Of a DNA stretch of 36,272 nucleotides, positions 1 through 36,272 are shown piece by piece. The DNA comes from a virus: IMG/VR virus record IMGVR_UViG_3300031758_000240, positions 1-36,272 of that record. One strand, written 5' to 3'. Numbering within the stretch: position 1 is the stretch's first letter; each line of letters starts with the position of its first letter. The notes beneath the pieces were generated by a model, which was not told the origin of the DNA, did no database searches, and worked only from the letters and a program-made list of their open reading frames with translations. Made by a program: the position numbers and the translations under genes.

Positions 1-1352
1 TGTGGCAGGTCAGGTGGGAGCTGGAGGCGTTGGCGCACCAACGAGAGCCAGAGGACGGCGAGTACGACACGTTTCTGATGCTGGCAGGGCGAGGGTCGGG
101 CAAGACGCACACCGCGAGCCACTGGATTGGGATACGGGCATGGAAATACGCCGGCACGAGGTGGCTCGTCACGGCACCGACGTCGAACGACATACGCGCG
201 ACGTGCTTTGAGGGTGACTCGGGCCTGATGAACATCATACCGTCTTCGCTGATACAGGACTACAACAAATCGCTCTTTGAGATCACGCTAACCAACGGCT
301 CGATCATACAGGGCATACCCGGCTCAGAGCCAGAGCGCTACCGGGGCAAGCAGTACCACGGGGCCTGGTTCGACGAGCTGTGCGCGTTTGAGTACATCGA
401 CGACGCATACGACCAGGTACAGTTCACGCTGCGACTGAGGCACCCAGACATCGCGCGGGTGCAGCAGATCATCACCACCACCCCAAAACCTAAAGAGCTC
501 ATCGTAGACCTCAACGATGGCAAGGTCGGCGGGGACGTGTACGTCGTAAACGCCAGCTCCTACGACAACCGACAAAACCTCTCGGCGACGTTTTTCAAGC
601 AGCTCGAGACGTACGAGGGCACCGACCTCGGCAAGCAGGAGATCTACGGCGAGATCCTGGACCCAGAAGATGCCGGTATCGTAAAACGGAAGTGGTTCAG
701 GATGTGGCCCTCCAAGAAGGAGACGCCTACCCTGGAGTATGTCATCGCAAGCTACGACCCGGCCACGAGCGAGAAGACGCACAACGACCCAACGGCCTGC
801 ACGGTGTGGGGCGTCTTCGAGCAACAGGACGCGGGCACGTCGCTCATACTGCTAGACGCGTGGGACGGTCACCTGGCCTACCCAGAGCTGCGCAAAAAAG
901 TAATCAACGACTTCAAGGAGGTGGTGTACGGGGCGGACAACACGTTTGCCAAGGGCAGGAAGGCCGACCTGATACTGATGGAGGACAAATCGGCCGGTAT
1001 ATCCCTGATACAAGAGCTTCAGATGGCCGGCGTCCCGGTCCGGGCCTACAACCCAGGCCGCGCGGACAAGGTACAGCGCGTCAACATCGTGGCGCCCCTG
1101 ATCGCCAAGGGCAAGGTGTTTGTGCCGGAGGATGCCAAGAAGGACGGGGAGTACGCCGAGTGGACCAAGAGATTTATGCGCCAGGTCTGTGCCTTCCCGG
1201 AATCTGGCGGCCACGACGACTACGTCGACAGCCTGTCGCAGGCGCTGCGCGTACTGCGAGACTCTGGGTGGGTACAGCTAGACCCCCTGCCGCCGCGGGA
1301 CTACTCCTACGCCGACGACAAAAAGACCCGAGCCAACCCATACGCGCAGTGA
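1..1352 (+). CDS. terL: Terminase large subunit (5' partial)
   Basis: ATP-driven motor and nuclease that packages DNA through the portal. The reading frame is open from base 3, so the true start lies upstream of the window; the TTG at 30 is only the first internal start-like codon. Counting from that TTG, the Walker A motif GRGSGKT is at residues 20-26, the Walker B-like WFDE at 113-116 and the coupling motif ITTTPKP at 148-154. The C-terminal RNase H-like nuclease shows acidic residues in SYDPA (D243), LMEDK (E318/D319) and GGHDDYVDS (D396/D397). All motifs of a functional enzyme are present. No small terminase is visible; it should lie upstream. The stop is followed by a 56-base gap with a promoter-like motif. 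Confidence 0.95.
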   Translation, partial: WQVRWELEALAHQREPEDGEYDTFLMLAGRGSGKTHTASHWIGIRAWKYAGTRWLVTAPTSNDIRATCFEGDSGLMNIIPSSLIQDYNKSLFEITLTNGSIIQGIPGSEPERYRGKQYHGAWFDELCAFEYIDDAYDQVQFTLRLRHPDIARVQQIITTTPKPKELIVDLNDGKVGGDVYVVNASSYDNRQNLSATFFKQLETYEGTDLGKQEIYGEILDPEDAGIVKRKWFRMWPSKKETPTLEYVIASYDPATSEKTHNDPTACTVWGVFEQQDAGTSLILLDAWDGHLAYPELRKKVINDFKEVVYGADNTFAKGRKADLILMEDKSAGISLIQELQMAGVPVRAYNPGRADKVQRVNIVAPLIAKGKVFVPEDAKKDGEYAEWTKRFMRQVCAFPESGGHDDYVDSLSQALRVLRDSGWVQLDPLPPRDYSYADDKKTRANPYAQ

Positions 1353-1370
1353 GGCACTTTCCTTTGCTTT

Positions 1371-1395
1371 TTGTGCATAAGTTGGGTTAGGGAGA
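1371..1395 (+). promoter_or_regulatory. Recurrent late-promoter-like motif, copy 1
   Basis: The gap between terL and the next gene holds TGCATAAGTTG followed by GGTTAGGGAGA. It matches copies at 9725, 24165 and 30533 (consensus TGCATAAGTAGnnATAGG) and has the same TTTTG lead-in as copy 3. The G-rich end resembles the initiating region of T7-type promoters. It lies about 35 bases before the start of the 1409 gene. That it is a promoter is inferred from its recurrence, orientation and position. Confidence 0.6.
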
Positions 1396-1408
1396 TAACC
1401 ACACAAAC

Positions 1409-2758
1409 ATGAACCCAATCAAGTCACCGCGAGAGATGCTGTTCGAGATGGCGGGCATTCCATCCTTTTCCAAGGGCAAGGCCGTGGGAGAGTTTGGCGC
1501 AGACATGTACAAGCTCATCACCGGCGCCATCGAGAAGTACACCAAAAAGTTTGGGCGCCCTCCCAGCCCGGAGGACGTAGCCGCGCTTAAGGAGCACGCC
1601 AGGAGCATCTCGGCAAAGAGCGAGATCAAGACAGACCCCGTGACGCAGGCACGCGCACGCCACCAGCTCGCGACCGACCCAGGCCTTATCAACCCAGAGG
1701 GCCCGGACCCGTTCCTATCAAAGGCAATGACCGGCCGCACCGTCAAGGGCACCTACATCAAACCAAAACCGCAGGACATCAACGACCCGAACGTACAGGC
1801 CAACATCGAGAAGAAGCAAGTATCTGGCGAGCTCGAGGAGGTCATGCCCGAGTCAATCACGCCAAGCGCGGACTACATGGCACGCACAAGCTCGGCGATG
1901 GAGAACCAGGCACTCGCCGCGGGCAAGACACCGCTGATTGACATGCTAAAGGCCGCGTTCTTTAAAAAGAACAACCGCTACCCCACCGACGAGGAGCTTG
2001 AGGTAATCATCGCCGAGTACAACCCGCTGCGCCACCAGTACGGCGAGAGGGGCGCCTCGATCGTGACAGACAGGCCACCATCATCTCGCGGGATGCAGGA
2101 CTGGAGGCAGCGGGCAAGGTCGGAGGGGATACCCGAGGCATTTCTCAACAAGCCGCCCGCGGACTACCCCAAGTATTTGCAGGACGAGCTGGCCATCGGC
2201 CGCGGCGAGCAGCCCGGCATGCGGCCCATGCCCACGACTCGCATCAACCCCGACAGGTCATACGCAGACGGAAGATCCGTGCCGGCCATGAGCCCAAGCG
2301 AGATGCGGGCCATGATGACTGCCTACGGCAAGACGCCCAGCAAGTTTATGCCGGAGACGCGACTAGAAAAAATTGCTCGCGGCGCAAGTTTGCCGTTTGC
2401 GGCAATGTCGGCACAGATGGCCGGACAAAAACTTGCCGAGGGCAACCCATACGAGGCCGCACTGCTCGGCACGTCTGCGCTTGGCAGCGGCATGGCGTCG
2501 ACTCGCAAGTACATGAAGCCGGGCCTTGGGATTGCAGGCGGTGCCGCGGTGCCTCTCTCAATTGAGGACGCAATGCGACGCTACAACAAGGGCGACAGAA
2601 CTGGCGCCGTAATATCTGCCATTGAGGCCGCCGGCAACGCGGCCGCGATGTTCCCGCCCACCGCGGTCCCTGGGTCCCTGGTAAGCATGGGCGCGGGTAT
2701 TGCCAACGCCATACGAGGCGAACCAGAAACTATGTCCGTAATGGAAGATTACAAATAA
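1409..2758 (+). CDS. Unknown structural-type protein between TerL and portal
   Basis: 449 residues, family not recognised. The N-terminus (SPREMLFEMAGIPSFSKGK) resembles short leader segments seen in internal virion proteins of uncultured podoviruses, from memory only. The middle is hydrophilic and rich in Pro and charged residues. The last 130 or so residues are Ala/Gly-rich with hydrophobic stretches (SLPFAAMSAQMAG, GLGIAGGAAVPL, AVISAIEAAGNAAAMF), which could insert in or bind membranes. It is the first gene after the copy 1 motif and its stop overlaps the portal start (TAATG), so the two are translationally coupled. A possible role is an ejected or internal head protein, but nothing proves it. 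The ribosome binding site is weak (GGGAG about 14 bases upstream). Confidence 0.85.
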   Translation: MNPIKSPREMLFEMAGIPSFSKGKAVGEFGADMYKLITGAIEKYTKKFGRPPSPEDVAALKEHARSISAKSEIKTDPVTQARARHQLATDPGLINPEGPDPFLSKAMTGRTVKGTYIKPKPQDINDPNVQANIEKKQVSGELEEVMPESITPSADYMARTSSAMENQALAAGKTPLIDMLKAAFFKKNNRYPTDEELEVIIAEYNPLRHQYGERGASIVTDRPPSSRGMQDWRQRARSEGIPEAFLNKPPADYPKYLQDELAIGRGEQPGMRPMPTTRINPDRSYADGRSVPAMSPSEMRAMMTAYGKTPSKFMPETRLEKIARGASLPFAAMSAQMAGQKLAEGNPYEAALLGTSALGSGMASTRKYMKPGLGIAGGAAVPLSIEDAMRRYNKGDRTGAVISAIEAAGNAAAMFPPTAVPGSLVSMGAGIANAIRGEPETMSVMEDYK

Positions 2759-5517
2759 TGCCACCACAGCTTCCCAAGATGCCAATCCAGCAGGGCGCAA
2801 ACCTTGCATCGCTAGACCTCGAGTCAAACGAGACCTTCGAGGAGAAGATGATGCAGGAGGACGAGATCGAGCACTACGAGGACGTGCTCGGGCTTGAGCC
2901 TGGCGAGGCCGAGGAGGAGGTCATCGAGCTAGACGATGGCTCGGTCGTCATCAACTACAGACCCAAAGAGGGCCCGCTCAAGAACCCAGAGTTTTACGAG
3001 AACCTGGCCGAGAGCTTAGACGAGGGCGTGCTGTCTAATTTATCGACGGAATACTCAGAGTACATCGAGGTCGACCGCGAGGCGAGAAAAGAAAGAGACA
3101 AGCAGTATGAAGAAGGACTACGAAGGACAGGACTTGGAAAGGACGCGCCAGGTGGCGCAACTTTTGACGGAGCTTCCAAGGTTGTTCACCCTGTCATGGC
3201 AGAGGCTTGCGTCGACTTTGCGGCGTCTAGCTCGCGCGAGCTTTTGCCGCCAGAGGGGATTGTAAAATCTGAGATCAAGGGCGAGGCGGACCGTCAACGT
3301 GTTGAAACAGCAGACAGAAAGGCAAACTTCCTTAACTGGCAGCTCACCGAGCAAATCGAGGAGTACCGAGATGAGATGGAGCAGACCCTCACCCAGCTGC
3401 CTCTTGGTGGGTCGCAATACTTTAAGTGGCGCTGGGACAGCGAACAGAAACGGCCCTGCTGCGAGTGGATCCCCATCGACAACATCTTCCTCCCCTACGC
3501 AACGACAAATTTCTATACTTCTCCGCGAGTAACCGAGCAGCAGGACATCACGGAGGACACCTTCCTGCAGCGCGTAGACCAGGGCATCTACCGCGACATT
3601 GGCCAGATTGTAAGCTCAGAGATCGAGCTGGACAAGCAGACACAGTCCGAAAAAGCCAACGACAAGATCGAGGGCAAGCAGATCCCGACCAAGAACATCG
3701 ACGGCGTACGGCGCGTGTACGAGATCACGTGCTTCTTGCGCCTCAAGGACGACCCGTACACAGACGGCGCACGGGCGCCATACATCTTAACGATTGATGA
3801 GAGCACGGACAAGGTCCTCTCGCTGTACCGTAACTGGGAGTCTGGCGATGAGAAGCTTACGAAGCTGGATTGGATCGTGGAGTACAAGTTTATCCCGTGG
3901 CGTGGCGCTTACGCTATCGGCCTACCTCATCTTATTGGTGGTCTATCTGCTGCCCTCACTGGCTCGCTTCGCGCGCTTTTGGACGCGGCTCACATCAACA
4001 ACAGCCAGACCATGCTCAAGCTCAAGGGAGGAAGAATCTCCGGACAGAGCGACAGGATTGAACCGACGCAGGTTCTAGAGATCGAAGGTGCCCCCGGCGT
4101 GGACGACGTCCGCAAGTTGGCTATGCCGTTGCCGTTTAACCCCCCATCTAGCGTATTGTACAACCTCCTTGGTTGGCTGACCGATGCCGCAAAGGGTGTG
4201 GTCACGACGGCCGAGGAGAAGATTGGCGACGCAAACGCTAACACACCGGTGGGCACCACCCAGGCACTCATCGAGCAGGGCGCGAAGGTATTCTCCAGCA
4301 TCCACGCACGGCTGCACCGATCCCAGGCCAAGTCGTTAAAGATCCTCTCCAGGATCAACCACTGGTACCTGGAGGAGATGGACAACGAGTCTGGCACCGA
4401 GATCGAGGTCCGTGACTTTGCGTCCAACAACGACATCCGTCCGGTATCGGACCCCAACATTTTCTCTGAGACGCAGCGTCTTGCGCAGGCACAGGCAGTT
4501 CTGCAGATGGCAAACGCCGCGCCTCAGTTGTACGACCTTCGGGCTGCGCACCGGAGGGTTCTGAAGCAGCTGAAAGTTCCTGCAATTAGTGAGATATTGC
4601 CAGATCCGGATGGTATCAAGGAGGCAAATCCTGCCCTGGAGAACGTAGCAATGTCCATGGGCCGCCCCGCGGCTGCCTACCCGGACCAGGACCACTTGGC
4701 GCACATCAAGGTTCACCTGACGTATGCACAGGACCCCAACTACGGTGGCAGCCCACTCATTGGGCCCACGTTCGCACCGCACGCGCTTGAGCACATCAAG
4801 CAGCACCTGACGCTGCACTACCTGCAGTCGATGCGTGCATACGTAGCGGAGGCAACTGGGGGCCAGGACACGCTGGGGCTGCACGAGGAGAAGCCTCTCA
4901 AGCTGGAGGACCAGCAGGCGCTGTCTCTCGCGGCCGAGATGGTCTCGATGGACGCACAGGCCACGTTCCAGTCCGCGCAGCCACAGATCCAGCAGCTGGC
5001 TCAAAAGGTCCAGGAGGCACAAAAGGCCAAGCTGGAGCAGATGGCGGCCAACGACCCAACGGCCCAGGCACTGCTCAAGACACAGATGGCCGAGACCCAG
5101 CGCAAGTCGCAGGAGTCGCAGGCACGCCTGCAGCAGGAGATGGCCAAGCACCAGCAAGACTACCAGCTCAAGGTGGCCGAGCTGGAGCAGAAGGTGCAGG
5201 AGCTCATCGCCAAGTACCAGACACAGAGCCAGATCGACAGCCAGAAAAACGCTACCAACATCGCCACGGCAAACATCAACAACGCATCGCGCGAGCGCGT
5301 CGCGGCCATGCAGGCAGGCGCACAGATGGACGCGCTGCAGGCACAGCTGGCGCAGGAGCAGGCCATGTCGGCCATCGAGGCCATCAACACCGCCGACGAG
5401 GACATCCGGCAGCACGGGATCGCCATCGAGCAGGCGGCGTTTAACCAGCAGGCGCAGGCGGTGCAGCAGGCCATCGACGCGCAGCAACCACCACAACCAC
5501 CACAAGGAGCAGTTTAA
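2758..5517 (+). CDS. Portal protein (P22-like, long C-terminal barrel)
   Basis: 919 residues. It should form the dodecameric DNA channel at the capsid vertex that binds TerL during packaging and the adaptor afterwards. The N-terminal 100 residues are strongly acidic. The core contains the conserved-looking block from GGRISGQSDRIEPTQ through DANANTPVGTTQALIEQG and HARLHRSQAKSLKI, typical of P22-like portals in uncultured phages. Roughly residues 735-919 are Gln/Ala-rich, heptad-like helix (for example QSAQPQIQQLAQKVQEAQ) and end in a Pro/Gln stretch, consistent with a P22-style helical barrel. At 919 residues it is larger than P22 gp1 (about 725). Start and stop overlap the neighbours by one base (TAATG on both sides). 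Confidence 0.9.
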   Translation: MPPQLPKMPIQQGANLASLDLESNETFEEKMMQEDEIEHYEDVLGLEPGEAEEEVIELDDGSVVINYRPKEGPLKNPEFYENLAESLDEGVLSNLSTEYSEYIEVDREARKERDKQYEEGLRRTGLGKDAPGGATFDGASKVVHPVMAEACVDFAASSSRELLPPEGIVKSEIKGEADRQRVETADRKANFLNWQLTEQIEEYRDEMEQTLTQLPLGGSQYFKWRWDSEQKRPCCEWIPIDNIFLPYATTNFYTSPRVTEQQDITEDTFLQRVDQGIYRDIGQIVSSEIELDKQTQSEKANDKIEGKQIPTKNIDGVRRVYEITCFLRLKDDPYTDGARAPYILTIDESTDKVLSLYRNWESGDEKLTKLDWIVEYKFIPWRGAYAIGLPHLIGGLSAALTGSLRALLDAAHINNSQTMLKLKGGRISGQSDRIEPTQVLEIEGAPGVDDVRKLAMPLPFNPPSSVLYNLLGWLTDAAKGVVTTAEEKIGDANANTPVGTTQALIEQGAKVFSSIHARLHRSQAKSLKILSRINHWYLEEMDNESGTEIEVRDFASNNDIRPVSDPNIFSETQRLAQAQAVLQMANAAPQLYDLRAAHRRVLKQLKVPAISEILPDPDGIKEANPALENVAMSMGRPAAAYPDQDHLAHIKVHLTYAQDPNYGGSPLIGPTFAPHALEHIKQHLTLHYLQSMRAYVAEATGGQDTLGLHEEKPLKLEDQQALSLAAEMVSMDAQATFQSAQPQIQQLAQKVQEAQKAKLEQMAANDPTAQALLKTQMAETQRKSQESQARLQQEMAKHQQDYQLKVAELEQKVQELIAKYQTQSQIDSQKNATNIATANINNASRERVAAMQAGAQMDALQAQLAQEQAMSAIEAINTADEDIRQHGIAIEQAAFNQQAQAVQQAIDAQQPPQPPQGAV

Positions 5518-5738
5518 TGGCAAGCGACAACCAACTCAAAGGCTTTCGCCAGACCTACCAGGAGACTGGCAAGCCGGGATACGGCGGCGGCAACGGCGTC
5601 ACCGACATCGACCCGGGCCCGTCCGGCTCACACCGCGACAACAACTGGAAGAAGGGCGCGGCCCAGGCCAAGATGAAGAACGCCGGCAAGGTAGGCCCCT
5701 ACAGCAACGTCAAGGACCAGTTTGGGCCGAAGTATTAA
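5517..5738 (+). CDS. Small basic Gly/Lys-rich protein
   Basis: 73 residues, not recognised. It starts at the ATG overlapping the portal stop, so it is very likely translated by coupling. The sequence is Gly-, Asn- and Lys-rich with no hydrophobic core (GKPGYGGGNGVTDIDPGPSG, then NNWKKGAAQAKMKNAGK), suggesting a flexible nucleic-acid- or protein-binding peptide. Its place directly after the portal gene suggests a minor head component, but no function can be assigned. Confidence 0.75.
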   Translation: MASDNQLKGFRQTYQETGKPGYGGGNGVTDIDPGPSGSHRDNNWKKGAAQAKMKNAGKVGPYSNVKDQFGPKY

Positions 5739-5792
5739 AGCAATACTTAAGGTGTAGGGCGTAAATTAAAAAAGTCTTGCATAGGTTGTTAC

Positions 5793-5984
5793 ATGCGAGA
5801 CTTTACGTCTGAAATAATGCGTCGCGTAGGCGACGAGATACGGCTAGTAGACTCATCCCTTACCACTGGCAAGGGCATCACCAGCCTCGAGCACTACAAA
5901 AAGCTGCTGGGGGAGCGTGAGGGTCTGCAGAAGTGCCTAAACATCATAGACGAGATTTTGACAGAGAACGACCAGGCTGAATAG
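5793..5984 (+). CDS. Small helical protein, unknown
   Basis: 63 residues, charged and mostly helical (EIMRRVGDEIRLVDSS, then LEHYKKLLGEREGLQKCLNII), probably a short coiled coil. No family recognised. It follows a 54-base AT-rich gap. The ATG at 5793 has a poor ribosome binding site; an in-frame ATG at 5817 is the alternative start. A degenerate TGCATA motif lies immediately upstream (5778). It sits 20 bases before the co-chaperonin gene and so belongs to the head-assembly cluster. Confidence 0.7.
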   Translation: MRDFTSEIMRRVGDEIRLVDSSLTTGKGITSLEHYKKLLGEREGLQKCLNIIDEILTENDQAE

Positions 5985-6004
5985 CCTACAGAAAGGAGTG
6001 CCGG

Positions 6005-6445
6005 ATGGCATTTGATGTAATGCAAAAGGAGGAGCCCGACCTCCGAACGGAAGAGGAGTGTTTTCCGCAGATCGACCCGGGCATTGACGTAGTAGGCGAC
6101 CGTGTACTGGTCCAGCTGCGTCGGGAGAAGGCAAAGAGCAAGGGCGGCATTATCCTGGTCGACGAGACCCGGGCAACTCTCAGGTTTAACGAGACCGTTG
6201 CCAAGGTCATACAGATCGGGCAGCTTGCGTATAAAAGCCCAGACTCACTGGAGCCGTGGCCCGAGGGCCCCTGGTGCAAGGTGGGCGACCTGGTAAGGAC
6301 GATCAAGTACGGCGGAGACCGTTTTGTTGTCCAGCCCGGGGATGACGGATCGCCGGTGGTGTTTATCACCATCCAGGCCCGTGAAATTATATCCGTCATC
6401 AGAAGCTTCGAGCACGCCCAGCGCATGCGCGCCTTCGTAGATTAA
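6005..6445 (+). CDS. GroES-like co-chaperonin
   Basis: 146 residues. Predicted GroES-fold lid that works with the host GroEL to fold phage proteins, most plausibly the coat protein, as T4 gp31 does. The GroES pattern is clear: GDRVLVQL (31-38), a Lys-rich mobile-loop region followed by GGIILVD (47-53) whose IIL would be the GroEL-binding tripeptide, then CKVGDLV (91-97), KYGGDRFVV and a final REIISVI (126-132) that closes the barrel. It is about 50 residues longer than bacterial GroES (97), with an N-terminal extension of about 28 residues and a longer central loop, as expected for an enlarged folding cage. A strong ribosome binding site (AGAAAGGAG) fixes the start. It directly precedes scaffold and coat. 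Confidence 0.85.
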   Translation: MAFDVMQKEEPDLRTEEECFPQIDPGIDVVGDRVLVQLRREKAKSKGGIILVDETRATLRFNETVAKVIQIGQLAYKSPDSLEPWPEGPWCKVGDLVRTIKYGGDRFVVQPGDDGSPVVFITIQAREIISVIRSFEHAQRMRAFVD

Positions 6446-6465
6446 AACTTTGTAGAAAGTGAAAA

Positions 6466-7482
6466 ATGGCAGAGAAAGAAGAAAAACTTCTCCCAATCCG
6501 GGAGCAAGACGATGGCACGGTCCTGGTCGCCGTGGACGAGGAGAAAGATCCCTTTGAAGACCAGAAAAAAGATGAGGCTTCGGCCGAAGAAGGAGCTGAC
6601 GGTGACGGTCCTGCTGATGGTGGAGACGGTAATACCGAACCAGCGATGGGTCCTGACGGCGACGCCGGGGACGAAGATGGCGAAACTGACGAAGACCGCG
6701 AAAAAATTCGTGAAGCTCGCCGCGAAGAGCGCAAACTTAAAAAAGAGCTCTCTAAGCAGCGAGAAATTTCCGCGAAGCATAAAATCAGCTCCCTTGAAAG
6801 ACGCAATGAAGAGCTGGCTAGGAGACTCGCGGCTGTAGAATCCGCCGCGGCATCGTTCCAATTTGCTCAGGTAGACAAGGCGATTGAGGACGAGGCGACT
6901 CGCGTAGAGTACGCCAAGATGAAGCTGCTGCAGGCGTCGCAGGCTGGCAACGCCGAGGAGCAAGTTGAGTACCTCGAGCAGCTGCAGGAGGCAAAGCTAC
7001 GGCTTGGCCAGATGCAGGCCTACAAGAAGCAGCAGGTAGAGCAGATCCGCAGGCCCAAGCAAAACGTGCCAAACGAGGTATCTCGCGCGGTGCAGGAAAA
7101 TGCGGAGAGCTGGCTCTCCAAGAATAAATGGTATGACCCGCAGGCTCGCGACACAGACAGTCGGATTGCGAAGGTCATAGACAATGAAATGGCGTCAGAG
7201 GGCTGGGACCCGTCGGACCCGGAGTATTGGGACGAATTGGACAACCGTCTGTCGGCACGTTTGCCACATCGTTACGCGGCAAAGACTGGTGGTACAGTGA
7301 AGAGGGCCAACCCAACGGCATCTTCCAGGACGGCAAACCCGTCATCGACACCGGCAAACACGATCAGGCTATCGCCGGAGCGTGTGAAGGCAATCAAGGA
7401 TGCAGGGGCCTGGGACGACCTGGCGGCACGCAACCGAATGATCAAGGCCTACGTAGCGTACGATAAACAGAACAGGACATAA
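6466..7482 (+). CDS. Scaffolding protein (predicted)
   Basis: 338 residues. Predicted internal scaffold that directs coat assembly and leaves before packaging. Residues 22-80 are extremely acidic. Residues 78-195 form a long charged helix or coiled coil (EKIREARREERKLKKEL; LERRNEELARRLAAVES). The C-terminus is basic, ending in a compact helical segment (LSPERVKAIKDAGAWDDLA, near 300), like the coat-binding ends of other phage scaffolds. Position between the portal cluster and the coat gene supports the role. No protease motif was seen, so cleavage of the scaffold is not predicted from this gene. Confidence 0.75.
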   Translation: MAEKEEKLLPIREQDDGTVLVAVDEEKDPFEDQKKDEASAEEGADGDGPADGGDGNTEPAMGPDGDAGDEDGETDEDREKIREARREERKLKKELSKQREISAKHKISSLERRNEELARRLAAVESAAASFQFAQVDKAIEDEATRVEYAKMKLLQASQAGNAEEQVEYLEQLQEAKLRLGQMQAYKKQQVEQIRRPKQNVPNEVSRAVQENAESWLSKNKWYDPQARDTDSRIAKVIDNEMASEGWDPSDPEYWDELDNRLSARLPHRYAAKTGGTVKRANPTASSRTANPSSTPANTIRLSPERVKAIKDAGAWDDLAARNRMIKAYVAYDKQNRT

Positions 7483-7484
7483 TC

Positions 7485-8036
7485 ATGGCAAACGCAAGAA
7501 TTAAACGCGACTTAGACGACCGCTTAGAGGAGAGAGTCGCAGAGGTAAAACAGCGGAGCACCGCTAACGAGGAAGATGTCAAGCGCCGGGAACGTATAGA
7601 TGCGTTCCGTGATAAGTGGCAGAATAGCGCACTGCCCACGATACCTAAGGACTCAATCCCTGGGTTTCACTTGTGCTGGTTGAGCACCACAAACCAGTAC
7701 GACAGTATCGACAAACGTTTAGCACTAGGCTATGAGCCCGTGAAAGCCAGCGAGTTAGGTAAAGGCTTTGAATCACTTGGCAAGATGAGTTCAGGCAAGT
7801 TTGAAGGCTGTGTTAGTTGTAACGAGATGGTACTCTTTAAGTTACCAGAAGAAATCTACCAGGAAGTAATGCGAATGCTGCACCTTGAGGACCCCCTCGA
7901 GCACCAGCGGAACATTACGGCCTCCGTCCGTAGCAACTCGCAAGAGGGCAAGGGCGGGCGTTCAATCCTGGAGGGTGGAATTTTGGAAATGGAGAAAGAG
8001 GCCGCCAAGGCGAACAAGCACGTTCGCTTTGAATAA
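7485..8036 (+). CDS. Unknown head-cluster protein
   Basis: 183 residues, family not recognised. The N-terminal 55 residues are a charged helix (LDDRLEERVAEVKQRS). The middle holds a compact domain (PGFHLCWLSTTNQYDSIDKR; ALGYEPVKASELG; GCVSCNEMVLFKLPEEIYQE) with three cysteines, C84 being in the HLCW segment and the others in GCVSC. The C-terminus is charged. It starts two bases after the scaffold stop. Phages of this type often carry such a gene between scaffold and coat, so a capsid-assembly or minor head role is plausible but unproven. It looks more A/T-rich than its neighbours. Confidence 0.8.
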   Translation: MANARIKRDLDDRLEERVAEVKQRSTANEEDVKRRERIDAFRDKWQNSALPTIPKDSIPGFHLCWLSTTNQYDSIDKRLALGYEPVKASELGKGFESLGKMSSGKFEGCVSCNEMVLFKLPEEIYQEVMRMLHLEDPLEHQRNITASVRSNSQEGKGGRSILEGGILEMEKEAAKANKHVRFE

Positions 8037-8063
8037 CATTCTTCAACAAACAAAGGAAATTAA

Positions 8064-8726
8064 ATGGCAACCACATTAAAGCCCTTTGGTCTGAAGCCCG
8101 TGTACCACCCAAGTGGTCTTGATCGTGCAACTCCTTTTGTTGGCACGAACTCATACACCACCGGTAGTACATACACGGCGCCTTACTCGTTGTCTGGTGG
8201 ACAAGCTTTCTACCAGTACCAGCCGGTATCGCTGACCGCGTCGGGTGAACTGACCATCGCCGCATCGGCCGCCGCCTCTGGCACCGTATATGGCGTATTT
8301 GACGGCGTCGAGTTTACCGACTCGCAAGGCCGTCGCTCCGTAGCCAAGTGGGCATCCAAGCTTACGCTTGACGCCTCCTCGGACATCGTCTTTTGGGTCT
8401 TTACCGATCCTGAGGTCGTGTATGAGGCACAGGTAAATGGCTCCGCCACTACCGCCTCCATCGGACAGCAGTACAACTTTGAGACCGCATCGGGCATGAC
8501 GCCCGCGAGTGGCACGGCTATCGGCAACGGTGGCGCTGGCTTCTCGACCTGCGCGCTGAATGACACCGCCGTCGGCAGTGGCAACCAGGGCCAGGTTCGT
8601 GTTGTTGGTCTGGGCCGTGAGGCTGCTTACCCCTCTGGCGAAACAAACGCCTGGGGTGATGCCTACACGATTTTACAAGTAAAGATCGCAAACAACTCGT
8701 TTGTGTATCCGAAGGTTTCGGTCTAA
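8064..8726 (+). CDS. Capsid decoration-like structural protein
   Basis: 220 residues, Gly/Ser/Thr/Ala-rich and almost all beta-strand in character, lacking charged helices. It begins with MATTLKPFGLKPVYHPSG, a segment I associate with virion proteins of uncultured phages encoded directly before the coat gene. The location between scaffold and coat is the classical place for a head decoration (cement) protein, which binds the mature shell from outside. A good ribosome binding site (AAAGGAAA) supports the ATG at 8064. It could instead be a minor capsid or head-fibre protein. Confidence 0.7.
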   Translation: MATTLKPFGLKPVYHPSGLDRATPFVGTNSYTTGSTYTAPYSLSGGQAFYQYQPVSLTASGELTIAASAAASGTVYGVFDGVEFTDSQGRRSVAKWASKLTLDASSDIVFWVFTDPEVVYEAQVNGSATTASIGQQYNFETASGMTPASGTAIGNGGAGFSTCALNDTAVGSGNQGQVRVVGLGREAAYPSGETNAWGDAYTILQVKIANNSFVYPKVSV

Positions 8727-8749
8727 TTAACGAAAGAAAGGATTAAGCA

Positions 8750-9667
8750 ATGGCAGCCCCAATGCGTAGTACGGACTTTCGTGCGGTAGTCGAGCCGATT
8801 ATCAACGAAGTCTTTGACGGTGTTTACGATCAACGTGATGATGAGTGGAAAGGGTTTGTGACCCAGATCCAGGGTATCCCCCGCAATTATCACGAAGAAG
8901 TCATGCTGTTCGGTATGAACGCAGCGCCCGCAATGCCAGACGGAACCCCGGTTTCGTATGACCAAGGCGGTACGCTGTACATCACCCGATTCATTTATCA
9001 GATCTATGGCCTGGCATACGCCCTGACCAAGGTACTGATGGAAGACGGCGATCATATCCGCATCGGCAGCACCTTCGCCAAGCACCTGGCTCAGTCGATG
9101 ATTGAGACCAAGGAGACCCTGTGCGCCAACCTGCTGAACTTCGCGTTCACCGGTGGATACACCGGCGGTGACGGCGTGACGTTGAACAACAACGCACACC
9201 CCGTCGCTAACGGCTTGACCTACAGCAACGTCTTGGCAACCCCCGCCAACCTGTCCCAGACATCGGTTGAGCAGATGCTCATCCAGATCCGCGGCGCTAT
9301 TGACAACAATGGCAAGCGTATCCGTCTGAAGGCAGAGCAGCTGATTGTTCCGCCGGCTCTCGAGTTTCAGGCTGAGGTTATCCTCAAGTCTGTCCTCCGC
9401 TCCGGTACGGCCGACAACGATCTGAACCCGATCAAGTCGACTGGTATGCTCCCGAAGGGCGCCCACGTGGTGACCCGTCTGAGCTCTACCAAGGCATGGT
9501 GGGTACAGACCGACGCCGAGAACGGTCTGATGCTGGTAATGCGTCGCCCCATGGAGAAATCTATGGAAGGCGATTTTGAGACCGACTCCATGCGCTACAA
9601 GGCTACGGAGCGTTACGCCACTGGCTGGCACGACGCACGTAACATCTACGGCACGCCTGGCGTCTAA
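8750..9667 (+). CDS. Major capsid protein
   Basis: 305 residues. Predicted HK97-fold coat subunit, most like the Mu gpT-type group. Visible features are an N-terminal arm (MRSTDFRAVVEPIINEVFD), a helix-rich P-domain-like region (AKHLAQSMIETKETLCANL), an NNNAHPV loop and a C-terminal beta region (AKAWW-type strand in STKAWWVQTDAENGLM, then a charged RRPMEKSMEGDF segment). The strong ribosome binding site (AAGGA), the terminator just after the stop and the position after the decoration gene all fit the most abundant virion protein. No prohead protease lies beside it, and the short N-terminus suggests no cleaved delta domain. Confidence 0.85.
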   Translation: MAAPMRSTDFRAVVEPIINEVFDGVYDQRDDEWKGFVTQIQGIPRNYHEEVMLFGMNAAPAMPDGTPVSYDQGGTLYITRFIYQIYGLAYALTKVLMEDGDHIRIGSTFAKHLAQSMIETKETLCANLLNFAFTGGYTGGDGVTLNNNAHPVANGLTYSNVLATPANLSQTSVEQMLIQIRGAIDNNGKRIRLKAEQLIVPPALEFQAEVILKSVLRSGTADNDLNPIKSTGMLPKGAHVVTRLSSTKAWWVQTDAENGLMLVMRRPMEKSMEGDFETDSMRYKATERYATGWHDARNIYGTPGV

Positions 9668-9686
9668 TCAAGGCCAAGCAGTAAGA

Positions 9687-9716
9687 GCCCCGAAGAGAAA
9701 TCTTCGGGGCTTTTTT
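9687..9716 (+). terminator. Rho-independent terminator after the coat gene
   Basis: A perfect 10-bp stem (GCCCCGAAGA paired with its complement) closed by a GAAA tetraloop is followed by six T residues. It starts 20 bases after the coat stop and ends transcription of the head block. A promoter-like motif begins 9 bases further on. Confidence 0.95.
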
Positions 9717-9724
9717 ATTGGCAA

Positions 9725-9749
9725 TTCTGCATAAGTAGAGATAGGAAGA
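9725..9749 (+). promoter_or_regulatory. Recurrent late-promoter-like motif, copy 2
   Basis: TGCATAAGTAGAGATAGG starts at 9728 and is followed by AAGA. This is the copy closest to the consensus. It comes right after the head-block terminator and 84 bases before the fibre locus, so it would drive the adhesion genes independently. Confidence 0.65.
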
Positions 9750-9832
9750 TTTAGCCCCTCACAGACAGCCGACACTTCCCGGCTGACGGCTTAGAGACTG
9801 CTTGGGGCACCCACTAAGCAAGGAACAGAACA
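9750..9832 (+). promoter_or_regulatory. Structured 5' leader of the fibre locus (candidate)
   Basis: If transcription starts near 9744, the first gene has an untranslated leader of about 85 bases, much longer than at the other motif copies. It can fold: GCCCC (9754-9758) pairs with GGGGC (9804-9808), enclosing a CAGCCG/CGGCTG hairpin (9766-9771 with 9780-9785). A competing partner (ACGGCT at 9786-9791) could give an alternative fold. The ribosome binding site (AAGGAACAG) lies outside the outer stem. It could be an mRNA-stability or translation element; no known riboswitch is recognised. Confidence 0.35.
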
Positions 9833-10324
9833 ATGTCACGCACGACTTTTTCGGGACCAGTCGCGTCCCAAAACGGCTTTATCAGCATCGCAGCAACCTC
9901 TGAGAAGACCCTCACCATCCTGGCACCTGCCGCGCTGTCGGCCGATACCACCCTGACCTTCCCCAACGGGGCGGGATCAAACGGGCAGGTACTCACGACC
10001 AACGGAACCGGCACCCTGACCTGGACCACCAACGGCGCCGGCACCGTAACCTCCGTCGCCACGGCGGGCACCGTCAACGGACTTACGCTGACCGGCGGCC
10101 CGATCACCTCCACCGGCACGATCACGCTCGGTGGCCAGTTTGCCCTCCCGACATCGACCGCGGCAGCCGTTGCCGACATCACTAATGCAATCAACACCAC
10201 CGGCAAGTACACCGGGAAGATGGTCGTTGACTACTCAAGCGGAATCATCTACACCGCCGTCGGTGCAACCGCAGGCTCTGACTGGGCCCCGTCTGACGCC
10301 AGCGGCCTCGTGACTCCCGTTTAA
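9833..10324 (+). CDS. Small fibre-type structural protein
   Basis: 163 residues, Thr/Gly/Ala-rich and beta-strand in character. The middle (GTVTSVATAGTVNGLTLTGG, then PITSTGTITLGG) is a repeat type common in phage tail-fibre shafts. The end (YTGKMVVDYSSGIIYTAVGA) resembles short capping motifs of such proteins. It is the first gene of the adhesion locus, so a tail-fibre or fibre-attachment role is likely; which virion site it occupies cannot be read from sequence. Confidence 0.7.
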   Translation: MSRTTFSGPVASQNGFISIAATSEKTLTILAPAALSADTTLTFPNGAGSNGQVLTTNGTGTLTWTTNGAGTVTSVATAGTVNGLTLTGGPITSTGTITLGGQFALPTSTAAAVADITNAINTTGKYTGKMVVDYSSGIIYTAVGATAGSDWAPSDASGLVTPV

Positions 10325-10337
10325 TTAGGAGCGGACC

Positions 10338-10377
10338 ATGCGTCAAACGACCGTTTAAGATGGCGGGGCAACCCGCC
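10338..10377 (+). promoter_or_regulatory. Mini-ORF plus hairpin before the 10401 gene
   Basis: After an AGGAG-type ribosome binding site there is a six-codon ORF (MRQTTV, 10338-10358). It is followed by a 6-bp GGCGGG/CCCGCC hairpin with a GCAA tetraloop (10362-10377) and a pyrimidine run. A second ribosome binding site then leads into the 10401 gene, whose product also begins MRQ. This may be a leader or attenuator, or the remnant start of a truncated earlier copy of that gene. Confidence 0.4.
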
Positions 10378-10400
10378 TCTTTCACCGTTCAGGAGAAATT

Positions 10401-10712
10401 ATGAGACAGCAAGTCGTATCACAAACTGGAGTTGGTTCCAGCGCCACCATCCCAATGAATTTGGATTCAACCCCATTTAATGTTGGCTTTGGTGTTGTCG
10501 CAACCGGCACGGTAACTTATACCGTTCAACATTCATTTGACAACCCTTGGACCACAGCAAGTCCGACTTGGTTTGATCACCCAACAGTTCAGGGCATCAT
10601 ATCAACAGACGCCGACGGCAACTATGCGTTCCCGGTGGCTGCAATTAAGGTTGCGGTTGTATCTGGCGCAGGTACTGCCACACTTACAGTAATCCAAGCC
10701 GGTATCGCTTAA
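10401..10712 (+). CDS. Small beta-rich structural protein
   Basis: 103 residues, no charged clusters, apparently all beta (TVTYTVQHSFDNPW; ATLTVIQAGIA). Small proteins of this kind are common among phage tail-fibre and head-fibre genes, but I cannot name a family. The ribosome binding site (CAGGAGAA) is strong. From here to about 11554 the DNA is visibly richer in A/T than the surrounding genes. The stop lies one base before the next start, so the two are coupled. Confidence 0.7.
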   Translation: MRQQVVSQTGVGSSATIPMNLDSTPFNVGFGVVATGTVTYTVQHSFDNPWTTASPTWFDHPTVQGIISTDADGNYAFPVAAIKVAVVSGAGTATLTVIQAGIA

Positions 10713-10713
10713 T

Positions 10714-10953
10714 ATGCCATACGTTGGTTTTAGCGGGGTAGCAAATCAAGCAAACACTAGCGACGGGTTCGCTCTTGGTGTTGGTGCTCGTAATGACCCT
10801 GCAGAGCCAACATACGGCGATAATGTAGGTAATGGTGGTGTTGTGGATCTTTACAGCAACGGAACACCAGTTGTTGACAGTTTTATACTAATGGAAAACT
10901 CGGGCTATGTGCTCGAGCAAAATGACTTCAAAATTCAATTAGAGGTAGGCTAA
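10714..10953 (+). CDS. Small protein of the fibre locus, unknown
   Basis: 79 residues, Gly/Asn/Val-rich (GFALGVGARNDPAEPTYGDN; NGGVVDLYSNGTPVVDSFIL), with no recognised domain and no signal or membrane segment. It lies one base after one gene and one base before another, so it is translated as part of this small A/T-rich cluster. Probably a minor virion component by context only. Confidence 0.65.
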   Translation: MPYVGFSGVANQANTSDGFALGVGARNDPAEPTYGDNVGNGGVVDLYSNGTPVVDSFILMENSGYVLEQNDFKIQLEVG

Positions 10954-10954
10954 C

Positions 10955-11554
10955 ATGGCTGACACAAAAATATCGGCAATGCCGAACGCAACAACGCCTT
11001 TAACTGGTGCGGAGTTAGTTCCGTTAGTACAATCTGGCGTTAATGTAAAATCAACAATTTCTGCATACAACGACTTTGTCCGTGATAGTTATTTTAACCA
11101 CGGCGCGTTTAGTAGTAACGCAGACCAAACTGGCAGCATCACCGCCGGAACCGCGATGACATTTACATCCACGGATATTACTGGCGGGGTTACATTAGCA
11201 AGCGGTAGTCGATTAACTGTGCCCGTAACTGGAGATTATAACGTTCAGTTTAGCGCGCAATTTGAAAACATAGAAAATACGCAAGAGATAGTAACCGTTT
11301 GGTTCCGTGTTAACGGCGTAGACGTACCAAAATCTGCAACTAACGTAACAATTCCGGCCCGTAAAAACGCTTTTACTAACGGCTATGGTGTAGCCTCTTG
11401 GAATATTTTTATTAGTATGACAGCGGGTCAGTACGTTGAAATTGTTTGGTTGCCGGCGGTTGCCACAGTCACTCTTCAACAGCTTCCTGCTAGCGTGACA
11501 CCTGCGTATCCCGCAATTCCTTCAGTAATTGCGACAGTTAACCAAATAAGCTAA
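10955..11554 (+). CDS. Fibre tip protein with jelly-roll-like domain
   Basis: 199 residues. The N-terminus (MADTKISAMPNATTPLTGAE then LVPLVQSGVN) is a known type of phage fibre anchor segment and is matched by the start of the collagen-like fibre at 11903. The rest (about residues 55-199) reads as a C1q/TNF-like jelly roll: a GSRLTVPVTGDYNVQFSAQF strand pair, VTVWFRVNGVDVP, an exposed loop, then MTAGQYVEIVWL. Such trimeric domains often bind receptors at fibre ends. Domain assignment is by pattern only. Its DNA is A/T-rich (11221-11280 has 23 G/C of 60), which suggests recent acquisition. Confidence 0.75.
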   Translation: MADTKISAMPNATTPLTGAELVPLVQSGVNVKSTISAYNDFVRDSYFNHGAFSSNADQTGSITAGTAMTFTSTDITGGVTLASGSRLTVPVTGDYNVQFSAQFENIENTQEIVTVWFRVNGVDVPKSATNVTIPARKNAFTNGYGVASWNIFISMTAGQYVEIVWLPAVATVTLQQLPASVTPAYPAIPSVIATVNQIS

Positions 11555-11557
11555 CAA

Positions 11558-11899
11558 ATGCCGGTATACCTTGACACCCGAGGTAACAGTGTATTGTCTG
11601 TGGCGATCTGTGATCGCTGCAACAGGAAGTTTCCGTACGTCGATTTAATGCCAGACCCAAACTTCCCTGGCATGCGCGTGTGCATGGACGACAAGGATCA
11701 GTACGATCCTTGGCGCCTGCCGGCGCGTCAGACTGAAAACATTGCGCTTCGCCACCCACGGCCCGACCAGAACATTGCGATTGATAATAAGCACATCATC
11801 ACGCAGGGCGCGCCCAACGCCGCAGGCGATTCCATCTTCAACGACCAGGTACCGCCCGAGTCTACGACAGCGGGCACGTCTGGTGACCTAGAGTACTAA
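11558..11899 (+). CDS. Small putative zinc-binding phage protein
   Basis: 113 residues. It contains C18-x2-C21 (CDRCNRKFP) and C42 in the segment MRVCMDDKD, arranged like a short zinc ribbon in which the fourth ligand would be an Asp (D44, D45 or D47) rather than a Cys. Small proteins with this CxxC...VC pattern followed by a Pro/Arg-rich segment occur in many phage structural regions, but their role is unknown. The second half is hydrophilic and looks disordered. It lies between two fibre genes, four bases from each. Confidence 0.65.
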
Positions 11900-11902
11900 A
11901 CC

Positions 11903-13204
11903 ATGGCCGATCGTTCCATAACCCAACTGCCAGTATCAAACCCGCTGTCTGGTACCGAGGTCACCGTCATCGTACAGAACGGCATCTCAAAGCAGACGCA
12001 GCTGTCAGACATTGCCGCCCTTGGCGGCGCCGTTGGTCCAACCGGGCCGGTCGGCCCCGCGGGACCCACCGGACCCGTTGGCGGTCCAGGACCCACCGGG
12101 CCACTCGGGCCTACCGGGCCGCTTGGGCCCACGGGCCCAACTGGTCCCACCGGACCCACGGGGGACCCATCCACCGTGCCCGGACCTACCGGAGACACCG
12201 GCCCCACGGGACCATCGGGGCCCCTTGGACCGCCCGGGCCCATTGGGCCTACGGGACCCACCGGACCCACGGGGGACCCATCCACCGTGCCCGGACCCAC
12301 CGGACCCACCGGAGACACAGGACCCACCGGACCCACGGGGGACCCATCCACCGTGCCCGGACCCACCGGACCCACCGGCCCACAGGGGGACTCCACGACG
12401 TTCTTCCCGTACAAGACAAAGACCACGTCGCTAAGCGGGGACCCTGGCCATACGTACCTTCTTTGGAACGACGCGACGCAAATAAACGCGACGCAGGTAA
12501 ACGTCAGCCACATCGACAAGGACAACGTCGACGTTGACATATTTTTGGCGCTGCTACAGCAGGGCCAGAAGTTTACGATACAGGACGCGACGGTAAGCGC
12601 CAACTACCAGACCTGGCTCATAAGCGGGCCGCCGGTGAACGTGAACCCGGGGCTATCGACCAGCTACTGGGAGTACCCCGTGACGCTGGTCTCATCGGGC
12701 GGCACCGGCACGACCAACTTCCCCAACGACCACAACGTCATCTTTGCCGTCGTGTCCGGCATCGTCGGGCCCACGGGACCCACCGGAGACCCTTCGACAG
12801 TTCCAGGCCCCACGGGACCCACCGGCGACACCGGCCCCACGGGACCCAGCGTCACGGGGCCCACGGGACCAAACTACGGCTCCCGCGTCGTGGCCGTCGC
12901 AGACGCGACGTCCATCACAATGGACGCCGACACGACCGACATGGCGACGCAGGCAAACACCCAGGCCGCCGGCACCTTGACCATCAACGCCCCCACCGGA
13001 ACGCCAACAAACGGACAGAAGATAATGCTAAGGCTGACGTCTACCAACGTTCAGACCTTCTCATGGAACGCCATATTCCAGGGGTCGACGCAGCTGCCGC
13101 TGCCTACGGTATCATCCGGGTCATCCCGGGTAGACTACCTGGGCTTTATCTACAACTCAACCGCCACCAAGTGGCAGATCATTACACGAATCTTTGGGTT
13201 CTAA
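11903..13204 (+). CDS. Collagen-like tail fibre protein
   Basis: 433 residues. Residues 1-40 are an anchor segment paralogous to that of the 10955 product ([20 protein letters not shown]). Residues 45-163 are an uninterrupted-looking Gly-X-Y collagen-like rod rich in GPTGP, with [11 protein letters not shown] repeated three times. Residues 165-287 form a globular insert. A second short Gly-X-Y block is at 289-323. The C-terminal domain (about 324-433) resembles the end of the 17970 product. Trimeric collagen rods are a known way to build stiff phage fibres. The repeats are near-identical at DNA level. Confidence 0.85.
12151..12365 (+). repeat. Near-identical DNA repeats in the collagen rod
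   Basis: A unit of about 36 bases encoding [11 protein letters not shown] with flanking GPTGPT starts at 12151, 12262 and 12328 without visible base changes. Spacings of 111 and 66 bases are whole numbers of codons, so slippage or recombination would lengthen or shorten the rod without a frameshift. A diverged fourth copy lies near 12783. Confidence 0.85.
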
Positions 13205-13206
13205 TC

Positions 13207-13461
13207 ATGCTGCAGATAACGTTTGAGAAGACGCTGGACAGCCACGGCATAGTATTCCGTGACGCGATAGTTTTGCCAGACGACCACGGCCTGACACAGG
13301 ACGAGATTGAGGCCATCAAGGACCAAAGGTTCCAGGCATGGGCCGATGCCGTTTTAAACCCCCCAGAGCCCGAGGAGAGCCCGCACCCGTTGCTTCCGCC
13401 ACCGGCGGAGCCCCCGCCCGAACCTTCGGAGCCCCCGCAACTTCCCCCATTGGAGGCCTAG
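13207..13461 (+). CDS. Small Pro-rich protein before the first giant adhesin
   Basis: 84 residues. I chose the ATG at 13207, two bases after the collagen-fibre stop; the frame is open further upstream but only inside that fibre gene. The first 55 residues form a compact alpha/beta segment (QITFEKTLDSHGIVFRDAIV, then DEIEAIKDQRFQAWADAVL). The last 30 are mostly Pro and Glu (PPPAEPPPEPSEPPQLPP). Its stop directly abuts the start of the 1144-aa adhesin. It could be a chaperone or linker for that fibre. No family recognised. Confidence 0.7.
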   Translation: MLQITFEKTLDSHGIVFRDAIVLPDDHGLTQDEIEAIKDQRFQAWADAVLNPPEPEESPHPLLPPPAEPPPEPSEPPQLPPLEA

Positions 13462-16400
13462 ATGGCGGACAGGTACTGGGTGGGCGGGACGGGGAGCTGG
13501 ACCAACTCATCTACAACCAACTGGTCGACCAGCTCTGGCGGCGCCAGCGGCGCCTCGGCCCCCACAACCTCGGACGATGTATACTTTGACGCCAACTCAA
13601 ACGTAGGCACCGGCTCGTTCACGGTAACGACAAGCTCGACCCCAAACTGCCGAAATTTGACAATACAGAGCCTAGATGGGGCCATGACCCTGGCCGGAAC
13701 CACCAACTTGACCGTGGCGGGTTCGATATTTTTCTCTGGCTCAAACCTCACCTACACCAGGACCGGGGACCTGGTACTGGCCCCCACAAGTAACTCTTTT
13801 GTGACCACAAACGGCGTCTCGCTGGCCTCCGGAGGGGTGGTTATAAACACAACCGGCGCGTCTACCACTACCCTTGGCAGCAGCTTGACTTGTGCTGGGT
13901 TTACAGTAACGGACGGGGCGTTTATTACCAACAACTGGAATTTAACGTGCACCTTTTTTTCGTCAACCGGCTCCGCCACGCGGTCCATAACGCTCGGCAC
14001 TTCGACCATAGCCTGCAGCAGTAGTTTTGCTTTAAGCAGCACCAACCTTACGTTCTCTGGCGCAAGCTCAGACATTGTACTGTCCGGCGGCAGTGTTTTC
14101 TTTACCGGTGCTGGCCAGACCTTTGGAACGGTAAGGTTTACAAACAACTCCGCCTCGATTCCAGCGCTTACAATAAGTGGCGCCAACACGTTTAGCTCGT
14201 TGCGTTTGTGTGACAACACGCGCACCGTTGTGCAGCCATTTATTTTTAGAATTACTGCAACTCAGACCTGCACGACTAACTTTATATGCCGCACGACCGT
14301 CGCAAACAGCCGCATCATGGTAATAGGCTCGGATGCCAGCGGGCCGATTACCATTTCTACCCCCGTCGCAACACTTCAAAATGTCGACTTTGGCTGGATC
14401 AACGGCGCCGGGGCCGCGGCACCCTTTACTGGGACACGTATCGGAGACCTCAGCGGCAATACAAACATAACCACCTCCGCGCCCAAGACGGTCTACTGGA
14501 GCGCGGTTGGTGGCGGAAACTACACCGACACCGCCTGGGCGCTCTCAAGCGGTGGGACCCCAAACGCGGACAACTTTCCGCTGCCGCAGGACACGGCGGT
14601 GGTTGAAAACACCGGCCTAAACGTTAGCGCCACCATCACCATACCCGCAAGTTGTGCGTTTAACGGCATCGACACCTCTACCAGGACAAACGCGGCCACC
14701 CTCGCGGTTGCCTCAACCTCGACCTATTGCTTTGGCACAATCTACAACTTCTCGTCGCCAAACGTGACGTTCCCGGTCGTTGGTAACTTTTTTTACTTTA
14801 GTTCGCCCACGACGCAACAGGTGTGGCTGCCCACCGGCACCAACAACTTTACGCCCATTCTTTACACTAATTTTTCTACTAGCTACGACACGACAAACTT
14901 AACATATCGTGGCACGCTAAAGTTTATGAACTCCGGTCGGCTCGGCGGAGCCAACAATTTTGTCCTATATCACGCCTCGGGGACCTTAGACGTAAACGGG
15001 CAAACGATCGAACTGACGGGGTCAGCCGCGACTATTAGGTTTAATAATTCGGGATCTGCTTCTCAATTTTTGCAATGGAACTTTAACGGCGGGACGGTGG
15101 ACGTAACGGCAAACCCCACCAATTCCTACGCTCTATACTTTGATAGTAACTCGCCCTACTACATCAAGTTTGACTCTGCGCTCAACGCCGGGGGGTTTAG
15201 GATTATGCCAACGGGGACCAATACGGCTATTACCTATTTGCGAATGCCGCCGTTTGCCGTTACCACGATTGGGGTCGTCCCGCCAAACATCGAGCTCCGC
15301 AGCGTCACAAACTTAAGTGGAAATTTTAGACAGTTTTATTTTGTGGACCTCGGCACGTTCCACGTAAATAACTTTGTCACCTCCATAACGGCCGCGGCCG
15401 ACGCAGGCAGCAGCGGGCCCTTTGCCTACATTAACACCTCAGGGCACATGATCGTAAGCGGCAACTTTACAGTGTGCCGCAGGACGAGGGTGCAACACTT
15501 TAGCACTTTCGTTATATGCCTCGCCAACAATGCCTTTTCTTTGCCATCGCAGGCAAACATTAGCGTTGAGTCTAACAGCGCCAACGTCAACATATACCCC
15601 GCCGTGTATTTTGGGTATGATATTTATTATAGTCAAAACAGGCTAAACACCAGCTACGTGGTGTCCCAGAGCTCCGCGGCCGGCAGCACCGGCTTTACAT
15701 GGTCGCCATGCATTTTTTACTTTTTTGGTGGGACACTTAACCTTAACGGCAACCGCATACCCATCGACCGCTTTTTTTATAATGGCCCCGGCCCGTGCAC
15801 GCTTGTGTCCGGGACTAACGGCACGATCGCAAGCAACTTCACAAGCACTACAGTGAGCGACTATGCCTGGAACGTAAACACGTCCACCGCTAATTTTAAT
15901 ATCACCGGCAACGCATACCTGCAATGCACCGCCAACAACGCAATAAGCTTTAACGTACTAAACTCCTCAAACACCGGCTTGAGCATAAACCGATCGGCGG
16001 GCACCGGTAACGTATACATATCGGGAAACGTTCGAGACTACGCCAACACGGCAGCGTCCCCGGTACCGTCTAATAGTTTTAGCTTATACGGCAACCTTAC
16101 AATGCCCGTAAGCGGCCAATCAAATAGCGCAATTACTATAACTTGTCTTGGCGGAGACACGCAGACGATAACAACCAACGGCGCAAACTGCAACTACCAA
16201 ATAAACATCAGTAAGACGGTGGGCACGAAGGTTATACTGGCACAGAACACGACCGTAGCCAGCTCCGGAAGGATTATATTGACCCAGGGCGAGCTGGACC
16301 TTAACAATTTTAACCTGACAATACAGACCACGAACGGAATACAAACCGCGGCGGGGGCGGCAAAGAGGATCTACCTCGGCAGCGGCACCATCACCGCGGC

Positions 16401-16896
16401 ATACTTTGACGTGTCCGTTGACTCCGCCGATGTCACCGTGACCCCCGGCACCTCGACCATTATCATGTCCAACGGGGTATCTTCAAGCCAATTCCTTGGC
16501 GGGGGCAAGACCTACAATGTGCTTAGGAAGGCGGGCTCCGGCATTTTAACAATTGCACAAAGCAACACCTTTGCCACGCTAGAAAACGACCAGACCGGCA
16601 CCCAGGGCACGATCAGGCTTATAAACGCCACGACGCAGACCGTTACCGGCAGCGTTAACCTAAGCGGAAACTCCGCCAGCCGGCTCGTAATAGACAGCAA
16701 CTCCGCTGGGGCCCAGGGCTCGCTGTACATCGCCCCCGACGCCACCGTAGACTCCGACTGGCTAAACATTCGCGACAGCAACGCCACCGGCACCAAGTAC
16801 TGGTACGCCGGCAACAACAGCCTAAACACCAGCAACAACACGGGCTGGATATTCTGTGGCGCAAAAGATCAAAACTTTGTATCATTCTTTAGCTGA
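13462..16896 (+). CDS. Giant beta-solenoid adhesin 1
   Basis: 1144 residues, dominated by Ser, Thr, Asn, Gly and Ala in short beta-strand periods, as in beta-solenoid adhesins. It starts with MADRYWVGGTGSW...NWST..GGA and a SDDVYFDAN box. A second, related box (KTVYWSAVGG...AWALSSGGTP...LPQDTAVV) begins near residue 345. The end carries NIRDSNATGTKYWYAGNN and NNTGWIF before a short FVSFFS tail. All three landmarks, at the same places, recur in the 1255-aa protein at 18807. Probably a long host-recognition fibre. No signal peptide or membrane segment, as expected for a virion protein. Many Asn-X-Ser/Thr and Ser/Thr-rich sites could be glycosylated. Confidence 0.85.
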   Translation: MADRYWVGGTGSWTNSSTTNWSTSSGGASGASAPTTSDDVYFDANSNVGTGSFTVTTSSTPNCRNLTIQSLDGAMTLAGTTNLTVAGSIFFSGSNLTYTRTGDLVLAPTSNSFVTTNGVSLASGGVVINTTGASTTTLGSSLTCAGFTVTDGAFITNNWNLTCTFFSSTGSATRSITLGTSTIACSSSFALSSTNLTFSGASSDIVLSGGSVFFTGAGQTFGTVRFTNNSASIPALTISGANTFSSLRLCDNTRTVVQPFIFRITATQTCTTNFICRTTVANSRIMVIGSDASGPITISTPVATLQNVDFGWINGAGAAAPFTGTRIGDLSGNTNITTSAPKTVYWSAVGGGNYTDTAWALSSGGTPNADNFPLPQDTAVVENTGLNVSATITIPASCAFNGIDTSTRTNAATLAVASTSTYCFGTIYNFSSPNVTFPVVGNFFYFSSPTTQQVWLPTGTNNFTPILYTNFSTSYDTTNLTYRGTLKFMNSGRLGGANNFVLYHASGTLDVNGQTIELTGSAATIRFNNSGSASQFLQWNFNGGTVDVTANPTNSYALYFDSNSPYYIKFDSALNAGGFRIMPTGTNTAITYLRMPPFAVTTIGVVPPNIELRSVTNLSGNFRQFYFVDLGTFHVNNFVTSITAAADAGSSGPFAYINTSGHMIVSGNFTVCRRTRVQHFSTFVICLANNAFSLPSQANISVESNSANVNIYPAVYFGYDIYYSQNRLNTSYVVSQSSAAGSTGFTWSPCIFYFFGGTLNLNGNRIPIDRFFYNGPGPCTLVSGTNGTIASNFTSTTVSDYAWNVNTSTANFNITGNAYLQCTANNAISFNVLNSSNTGLSINRSAGTGNVYISGNVRDYANTAASPVPSNSFSLYGNLTMPVSGQSNSAITITCLGGDTQTITTNGANCNYQINISKTVGTKVILAQNTTVASSGRIILTQGELDLNNFNLTIQTTNGIQTAAGAAKRIYLGSGTITAAYFDVSVDSADVTVTPGTSTIIMSNGVSSSQFLGGGKTYNVLRKAGSGILTIAQSNTFATLENDQTGTQGTIRLINATTQTVTGSVNLSGNSASRLVIDSNSAGAQGSLYIAPDATVDSDWLNIRDSNATGTKYWYAGNNSLNTSNNTGWIFCGAKDQNFVSFFS

Positions 16897-16897
16897 C

Positions 16898-17968
16898 ATG
16901 AAAATAGCCGTATACGCCATATCTAAAAACGAGGAGCCCTTTGTCAAGAGGTTCTGCGAGTCCGCCAAAGACGCGGACTACATCGTCATCGCAGACACCG
17001 GGTCCACAGACGGCACCCCCGGCGCGGCCATGGAGCACGGCGCCATCGTGCACCACATCAGCGTTCAGCCCTGGCGTTTTGATAAGGCAAGAGACACGGC
17101 CCTGGCCCTGGTCCCGCCGCACGTAGACGTATGCGTCAGCCTGGACCTGGACGAGGTCTTAGAGCCCGGCTGGCGACAGGAGATCGAGCGTGTATGGGTG
17201 CCGGGGCACACGACCAGGCTGCGGTACATGTACGACTGGGGCAACGGCGCTAGGTTTATGTACGAGAAGATACACGCCAGGTCCGGCTACCACTGGCACC
17301 ACCCCTGCCACGAGTACCCAAGGCCCGACATGAGGATCGTTGAGAGGCGCGCGTTTACGGACAAGCTGCTCGTGACCCACCACCCCGACCCCAGCAAGAG
17401 CCGCGGCCAGTACCTGGACCTTTTAAAGATGTCGGTGGCCGAGGACCCCAGCTGTCCGCGCAACTCGTTCTACTACGCCCGCGAGCTGACATTTTACAAC
17501 CGCTGGAACGATGCCACGCAGGCGTTGCATCGCTACCTAGAGAACCCAAACGCGACCTGGGACAGCGAGAGATCCTTTGCAATGCGTTTGCTTGGCAAGT
17601 CGTACCAGGCGCTGGGCGACAAAGACAAAGCACACGAGTGGTTCAAGAAGGCCGTAGACCAGGCGCCCAGGCTGCGCGAGCCGCTGGTCGACCTGGCAAA
17701 ATTTTATTATGAGGCGCAGGACTGGGAGAAATGCTACGCAACCGCCAGCATGGCGCTGCAGGTCTTGGACAGGGAGACGTCTTACATCAGCAACCCCGAG
17801 GCGTGGGCCGACCTACCGCACGATTTACTGGCGATATCGGCCCACTACACCGGCAGGGTAGAGGAGGCGATCAAGCACGGCCAAGAGGCCCTGAGACACA
17901 AACCACAAGACGAGCGCCTACGCAACAACCTGTCCTGGTACCAGGGCGCACAACAGAGGGCGGCATAA
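16898..17968 (+). CDS. GT2 glycosyltransferase with TPR repeats
   Basis: 356 residues from the ATG one base after the adhesin stop; a longer in-frame GTG at 16856 would overlap the adhesin and is less likely. Residues 1-100 are a GT-A fold start: KIAVYAISKNEEPFVKRF, the nucleotide-binding ADTGSTDGT (32-40) and the metal-binding DxD in SLDLDEVL (D83, D85). The middle is His/Trp/Tyr-rich (SGYHWHHPCHEYP). Residues about 215-345 are TPR-like helices (LLGKSYQALGDKDKAHEWF; EEAIKHGQEALRHKPQD). It probably transfers a sugar from a nucleotide donor. Placed between fibre genes, its target could be the fibres themselves; sugar and acceptor are unknown. Confidence 0.85.
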   Translation: MKIAVYAISKNEEPFVKRFCESAKDADYIVIADTGSTDGTPGAAMEHGAIVHHISVQPWRFDKARDTALALVPPHVDVCVSLDLDEVLEPGWRQEIERVWVPGHTTRLRYMYDWGNGARFMYEKIHARSGYHWHHPCHEYPRPDMRIVERRAFTDKLLVTHHPDPSKSRGQYLDLLKMSVAEDPSCPRNSFYYARELTFYNRWNDATQALHRYLENPNATWDSERSFAMRLLGKSYQALGDKDKAHEWFKKAVDQAPRLREPLVDLAKFYYEAQDWEKCYATASMALQVLDRETSYISNPEAWADLPHDLLAISAHYTGRVEEAIKHGQEALRHKPQDERLRNNLSWYQGAQQRAA

Positions 17969-17969
17969 C

Positions 17970-18803
17970 ATGGCAGCATCCGGAAAAACACCAATCTCAC
18001 TTTACCACAGCACGACCCCCGCCGCCGTACCCAGCGCGGCAAACCTGGTGCCGGGAGAGCTCGCGCTTAACACGGCAGACGGCAAGCTGTACTACGAGGA
18101 CAACCTTGGCGCGGTTCAGCTGCTTGCATCGGTCGGTAATACAGGAGACGTCACAGGACCCGCGTCTGCCACAGACAACGCAATCGTTCGTTTTGACGGA
18201 ACGACCGGTAAGATAGTCCAAAACTCTGTCGTAACAATCGCCGACGGCTCTGGCAACATGTCTGGCGTTGGCTCAATTACGTCCACTAGCGCGTCGGGCG
18301 TGCTAACACGCACGGCCGCAACGCAGGACGGGGTTGCCTTGGTCGGTGGAGCAAGCGGGACAAGCTCTTACATCTCAACGATCACACCAAACTCGCTAAG
18401 TGCCAACAGGACCATCATTCTGCCGGACGAAAACACGACAATGGCCGGCACCGATGCAGCGCAGACCATTACCAACAAAAGAATTAACCCGCGCGTGTCT
18501 AGCACGGCATCTACGTCTTCCATAACGCCAGACGTTGCCTCGTTCGACCAGTACAACATTACGGCCCTGGCGGTTACGCTTACAGTAAACGCCCCCACCG
18601 GGACACCGGTCGATGGCAGCAAGATAATTTTACGAATCCTTGACAACGGCGTAAGCCAATCAATTAACTGGAACCCAACCTTTACGGTGATAGGCGTGAC
18701 GCTTCCCACGTCGACCACGGCAAACAAGACAACTTACGTCGGGTGCGTGTACAACGCAAACAACACCCGCTGGGACGTGGTTGCAGTAACCACGCAGGTG
18801 TAG
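17970..18803 (+). CDS. Tail fibre protein
   Basis: 277 residues. The N-terminal VPGELALNTADGKLYYED is a motif widespread in phage tail fibres. It is followed by DNAIVRFDGTTGKIVQNS, a GSGNMSGVGSITS shaft, and TIILPDENTTMAGTDAAQTI, also fibre-like. The last 100 or so residues (LTVNAPTGTPVDGSKIILRI ... NNTRWDVVAV) match the C-terminal domain of the collagen-like fibre. It begins one base after the glycosyltransferase stop and ends three bases before adhesin 2, so the block reads as one operon. Probably a second fibre with a shared end domain. Confidence 0.8.
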   Translation: MAASGKTPISLYHSTTPAAVPSAANLVPGELALNTADGKLYYEDNLGAVQLLASVGNTGDVTGPASATDNAIVRFDGTTGKIVQNSVVTIADGSGNMSGVGSITSTSASGVLTRTAATQDGVALVGGASGTSSYISTITPNSLSANRTIILPDENTTMAGTDAAQTITNKRINPRVSSTASTSSITPDVASFDQYNITALAVTLTVNAPTGTPVDGSKIILRILDNGVSQSINWNPTFTVIGVTLPTSTTANKTTYVGCVYNANNTRWDVVAVTTQV

Positions 18804-18806
18804 CGC

Positions 18807-21800
18807 ATGGCAAACAGGTACTGGGTTGGCGGAGCAGCAAATTGGGACGGCACGGCCGGAACTAAGTGGTCCACAACGTCCGGCGGCGCCGGAGGGGCGG
18901 CCGTCCCAACATCATCCGACGACGTATTTTTTGACGCAAACTCTGGCGGGAGCACCGTTGCAATCCTTGGCACGGCCATTGCAAGGTCTGTTACGTGTAC
19001 CGGATTTACCGGGCAACTAACATCTGGCACGCTATTCTTATACGGCGGAAACCTTACATACAGCGCCACAATGTCTGGCAGCAACGCGGGCCCCGACTAT
19101 ACGTACATAAACGGCAACTGCGTCATAACCACCGCAGGAAAAACTTTAGCCCCCAATTCATCTGGCATACTGTCCATTTCCGCATCAAGCGGGACCGTCT
19201 CCCTGGCCGACAACCTTACGCTGGGCAACACCAGTACGTTAGAGGTATTATCTGGCACATTTACAACAACGGCAAGCAACTACAGCATCAGCGCCGGATA
19301 TTTTAGCAGCGTCTCAAGTTTATCAAGAACAATTTCATTAAATGGCAGCTTGGTCAATTTGTTTGCCGGCGGAAATACTACCTTAAATTTTACTAGTAAC
19401 TCAGGGTTAACGTTTAACGCCGGAACGTCTAACATAACCCTCCAAGCAAACGGGCCCTACATGCTAACGGGCCCAAACAGCTTGACGTTTAACAACGTAA
19501 CGTTCCAATTAACTGGCTCAAACGATTCATACATGTCAGGGCCCTTAGTTTTTAATAACCTGACCGTTGTTCCTTATTCTAGCTACTGCATTCCATTTTA
19601 TGTCAAAAACAACATAACGGTAAACGGCACGCTTAATGTTTCAAGTGCCAGCGTAACCACCAGAGTCTTTCTTTCTTCGGAAAACTGGCTAAACGGGAGT
19701 GTTGTCGACGTAACGGCCGCGGCCGTAAGCGCAACCAACTGCGACTTTAGGTGCATATCAATCACGGGGGCTGCCTCCCCAATCAGCCCAACGGGCGCAG
19801 GAAACTGCGGAAGCAACGCCGGCATAACCTTTCCGGTGTCTAAAACTGTCTACTGGAACCTTGCGGGGTCTAATCTTTGGACCGACAACGGGTGGGCCAC
19901 AACCTCCGGGGGGTCCCCCGCAACCTCAAACTTTCCCTTAGCACAAGACACGGCCGTCATTGATGACAACGGCGCCGCGACCGCTATAACGCTTTACTCA
20001 GGCCACAACATAGGGACCCTTAACTGTGGTTCACGAACAATTCCGGTATCACTCGATTTTTATGGTAAAAGATTTTGCGTGTACGGGTCCCTTACCATGG
20101 GCAGCGGAGTAACGCTTACGTCCAGCTCTCCCGCCGTAGACGCAACATTTTCTCCTCGCAGTGCCACGGTTAATATAACATCTGCCGGCAAGGTCTTCCC
20201 TTGGAATGTATGGATTGCGTCTGCAGGCAACACCGTGCAATTGTCCGACAACTTTGAAACTACAGCCACAACTTACGTGGCGGCAGGAACGCTAGACCTA
20301 AACAACTTTAACTTTACTACCTCCAGCGCGTCCCTTGGAAATGTTTTTGCTGGAAATACTCTTATATCAAAGTTTGTTGCTTTTTCTACGTCTGGTCAGA
20401 TGACGCTGACTGGAAACAGTAAGACTATTTTTAGTAATACGGGAAACGCCGTGTATTACACAGGAACGTCAAACGTCGTGTGTAACTACACCGGGTCCGT
20501 AGGATTTAGAACAATCTACAGCAGTTCAACAGAATCAAACTCTTTCTCGTTTTATGTAACCGGCGGGTCTGACACTATTTCTCTTTCCACGTCAGCCAAT
20601 TTTAAAAATTTAAATTTTACAGGTTTTAGTGGAACCCTCTCTCCTAATGTTGCGACCACAATATATGGGGACCTGACAATATCGTCTGGGATGTCCCTTA
20701 GCTCAACCTCCCTTTCAACATCTTTTGCGTCTTCTACCACGCAAAACGTAACATCAAACGGAAAAACGTTTAACTTTCCCGTTTCAAAGACTGGCGTTGG
20801 TACTTTAACAATGCTAGACAATTTGACACTTGGCACGTCACGAACGTTTACGTTATCTAGCGGAACCCTTAACCTTAACGGGTTTAACTTAAGCGTTGGA
20901 GTTTTTGACTCCTCTAATAGCACCGCCCGATCCATTTCGTTTGGGTCTAACAACATTGCCCTTACAAGCACCACAGCATCAACAACGGTGCTGTCGATGG
21001 CAACTGCTACTAACTTTACTTTTACTGGAACTGGAGCATTTACCAGAAACATGGCCGCAACGGCCACGGTAAGTTTTGGTATTAGCGGGGGCACAACATC
21101 AAACGCGCCCAACTTAACCGTAAGCGCCGGTTCTTCTCAGCTAGATATTGGCAGCGGGAGCTATTTTAAAAACGTAAATTTTACAGGGAGCACATGCGAT
21201 GCGCAAGGCACATACTACGCCTGCGGAGACCTTACGCTGGCATCGGGCGGTACATATTCAACGCTTCAGCCATACTTTATTACATCGGCAACGCTCACAG
21301 GCGCCGGAAAAACGCTTGCTAATACCGAGATTAACGGAACAGGGATAACGGTTACTTTAAACGGCTCTTGCAATGTAGGTACGGGGAGTACATTTTTTCT
21401 GACCGAGGGAACGCTTGACCTAAACGGCAACGCCCTAAGCGTGGGCTCTTTTAGTTCCGCGGGGTCCAGTGCCCGCTCAATTGCCTTTGGCTCGGCAAAC
21501 ATTGCACTTAGCAGCACTGTACCAGGGACAATTATTTTGGGCATGAGCGTTGCCAACAACTTTACCTACACGGGCACGGGCGGGTTTACCAGAAACATGA
21601 CAAATTCAGCCACCGTTCAGTTTGGGTCCGTTTCTGGTGGCACAACCTCAAACGCGCCCAACCTAACCGTAACCGGCGGCTCACTTACATTAACTATCAC
21701 ATCGGGCAGCTACTTAAAAAATTTAGTTTTTACTGGTGGCACCAGCACCGTCACGGCAAGTAATTTAAACGTCGCCGGAAACCTAACCCTAGCCTCTGGC

Positions 21801-22574
21801 GGCACCTACACGGCCGTTGTCCCGACTTTTGTCGCGTCTGGGACAATTACAAGCAACGGAAAAACCCTTGGCAATACTACAATTAACGGCTCAGGCATTA
21901 CCATAACGCTGGCGGATGCGCTAACCTTGGGTTCGACCAGAACCCTGACTTTAACTCAGGGCACGTTTACCGCCAACAATCAAAACGTCTCCACGCCATA
22001 TTTTAATTCATCCAACACAAACACAAGAACCCTCAACATGGGCTCTGGCACGTGGACAATTTCTGGTTCTCCTACAATCTTTTTTCCTGCGTGGGAAACA
22101 ACCACAACTACAAACTTAACTCTAAACGCCAACACCTCAACAATAAGCATGACAAACGCCTCAGCAAAAACTTTTGCCGGGGGCGGGTTAACATATTACA
22201 ACCTTAACCAAGGCGGGTCCGGAACGTTAACGATCAGTGGCTCTAACACCTTTAACGACATTACCAACAGCGTCCAACCTGCCACGGTCAGCTTTACATC
22301 TGGAACAACCCAGACCGTGTCCAACTTTAGCCTGCTGGGTACTGCGGGTAACTTAATCACCGTCAATAGCACCTCTGCCGGTTCGCAGGCCTCTCTATCA
22401 AAAGCGTCCGGTATTGTAAGCGTTAACTACTTGTCAATTAGAGACAGCAACGCCACCGGCGGCGCACAGTGGTACGCCGGAACAAACTCAACCAACGTAA
22501 GCAACAACACGGGTTGGATTTTTACGGCCCCTCCGCCCTCAGGTTTTGGAAACTTCTTAGCATTTTTTACGTAA
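18807..22574 (+). CDS. Giant beta-solenoid adhesin 2
   Basis: 1255 residues, Ser/Thr/Asn/Gly-rich and a clear paralogue of the 13462 product. It shares the opening MANRYWVGGAANW...KWSTTSGGAG with SDDVFFDAN, a second box at about residue 345 (KTVYWNLAGSNLW...GWATTSGGSP...LAQDTAVI) and the end IRDSNATGGAQWYAG / NNTGWIF / FLAFFT. Residues about 670-1090 hold internal repeats of roughly 183 residues. Adhesin 1 lacks an obvious equivalent, which explains much of the length difference. Probably a long receptor-binding fibre. The base composition is lower in G/C than the lysis genes that follow. Confidence 0.85.
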   Translation: MANRYWVGGAANWDGTAGTKWSTTSGGAGGAAVPTSSDDVFFDANSGGSTVAILGTAIARSVTCTGFTGQLTSGTLFLYGGNLTYSATMSGSNAGPDYTYINGNCVITTAGKTLAPNSSGILSISASSGTVSLADNLTLGNTSTLEVLSGTFTTTASNYSISAGYFSSVSSLSRTISLNGSLVNLFAGGNTTLNFTSNSGLTFNAGTSNITLQANGPYMLTGPNSLTFNNVTFQLTGSNDSYMSGPLVFNNLTVVPYSSYCIPFYVKNNITVNGTLNVSSASVTTRVFLSSENWLNGSVVDVTAAAVSATNCDFRCISITGAASPISPTGAGNCGSNAGITFPVSKTVYWNLAGSNLWTDNGWATTSGGSPATSNFPLAQDTAVIDDNGAATAITLYSGHNIGTLNCGSRTIPVSLDFYGKRFCVYGSLTMGSGVTLTSSSPAVDATFSPRSATVNITSAGKVFPWNVWIASAGNTVQLSDNFETTATTYVAAGTLDLNNFNFTTSSASLGNVFAGNTLISKFVAFSTSGQMTLTGNSKTIFSNTGNAVYYTGTSNVVCNYTGSVGFRTIYSSSTESNSFSFYVTGGSDTISLSTSANFKNLNFTGFSGTLSPNVATTIYGDLTISSGMSLSSTSLSTSFASSTTQNVTSNGKTFNFPVSKTGVGTLTMLDNLTLGTSRTFTLSSGTLNLNGFNLSVGVFDSSNSTARSISFGSNNIALTSTTASTTVLSMATATNFTFTGTGAFTRNMAATATVSFGISGGTTSNAPNLTVSAGSSQLDIGSGSYFKNVNFTGSTCDAQGTYYACGDLTLASGGTYSTLQPYFITSATLTGAGKTLANTEINGTGITVTLNGSCNVGTGSTFFLTEGTLDLNGNALSVGSFSSAGSSARSIAFGSANIALSSTVPGTIILGMSVANNFTYTGTGGFTRNMTNSATVQFGSVSGGTTSNAPNLTVTGGSLTLTITSGSYLKNLVFTGGTSTVTASNLNVAGNLTLASGGTYTAVVPTFVASGTITSNGKTLGNTTINGSGITITLADALTLGSTRTLTLTQGTFTANNQNVSTPYFNSSNTNTRTLNMGSGTWTISGSPTIFFPAWETTTTTNLTLNANTSTISMTNASAKTFAGGGLTYYNLNQGGSGTLTISGSNTFNDITNSVQPATVSFTSGTTQTVSNFSLLGTAGNLITVNSTSAGSQASLSKASGIVSVNYLSIRDSNATGGAQWYAGTNSTNVSNNTGWIFTAPPPSGFGNFLAFFT
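20808..22080 (+). repeat. Internal ~183-residue repeats in adhesin 2
   Basis: Repeat A starts near 20817, B near 21362 and a partial C near 21911. Landmarks in order are a (L/F)xLxxGTLxLNG strand, a LSVG(V/S)F segment, SARSIxFGSxNIAL, NFTxTGTGxFTRNM, SGGTTSNAPNLTV, LTLASGGTY and GKTLxNTxINGxGITxTL. The DNA has diverged, so these are old duplications that extend the solenoid. Confidence 0.75.
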
Positions 22575-22583
22575 GGTTTAAAA

Positions 22584-22781
22584 ATGGAAGACTCCGTAGA
22601 GACAAAGCTGGCCGTGCACGAGGCCGTGTGCGCGCAGCGATATGAAAACATAACCAAGCAATTAAACGACGGCGACAAGCGGATGAACAAGATCGAGTAC
22701 CTGCTATATGCAACAATCTTGGCCGTATTGTTTGGCCCCGGCGTGGCCGCAGAGTTTATTAAAAGACTGTTCTTGGGGTAG
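22584..22781 (+). CDS. Small membrane protein of the lysis cassette (XhlA-like)
   Basis: 65 residues. A hydrophilic N-terminal part (KLAVHEAVCAQRYENITKQL then NDGDKRMNKIE) is followed by one hydrophobic segment (LLYATILAVLFGPGVAAEF) and a basic tail. This layout is like XhlA-type lysis helpers, which act at the inner membrane together with a holin. It begins nine bases after adhesin 2. It could be a holin, antiholin or lysis accessory protein; the family match is by architecture and general pattern only. Confidence 0.65.
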   Translation: MEDSVETKLAVHEAVCAQRYENITKQLNDGDKRMNKIEYLLYATILAVLFGPGVAAEFIKRLFLG

Positions 22782-22783
22782 CC

Positions 22784-23242
22784 TTGGCCCAGCTACCTGA
22801 CCCCATCGACCCATCAAAGGTCGTACAGACGGCCCTTGGCGGTATCAAGGAGGCCCTCAAGGCCGGCCGTGAGATCAAGGAAACGGCCAAGGAGGTAAAC
22901 GCCTTCCTGGACGAAGAGGCACGCGCTCGCGTGGCCTTTAAGCGCCGCCAGCAAGAGGTACAGCGCCGCGGGGACATGATGTACATCGACGCCATCAACG
23001 AGTACCGCGTCCTGTTTAACATACGCCAGGCCAAGGAGCAGGCCTTTAAACAGATAGAAAAAGAGTTTGGAAAGAGGGCCGTGCAGGAGGTTACGGCGCT
23101 CGAGGAGAGGCTGCGCAAAGAGAGGAAGGACCTCCAGCGAGAGTATGACTCAGACCGCCGCCAGACGCGTAACGAGTGGCTGATCATCGGCCTTCTCGGT
23201 CTTTTAATTTATGGAATCTTAAAAATGACAAAGGTGTGGTGA
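22784..23242 (+). CDS. C-terminally anchored coiled-coil membrane protein
   Basis: 152 residues from a TTG start two bases after the previous stop; no better start is visible. It opens with LPDPIDPSKVVQTALGGIKE. About 100 residues of charged helix follow (EEARARVAFKRRQQEVQRRG; ALEERLRKERKDLQREYDSD), then a C-terminal hydrophobic segment (LIIGLLGLLIYGILKM). The topology, with coiled coil first and anchor last, is the reverse of an inner-membrane spanin. Similar proteins occur beside lysis genes of uncultured phages. Function unknown. Its stop overlaps the start of the holin gene (ATGA). Confidence 0.7.
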   Translation: MAQLPDPIDPSKVVQTALGGIKEALKAGREIKETAKEVNAFLDEEARARVAFKRRQQEVQRRGDMMYIDAINEYRVLFNIRQAKEQAFKQIEKEFGKRAVQEVTALEERLRKERKDLQREYDSDRRQTRNEWLIIGLLGLLIYGILKMTKVW

Positions 23243-23700
23243 TGATAGGAATAGACGCAATACTTAAAATTGGCGAGAAAGTACTTGACCGGGTCCTGCC
23301 GGACCCGGCCGCAAAGGCGGAGGCGCAGGCCAAGCTGATGGAGCTGGCCCAGAAGGGCGACCTTGCAAATCTCCAAGCAGAAGTTGATTTTGCAAGGATC
23401 GACGCTGAGGACCGTGACTCTGCCAGAAGCCGTGAGTCTGAGATGGCAAAGGCAGACGTGTGGGACCTCACAAAAAACATCAACACCGTGCTGGCCATAG
23501 GCGTAATCGCGTTGTCCTTCATATTATTCGCGGCCCTCATGACGATCGAGGTCAAGAGCATGGCCAAGGACATTTTGATTTACATACTGGGCGTGTTGTC
23601 TGCGGCGGTGACCCAGATACTGTCTTTTTACTTTGGGTCCAGCCAGGGCTCTAAAAACAAACAGGCAGAGATCGACAAACTGATGGGGGGTAACAAGTGA
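23242..23700 (+). CDS. Holin, GTA/3TM type (predicted)
   Basis: 152 residues. I chose the ATG at 23242 that overlaps the previous stop; the frame stays open further upstream but only inside that gene. The family pattern is good: IGEKVLDRVLPDPAAKAEAQ, then DAEDRDSARSRE, then hydrophobic segments (TVLAIGVIALSFILFAALM and ILIYILGVLSAAVTQILSF) ending in FYFGSSQGSKNKQ. Such holins oligomerise in the inner membrane and release or activate the endolysin. The endolysin gene follows with a 4-base overlap, which supports the role. Confidence 0.75.
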   Translation: MIGIDAILKIGEKVLDRVLPDPAAKAEAQAKLMELAQKGDLANLQAEVDFARIDAEDRDSARSRESEMAKADVWDLTKNINTVLAIGVIALSFILFAALMTIEVKSMAKDILIYILGVLSAAVTQILSFYFGSSQGSKNKQAEIDKLMGGNK

Positions 23701-24161
23701 ACCTATCGCCAAACTTTACGCTTGTAGAGATGACCAAGTCCGAGACCGGCCTGCGCCTTGGTATTAAGAACGAGCCTAACGAGGAACAGCTTAACAACCT
23801 GATGCAGCTCGCGCAAAAAGTGCTGCAGCCAGTGCGTGACGCTTTCAAGAAGGGGGTCAAGGTAAACTCCGGCTTGCGGGTTCCGGAGCTTAACAAGGCC
23901 GTGGGCGGGTCGCCAACGTCCGACCACTGCCGGGGACAGGCCGCGGACATCGAGATCCCTGGCGTCTCAAACTACGCCCTGGCCAAGTGGATACAGGACA
24001 ACCTGGAGTTTACGCAGCTTATACTTGAATTTTATACCCCCGGCGTGCCTGACTCTGGGTGGGTACACGTCAGCTACGACCCCAAAGACCTCAAGCGACA
24101 GTCAATGACGGCCGTTAAGCGGGACGGCAAGACCGTATATTTACCGGGCCTTGTGGCCTGA
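23697..24161 (+). CDS. Endolysin, M15-type zinc peptidase
   Basis: 154 residues from a GTG overlapping the holin stop, with a G-rich ribosome binding site (GGGGGG) seven bases upstream. The M15 pattern is complete: SGLRVPELNKAVGGSPTSDH with H77, QAADIEI with D84, and GWVHVSYDP with H124, the expected zinc ligands. Glu111 in LILEFY is a possible catalytic or structural acid. It should cut peptide bonds in peptidoglycan stem peptides. There is no signal peptide, so release needs the holin. No cell-wall-binding domain is present, as usual for phages of Gram-negative hosts. Its last codons form the stem of a terminator-like hairpin. Confidence 0.85.
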   Translation: MNLSPNFTLVEMTKSETGLRLGIKNEPNEEQLNNLMQLAQKVLQPVRDAFKKGVKVNSGLRVPELNKAVGGSPTSDHCRGQAADIEIPGVSNYALAKWIQDNLEFTQLILEFYTPGVPDSGWVHVSYDPKDLKRQSMTAVKRDGKTVYLPGLVA

Positions 24162-24166
24162 TTTTT
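24145..24166 (+). terminator. Terminator-like hairpin after the endolysin
   Basis: A 6-bp stem (CGGGCC with GGCCTG, one G-T pair) and a TTGT loop lie across the endolysin stop codon and are followed by A and five T residues. The T-run is also the lead-in of promoter-like copy 3. It is weaker than the hairpin at 9687. Confidence 0.6.
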
Positions 24167-24189
24167 GTGCATAAGTAGTAATAGATCCA
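24165..24189 (+). promoter_or_regulatory. Recurrent late-promoter-like motif, copy 3
   Basis: TGCATAAGTAGTAATAG begins at 24168 and diverges after the first G of the terminal G run (GATCC). It has the same TTTTG lead-in as copy 1. It lies about 40 bases before the start of the 24209 gene, which has a separate ribosome binding site (AGGAGAG). Confidence 0.65.
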
Positions 24190-24208
24190 CCCACCTTAGG
24201 AGAGAAAC

Positions 24209-25036
24209 GTGGAAGGCTTTAAATCAAACCCCAAGATGAAATCAGACATCGCCTGCTTCAAAGAGGGCGGATCGGTGTACAGCTCACGGACACACAAGGA
24301 AGACCCCAAAGAGGCCGCCGAAGACAAGGCCATGGTCAAGAAGGGCATCCGCCAGCACGAGACGGCCAAGCATAAGGGCCAGGAAAAGACCGAGATCAAG
24401 CTCAAGCAGGGCGGTCGCAGCAAAAAAGACGGCGCCAGCGTGCGTAAGTACAAGGCCGGCGGCGCTATCGACATGAAAAAAGACAAGGACGACAAAAAGT
24501 CCATCGCCCAGGTCAAGAAGACAAAGGCCGGCAAGGCAGACGCCCCCAGCGCAGCCGTTGGCAAGAAAAAAGAGTCTCCCAAGACCGACAACAAGCCAGC
24601 CAAGAAGACCATGACCGCGTCTATGGTCGGCCAGCTGCCTGCCGCCCCAGAGGCCCCCAGCGCCGCCATGTCGATGCCGGAAGGCCAACCAATTGAGATG
24701 ATGGCAGACGGCGGATACTTAGACGGCGGGATCATTGGCCAGGGCGTGACCTCGGACTACGATCGAGAGCTGCAGAAGCGCAGGATGATGCGGCCCAAGC
24801 AGGTCCCGGAGATGTACCCGCCCGGCATGCAGGTACCTCAGCCGATGCAGCCCAGCGCTATCCCTCCCATGGGACAGGGCATGTCAGCGCCCGCGTTGGG
24901 CGGTGGGATGGGTGCCGCGGCCGCAAGTGGCCCCATGGGCAACGCAGCACCGCGCGGCACGATCACCGACGAGGAGCGCAACCTGCTTCGAGGCCTGCAG
25001 GCCGTTGGTCGCTACTCAGGCGGCGGGAGCTGCTAA
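24209..25036 (+). CDS. Lys-rich basic protein, possibly virion DNA-associated
   Basis: 275 residues from a GTG preceded at good distance by AGGAG. Residues 1-135 are extremely Lys-rich with almost no hydrophobic residues ([40 protein letters not shown]), like histone H1-type tails, and carry recurring KxGG spots. Residues 150-250 are Met/Pro/Gly-rich ([20 protein letters not shown]). It ends with a short helix ([14 protein letters not shown]) and a Cys. Probably disordered. A DNA-binding internal virion protein is an inference from composition and context. It starts the neck and tail block. Confidence 0.7.
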
Positions 25037-25037
25037 G

Positions 25038-25217
25038 ATGCCGATTGAGTCAAAGGCCCAGCAGAGGGCCATGTACGCCGCCGCGGCCGGTAAGTCAAAC
25101 ATTGGCATCCCCAAGAAGGTCGGCAAAGAATTTGTAGCGGCGGGGCCGGCCAAGAAAAACCTGCCGGAGAAAGTTAAATCTAGCGCACCAAAGCGGGCAT
25201 CCGGCCGCGGGAGATAA
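25038..25217 (+). CDS. Small basic protein ([15 protein letters not shown] motif)
   Basis: 59 residues from the ATG at 25038, one base after the previous stop; upstream in-frame starts lie inside the previous gene. The core [19 protein letters not shown] and [14 protein letters not shown] is a motif I know from many phage proteins and which resembles DUF3008-type sequences. The rest is Lys/Ala/Pro-rich and basic. Likely a small DNA-binding or virion-associated protein; function unknown. Confidence 0.7.
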
Positions 25218-25220
25218 GCT

Positions 25221-26276
25221 GTGGCCTACTCAGGCACCACAAACCAGACCAAGATAAACGTTGGGCAACTAATCGAGTACGCCTTCCGCGAGAGCGGAAA
25301 GTCGTCCGAGGAGCAGACCGCGCAGTACATCGTCGCAGGCAAGCAGGCGCTGTTTTACATCCTGCAGAACCTCTCCAACCGCGGCGTAAACCTGTGGATG
25401 CTCGAAAATAAGCTGATAGGCACCGTCAAAGACCAGACCGTCATAACCTTGCCCGAGGGTACCGTCGACGTTCGAGAGGCTAACTGGCGCTACATCGTGA
25501 CGCCAACCATCTCGGCCGCGTTGCCGGCCAGCAACCCAGACTCCGCAAACCTGTTCGACCAGGACCTCTCAACCTTTGCCACGTCCGACCCACTAGACAA
25601 CTGGTTTGGGGCGGGGTTTACGGGCGGCGAGAGGATCTACCAGGTAGGATTTAACTCCTACGGCGTTCAAACGTTTAACTTTGTATTTGAGACAAGCTCA
25701 GACGGGATTACCTGGACGGTGCGTAAGACACTGCCGGCCATTACGCTTCAGGACCGTGAGTGGTACTACTTCACCTTTGACCCGACCCCCGAGTACAACT
25801 TCTTCCGCGTGCGCGAGACCGTGGCCGGCACGTTTTCACTTAGGCAGCTGTCCTTCTCATACACGCAGCAAGACATACCTTTATCAAGGCTAAACCGAGA
25901 CGATTACTGGAACCTACCAAACAAACAGTTTGAGAGCCAGAGATCGCTGCAGTATTGGTTTGACCGTCAGATTACGCCGCAGATGTATCTGTGGCCCATA
26001 CCAGACAACGACTTCCAGCTATTTCAGCTCATCATTGAGAAACAGCTACAGGACGTCGGCAGCTTGTCTAATGAGCTGTACGTCCCTAACCGGTGGATAG
26101 CCGCAATTCAAAAAATGCTATCGCACCAGCTATCGCTGCAGATCCCCGGCGTTGACCAAAACAGGATCGTCTACCTGGAGGACCAGGCCAACAAGTGGCT
26201 GGCGCAGGCAGAAAACGAAGAGCGAGACAAGTCGCCCATCTACTACGCACCCAACATCAGCTACTACACGAGATAA
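25221..26276 (+). CDS. Head-completion/neck protein with discoidin-like insert
   Basis: 351 residues from a GTG with GGGAG upstream. Residues 1-91 (INVGQLIEYAFRESGKSSEE ... ALFYILQNLSNRGVNLW) and 218-351 (IPLSRLNRDDYWNLPNKQFE ... YVPNRWIAAIQKMLSHQLS) look like two halves of a P22 gp4/neck-adaptor-type protein. Between them, about 92-212, lies a domain with the marks of an F5/8 type C (discoidin) fold: NLFDQDLSTFAT, RIYQVGFNS, FETSSDGITWTVRKT and FFRVRE. Such domains bind carbohydrates. The insertion would project a sugar-binding lobe from the neck. The neck role rests on position and pattern; the insert is by motif spacing. Confidence 0.7.
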   Translation: MAYSGTTNQTKINVGQLIEYAFRESGKSSEEQTAQYIVAGKQALFYILQNLSNRGVNLWMLENKLIGTVKDQTVITLPEGTVDVREANWRYIVTPTISAALPASNPDSANLFDQDLSTFATSDPLDNWFGAGFTGGERIYQVGFNSYGVQTFNFVFETSSDGITWTVRKTLPAITLQDREWYYFTFDPTPEYNFFRVRETVAGTFSLRQLSFSYTQQDIPLSRLNRDDYWNLPNKQFESQRSLQYWFDRQITPQMYLWPIPDNDFQLFQLIIEKQLQDVGSLSNELYVPNRWIAAIQKMLSHQLSLQIPGVDQNRIVYLEDQANKWLAQAENEERDKSPIYYAPNISYYTR

Positions 26277-26279
26277 CAG

Positions 26280-26897
26280 ATGCCAGCATACGTAATGACC
26301 TATGATTCGCTGGTCGAGGACGTGATACGCTACTCAGAGCGTGACGATACCTCATTCGTGCAGCAGATCCCTCGCCTTATTGCAATGGCGGAGCAGGAGA
26401 TCGCGGCACAGATTAAGACGCTGTGGGAGCTGAACGTGGTCACGACCACGCTGGTGCCAGCGACTGGCACCCTATTGAAACCCACGCGTTGGCGAAAGAC
26501 TGTCTCGATGAAAATTAACGGGGAGCCGGTACTGCACAGATCGCAGGACTACGTTGCCCAGGTTCAGGTAGAATTTTCACAAGGAGAACCAAAGTATTAT
26601 GCAGATTATGACTACAATAACTGGGCTCTTGGCCCAATTCCGGACAGCGGCTACACGGTTGAAATCATTTACTACAGCCTTGTACAACCGCTTGATTCAA
26701 CAAATCAGCAAAACCTTATCACGCAAGTAGCGCCGCAGGCGTTGCTGTTTGGGACCTTGTTGCAGGCCCAGGGTTACCTAAAGTCTCCAGACAAGCTCCA
26801 GCTGTGGAAGGGGATGTACGACAATGCAATGCAGGCCCTGAAGGCAGAAAACGCCAGCCGAAACATTGACCGCAACACCAACGTGATGGAGCCGTAA
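26280..26897 (+). CDS. Portal-tail adaptor protein (SU10-type)
   Basis: 205 residues. Alpha-helical start (YDSLVEDVIRYSERDDTSFV; QIPRLIAMAEQEIAAQIK) followed by a short beta region (VVTTTLVPATGTLLKPTRWR; KTVSMKINGEPV) and a C-terminal helical bundle (PQALLFGTLLQAQGYLKSPD; LQLWKGMYDNAMQALKAENA). This is the layout of the adaptor ring that binds the portal in SU10- and T7-type phages. It starts three bases after the neck gene and precedes the other tail genes, which fits. Family assignment is by overall pattern. Confidence 0.65.
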   Translation: MPAYVMTYDSLVEDVIRYSERDDTSFVQQIPRLIAMAEQEIAAQIKTLWELNVVTTTLVPATGTLLKPTRWRKTVSMKINGEPVLHRSQDYVAQVQVEFSQGEPKYYADYDYNNWALGPIPDSGYTVEIIYYSLVQPLDSTNQQNLITQVAPQALLFGTLLQAQGYLKSPDKLQLWKGMYDNAMQALKAENASRNIDRNTNVMEP

Positions 26898-28169
26898 ATG
26901 CCGACGTATGTATCGCCATTTACTGGGGACGTTGTACAGCCTACCGACGTAAGCTACCAGTCCCTTACGTTTTCTACCAACCAAGAGCTGTCCTGGCCGG
27001 ACAGCACAATACCTGGTGGCAGTACCGTGGTTGCGGCGAGGATCATAGACTGCATCGCAAACGCGCCAGGTCTATCAATTCGCCTGCCGCCGGCCAATCA
27101 GATATCTGTCGGAACCGATATTCTTTTTCGTAACCGAGGACTGGAAGACTTTGTAGTTGAGGACTACACCGGAAGCAACGACGTAACCATAGCCGCTGGA
27201 ACCGCGCGGTACTTCTACCTGGTAGACAACAGCACCGCCGCCGGGGTGTATCGCAACTTTACCTACGGCGCCGGCACCTCAATAGCAGACGCTGCGTCTT
27301 TGGTCGGCAGTGGCCTTACGACCATGGCAGGGAAGTTGGAAACCTCAACGGACGTGGTGGAGGTTTCCGTCGCGCCATCTCTTGATGAAACCAGTCGGGC
27401 CCTGGCCTACGTATGGACCAGCGGGGCCGGTACGTTTAACCTCCCGGACCCCGCAACGATTGAGCCGGGTTGGTTTATCATGGTGAGAAACGGAGGAACC
27501 GGCGCGCTTACGATTACGCCGTTTACCGGATCTCTGATCGACAACACCAGCACCTCAACGTTTTACCCGTCAGACTCGGCAATCATTGTCTACGACTCCG
27601 ACACGGATAACTTTTTTACGGTGGGCTTGTCCCGTCAGACAACCGTGGTCTACACATCGGCCACCTACGACGTAGACTCAATCGTAGGCAACACCATGAG
27701 CCTGGTAAGTTTTGCCCCCACAATTCAGACCTACGTGGCGTTTACTGGGGCCAGGACTCAGACACTTACGGTGACGCTGCCCGCAATCACTCAGCTGTAC
27801 GTTATATCGAACACCACAAACCAGCCGGGGTACAGCGTTGAGTTTCAGGTCTCTGGTAGCATACAGCCCCCAATTCAGTTTGGCGATGGCGTTACCGCCA
27901 TTTTGTTAAGCGACGGGACAAACCTGACCACCATCGCAACGACTACCGTGACCGGTTTATTCCTGGCAAATGACGGCACCGCGCTGGCGCCAACGTTTAG
28001 CTTTATCAGCGATACAAACACCGGCTTGTACCGGTCGTCGTCTGACGTTCTAAACGTGACCGCCGGCGGCCAAGATATATTTGAGTTTAATGCGTCAAAC
28101 TTAAGCAGCCTGCAGGTGTCTACGCCGGCAGAGTTTAACGCTGGCATTATTTCTGGTGGCACGTTCTAA
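26898..28169 (+). CDS. Beta-rich tail protein
   Basis: 423 residues, almost entirely beta and rich in Thr, Ser and Val. Several repeated short modules are seen: PSLDETSRALAYVWTSGAGT then FNLPDPATIEPGWFIMVRNG reads like a fibre shaft unit; SFISDTNTGLYRSSSDVLNV is a motif common near the ends of phage tail fibres. No enzyme motif. It lies between the adaptor and the gp10-like gene and its stop overlaps the latter's start (TAATG). It could be a short tail fibre, a nozzle-associated or a needle protein; the sequence does not decide. Confidence 0.7.
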   Translation: MPTYVSPFTGDVVQPTDVSYQSLTFSTNQELSWPDSTIPGGSTVVAARIIDCIANAPGLSIRLPPANQISVGTDILFRNRGLEDFVVEDYTGSNDVTIAAGTARYFYLVDNSTAAGVYRNFTYGAGTSIADAASLVGSGLTTMAGKLETSTDVVEVSVAPSLDETSRALAYVWTSGAGTFNLPDPATIEPGWFIMVRNGGTGALTITPFTGSLIDNTSTSTFYPSDSAIIVYDSDTDNFFTVGLSRQTTVVYTSATYDVDSIVGNTMSLVSFAPTIQTYVAFTGARTQTLTVTLPAITQLYVISNTTNQPGYSVEFQVSGSIQPPIQFGDGVTAILLSDGTNLTTIATTTVTGLFLANDGTALAPTFSFISDTNTGLYRSSSDVLNVTAGGQDIFEFNASNLSSLQVSTPAEFNAGIISGGTF

Positions 28170-30259
28170 TGGCGCAGCAGTTAGACCAAAACCTTGGAAT
28201 GATCTACACCCTCGGCGTGCAGCCGGGGATAAAACGCGACGGTACAAGCTTTGAGTCAAGAGAGTTTACCGACGGCGTGTGGGCAAGGTTCCAGCGAGGA
28301 ACACCCCGTAAGACCGGCGGGTACCGTCAGATGTTTAGGGATTCCAACGGTATCGCGAGGGGCATGATTGTAAACGCGTACAACGGCCTTAACTATTTGT
28401 TTGCCGGCAACGCCACAACGATCGACGCGTTTACGACCGGCACCACGCTCGGTGCCGGTAACGGTCCTTTCCCCTGTGTCATGAACGTCGGGTATGCTGA
28501 GGAGCCAGTTATTGCCACCGGCGTTAATGACTTTGACGTAACCGGAGACCAGACCGCAAAGTATCCGATTGGCACAAAGGTAGTCTTTGACCAGACGCCT
28601 GGGGCCCAGATCTACACCGTAACCGGATCGGTATTTGTCGTTAATACAACCGTAACCGTAACGCCGGCCATGCCCGGCACGCCGCCAACCAGCGTATGGC
28701 TGGCCGATACGTACTACCAGCCAGATGTTGATAACCTGTGGCAGTTTGACATTCAGTACAACCCGCAGGGTGGGGCCCTTGAGGTAATTGCCCACCCAGG
28801 TCAAAACTTACTTAACATCGACAGCGGCTTTCAGACGCAGGTATACGCTGGCGATATTTTACCTGGCCCTGGCAACGTCTGGAATTTCTACGGGCTCTCA
28901 GACTCAGAGGGCGGCAACCCCACCTTTGCGCCAATAACGACCGATGGCGGGGTGTGCGTCCTGTACCCCTTTATTTTTATCTACGGATCTAATGGGTTTA
29001 TCGCAAACAACCACGTAGATGCCGTATACACAGACCAAAACTTTAACGACTGGAACGGGCCACTTGCCAACCGGGTTAACATGACGGCCGGTAAGATCGT
29101 AAAGGGCATGCCGGTGCGTGGCGGCACCAACTCCCCGTCCGGTCTGTTCTGGGCTACCGATAGCCTTATCCGGGTGTCTTTTACAGGCAACCCGGCGCAG
29201 TACTGGAAGTATGACATTGTTTCTAGCCAGACCTCCATCATGTCATCGAATTGCGTCGTTGAAAGTGACGGAATTTTTTACTGGATGGGCGTTGACCGTT
29301 TCTACCTATACAACGGCTCGGTTCAGGTTCTCCCCAACGATAAAAACATAAACTGGGTGTACGACAACCTAAACTTTCAACAACGCCAGAAGGTGTGGGC
29401 CACTAAGGTGCCCAGATATAACGAGATCTGGTTTTTTTATCCGCGGGGCTCCGCAACCGAGTGCACCGACGCCATCATCTACAACGTCAAGGACAAGATC
29501 TGGTACGACGCGGGCCAGGCCCTTGGCGCTCGAAGATCGTGCGGGTACACGACGGAGGTCTTCCCCAGCCCGATATGGTTTGGGTGGGAGTACGTCGCGA
29601 GCTTCTCCAACCCGTACCAGGTGGCGGCAACCCCTGGCGCATCTCCGCCGCCCGGCCCCAACGAGCTGTACCTGGAGGGAGACGTGACGCCAGGGCTCCC
29701 GCCAAGTCAAAACTTTCAATTTTCTACCGTCGTTGGCGCTGATTTTTATACCGTGGTGAGCGTGTTGTATGACCCCGTGTCAAACACGACGTTCCTGGTG
29801 GCTAATGAAAATTTTTCAACTTACCCGGCAATTGGCGATAACGTATACCCCACCAACAACGGGTACACCATGTGGCAGCACGAGTACGGGGTCGATGAAA
29901 TCAGCGACAACGGGACCCTGGCCATACAGTCCAGCATCACGACGTGTGACATCAGCTGGGTGGGCGGCGACCCGTCCCAGGACTCTGGTAAGGGCGTAAA
30001 CCGCCGCATTCACCTGCGACGGGTCGAGCCAGACTTTGTACAGTCCGGCAACATGACGCTGCAGGTAATTGGCAGGAAGTTTGCTAGGGGCAACGAAGAG
30101 GAGTCCCCGGTCTTTACGTTCGGGCCAAACGATGGCAAGGTAGACCTGCGGATTGAGAACCGGGAGAGCCGTATTAAGTTTGAGAGCAACGTCGCCGGTG
30201 GAGACTACCAGATGGGCCGCGTGCTGGTCACGGCAGAGTACGGGGACGAGCGGCCATGA
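28169..30259 (+). CDS. Packaged-DNA stabilisation / tail hub protein (P22 gp10-like)
   Basis: 696 residues. The start (QPGIKRDGTSFESREFTDGV, then WARFQRGTPRKTGGYRQMF) is a hallmark of P22 gp10-like proteins in many podoviruses. The rest is beta-propeller-like, with blades such as VVESDGIFYWMGVDRFYLYN and KVPRYNEIWFFYPRGS, as expected for the tail hub or nozzle ring under the adaptor. It should close the portal channel after packaging and carry fibres or a needle. At 696 residues it is longer than P22 gp10 (about 470), with extra insertions. No P22 gp26-like needle was recognised nearby. Confidence 0.75.
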   Translation: MAQQLDQNLGMIYTLGVQPGIKRDGTSFESREFTDGVWARFQRGTPRKTGGYRQMFRDSNGIARGMIVNAYNGLNYLFAGNATTIDAFTTGTTLGAGNGPFPCVMNVGYAEEPVIATGVNDFDVTGDQTAKYPIGTKVVFDQTPGAQIYTVTGSVFVVNTTVTVTPAMPGTPPTSVWLADTYYQPDVDNLWQFDIQYNPQGGALEVIAHPGQNLLNIDSGFQTQVYAGDILPGPGNVWNFYGLSDSEGGNPTFAPITTDGGVCVLYPFIFIYGSNGFIANNHVDAVYTDQNFNDWNGPLANRVNMTAGKIVKGMPVRGGTNSPSGLFWATDSLIRVSFTGNPAQYWKYDIVSSQTSIMSSNCVVESDGIFYWMGVDRFYLYNGSVQVLPNDKNINWVYDNLNFQQRQKVWATKVPRYNEIWFFYPRGSATECTDAIIYNVKDKIWYDAGQALGARRSCGYTTEVFPSPIWFGWEYVASFSNPYQVAATPGASPPPGPNELYLEGDVTPGLPPSQNFQFSTVVGADFYTVVSVLYDPVSNTTFLVANENFSTYPAIGDNVYPTNNGYTMWQHEYGVDEISDNGTLAIQSSITTCDISWVGGDPSQDSGKGVNRRIHLRRVEPDFVQSGNMTLQVIGRKFARGNEEESPVFTFGPNDGKVDLRIENRESRIKFESNVAGGDYQMGRVLVTAEYGDERP

Positions 30260-30513
30260 GCGCGCCCATCAACCAAAGCATTCCCTTTATCGCGACCGAC
30301 AGCACGTGGGAGAGCTGGAACGGGAGCATGCTGCACTACTTTGGGCAGGAGCCCCTGCCGCGCGTTGATGAGGAGAACTGGCCGGACTTTGCGTTTCAAA
30401 TGGCCGGGCTCCCGACGTTTATGTCGTACGGCATACCCAGCCCGGACAACTTCGATAAATGGCAGGACTGGGTCTCGATGGTCGTATCTTTGGTTAACGG
30501 GCCGACCGAGTAG
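30256..30513 (+). CDS. Small conserved-looking tail-block protein
   Basis: 85 residues, Trp/Pro-rich (DSTWESWNGSMLHYFGQEPL; DKWQDWVSMVVSL). The start overlaps the gp10-like stop (ATGA). It has no membrane segment and no recognised domain. I recall similar short proteins in the tail modules of uncultured podoviruses, so it may be a minor tail component, but the function is unknown. It is the last gene of the neck and tail block; a promoter-like motif and inverted repeat follow. Confidence 0.7.
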   Translation: MSAPINQSIPFIATDSTWESWNGSMLHYFGQEPLPRVDEENWPDFAFQMAGLPTFMSYGIPSPDNFDKWQDWVSMVVSLVNGPTE

Positions 30514-30521
30514 GGGGTATA

Positions 30522-30560
30522 ATCTTCTCCGTTTCTGCATTAGTAGATATAGGAGAAGAT
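30522..30560 (+). repeat. Inverted repeat that can hide the ACP ribosome binding site
   Basis: ATCTTCTCC (30522-30530) is exactly complementary to GGAGAAGAT (30552-30560), with a 21-base loop holding promoter-like copy 4. The right arm contains the GGAG ribosome binding site of the ACP gene. A transcript started at the motif (predicted near 30552) would lack the left arm and so could not form the hairpin. Confidence 0.7.
30533..30557 (+). promoter_or_regulatory. Recurrent late-promoter-like motif, copy 4
   Basis: TGCATTAGTAGATATAGG begins at 30536 and is followed by AGAAG. It differs from the consensus by one base in the core. It lies 27 bases before the ACP start, so the predicted leader is only about 11 bases. 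A perfect TATAAT (30518-30523) just upstream lacks a convincing -35 box. Confidence 0.65.
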
Positions 30561-30562
30561 GA

Positions 30563-30847
30563 ATGAATTTTCTGGATCTGTTTAACCGGCTGGCAAGGCT
30601 GGCCAAGCCGGCGGCGGCGAGTGAGCTGGTCGAGATAACCGACCCACAGGGGCCCCTGAAGGACACGGGAATTGACAGCCTGGACATGCTGATGATCACG
30701 GTCTACCTGTGCGAGATCTTTGGCATACCGGAAGAGGTCGGCAAAAACCTAAAGCCGGCCAGTGTGGCAGAGGTAGAGGCCTTCGTGCAACAGCACAAGA
30801 CGAGGGACTTTGGTTCGGTAGAAGAGGCACTGGCGGCGATAACGTGA
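30563..30847 (+). CDS. Acyl carrier protein
   Basis: 94 residues. Small acidic helical protein with the ACP signature DTGIDSLDMLM, in which Ser39 of DSL would carry 4'-phosphopantetheine. Helix II (SLDMLMITVYLCEIFGI), the loop PEEVGKNLKPASV and helix III (AEVEAFVQQHK) follow in the right order. It is about 15 residues longer than Escherichia coli AcpP, at the C-terminus. The arm would be added by a host phosphopantetheinyl transferase, since none is seen here. Its stop overlaps the start of a ketosynthase gene by four bases, so the two are made together. The GGAG ribosome binding site is well placed but can be sequestered by an upstream repeat. Confidence 0.85.
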   Translation: MNFLDLFNRLARLAKPAAASELVEITDPQGPLKDTGIDSLDMLMITVYLCEIFGIPEEVGKNLKPASVAEVEAFVQQHKTRDFGSVEEALAAIT

Positions 30848-31938
30848 TTTGGCTGACCGACTACCGGACGGCCTGCACGGACCAGACGCAGGCGCTAGAG
30901 GACCTGCCGTACCCGCAGCGGGTGCACATGTTCCCCGAGACCTACCGCAGGTCGGAGACGGGCCTGGTCTACCCGCCGCACAAGCTGGCGGATAAGGTGT
31001 TGGACCCGCAGCTGGTGGCAGACGTAAGGTCACGGCCTGGCAAGACGGGGTTCATACTGGCATCGGGCAACAGCCACTTCGCCGGGATGAACGGCAAGGA
31101 AAAGAAGACGCAGCTCTGGTACGACTACAAGATGCTGCCGATGACCCTGACCCAGGTATACGCCGGCCGCATAGCGCAGCAGATGGGGGCACAGGACCTG
31201 GTAACGACGGACGCGTCTGCGTGCGCCTCGTCGTTAAAGGTGATGATGGACGTGTACATCATGATCAACTTCTACGGTTTTAAGCGCGTGGTTGTTTTAA
31301 GTTTAGAGGACGCGGTATCAAACAACGTCCTGCAGTTCTTTGGTGAGTCGGGTGCATGCCTGACGCTAAAGCAAGAAGAAGAGAGCAAAGTTATTCCATC
31401 CGCGTTTGACAGTAATAACTTTGGTTTCTACGTGGCGCAGGGCGCGGTGCTTGCCGTGTTTGAAAGCGCAGACTCCGGCCACGCTAGATTGGTAAGCGCA
31501 TACAGCGCGTCTGAGAGCAGCACCAACGCCATAGGGCAGCGAGACGATGGCGAGGGTTTTGTGAAGGCCATGCACGGCGCCATGAAGTACGGCAACGTGT
31601 CGCCGGGCAACATATCCGTGGTCAAAACCCACGGCACCGGCACCAGGTCCAACAACCTGGCAGAGGCCAGGGCGATCAAGAGCGTGCTGAACGATTTTGT
31701 AGCAACCTCATTAAAGCCAACAATTGGCCACACGATGGGGGCCTCGGGTTTGTTAGAAACCTGTGTACTGCTTGACAGACTAAAACAAACCGGCAAGGTG
31801 CCGGCAATTAAAAATAGGACCGAGCACGACCCAGTCTTCCTAAGTGAGGACACCCGGCCAAGGAGCGGAATGATCATGAGCTTAGCGGCGGGGATGGGCA
31901 ACATATACAGTGCCGCAATTTTTGACCCGAGGGTTTAA
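30844..31938 (+). CDS. Beta-ketoacyl-ACP synthase (FabF/KAS-like)
   Basis: 364 residues from the GTG at 30844, inside the ACP stop (GTGA); upstream in-frame codons lie inside the ACP gene. Thiolase-fold condensing enzyme that joins an acyl chain to malonyl-ACP. All three catalytic residues are in canonical context: Cys127 in TTDASACASS, His263 in KTHGTGTRSNNLAEA and His296 in KPTIGHTMGASG. The last segment (SLAAGMGNIYSAAIF) stands where FabF has its GFGGTN loop but is altered, so chain specificity may differ. It is about 45 residues shorter than FabF (about 410), mainly at the N-terminus. The pairing with an ACP gene argues for an active enzyme. A catalytically changed or virion-linked role is also possible. 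Confidence 0.85.
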   Translation: MIWLTDYRTACTDQTQALEDLPYPQRVHMFPETYRRSETGLVYPPHKLADKVLDPQLVADVRSRPGKTGFILASGNSHFAGMNGKEKKTQLWYDYKMLPMTLTQVYAGRIAQQMGAQDLVTTDASACASSLKVMMDVYIMINFYGFKRVVVLSLEDAVSNNVLQFFGESGACLTLKQEEESKVIPSAFDSNNFGFYVAQGAVLAVFESADSGHARLVSAYSASESSTNAIGQRDDGEGFVKAMHGAMKYGNVSPGNISVVKTHGTGTRSNNLAEARAIKSVLNDFVATSLKPTIGHTMGASGLLETCVLLDRLKQTGKVPAIKNRTEHDPVFLSEDTRPRSGMIMSLAAGMGNIYSAAIFDPRV

Positions 31939-32405
31939 TGGTTGACTCAAAAATGGAGCAGCTGAGCAACGAGGAGATTGTAGAGATCGCCGCTCAGAAC
32001 ACCGGCTCACAGTACTCACCGGAGCAGGTACGCGCCGCCATCATGGCAGAGGTGCGCACCCCCGACACGCTTGCCCTCCAACAGGGCAACACGCTGTTTG
32101 TCGTCCACCGGTCCAAGAAGGACCCGTCCGTGGCCGTGTTTCGCGCGCTAAACGCAGACACCGCACCAAACTACCTAGAGAACAGCTTCGTCTTTACCGA
32201 GACCATGCGGTCCATGGGGTTTCGTGCCATGGTGTCGACATTCTACGACTCCTCCATCCTGAACATATTCAAGTACATCTCACGCAACCCGCCATTCCCC
32301 GGCATGGGCTACCAGGTCAAGAGGACGCAGGACGGTGGGTTCTTTGTCACCGTAAACCTAGGCTCCGACCAGAACGGGCTGAGCGCCGTTAAGGGAAGTG
32401 CATAA
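31938..32405 (+). CDS. Unknown protein coupled to the ketosynthase
   Basis: 155 residues. The start overlaps the ketosynthase stop (TAATG) and its own stop overlaps the next start. N-terminal helices (LSNEEIVEIAAQNTGSQYSP, then EQVRAAIMAEV) are followed by an alpha/beta domain (NTLFVVHRSKKDPSVAVFRA; FVFTETMRSMGFRAMVSTFY; SILNIFKYISRNPPFPGMGY). The last part slightly resembles an acyltransferase fold, but no GNAT motif is seen. Similar proteins occur in uncultured phages among virion genes. It could be an assembly chaperone, a minor internal protein or a partner of the ACP pair. Confidence 0.75.
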   Translation: MVDSKMEQLSNEEIVEIAAQNTGSQYSPEQVRAAIMAEVRTPDTLALQQGNTLFVVHRSKKDPSVAVFRALNADTAPNYLENSFVFTETMRSMGFRAMVSTFYDSSILNIFKYISRNPPFPGMGYQVKRTQDGGFFVTVNLGSDQNGLSAVKGSA

Positions 32406-34318
32406 TGGCCGCGGTATTTGAAGCAGTCGGTGACGTAGTAGAGGCCGTCGGTGACGCCGTCGGTGACGTTGTAGAGGTCGCGGCCGATGTCGTTTCGGAC
32501 GTAGGAGAGGCCGTTGGCAACGTAGTAGAGAACGCCCTTGAGAACCCGGTGGCGACGATCGCCACCATCGCCGCAATCGCGGCGGCGCCGGCCACGGGAG
32601 GGGCATCACTTAACTGGATACCCGCCATCAACGCCGCAAACACGCTGGCACAGGGCGGTGACTTTGAGGACGCACTTAAATCGGCGGCGATATCATACGT
32701 CGCGCAGGGCGTTGGCAACTACGTCGGCAGCCAGTTTGGCACCGCTGCGCAGTACGGCACGGACATTGGGTCTCAGCAGACGGCGATGCTTGCCTTGCAG
32801 AGCGGGGACATGCTGGGCGGTACGTTCGGTGGCACGGTGGGCGGAGCCGCTGGTTCTGTTGCGGCCGGCGCAACGGCGGCCGCGCTGTCTGGCGGAGACA
32901 TTGACCAGGCCATGATCAACGCGCTCGGCAACTACGCCGTACGTACCGGTGTTAACTACGGCGTAAACGCCGCGGGCCGGATGGTGGACCAGTTTGGCAA
33001 CGAGGCCCCGCCCGAAGTACAAAACGAGATAGCCTCCAACGCCGAAGACATTCGCTACGAGCTGGACAACATGTACAACCGTAGCCCGGACAACATCCTA
33101 ACCGACTACGCAGAGGCCCCAGCATTTGACCCGTACGAGGTCGACAACGTCGGAAACGTAACGCAGGGCCAGGAGCTTGCCGGCATACCAGAGGTGCCAT
33201 CAATTGACCCGTTTGAGGTCGACAACGTTGGCAACCGAAGCGAGGGCCAGGAGCTTACCGGTCAGGGACCCCAGACGGACGTTTCCGGCGCCGCGGGCAA
33301 GTACTTCAAAAACCAGTTCACCAACGCCCTGACGCGCCAAATCATGGGCGGCATGACGCCGGACAGGCCCAGCCCGATGGGTGCAAGGTTTAGAGATCGG
33401 CCGATGGCACTGGCCGGCGTACCTGGCGTCTCAGAGAGCTTGACGGGCCTTGGGTATACCAACATACCAGGTCCCGGCTTTACCATCCAAGACATCGAGC
33501 AGGAAGAAAACTTTACCCCGATCGGTCTGTGGGACCCGGGCATAAGCGAAGACTGGGACACAGACCAGAAGCTTGGCGGTCTGGGGTTTGCCGGAAAGTT
33601 TATCAACGAAGAGCAGCCGGACATAGACATCGAGGGCGAGGCAGAGATCGACACCGTTCCCGTCTCCTCGCAGGAAACAGGACAGCCGGACATGTCAGAC
33701 ATGACAGACCGCACGGTCGTTGAGCTGTGGGACCCAGACATAGGACAGGACTGGGGCACCGACGACAAGCTGGGCGGGCTGGGGTTTGCCGGCAGCTTCA
33801 TCAACCAGGACGATAACTACATCAACGCCCAGGCAGACGAGCGCCAGAGGATCATGGACGAGGTAAAGCAGCGCGGCTGGATGACGGAGGAGGAGCGCGC
33901 CACGCTTGAGCAGGGCTCAGGGTTCTTCAACCCAGACGATAGCGACGCGCTGTCTGACGCATCTCCGTGGTACACAACAGAGTACGCGAAAGGTGGACAC
34001 ATTGACCACAACCCGGAGTTCTACTCAGAGGGAGGCGCCTCACTGGCTAACCGCTACGTCAAAGGTGACGGAGATGGCACCAGCGATAGCGTGCCTGCTA
34101 TGCTGGCAAGCGGCGAGTTTGTCATCCCTGCTGATGTTGTGTCTGGCCTTGGAAACGGCGACAACGACGCTGGAGCTAAGGTACTGGATGAGTTTATGGC
34201 AGCAATAAGAAACCACAAGAGATCAACCAAACCAAGCGAGTTACCACCAGACAGCGAGGGGCCCCTCTCGTATCTTGAGAAAGCAAAGAAGAAGGTAGGA
34301 AAAAATGGCCGGTCTTAA
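32405..34318 (+). CDS. Ejection-type internal virion protein 1
   Basis: 637 residues. The first 45 are Val/Ala heptads broken by Gly and Asp/Glu (FEAVGDVVEAVGDAVGDVVE), an amphipathic, membrane-active-looking helix. Residues 48-70 and 140-165 are Gly/Ala-rich hydrophobic stretches. The middle contains two internal duplications. The C-terminus (GDGTSDSVPAMLASGEFVIP, then ADVVSGLGNGDNDAGAKVL) is a domain I know from many phages of this kind. It probably leaves the head with the DNA and helps form a channel through the envelope, as P22 gp7/gp20/gp16 do. Function is inferred from architecture and position. It overlaps the next gene by 14 bases. Confidence 0.65.
   Translation: MAAVFEAVGDVVEAVGDAVGDVVEVAADVVSDVGEAVGNVVENALENPVATIATIAAIAAAPATGGASLNWIPAINAANTLAQGGDFEDALKSAAISYVAQGVGNYVGSQFGTAAQYGTDIGSQQTAMLALQSGDMLGGTFGGTVGGAAGSVAAGATAAALSGGDIDQAMINALGNYAVRTGVNYGVNAAGRMVDQFGNEAPPEVQNEIASNAEDIRYELDNMYNRSPDNILTDYAEAPAFDPYEVDNVGNVTQGQELAGIPEVPSIDPFEVDNVGNRSEGQELTGQGPQTDVSGAAGKYFKNQFTNALTRQIMGGMTPDRPSPMGARFRDRPMALAGVPGVSESLTGLGYTNIPGPGFTIQDIEQEENFTPIGLWDPGISEDWDTDQKLGGLGFAGKFINEEQPDIDIEGEAEIDTVPVSSQETGQPDMSDMTDRTVVELWDPDIGQDWGTDDKLGGLGFAGSFINQDDNYINAQADERQRIMDEVKQRGWMTEEERATLEQGSGFFNPDDSDALSDASPWYTTEYAKGGHIDHNPEFYSEGGASLANRYVKGDGDGTSDSVPAMLASGEFVIPADVVSGLGNGDNDAGAKVLDEFMAAIRNHKRSTKPSELPPDSEGPLSYLEKAKKKVGKNGRS
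33128..33810 (+). repeat. Two internal duplications in ejection protein 1
   Basis: A 26-residue unit with the core DPxEVDNVGNxxxGQEL occurs at 33128 and 33206. A 28-residue unit with the core LWDPxIxxDWxTDxKLGGLG and FAGxFIN occurs at 33527-33612 and 33725-33810, 66 residues apart. Both are acidic and may be binding modules. Confidence 0.8.
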
Positions 34319-35450
34319 CGATCTAGTCACAAACAAAGAAACGTCATCGACGTCGATGCCTGGGTGGTACTCATCCGCCCAGCAGAACCTTGTCAACCAG
34401 GCCACTGGCGTAAACGCGCCCGCCCTGGCGGATACCGCGGCACAGTCCGCGGTCAGTGCGTTCGGCACCGGCAGCCCGTTTACCGCGGGCCAGAACATAC
34501 TGCAGACCATTGGGAGCGGGGCCGCTAACCCGTGGCTGGTATCGACGGACGCCACCGGCGCACAGACCGTATCACCAGACGTGTCCACCCCGCTGGGTGG
34601 TTTGTTTGCGGCACAGTCCGACTACCTAAAGCAGATCCTGCCAGACATCCAGGCAGAGGAGACGGCGAAGGCAATCTCAGGCGGCGGCCTTGGGAGCCGC
34701 ATGAACCTATCAGGCATTACGAGAGAAACCGGCAAGGCCTATTCAGACCTGGCACAGAAGCAGATGCAGGCCGCGCTGCAGGCACAGCAGTACGGCGTAT
34801 CGGCAGGTGCCGGCCTTAGCGACATCGGCCAGGAAATGGTCAAGTCCGCGCTTGAGACTGGCAAGTACCAGCAGAACGAGCCGTACGCCGACTTAGTAAA
34901 TCTTGTTAACATTCTGGGTGGGATAAAACCTGAACAAAACGTAACCAAGTCGGTACAGCTCGGCGGTCTAAACCAGGTTATGGGGCTGCTGTCTGGGTTG
35001 TCAGGCGGCATGAAATCACTCACCGGCGACTACCTGCGAGACGCCAAGGGCAACGTCCTCACCGACCCCAGCGGCAAACCTATCAAAAGCCAGGGCCTAC
35101 TTGAACAGCTCGGCATCAAGGGAGGGCTTACAGCGTTAGGCATAAACAAGCCAAACCAGTCAGCGCTTCCGCCCGTGTCACACACCAGCCCAGAATCCGG
35201 CGCCGTCTTTGACTCTGAGTCCGGCCTGACATTTGTCACCGGGGCAGACGGCCAGCAGTACTCAATTGACATCAGCGGTAACTATTACGACTCCAGCGGG
35301 AACCTGGTATGGTCCCCCGCCAGCGCATACCCAGACGAGTCATACGAGCAGGACAACCTGTACGGCGGTGACACCGGCTCGTTTGTTGACGAGTACCCTA
35401 ACGATGGCTCAGGCAATTACCAGAGCCCTGACTACTCGTTTTGGGAGTAA
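34305..35450 (+). CDS. Ejection-type internal virion protein 2
   Basis: 381 residues. The first 240 are helical and rich in Ala, Gln and Gly (AGQNILQTIGSGAANPWLVS; SDLAQKQMQAALQAQQYGVS), resembling P22 gp7-like ejection proteins. Residues about 220-235 carry a hydrophobic Gly-rich stretch (GGLNQVMGLLSGLSGGM). The C-terminal 100 residues are acidic, Ser/Tyr/Gly-rich and probably disordered (SYEQDNLYGGDTGSFVDEYP). Its ATG lies inside the previous gene, with an AGGAAA ribosome binding site. Its stop overlaps the next start by one base. Function is by analogy and order only. Confidence 0.65.
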   Translation: MAGLNDLVTNKETSSTSMPGWYSSAQQNLVNQATGVNAPALADTAAQSAVSAFGTGSPFTAGQNILQTIGSGAANPWLVSTDATGAQTVSPDVSTPLGGLFAAQSDYLKQILPDIQAEETAKAISGGGLGSRMNLSGITRETGKAYSDLAQKQMQAALQAQQYGVSAGAGLSDIGQEMVKSALETGKYQQNEPYADLVNLVNILGGIKPEQNVTKSVQLGGLNQVMGLLSGLSGGMKSLTGDYLRDAKGNVLTDPSGKPIKSQGLLEQLGIKGGLTALGINKPNQSALPPVSHTSPESGAVFDSESGLTFVTGADGQQYSIDISGNYYDSSGNLVWSPASAYPDESYEQDNLYGGDTGSFVDEYPNDGSGNYQSPDYSFWE

Positions 35451-36272
35451 TGGCAATGAGCGGACTCTCGTACTTCGACAACGGCGGACAGACAGAAGAG
35501 CAAACACCTGTCACGGCACAGGTTAAACCAGTGCAGGGCAAGGGGCCTTACGCCGTTGGGTTGCCGACCGGTAACGTTCCGCTGAGCGAGGGCGTTCTGT
35601 CCTCCATGGAGCAGCTCTACGTAAACAAGATGATCCAGCAACAGGGCTTTATGGAGGCCATGAAGGACGCCGCCGCCTGGTGGTCCGGTGGCATCGAGGG
35701 CCCGACCGCGGCACTATCGCGACGGGCAAAGGAGCGAGAGGAGCAGACCGCAAACTTGTTCCAGCTTCAGACACAGATCGCGCAAAGCAGAGCTGCGCAG
35801 GAGCAGGCAAAGAGACAAGCGGCGGAGCTTACGTCGGCCGTTGGTGGGGCGGAGGGCCCCGGAGCCGCAGCTGCGTTTGGCGTTGAGCCAAGGGTTAGAA
35901 ATGAGGTGCTTCGTTTAATTAAGTCTGGGGATGTAGCTGGCGCTAAAGGCGTGTACGACAACTGGTTTAAAACTGACCTGAACGAAACTATTAAGTTCCT
36001 CAACAACGCCGCGTCTTACAAAGCAGACGTTGAAATAATTGATGAAAACGGAAAGTACAACATTGTAAGCGCAATCGACGCTAAAAGATTATTTAGCGAG
36101 GGCAAGGCCAGGCCGACAGGCAAGACACTGGGCGGCACGAACGCGCCGGCAGCAGCACCTCCGGCAGCAGCACCTCCGGCAGCAGCACCTCCGGCAGCAG
36201 CACCTCCGGCAGCAGCACCTCCGGCAGCAGCACCTCCGGCAGCAGCACCTCCGGCAGCAGCACCTCCGGCAG
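35450..36272 (+). CDS. Internal virion protein 3 (3' partial)
   Basis: The frame is open from the ATG at 35450 (TAATG overlap, GGGAG ribosome binding site) to the end of the window, at least 274 codons. The start (MAMSGLSYFDNGGQTEEQTP) is followed by charged helices (SMEQLYVNKMIQQQGFMEAM; QTQIAQSRAAQEQAKRQAAE). A compact region follows (RNEVLRLIKSGDVAGAKGVY; DVEIIDENGKYNIVSAID). The visible end is a Pro/Ala linker of PPAAA repeats that leads to a C-terminal part outside the window. By position it is the third ejection-type protein, and an enzymatic domain such as a lytic transglycosylase could lie beyond the linker, but that cannot be seen. Confidence 0.75.
   Translation, partial: MAMSGLSYFDNGGQTEEQTPVTAQVKPVQGKGPYAVGLPTGNVPLSEGVLSSMEQLYVNKMIQQQGFMEAMKDAAAWWSGGIEGPTAALSRRAKEREEQTANLFQLQTQIAQSRAAQEQAKRQAAELTSAVGGAEGPGAAAAFGVEPRVRNEVLRLIKSGDVAGAKGVYDNWFKTDLNETIKFLNNAASYKADVEIIDENGKYNIVSAIDAKRLFSEGKARPTGKTLGGTNAPAAAPPAAAPPAAAPPAAAPPAAAPPAAAPPAAAPPAAAPPA
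36146..36272 (+). repeat. 15-bp tandem repeat encoding PPAAA
   Basis: Eight full copies and part of a ninth of a 15-base unit (GCAGCAGCACCTCCG in one phase) run without visible change to the end of the window. The unit is five codons, so length changes keep the frame. The identical copies suggest recent expansion, and such a repeat often stops assembly. Confidence 0.95.

Follow-up and report, generated by a model that had tools for sequence, protein, structure and literature searches.

The region upstream of the ACP-like gene in this virus raises the question of why a promoter-like motif should lie between the arms of a perfect inverted repeat, one arm of which contains the ribosome binding site of that gene. 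The window, that is, the whole stretch of DNA analysed, is a 36-kb virus record (36,272 nucleotides) in which terminase, portal, GroES-like, capsid, structural and endolysin genes are present. From predicted folds and the comparison of relatives, it is moderately probable that an RNA hairpin carries the promoter in its loop and would hide the ribosome binding site (RBS), such that ACP would be poorly translated from read-through transcripts and translatable from transcripts started locally.

The features of the locus are collected in the table. Profile evidence for the ACP assignment is weak: the protein scores 17.6 bits against the PP-binding profile, below the cut-off of 20.8, and has weak matches to ACP structures in the PDB as well as a match to phrog_28189. 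The assignment draws further on the position of the gene beside a ketosynthase gene and on a DSL motif, which we take to be the phosphopantetheine site. Three ketosynthase residues, C127, H263 and H296, are invariant among six aligned sequences and are presumably catalytic. Relatives of the ACP/ketosynthase pair are frequent in viral contigs: at least 512 of the 600 pattern-matched stretches listed encode a ketosynthase relative. The small ORF that precedes the element found no match in PHROG and Pfam searches. Elsewhere in the window, a 433-aa ORF carries collagen-like repeats spaced at 9 bases (12030–12886), and an array of 15-base repeats occupies the extreme end of the contig (36146–36271), where assembly may have stopped.

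Table. Features of the window that bear on the ACP locus (positions are those of the window).
Feature	Position	Strand	Basis or remark
Promoter core copy 1	1374..1390	+	Consensus scan
Promoter core copy 2	9728..9744	+	Consensus scan; shortly 3′ of terminator-like repeat 9683–9714
Promoter core copy 3	24168..24184	+	Nearest upstream source of read-through; opening-cost difference 0.2
Small ORF, 85 aa	30256..30513	+	Stop codon 5′ of the hairpin element; crossed by any read-through transcript
Degenerate upstream promoter box GGGGTATAAT	30514..30523	+	Position profile of aligned sites; family consensus AGGGCGNAAA
Left arm ATCTTCTCC	30522..30530	+	Found in read-through transcripts only
Inner hairpin UCUGC-AUUA-GUAGA	30534..30547	+	Promoter core plus two preceding bases; folds of window, L003 and L025
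Promoter core TGCATTAGTAGATATAG (motif copy 4)	30536..30552	+	Consensus scan; aligned sites
Right arm GGAGAAGAT	30552..30560	+	Contains GGAG ribosome binding site 30552–30555
ACP-like gene, 94 aa	30563..30847	+	ATG at 30563
Ketosynthase gene	30844..31938	+	PF00109 and PF02801 matches; alignment of relatives; overlaps ACP stop (GTGA)

The consensus TNTGCATAAGTAGNNATAGG occurs in the window at 1372, 9726, 24166 and 30534 with 0–2 mismatches, while the next best site has 5. The terminator-like repeat before copy 2 is a strong one and lies 3′ of the capsid gene. The motif recurs in many viral contigs, a scan returning at least 120 stretches. Some of these matches are due to chance and are without an upstream box; for this reason only sites with at least three of five box bases were kept. 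Among the matches listed, this retained 119 of 148 motif sites, which fall into 69 clusters, 42 of them with a usable start codon; the 42 include L195, L245, L012 and L136, whose automatic start calls look doubtful. The aligned sites share a 17-nt core, TGCATWAGTAGATATAG, a preceding run of T and a AGGGCGNAAA-like (AGGGC-like) box approximately 21 nt upstream. No paper on this promoter motif was recognised among the matches listed in a literature search.

Conservation of the aligned sites ends at a G followed by a purine, at about 30552 in the window, suggesting that transcription starts near this base. The left arm lies 5′ of the core and would be missing from RNA started in the core or 3′ of it, making the argument independent of the exact start base. 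The proposal of the initial annotation that RNA started at the motif lacks the left arm is thus upheld by the layout, with the promoter nature of the motif suggested by its conservation. An attempt to map the start from 5′ hairpins was dropped because of a noisy histogram (offsets 16, 18 and 19 were seen in 4, 3 and 7 of 69 clusters). A host sigma70 promoter, TTAACG-18-TATAAT (10/12 matches), was also considered and rejected; three such sites occur against 4.5 expected, and the TATAAT, which falls within the upstream box (30518–30523) as a chance-level match, is not conserved in L025.

The motif is probably a promoter for the host RNA polymerase with a phage-encoded sigma-70-family factor. In the relative G001, a single sigma-70-family protein (Sigma70_r2, r3; phrog_351) was found among 27 mostly non-structural ORFs scanned. 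The gene for this 195-aa protein is present in motif-carrying phages at L210:3001-3585 (G001:C1:43001-43588). The protein matches RpoD/SigA to about residue 183, with regions 2 and 3 recognised and no region 4 recognised; T4 gp55 is also not known to have a region 4. The gene occurs in 9 of 23 records, including G001, G002 and G003, which were fetched whole and carry the core with its box 7, 7 and 5 times, respectively. The core with its box was found 0 times in the scanned parts of MW202545 (nearly all, in two stretches) and of RW, CRP-902 and HTVC023P (the first 50 kb each), and these four are also without a sigma gene. The window fragment itself gave no sigma match. The occurrence of motif and sigma gene together in three relatives suggests that the factor reads the motif.

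The first guess was a single-subunit, T7-type phage polymerase, suggested by 17 nearly invariant contiguous bases ending in ATAG and then a purine, an ending which resembles T7 or SP6 promoters. This is now very unlikely: PF00940 was found in 0 of 11 relatives (in searches whose controls gave no positive), all three motif-bearing relatives fetched whole have the sigma-70-family gene, and a conserved box lies about 37 nt 5′ of the inferred start. The logic at the RNA level would be unchanged by it. Promoters of phage sigma factors have been described for phiEco32 and 7-11, with the consensus TAATGTATA (PMC4331800). As far as the available text of that source goes, the likeness lies in a phage sigma that is a distant relative of the sigma-A family and in a short motif, specific to the phage, that precedes structural genes; the present family differs in its 17-nt core with an upstream box and, at some sites, a terminator-like stem.

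The initial annotation had noted a perfect 9-bp inverted repeat around motif copy 4, and this is borne out: ATCTTCTCC and GGAGAAGAT are exactly complementary over 9 bp with a spacer of 21 nt, and the mismatch scan recovers the motif copy between them. As such, perfect inverted repeats of 9 bp with a loop of 3–40 nt are not rare in the window (13 positions, against 5.6 ± 3.2 expected under an order-1 Markov model); it is in folding energy and placement that this one is unusual. The hairpin has a folding energy of −19.4 kcal/mol (z −5.51), and 0 of 200 dinucleotide shuffles fold as well. An Rfam search gave 0 matches at E values up to 1.

In a transcript started upstream, the left arm would pair with the right arm and an inner helix, UCUGC/GUAGA (30534–30538 and 30543–30547 in the fold of the window), which the initial annotation had not noted, would form as well, hiding the GGAG that sits 7 nt 5′ of the ACP ATG. 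Folding does predict a helix over the SD and start, in keeping with the earlier suggestion that the left arm could cover the GGAG site in read-through RNA. Hiding GGAG would lead to poor translation of ACP and perhaps, through the gene overlap, of the ketosynthase. A transcript started near 30552 would be without the left arm and so translatable. The difference in translation between long and short transcripts is a prediction from these folds.

Relatives were collected from ketosynthase searches, comprising 5 loci plus the best 80 of 512, confirmed. Among these loci the exact motif stands before ACP in three lineages: the window, L003 and L025. A search for TTTC plus the core gave four ACP stretches, two of them window-like records and the others L003 and L025, and no further ACP lineage. 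In the predicted folds of all three lineages the core lies in a hairpin loop, with the inner helix and, outside it, a helix that covers the SD. The arms of this outer helix vary among the three in both sequence and register, suggesting that complementarity is kept while the letters change. This also bears on whether the repeat could instead be a DNA operator, the binding site of a dimeric regulator flanking the promoter, as a perfect dyad around a promoter core might suggest; since the arms of L003 and L025 differ in sequence and spacing though promoter and gene are kept, such an operator is highly improbable, slightly more so than a T7-type polymerase. With more upstream sequence included, another CCUCCC in L025 can replace the arm in pairing with GGGAGG.

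The hairpin reading was compared with other promoter sites of the family by the cost of opening the stretch from SD to start codon, as the value for read-through minus that for local transcripts. This difference is 8.0/9.7 kcal/mol for the window, 7.4/7.1 for L003 and 9.5/11.1 for L025, against a median of 0.7/0.1 over the 42 promoter sites (among the matches listed). Fold z-scores for L003 and L025 are −2.50 and −1.98. Of the base shuffles of the window's left segment, about 99.9% pair less well with the ribosome site than the segment itself does (p 0.001; 0.0014 for L003 and 0.037 for L025); compared with the left segments of 41 other promoter sites, the segment ranks 1 of 42 for this pairing. 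The three ACP lineages also have the three strongest left-RBS duplexes of the 42 sites.

The main competing explanation is that the pairing is a by-product of composition, the left arm being a remnant of a C/T-rich terminator-like stem that happens to match a purine-rich SD. Of the 69 clusters (among the matches listed), 26 have such a stem immediately 5′ of the core, and weak versions occur at the three ACP sites too. The hardest control, in which real left segments of other sites were swapped in, gives ranks of 1 for the window, 7 for L003 and 5 for L025 out of 69; the leaders of L003 and L025 find partners about as good as their own in C-rich, terminator-like left segments of unrelated sites, and C-rich left arms account for part of the pairing signal. 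Pairing between spacer and RBS is moreover no general feature of these promoters, with no effect over the 42 sites (p 0.66). Against an origin in composition stand the 9 bp of the window, which pair best with their own left segment in both rankings, the place of the three ACP lineages at the head of the duplex ranking despite different letters and register, and a combined Fisher p of 0.0055 for the swap control over the three lineages. By these ranks the window is convincing and L003 and L025 moderately so, and composition by itself is an unlikely explanation, though one of some weight.

In the comparison of arms among relatives that had been proposed, 3/3 exact-motif ACP lineages keep a predicted RBS-covering helix with different arms, but two of them rank only 7 and 5 in the swap control. 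Relatives with the motif and without complementarity, named at the outset as evidence against the hairpin, number 0/3 among these lineages, but they do occur at the same genomic position before genes other than ACP (e.g. L009). L221 has a near-core without one base before ACP, and its RBS is open (opening cost 1.6), which was counted against the hairpin model; as this stretch appears to form the end of the gene upstream, it was not classed as motif-bearing. Core look-alikes with 2–5 mismatches at L281, L237, L250 and other ketosynthase loci were not counted either.

After L279 (too short) and 5 loci lacking a usable ACP were set aside and near-duplicates merged, 34 non-redundant ACP leaders remained, among which those with the motif hold ranks 1, 3 and 4 by RBS opening cost. 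Rank 2 is taken by the motif-free L295, whose RBS is equally closed, a further point against the hairpin model. G+C alone does not explain occlusion, as it is 56% in the window, 52% in L003, 63% in L025 and 48% in L295. The mean unpaired probability from SD to start in the window is about 0.50 for local and 0.30–0.37 for read-through transcripts, a smaller shift than in opening cost, and it does not drop in some of the L003 and L025 contexts tested. Also counted against the hairpin model are the small number of lineages (three), a weak 5′-end hairpin in the local window transcript (opening cost 3.9–5.3) and the position of the SD, which would sit at the extreme 5′ end of that transcript.

Read-through into ACP appears plausible, since the terminator-like sites listed on the + strand between 25.0 and 30.5 kb (28949, 29254 and 29412) all lie within a coding sequence. 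The folding and opening-cost comparison shows no RBS hairpin of the ACP-site kind at promoter copy 3. A likely use of the ACP hairpin would be to tie ACP and ketosynthase to their own promoter rather than to read-through from the tail operon. More likely than T4-like timing is that it would free the dosage of the two genes from that of the tail operon, or else silence read-through by the host polymerase before sigma is made.

The ACP element would be a further case of the control known from T4 gene e, a principle which is itself established and may be used more widely in this phage group. According to the available text of PMC3014915, long upstream transcripts of gene e (lysozyme), and also of soc, 49 and I-TevI, hide the SD/AUG in a helix; for gene e they are silenced approximately 100-fold, while local late transcripts, without the 5′ strand, are translated well, the T4 late promoter lying within the region that encodes this strand. 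As far as that text allows comparison, the ACP site differs in that its loop holds the core, and the window belongs to another phage group with another promoter (the 17-nt core) and with ACP/ketosynthase in place of lysis or homing genes; silencing of gene e was shown by experiment, whereas that at the ACP site is a prediction. The initial annotation had invoked the T4 principle. The layout of helix and promoter fits it by prediction, but its temporal logic is unsupported: the upstream promoters of the window, including the nearest at 24168, are of the same class as the ACP promoter, and T4-like timing is therefore not implied. If the reading of an RBS-hiding hairpin is correct, the principle would serve metabolic (ACP/ketosynthase) genes, and not lysis, in a widespread uncultured phage group. 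The promoter motif and candidate sigma would make transcription units of the group readable from sequence.

Promoter-spanning hairpins recur in this phage group, though they are absent from most promoters of the family. A second kind was seen in a pattern scan, which found 17 records in which the promoter core pairs with its own leader, as in L156, where core AGTAGATATAG pairs with leader CUAUAUCUACU (z −8.9). It is tentatively proposed, as a possible but still doubtful design, that a group whose sigma has no recognised region 4 builds some of its promoters into RBS-blocking hairpins, by spacer-RBS pairing (ACP) or core-leader pairing (DUF1289 and others), so that, with upstream promoters active at the same time, these genes would still respond to their own promoter alone. 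The pairing extends over about 10–12 bp, with the own leader or the DUF1289 start codon (L156:4371-4402, L107, L117, L142, L162, L176, L185, L186 and L313–L321). Most of the 17 records begin coding at ATGTCTACT within the hairpin arm; the one scanned, L107, encodes DUF1289, and the hairpins of L156 and L320 precede other genes. Opening costs were computed for six core-leader records. For read-through against local transcripts they are 10.5 vs 6.3–8.7 kcal/mol in L107, 12.4 vs 3.5–4.0 in L117 and L162, 11.2 vs 5.4–6.4 in L315, 21.5 vs 2.6 in L156 and 5.5–6.6 vs 1.1–1.9 in L320.

Follow-up and report, generated by a model that had tools for sequence, protein, structure and literature searches.

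Can a virus carry its own machinery for extending acyl chains, and if so, what is that machinery doing among the genes for its virion? The question is raised by a single virus record of 36,272 nucleotides (hereafter 'the window', meaning that whole stretch), in which an earlier note, made from the letters alone, had recognised two overlapping genes for an acyl carrier protein (ACP) and a ketoacyl-ACP synthase (KAS), sharing a promoter-like motif and translationally linked to a third gene and then to ejection-type proteins. The note proposed that the pair heads an ejection-protein operon, and that it might redirect host fatty acid synthesis late in infection, change membrane lipids for lysis, or supply an acyl group to a virion protein. 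The observation itself proved to be correct; the reading placed upon it was borne out only in part.

The open reading frames are as the note had described them, and their positions are collected in Table 1. The KAS gene begins with a GTG codon inside the ACP stop (GTGA, an overlap of 4 nt), while the third gene and the gene that follows it each begin in a TAATG overlap of 1 nt. The KAS matches both ketosynthase Pfam domains above their curated cut-offs (PF02801 at 7.8e-16 and PF00109 at 6.8e-08) and FabF structures in the PDB at 5.8e-19. It also matches the NCBIfam fabF model at 3.6e-29, but with 101.7 bits against a cut-off of 493.75 (and with 48.1 against 630 for KAS I), such that the curated score for FabF or FabB proper is not reached. 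The ACP of the window, taken alone, is marginal (PF00550, E 0.0048, 17.6 bits against a cut-off of 20.8), although a family profile built from 71 relatives matches solved ACPs at 7.8e-05.

Table 1. Positions of the pair, its neighbours and other elements in the window
Position	Strand	Feature	Remarks
30563..30847	+	Acyl carrier protein (94 aa)	Predicted phosphopantetheine site Ser39 in D38-S39-L40-D41
30844..31938	+	Ketoacyl-ACP synthase of KAS I/II type (364 aa)	Cys127, His263, Lys291, His296; loop G350-M351-G352-N353-I354-Y355 in place of FabF GFGGTN
31938..32405	+	Protein with predicted GNAT fold (155 aa)	Tail-region gene; no canonical Q/RxxGxG/A motif; neighbour rather than obligate partner
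30533..30552	+	Recurrent motif TTCTGCATTAGTAGATATAG	Upstream of the ACP; relatives carry versions of it at both the late and the early site
9725..9744		Second copy of the motif, on the coding strand	2 mismatches
30494..30523	+	Sigma-70-like hexamers TTAACG-18-TATAAT	Weak; consensus match only
30256..30513	+	Small tail-region gene (85 aa)	Directly upstream; a similar small gene is there with or without the pair
28169..30259	+	Virion structural protein	Counterpart annotated 'phage stabilization protein' in MW202545.1
32405..34318	+	Large Ala/Gly-rich virion-region protein	Candidate ejection protein; function inferred from position only
16856..17968		Glycosyltransferase with TPR repeats	Strong match to PHROG 13126 (beta-1,4-glycosyltransferase)
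36093..36272		Tandem PPAAA-type repeats in the last ORF	Runs off the window end

The arrangement is more than a chance occurrence, because over 200 viral contigs encode relatives: 222 were confirmed by a search with the KAS, 234 by a search with the ACP and 205 by a search with the third gene (partly the same contigs, of which 80 were kept from each search). Among distinct sequences with enough flank, 154 of 154 KAS genes have the ACP directly upstream and 145 of 145 ACP genes have the KAS downstream, with overlaps of 4 or 1 nt dominating; the pairing is thus obligate, and it holds at three different genomic sites. In the annotated phage collection, in contrast, only one record (MW202545.1, 57 kb, Manatee Spring) has all three genes, and a tblastn search with the ACP at E 0.01 hit that record only. 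Median values of dN/dS are 0.079 for the KAS, 0.077 for the ACP and 0.075 for the third gene, over many pairs that are not independent, indicating strong purifying selection on both members of the pair.

Is the condensing enzyme intact? The earlier note had named in advance several outcomes that would have overturned its reading (no condensing-enzyme fold, a misplaced triad, or homologues in which the triad is not conserved), and none of them occurred. The predicted KAS structure (pLDDT 93.9, from an alignment that left out MW202545.1) has a thiolase-type fold and matches Streptococcus pneumoniae FabF at Z 40.5, with an rmsd of 2.9 over 351 residues and about 20% identity. The triad positions given in the note (Cys127, His263 and His296) are right, but a fourth catalytic residue, Lys291 (equivalent to FabF Lys335), had been missed. 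All four residues align with those of FabF and FabB and are invariant in 155 of 155 distinct viral sequences, whereas Asp38-Ser39, followed by Leu or Met, is present in 150 of 150 distinct viral ACPs. Retention of the cysteine also led to the rejection of a KSQ/CLF-type identity for the KAS.

The enzyme nonetheless differs from FabF in several respects. Its N-terminus is about 33 residues shorter in the alignment, and the gating loop that reads GFGGTN in FabF is replaced by GMGNIY, with Met in place of the gating Phe in 154 of 154 readable sequences; in Escherichia coli FabF this residue (Phe400) gates the active site, so that ordinary elongation cannot be assumed. In the ACP, helix II lacks the equivalent of AcpP Glu41 and mostly that of Glu47, while the equivalents of Asp35 and Asp38 are kept, which is consistent with a private KAS-ACP interface. 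In a tree built with 16 bacterial-labelled rows and E. coli FabF and FabB, the viral KAS rows form one group (SH-aLRT 100) on a stem of about 5 changes per column, far from the sampled bacterial enzymes; this was, however, a quick tree with long branches and a bacterial sample chosen by shared motifs, and it does not identify the exact sister. The only member with a cellular label (L244, a locus from a Balneolaceae metagenome-assembled genome) lies inside the viral group, with ORFs of phage-like sizes in the same order around it, and is best read as a phage contig.

Where, then, does the pair belong in these genomes? Most pairs lie in the tail region, as in the window, but a set of 44 loci (with duplicates) carries the pair in the early replication region, between an SNF2-type helicase and a small gene, near DUF2800 and an Enc34-type ssDNA-binding protein, and one contig (locus L180) shows a third site. 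Three phages that use the early site, here labelled G004, G024 and G025, are kin of the window phage (terminase 84% identical for G004 and G025, major capsid 92% for G004), and in G024 the tail region holds the small gene and the third gene with no pair between them. In a further relative, G080 (capsid 94%), both known sites are empty, with the helicase and the small gene lying 6 nt apart; because about 15 kb may be missing from this contig by comparison with G004, absence of the pair is not claimed. In some phages that lack the pair at the tail site, a small ORF (MHGxQTMKYLNDKA...) occupies it (in G080 at about 27513-27668, within locus L295, and in loci L097, L101 and L127). The tree of the 71 viral rows needs two early/late changes, plus one for the third site. 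The claim that the pair heads an ejection-protein operon in a meaningful way is therefore not supported, and neither expression only late in infection nor a dedicated role with ejection proteins is general.

The nearest cultured kin by terminase (43%) are the Caulobacter phages GB2A, RLK, KcrB and RW, which gave no match for the pair by tblastn. In kin of the window phage, an ORF of 323-330 aa directly upstream of the terminase (locus L291 at 13764-14756 on the minus strand, G025 at 23050-24021 and G080 at 967-1959) begins like a Hint/intein module (...VGDYVF) and is possibly an intein-like element, although the L291 copy had no Pfam match.

The promoter-like motif is a recurrent sequence; its second copy in the window compares with 0 expected by chance. 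A motif like TTTGCATTAGTATA precedes the ACP at both the early and the late site in several phages, lies on the coding strand at the empty sites of G080 (loci L295 and L296), and is far above chance in the window and in G080. It scored no match within 2 mismatches in one early-site stretch of G004, where a more degenerate form is visible. It may be a promoter, and it is inferred that recombination between its copies could move the pair. The sigma-70-like hexamers are less persuasive, since the region as a whole holds no more such sites than shuffled sequence (2 versus 2.4).

The third gene, which the earlier note had left unnamed, is predicted to encode a GNAT acyltransferase fold: its model (pLDDT 92) has the GNAT order of strands and helices, and the top matches are all GNATs (Z 10-12; RimI and HP0935 at 11.8-11.9), without any match at the level of sequence. 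The canonical acyl-CoA loop of motif A (Q/RxxGxG/A) is absent; the strand-to-helix turn reads NADTAPNY in the window, and N72 and D74 are invariant. A Pfam search found no HlyC-type match in any member, nor did HlyC-type proteins appear among the listed fold matches, which does not exclude such kinship. The gene is next to the pair in 114 of 138 cases and without an adjacent pair in 24, ruling it out as the obligate partner; it is a tail-region gene that can stand alone, though it might use acyl-ACP from the phage or the host. A PADLOC search returned nothing for the three proteins.

With moderate confidence, at about even odds, these observations are best explained by a phage-specific, apparently catalytically intact KAS I/II-type condensing enzyme with its own dedicated ACP, serving as an auxiliary elongation module that acts in trans on host type II fatty acid synthesis. 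What the analysis establishes is the predicted fold, the complete Cys-His-Lys-His active site, the obligate pairing, the strong purifying selection and at least two changes of genomic position. Everything concerning activity, substrate and product is inferred: that the host's phosphopantetheinyl transferase (AcpS) arms the phage ACP; that the host's malonyl transferase, reductases and dehydratase serve it; and that the KAS condenses malonyl-ACP with an acyl chain, so that infected cells would make or lengthen acyl chains under phage control, with a chain or partner preference set by the altered loop and the less acidic ACP surface. The inferred dependence on the host rests on the finding that no PPTase (PF01648) or SDR (FabG-type) reductase (PF13561) was found in 28 long relatives (records of 23-68 kb), in a search that did not extend to FabD-, FabZ- or FabI-type genes, and nearly all relatives are metagenomic fragments. 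Relocation argues for action in trans and against a role tied to ejection proteins. In this view the pair would act early in some phages and probably late in others, with the acyl chains most likely going to membrane or envelope lipids, which is the simplest reading.

Of the alternatives, the one that survives best, although it is not favoured, is that the KAS and ACP make an acyl-ACP that the neighbouring GNAT-fold protein transfers to a virion or host protein, in the way that HlyC-type acyltransferases use acyl-ACP. The predicted fold of the third protein, its overlap with the KAS stop codon in the window, its lack of the usual CoA-loop motif and its frequent adjacency to the pair keep this idea alive, and G024 carries both although about 18 kb apart. 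Against it stand the third genes without an adjacent pair, the presence of the third gene in G080 where both known pair sites are empty, and the different neighbours of early-site pairs; furthermore, a GNAT fold alone does not show use of acyl-ACP. An equally tentative extension, not excluded by the evidence, is that a virus-specific two-protein condensing system with a private ACP and a remodelled gate makes a distinct acyl product (not ordinary host fatty acid) that the phage needs in infection, with the GNAT-fold protein as one user of it.

Less likely is interference, in which the pair drains malonyl-ACP, titrates a host ACP partner or otherwise blocks host fatty acid synthesis rather than making a product. 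Only two proteins of the pathway were found, the gating loop is changed, and ACPs have regulatory partners in bacteria; however, the whole catalytic tetrad is invariant, whereas decarboxylating KSQ/CLF-type proteins have lost the cysteine, and a pure decoy would not need these residues. Similarly unlikely is the synthesis of a specialised small acyl or polyketide-like molecule (a signal or modification precursor) rather than material for membrane lipids. The deep separate clade, the private ACP and the altered loop are in its favour, as is the presence of the type II polyketide ketosynthase AntDE among the closest folds (Z 40.3, tied with FabF), but no tailoring enzyme, chain length factor or thioesterase was seen next to the pair at the sites examined. 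Recent capture of an ordinary auxiliary metabolic gene pair from a host fab operon, although the acpP-fabF order matches such operons and acpP-fabF-fabG sets are reported in roseobacter prophages (PMC8224337), is very unlikely in view of the low identity to FabF, the unmet equivalog cut-off, the single viral clade on its very long stem and the phage-specific invariant residues.

Phage-borne ACP and fabF genes have been listed before (PMC8224337, PMC11705849, PMC7029224, PMC12783922, PMC10653327). The roseobacter prophage sets and the fabF of a pelagimyophage (PMC7029224) are reported as host-pathway auxiliary metabolic genes, with fabG in the prophages, while no FabG-type gene was found in the 28 long records of the separate viral family described here; the ACP of Alteromonas phage R22Y (PMC11705849) is reported without a KAS, whereas here the ACP is always found with one. 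Two members of the present family, 60-62% identical, already carry synthase names by similarity (UniProt A0A6J7X0R1, 'FabB', from an uncultured Caudovirales phage, and UOF78413.1 of MW202545.1), but no description of the family, its obligate pairing, its altered loop or its relocation was found in the open-licence papers searched.

Phage lipid genes are mostly isolated list entries that are read as host captures. In contrast, this is a deep viral family, always ACP plus KAS, kept under strong selection in many environmental phages and moved intact between early and late positions, which makes it possible to ask clearly whether a phage steers host fatty acid synthesis, and with what acyl product. 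It also offers a natural KAS in which the gating Phe has been replaced. The inseparable pair, with every catalytic residue kept but a remodelled active-site loop, suggests that these viruses make or redirect acyl chains in infected cells.
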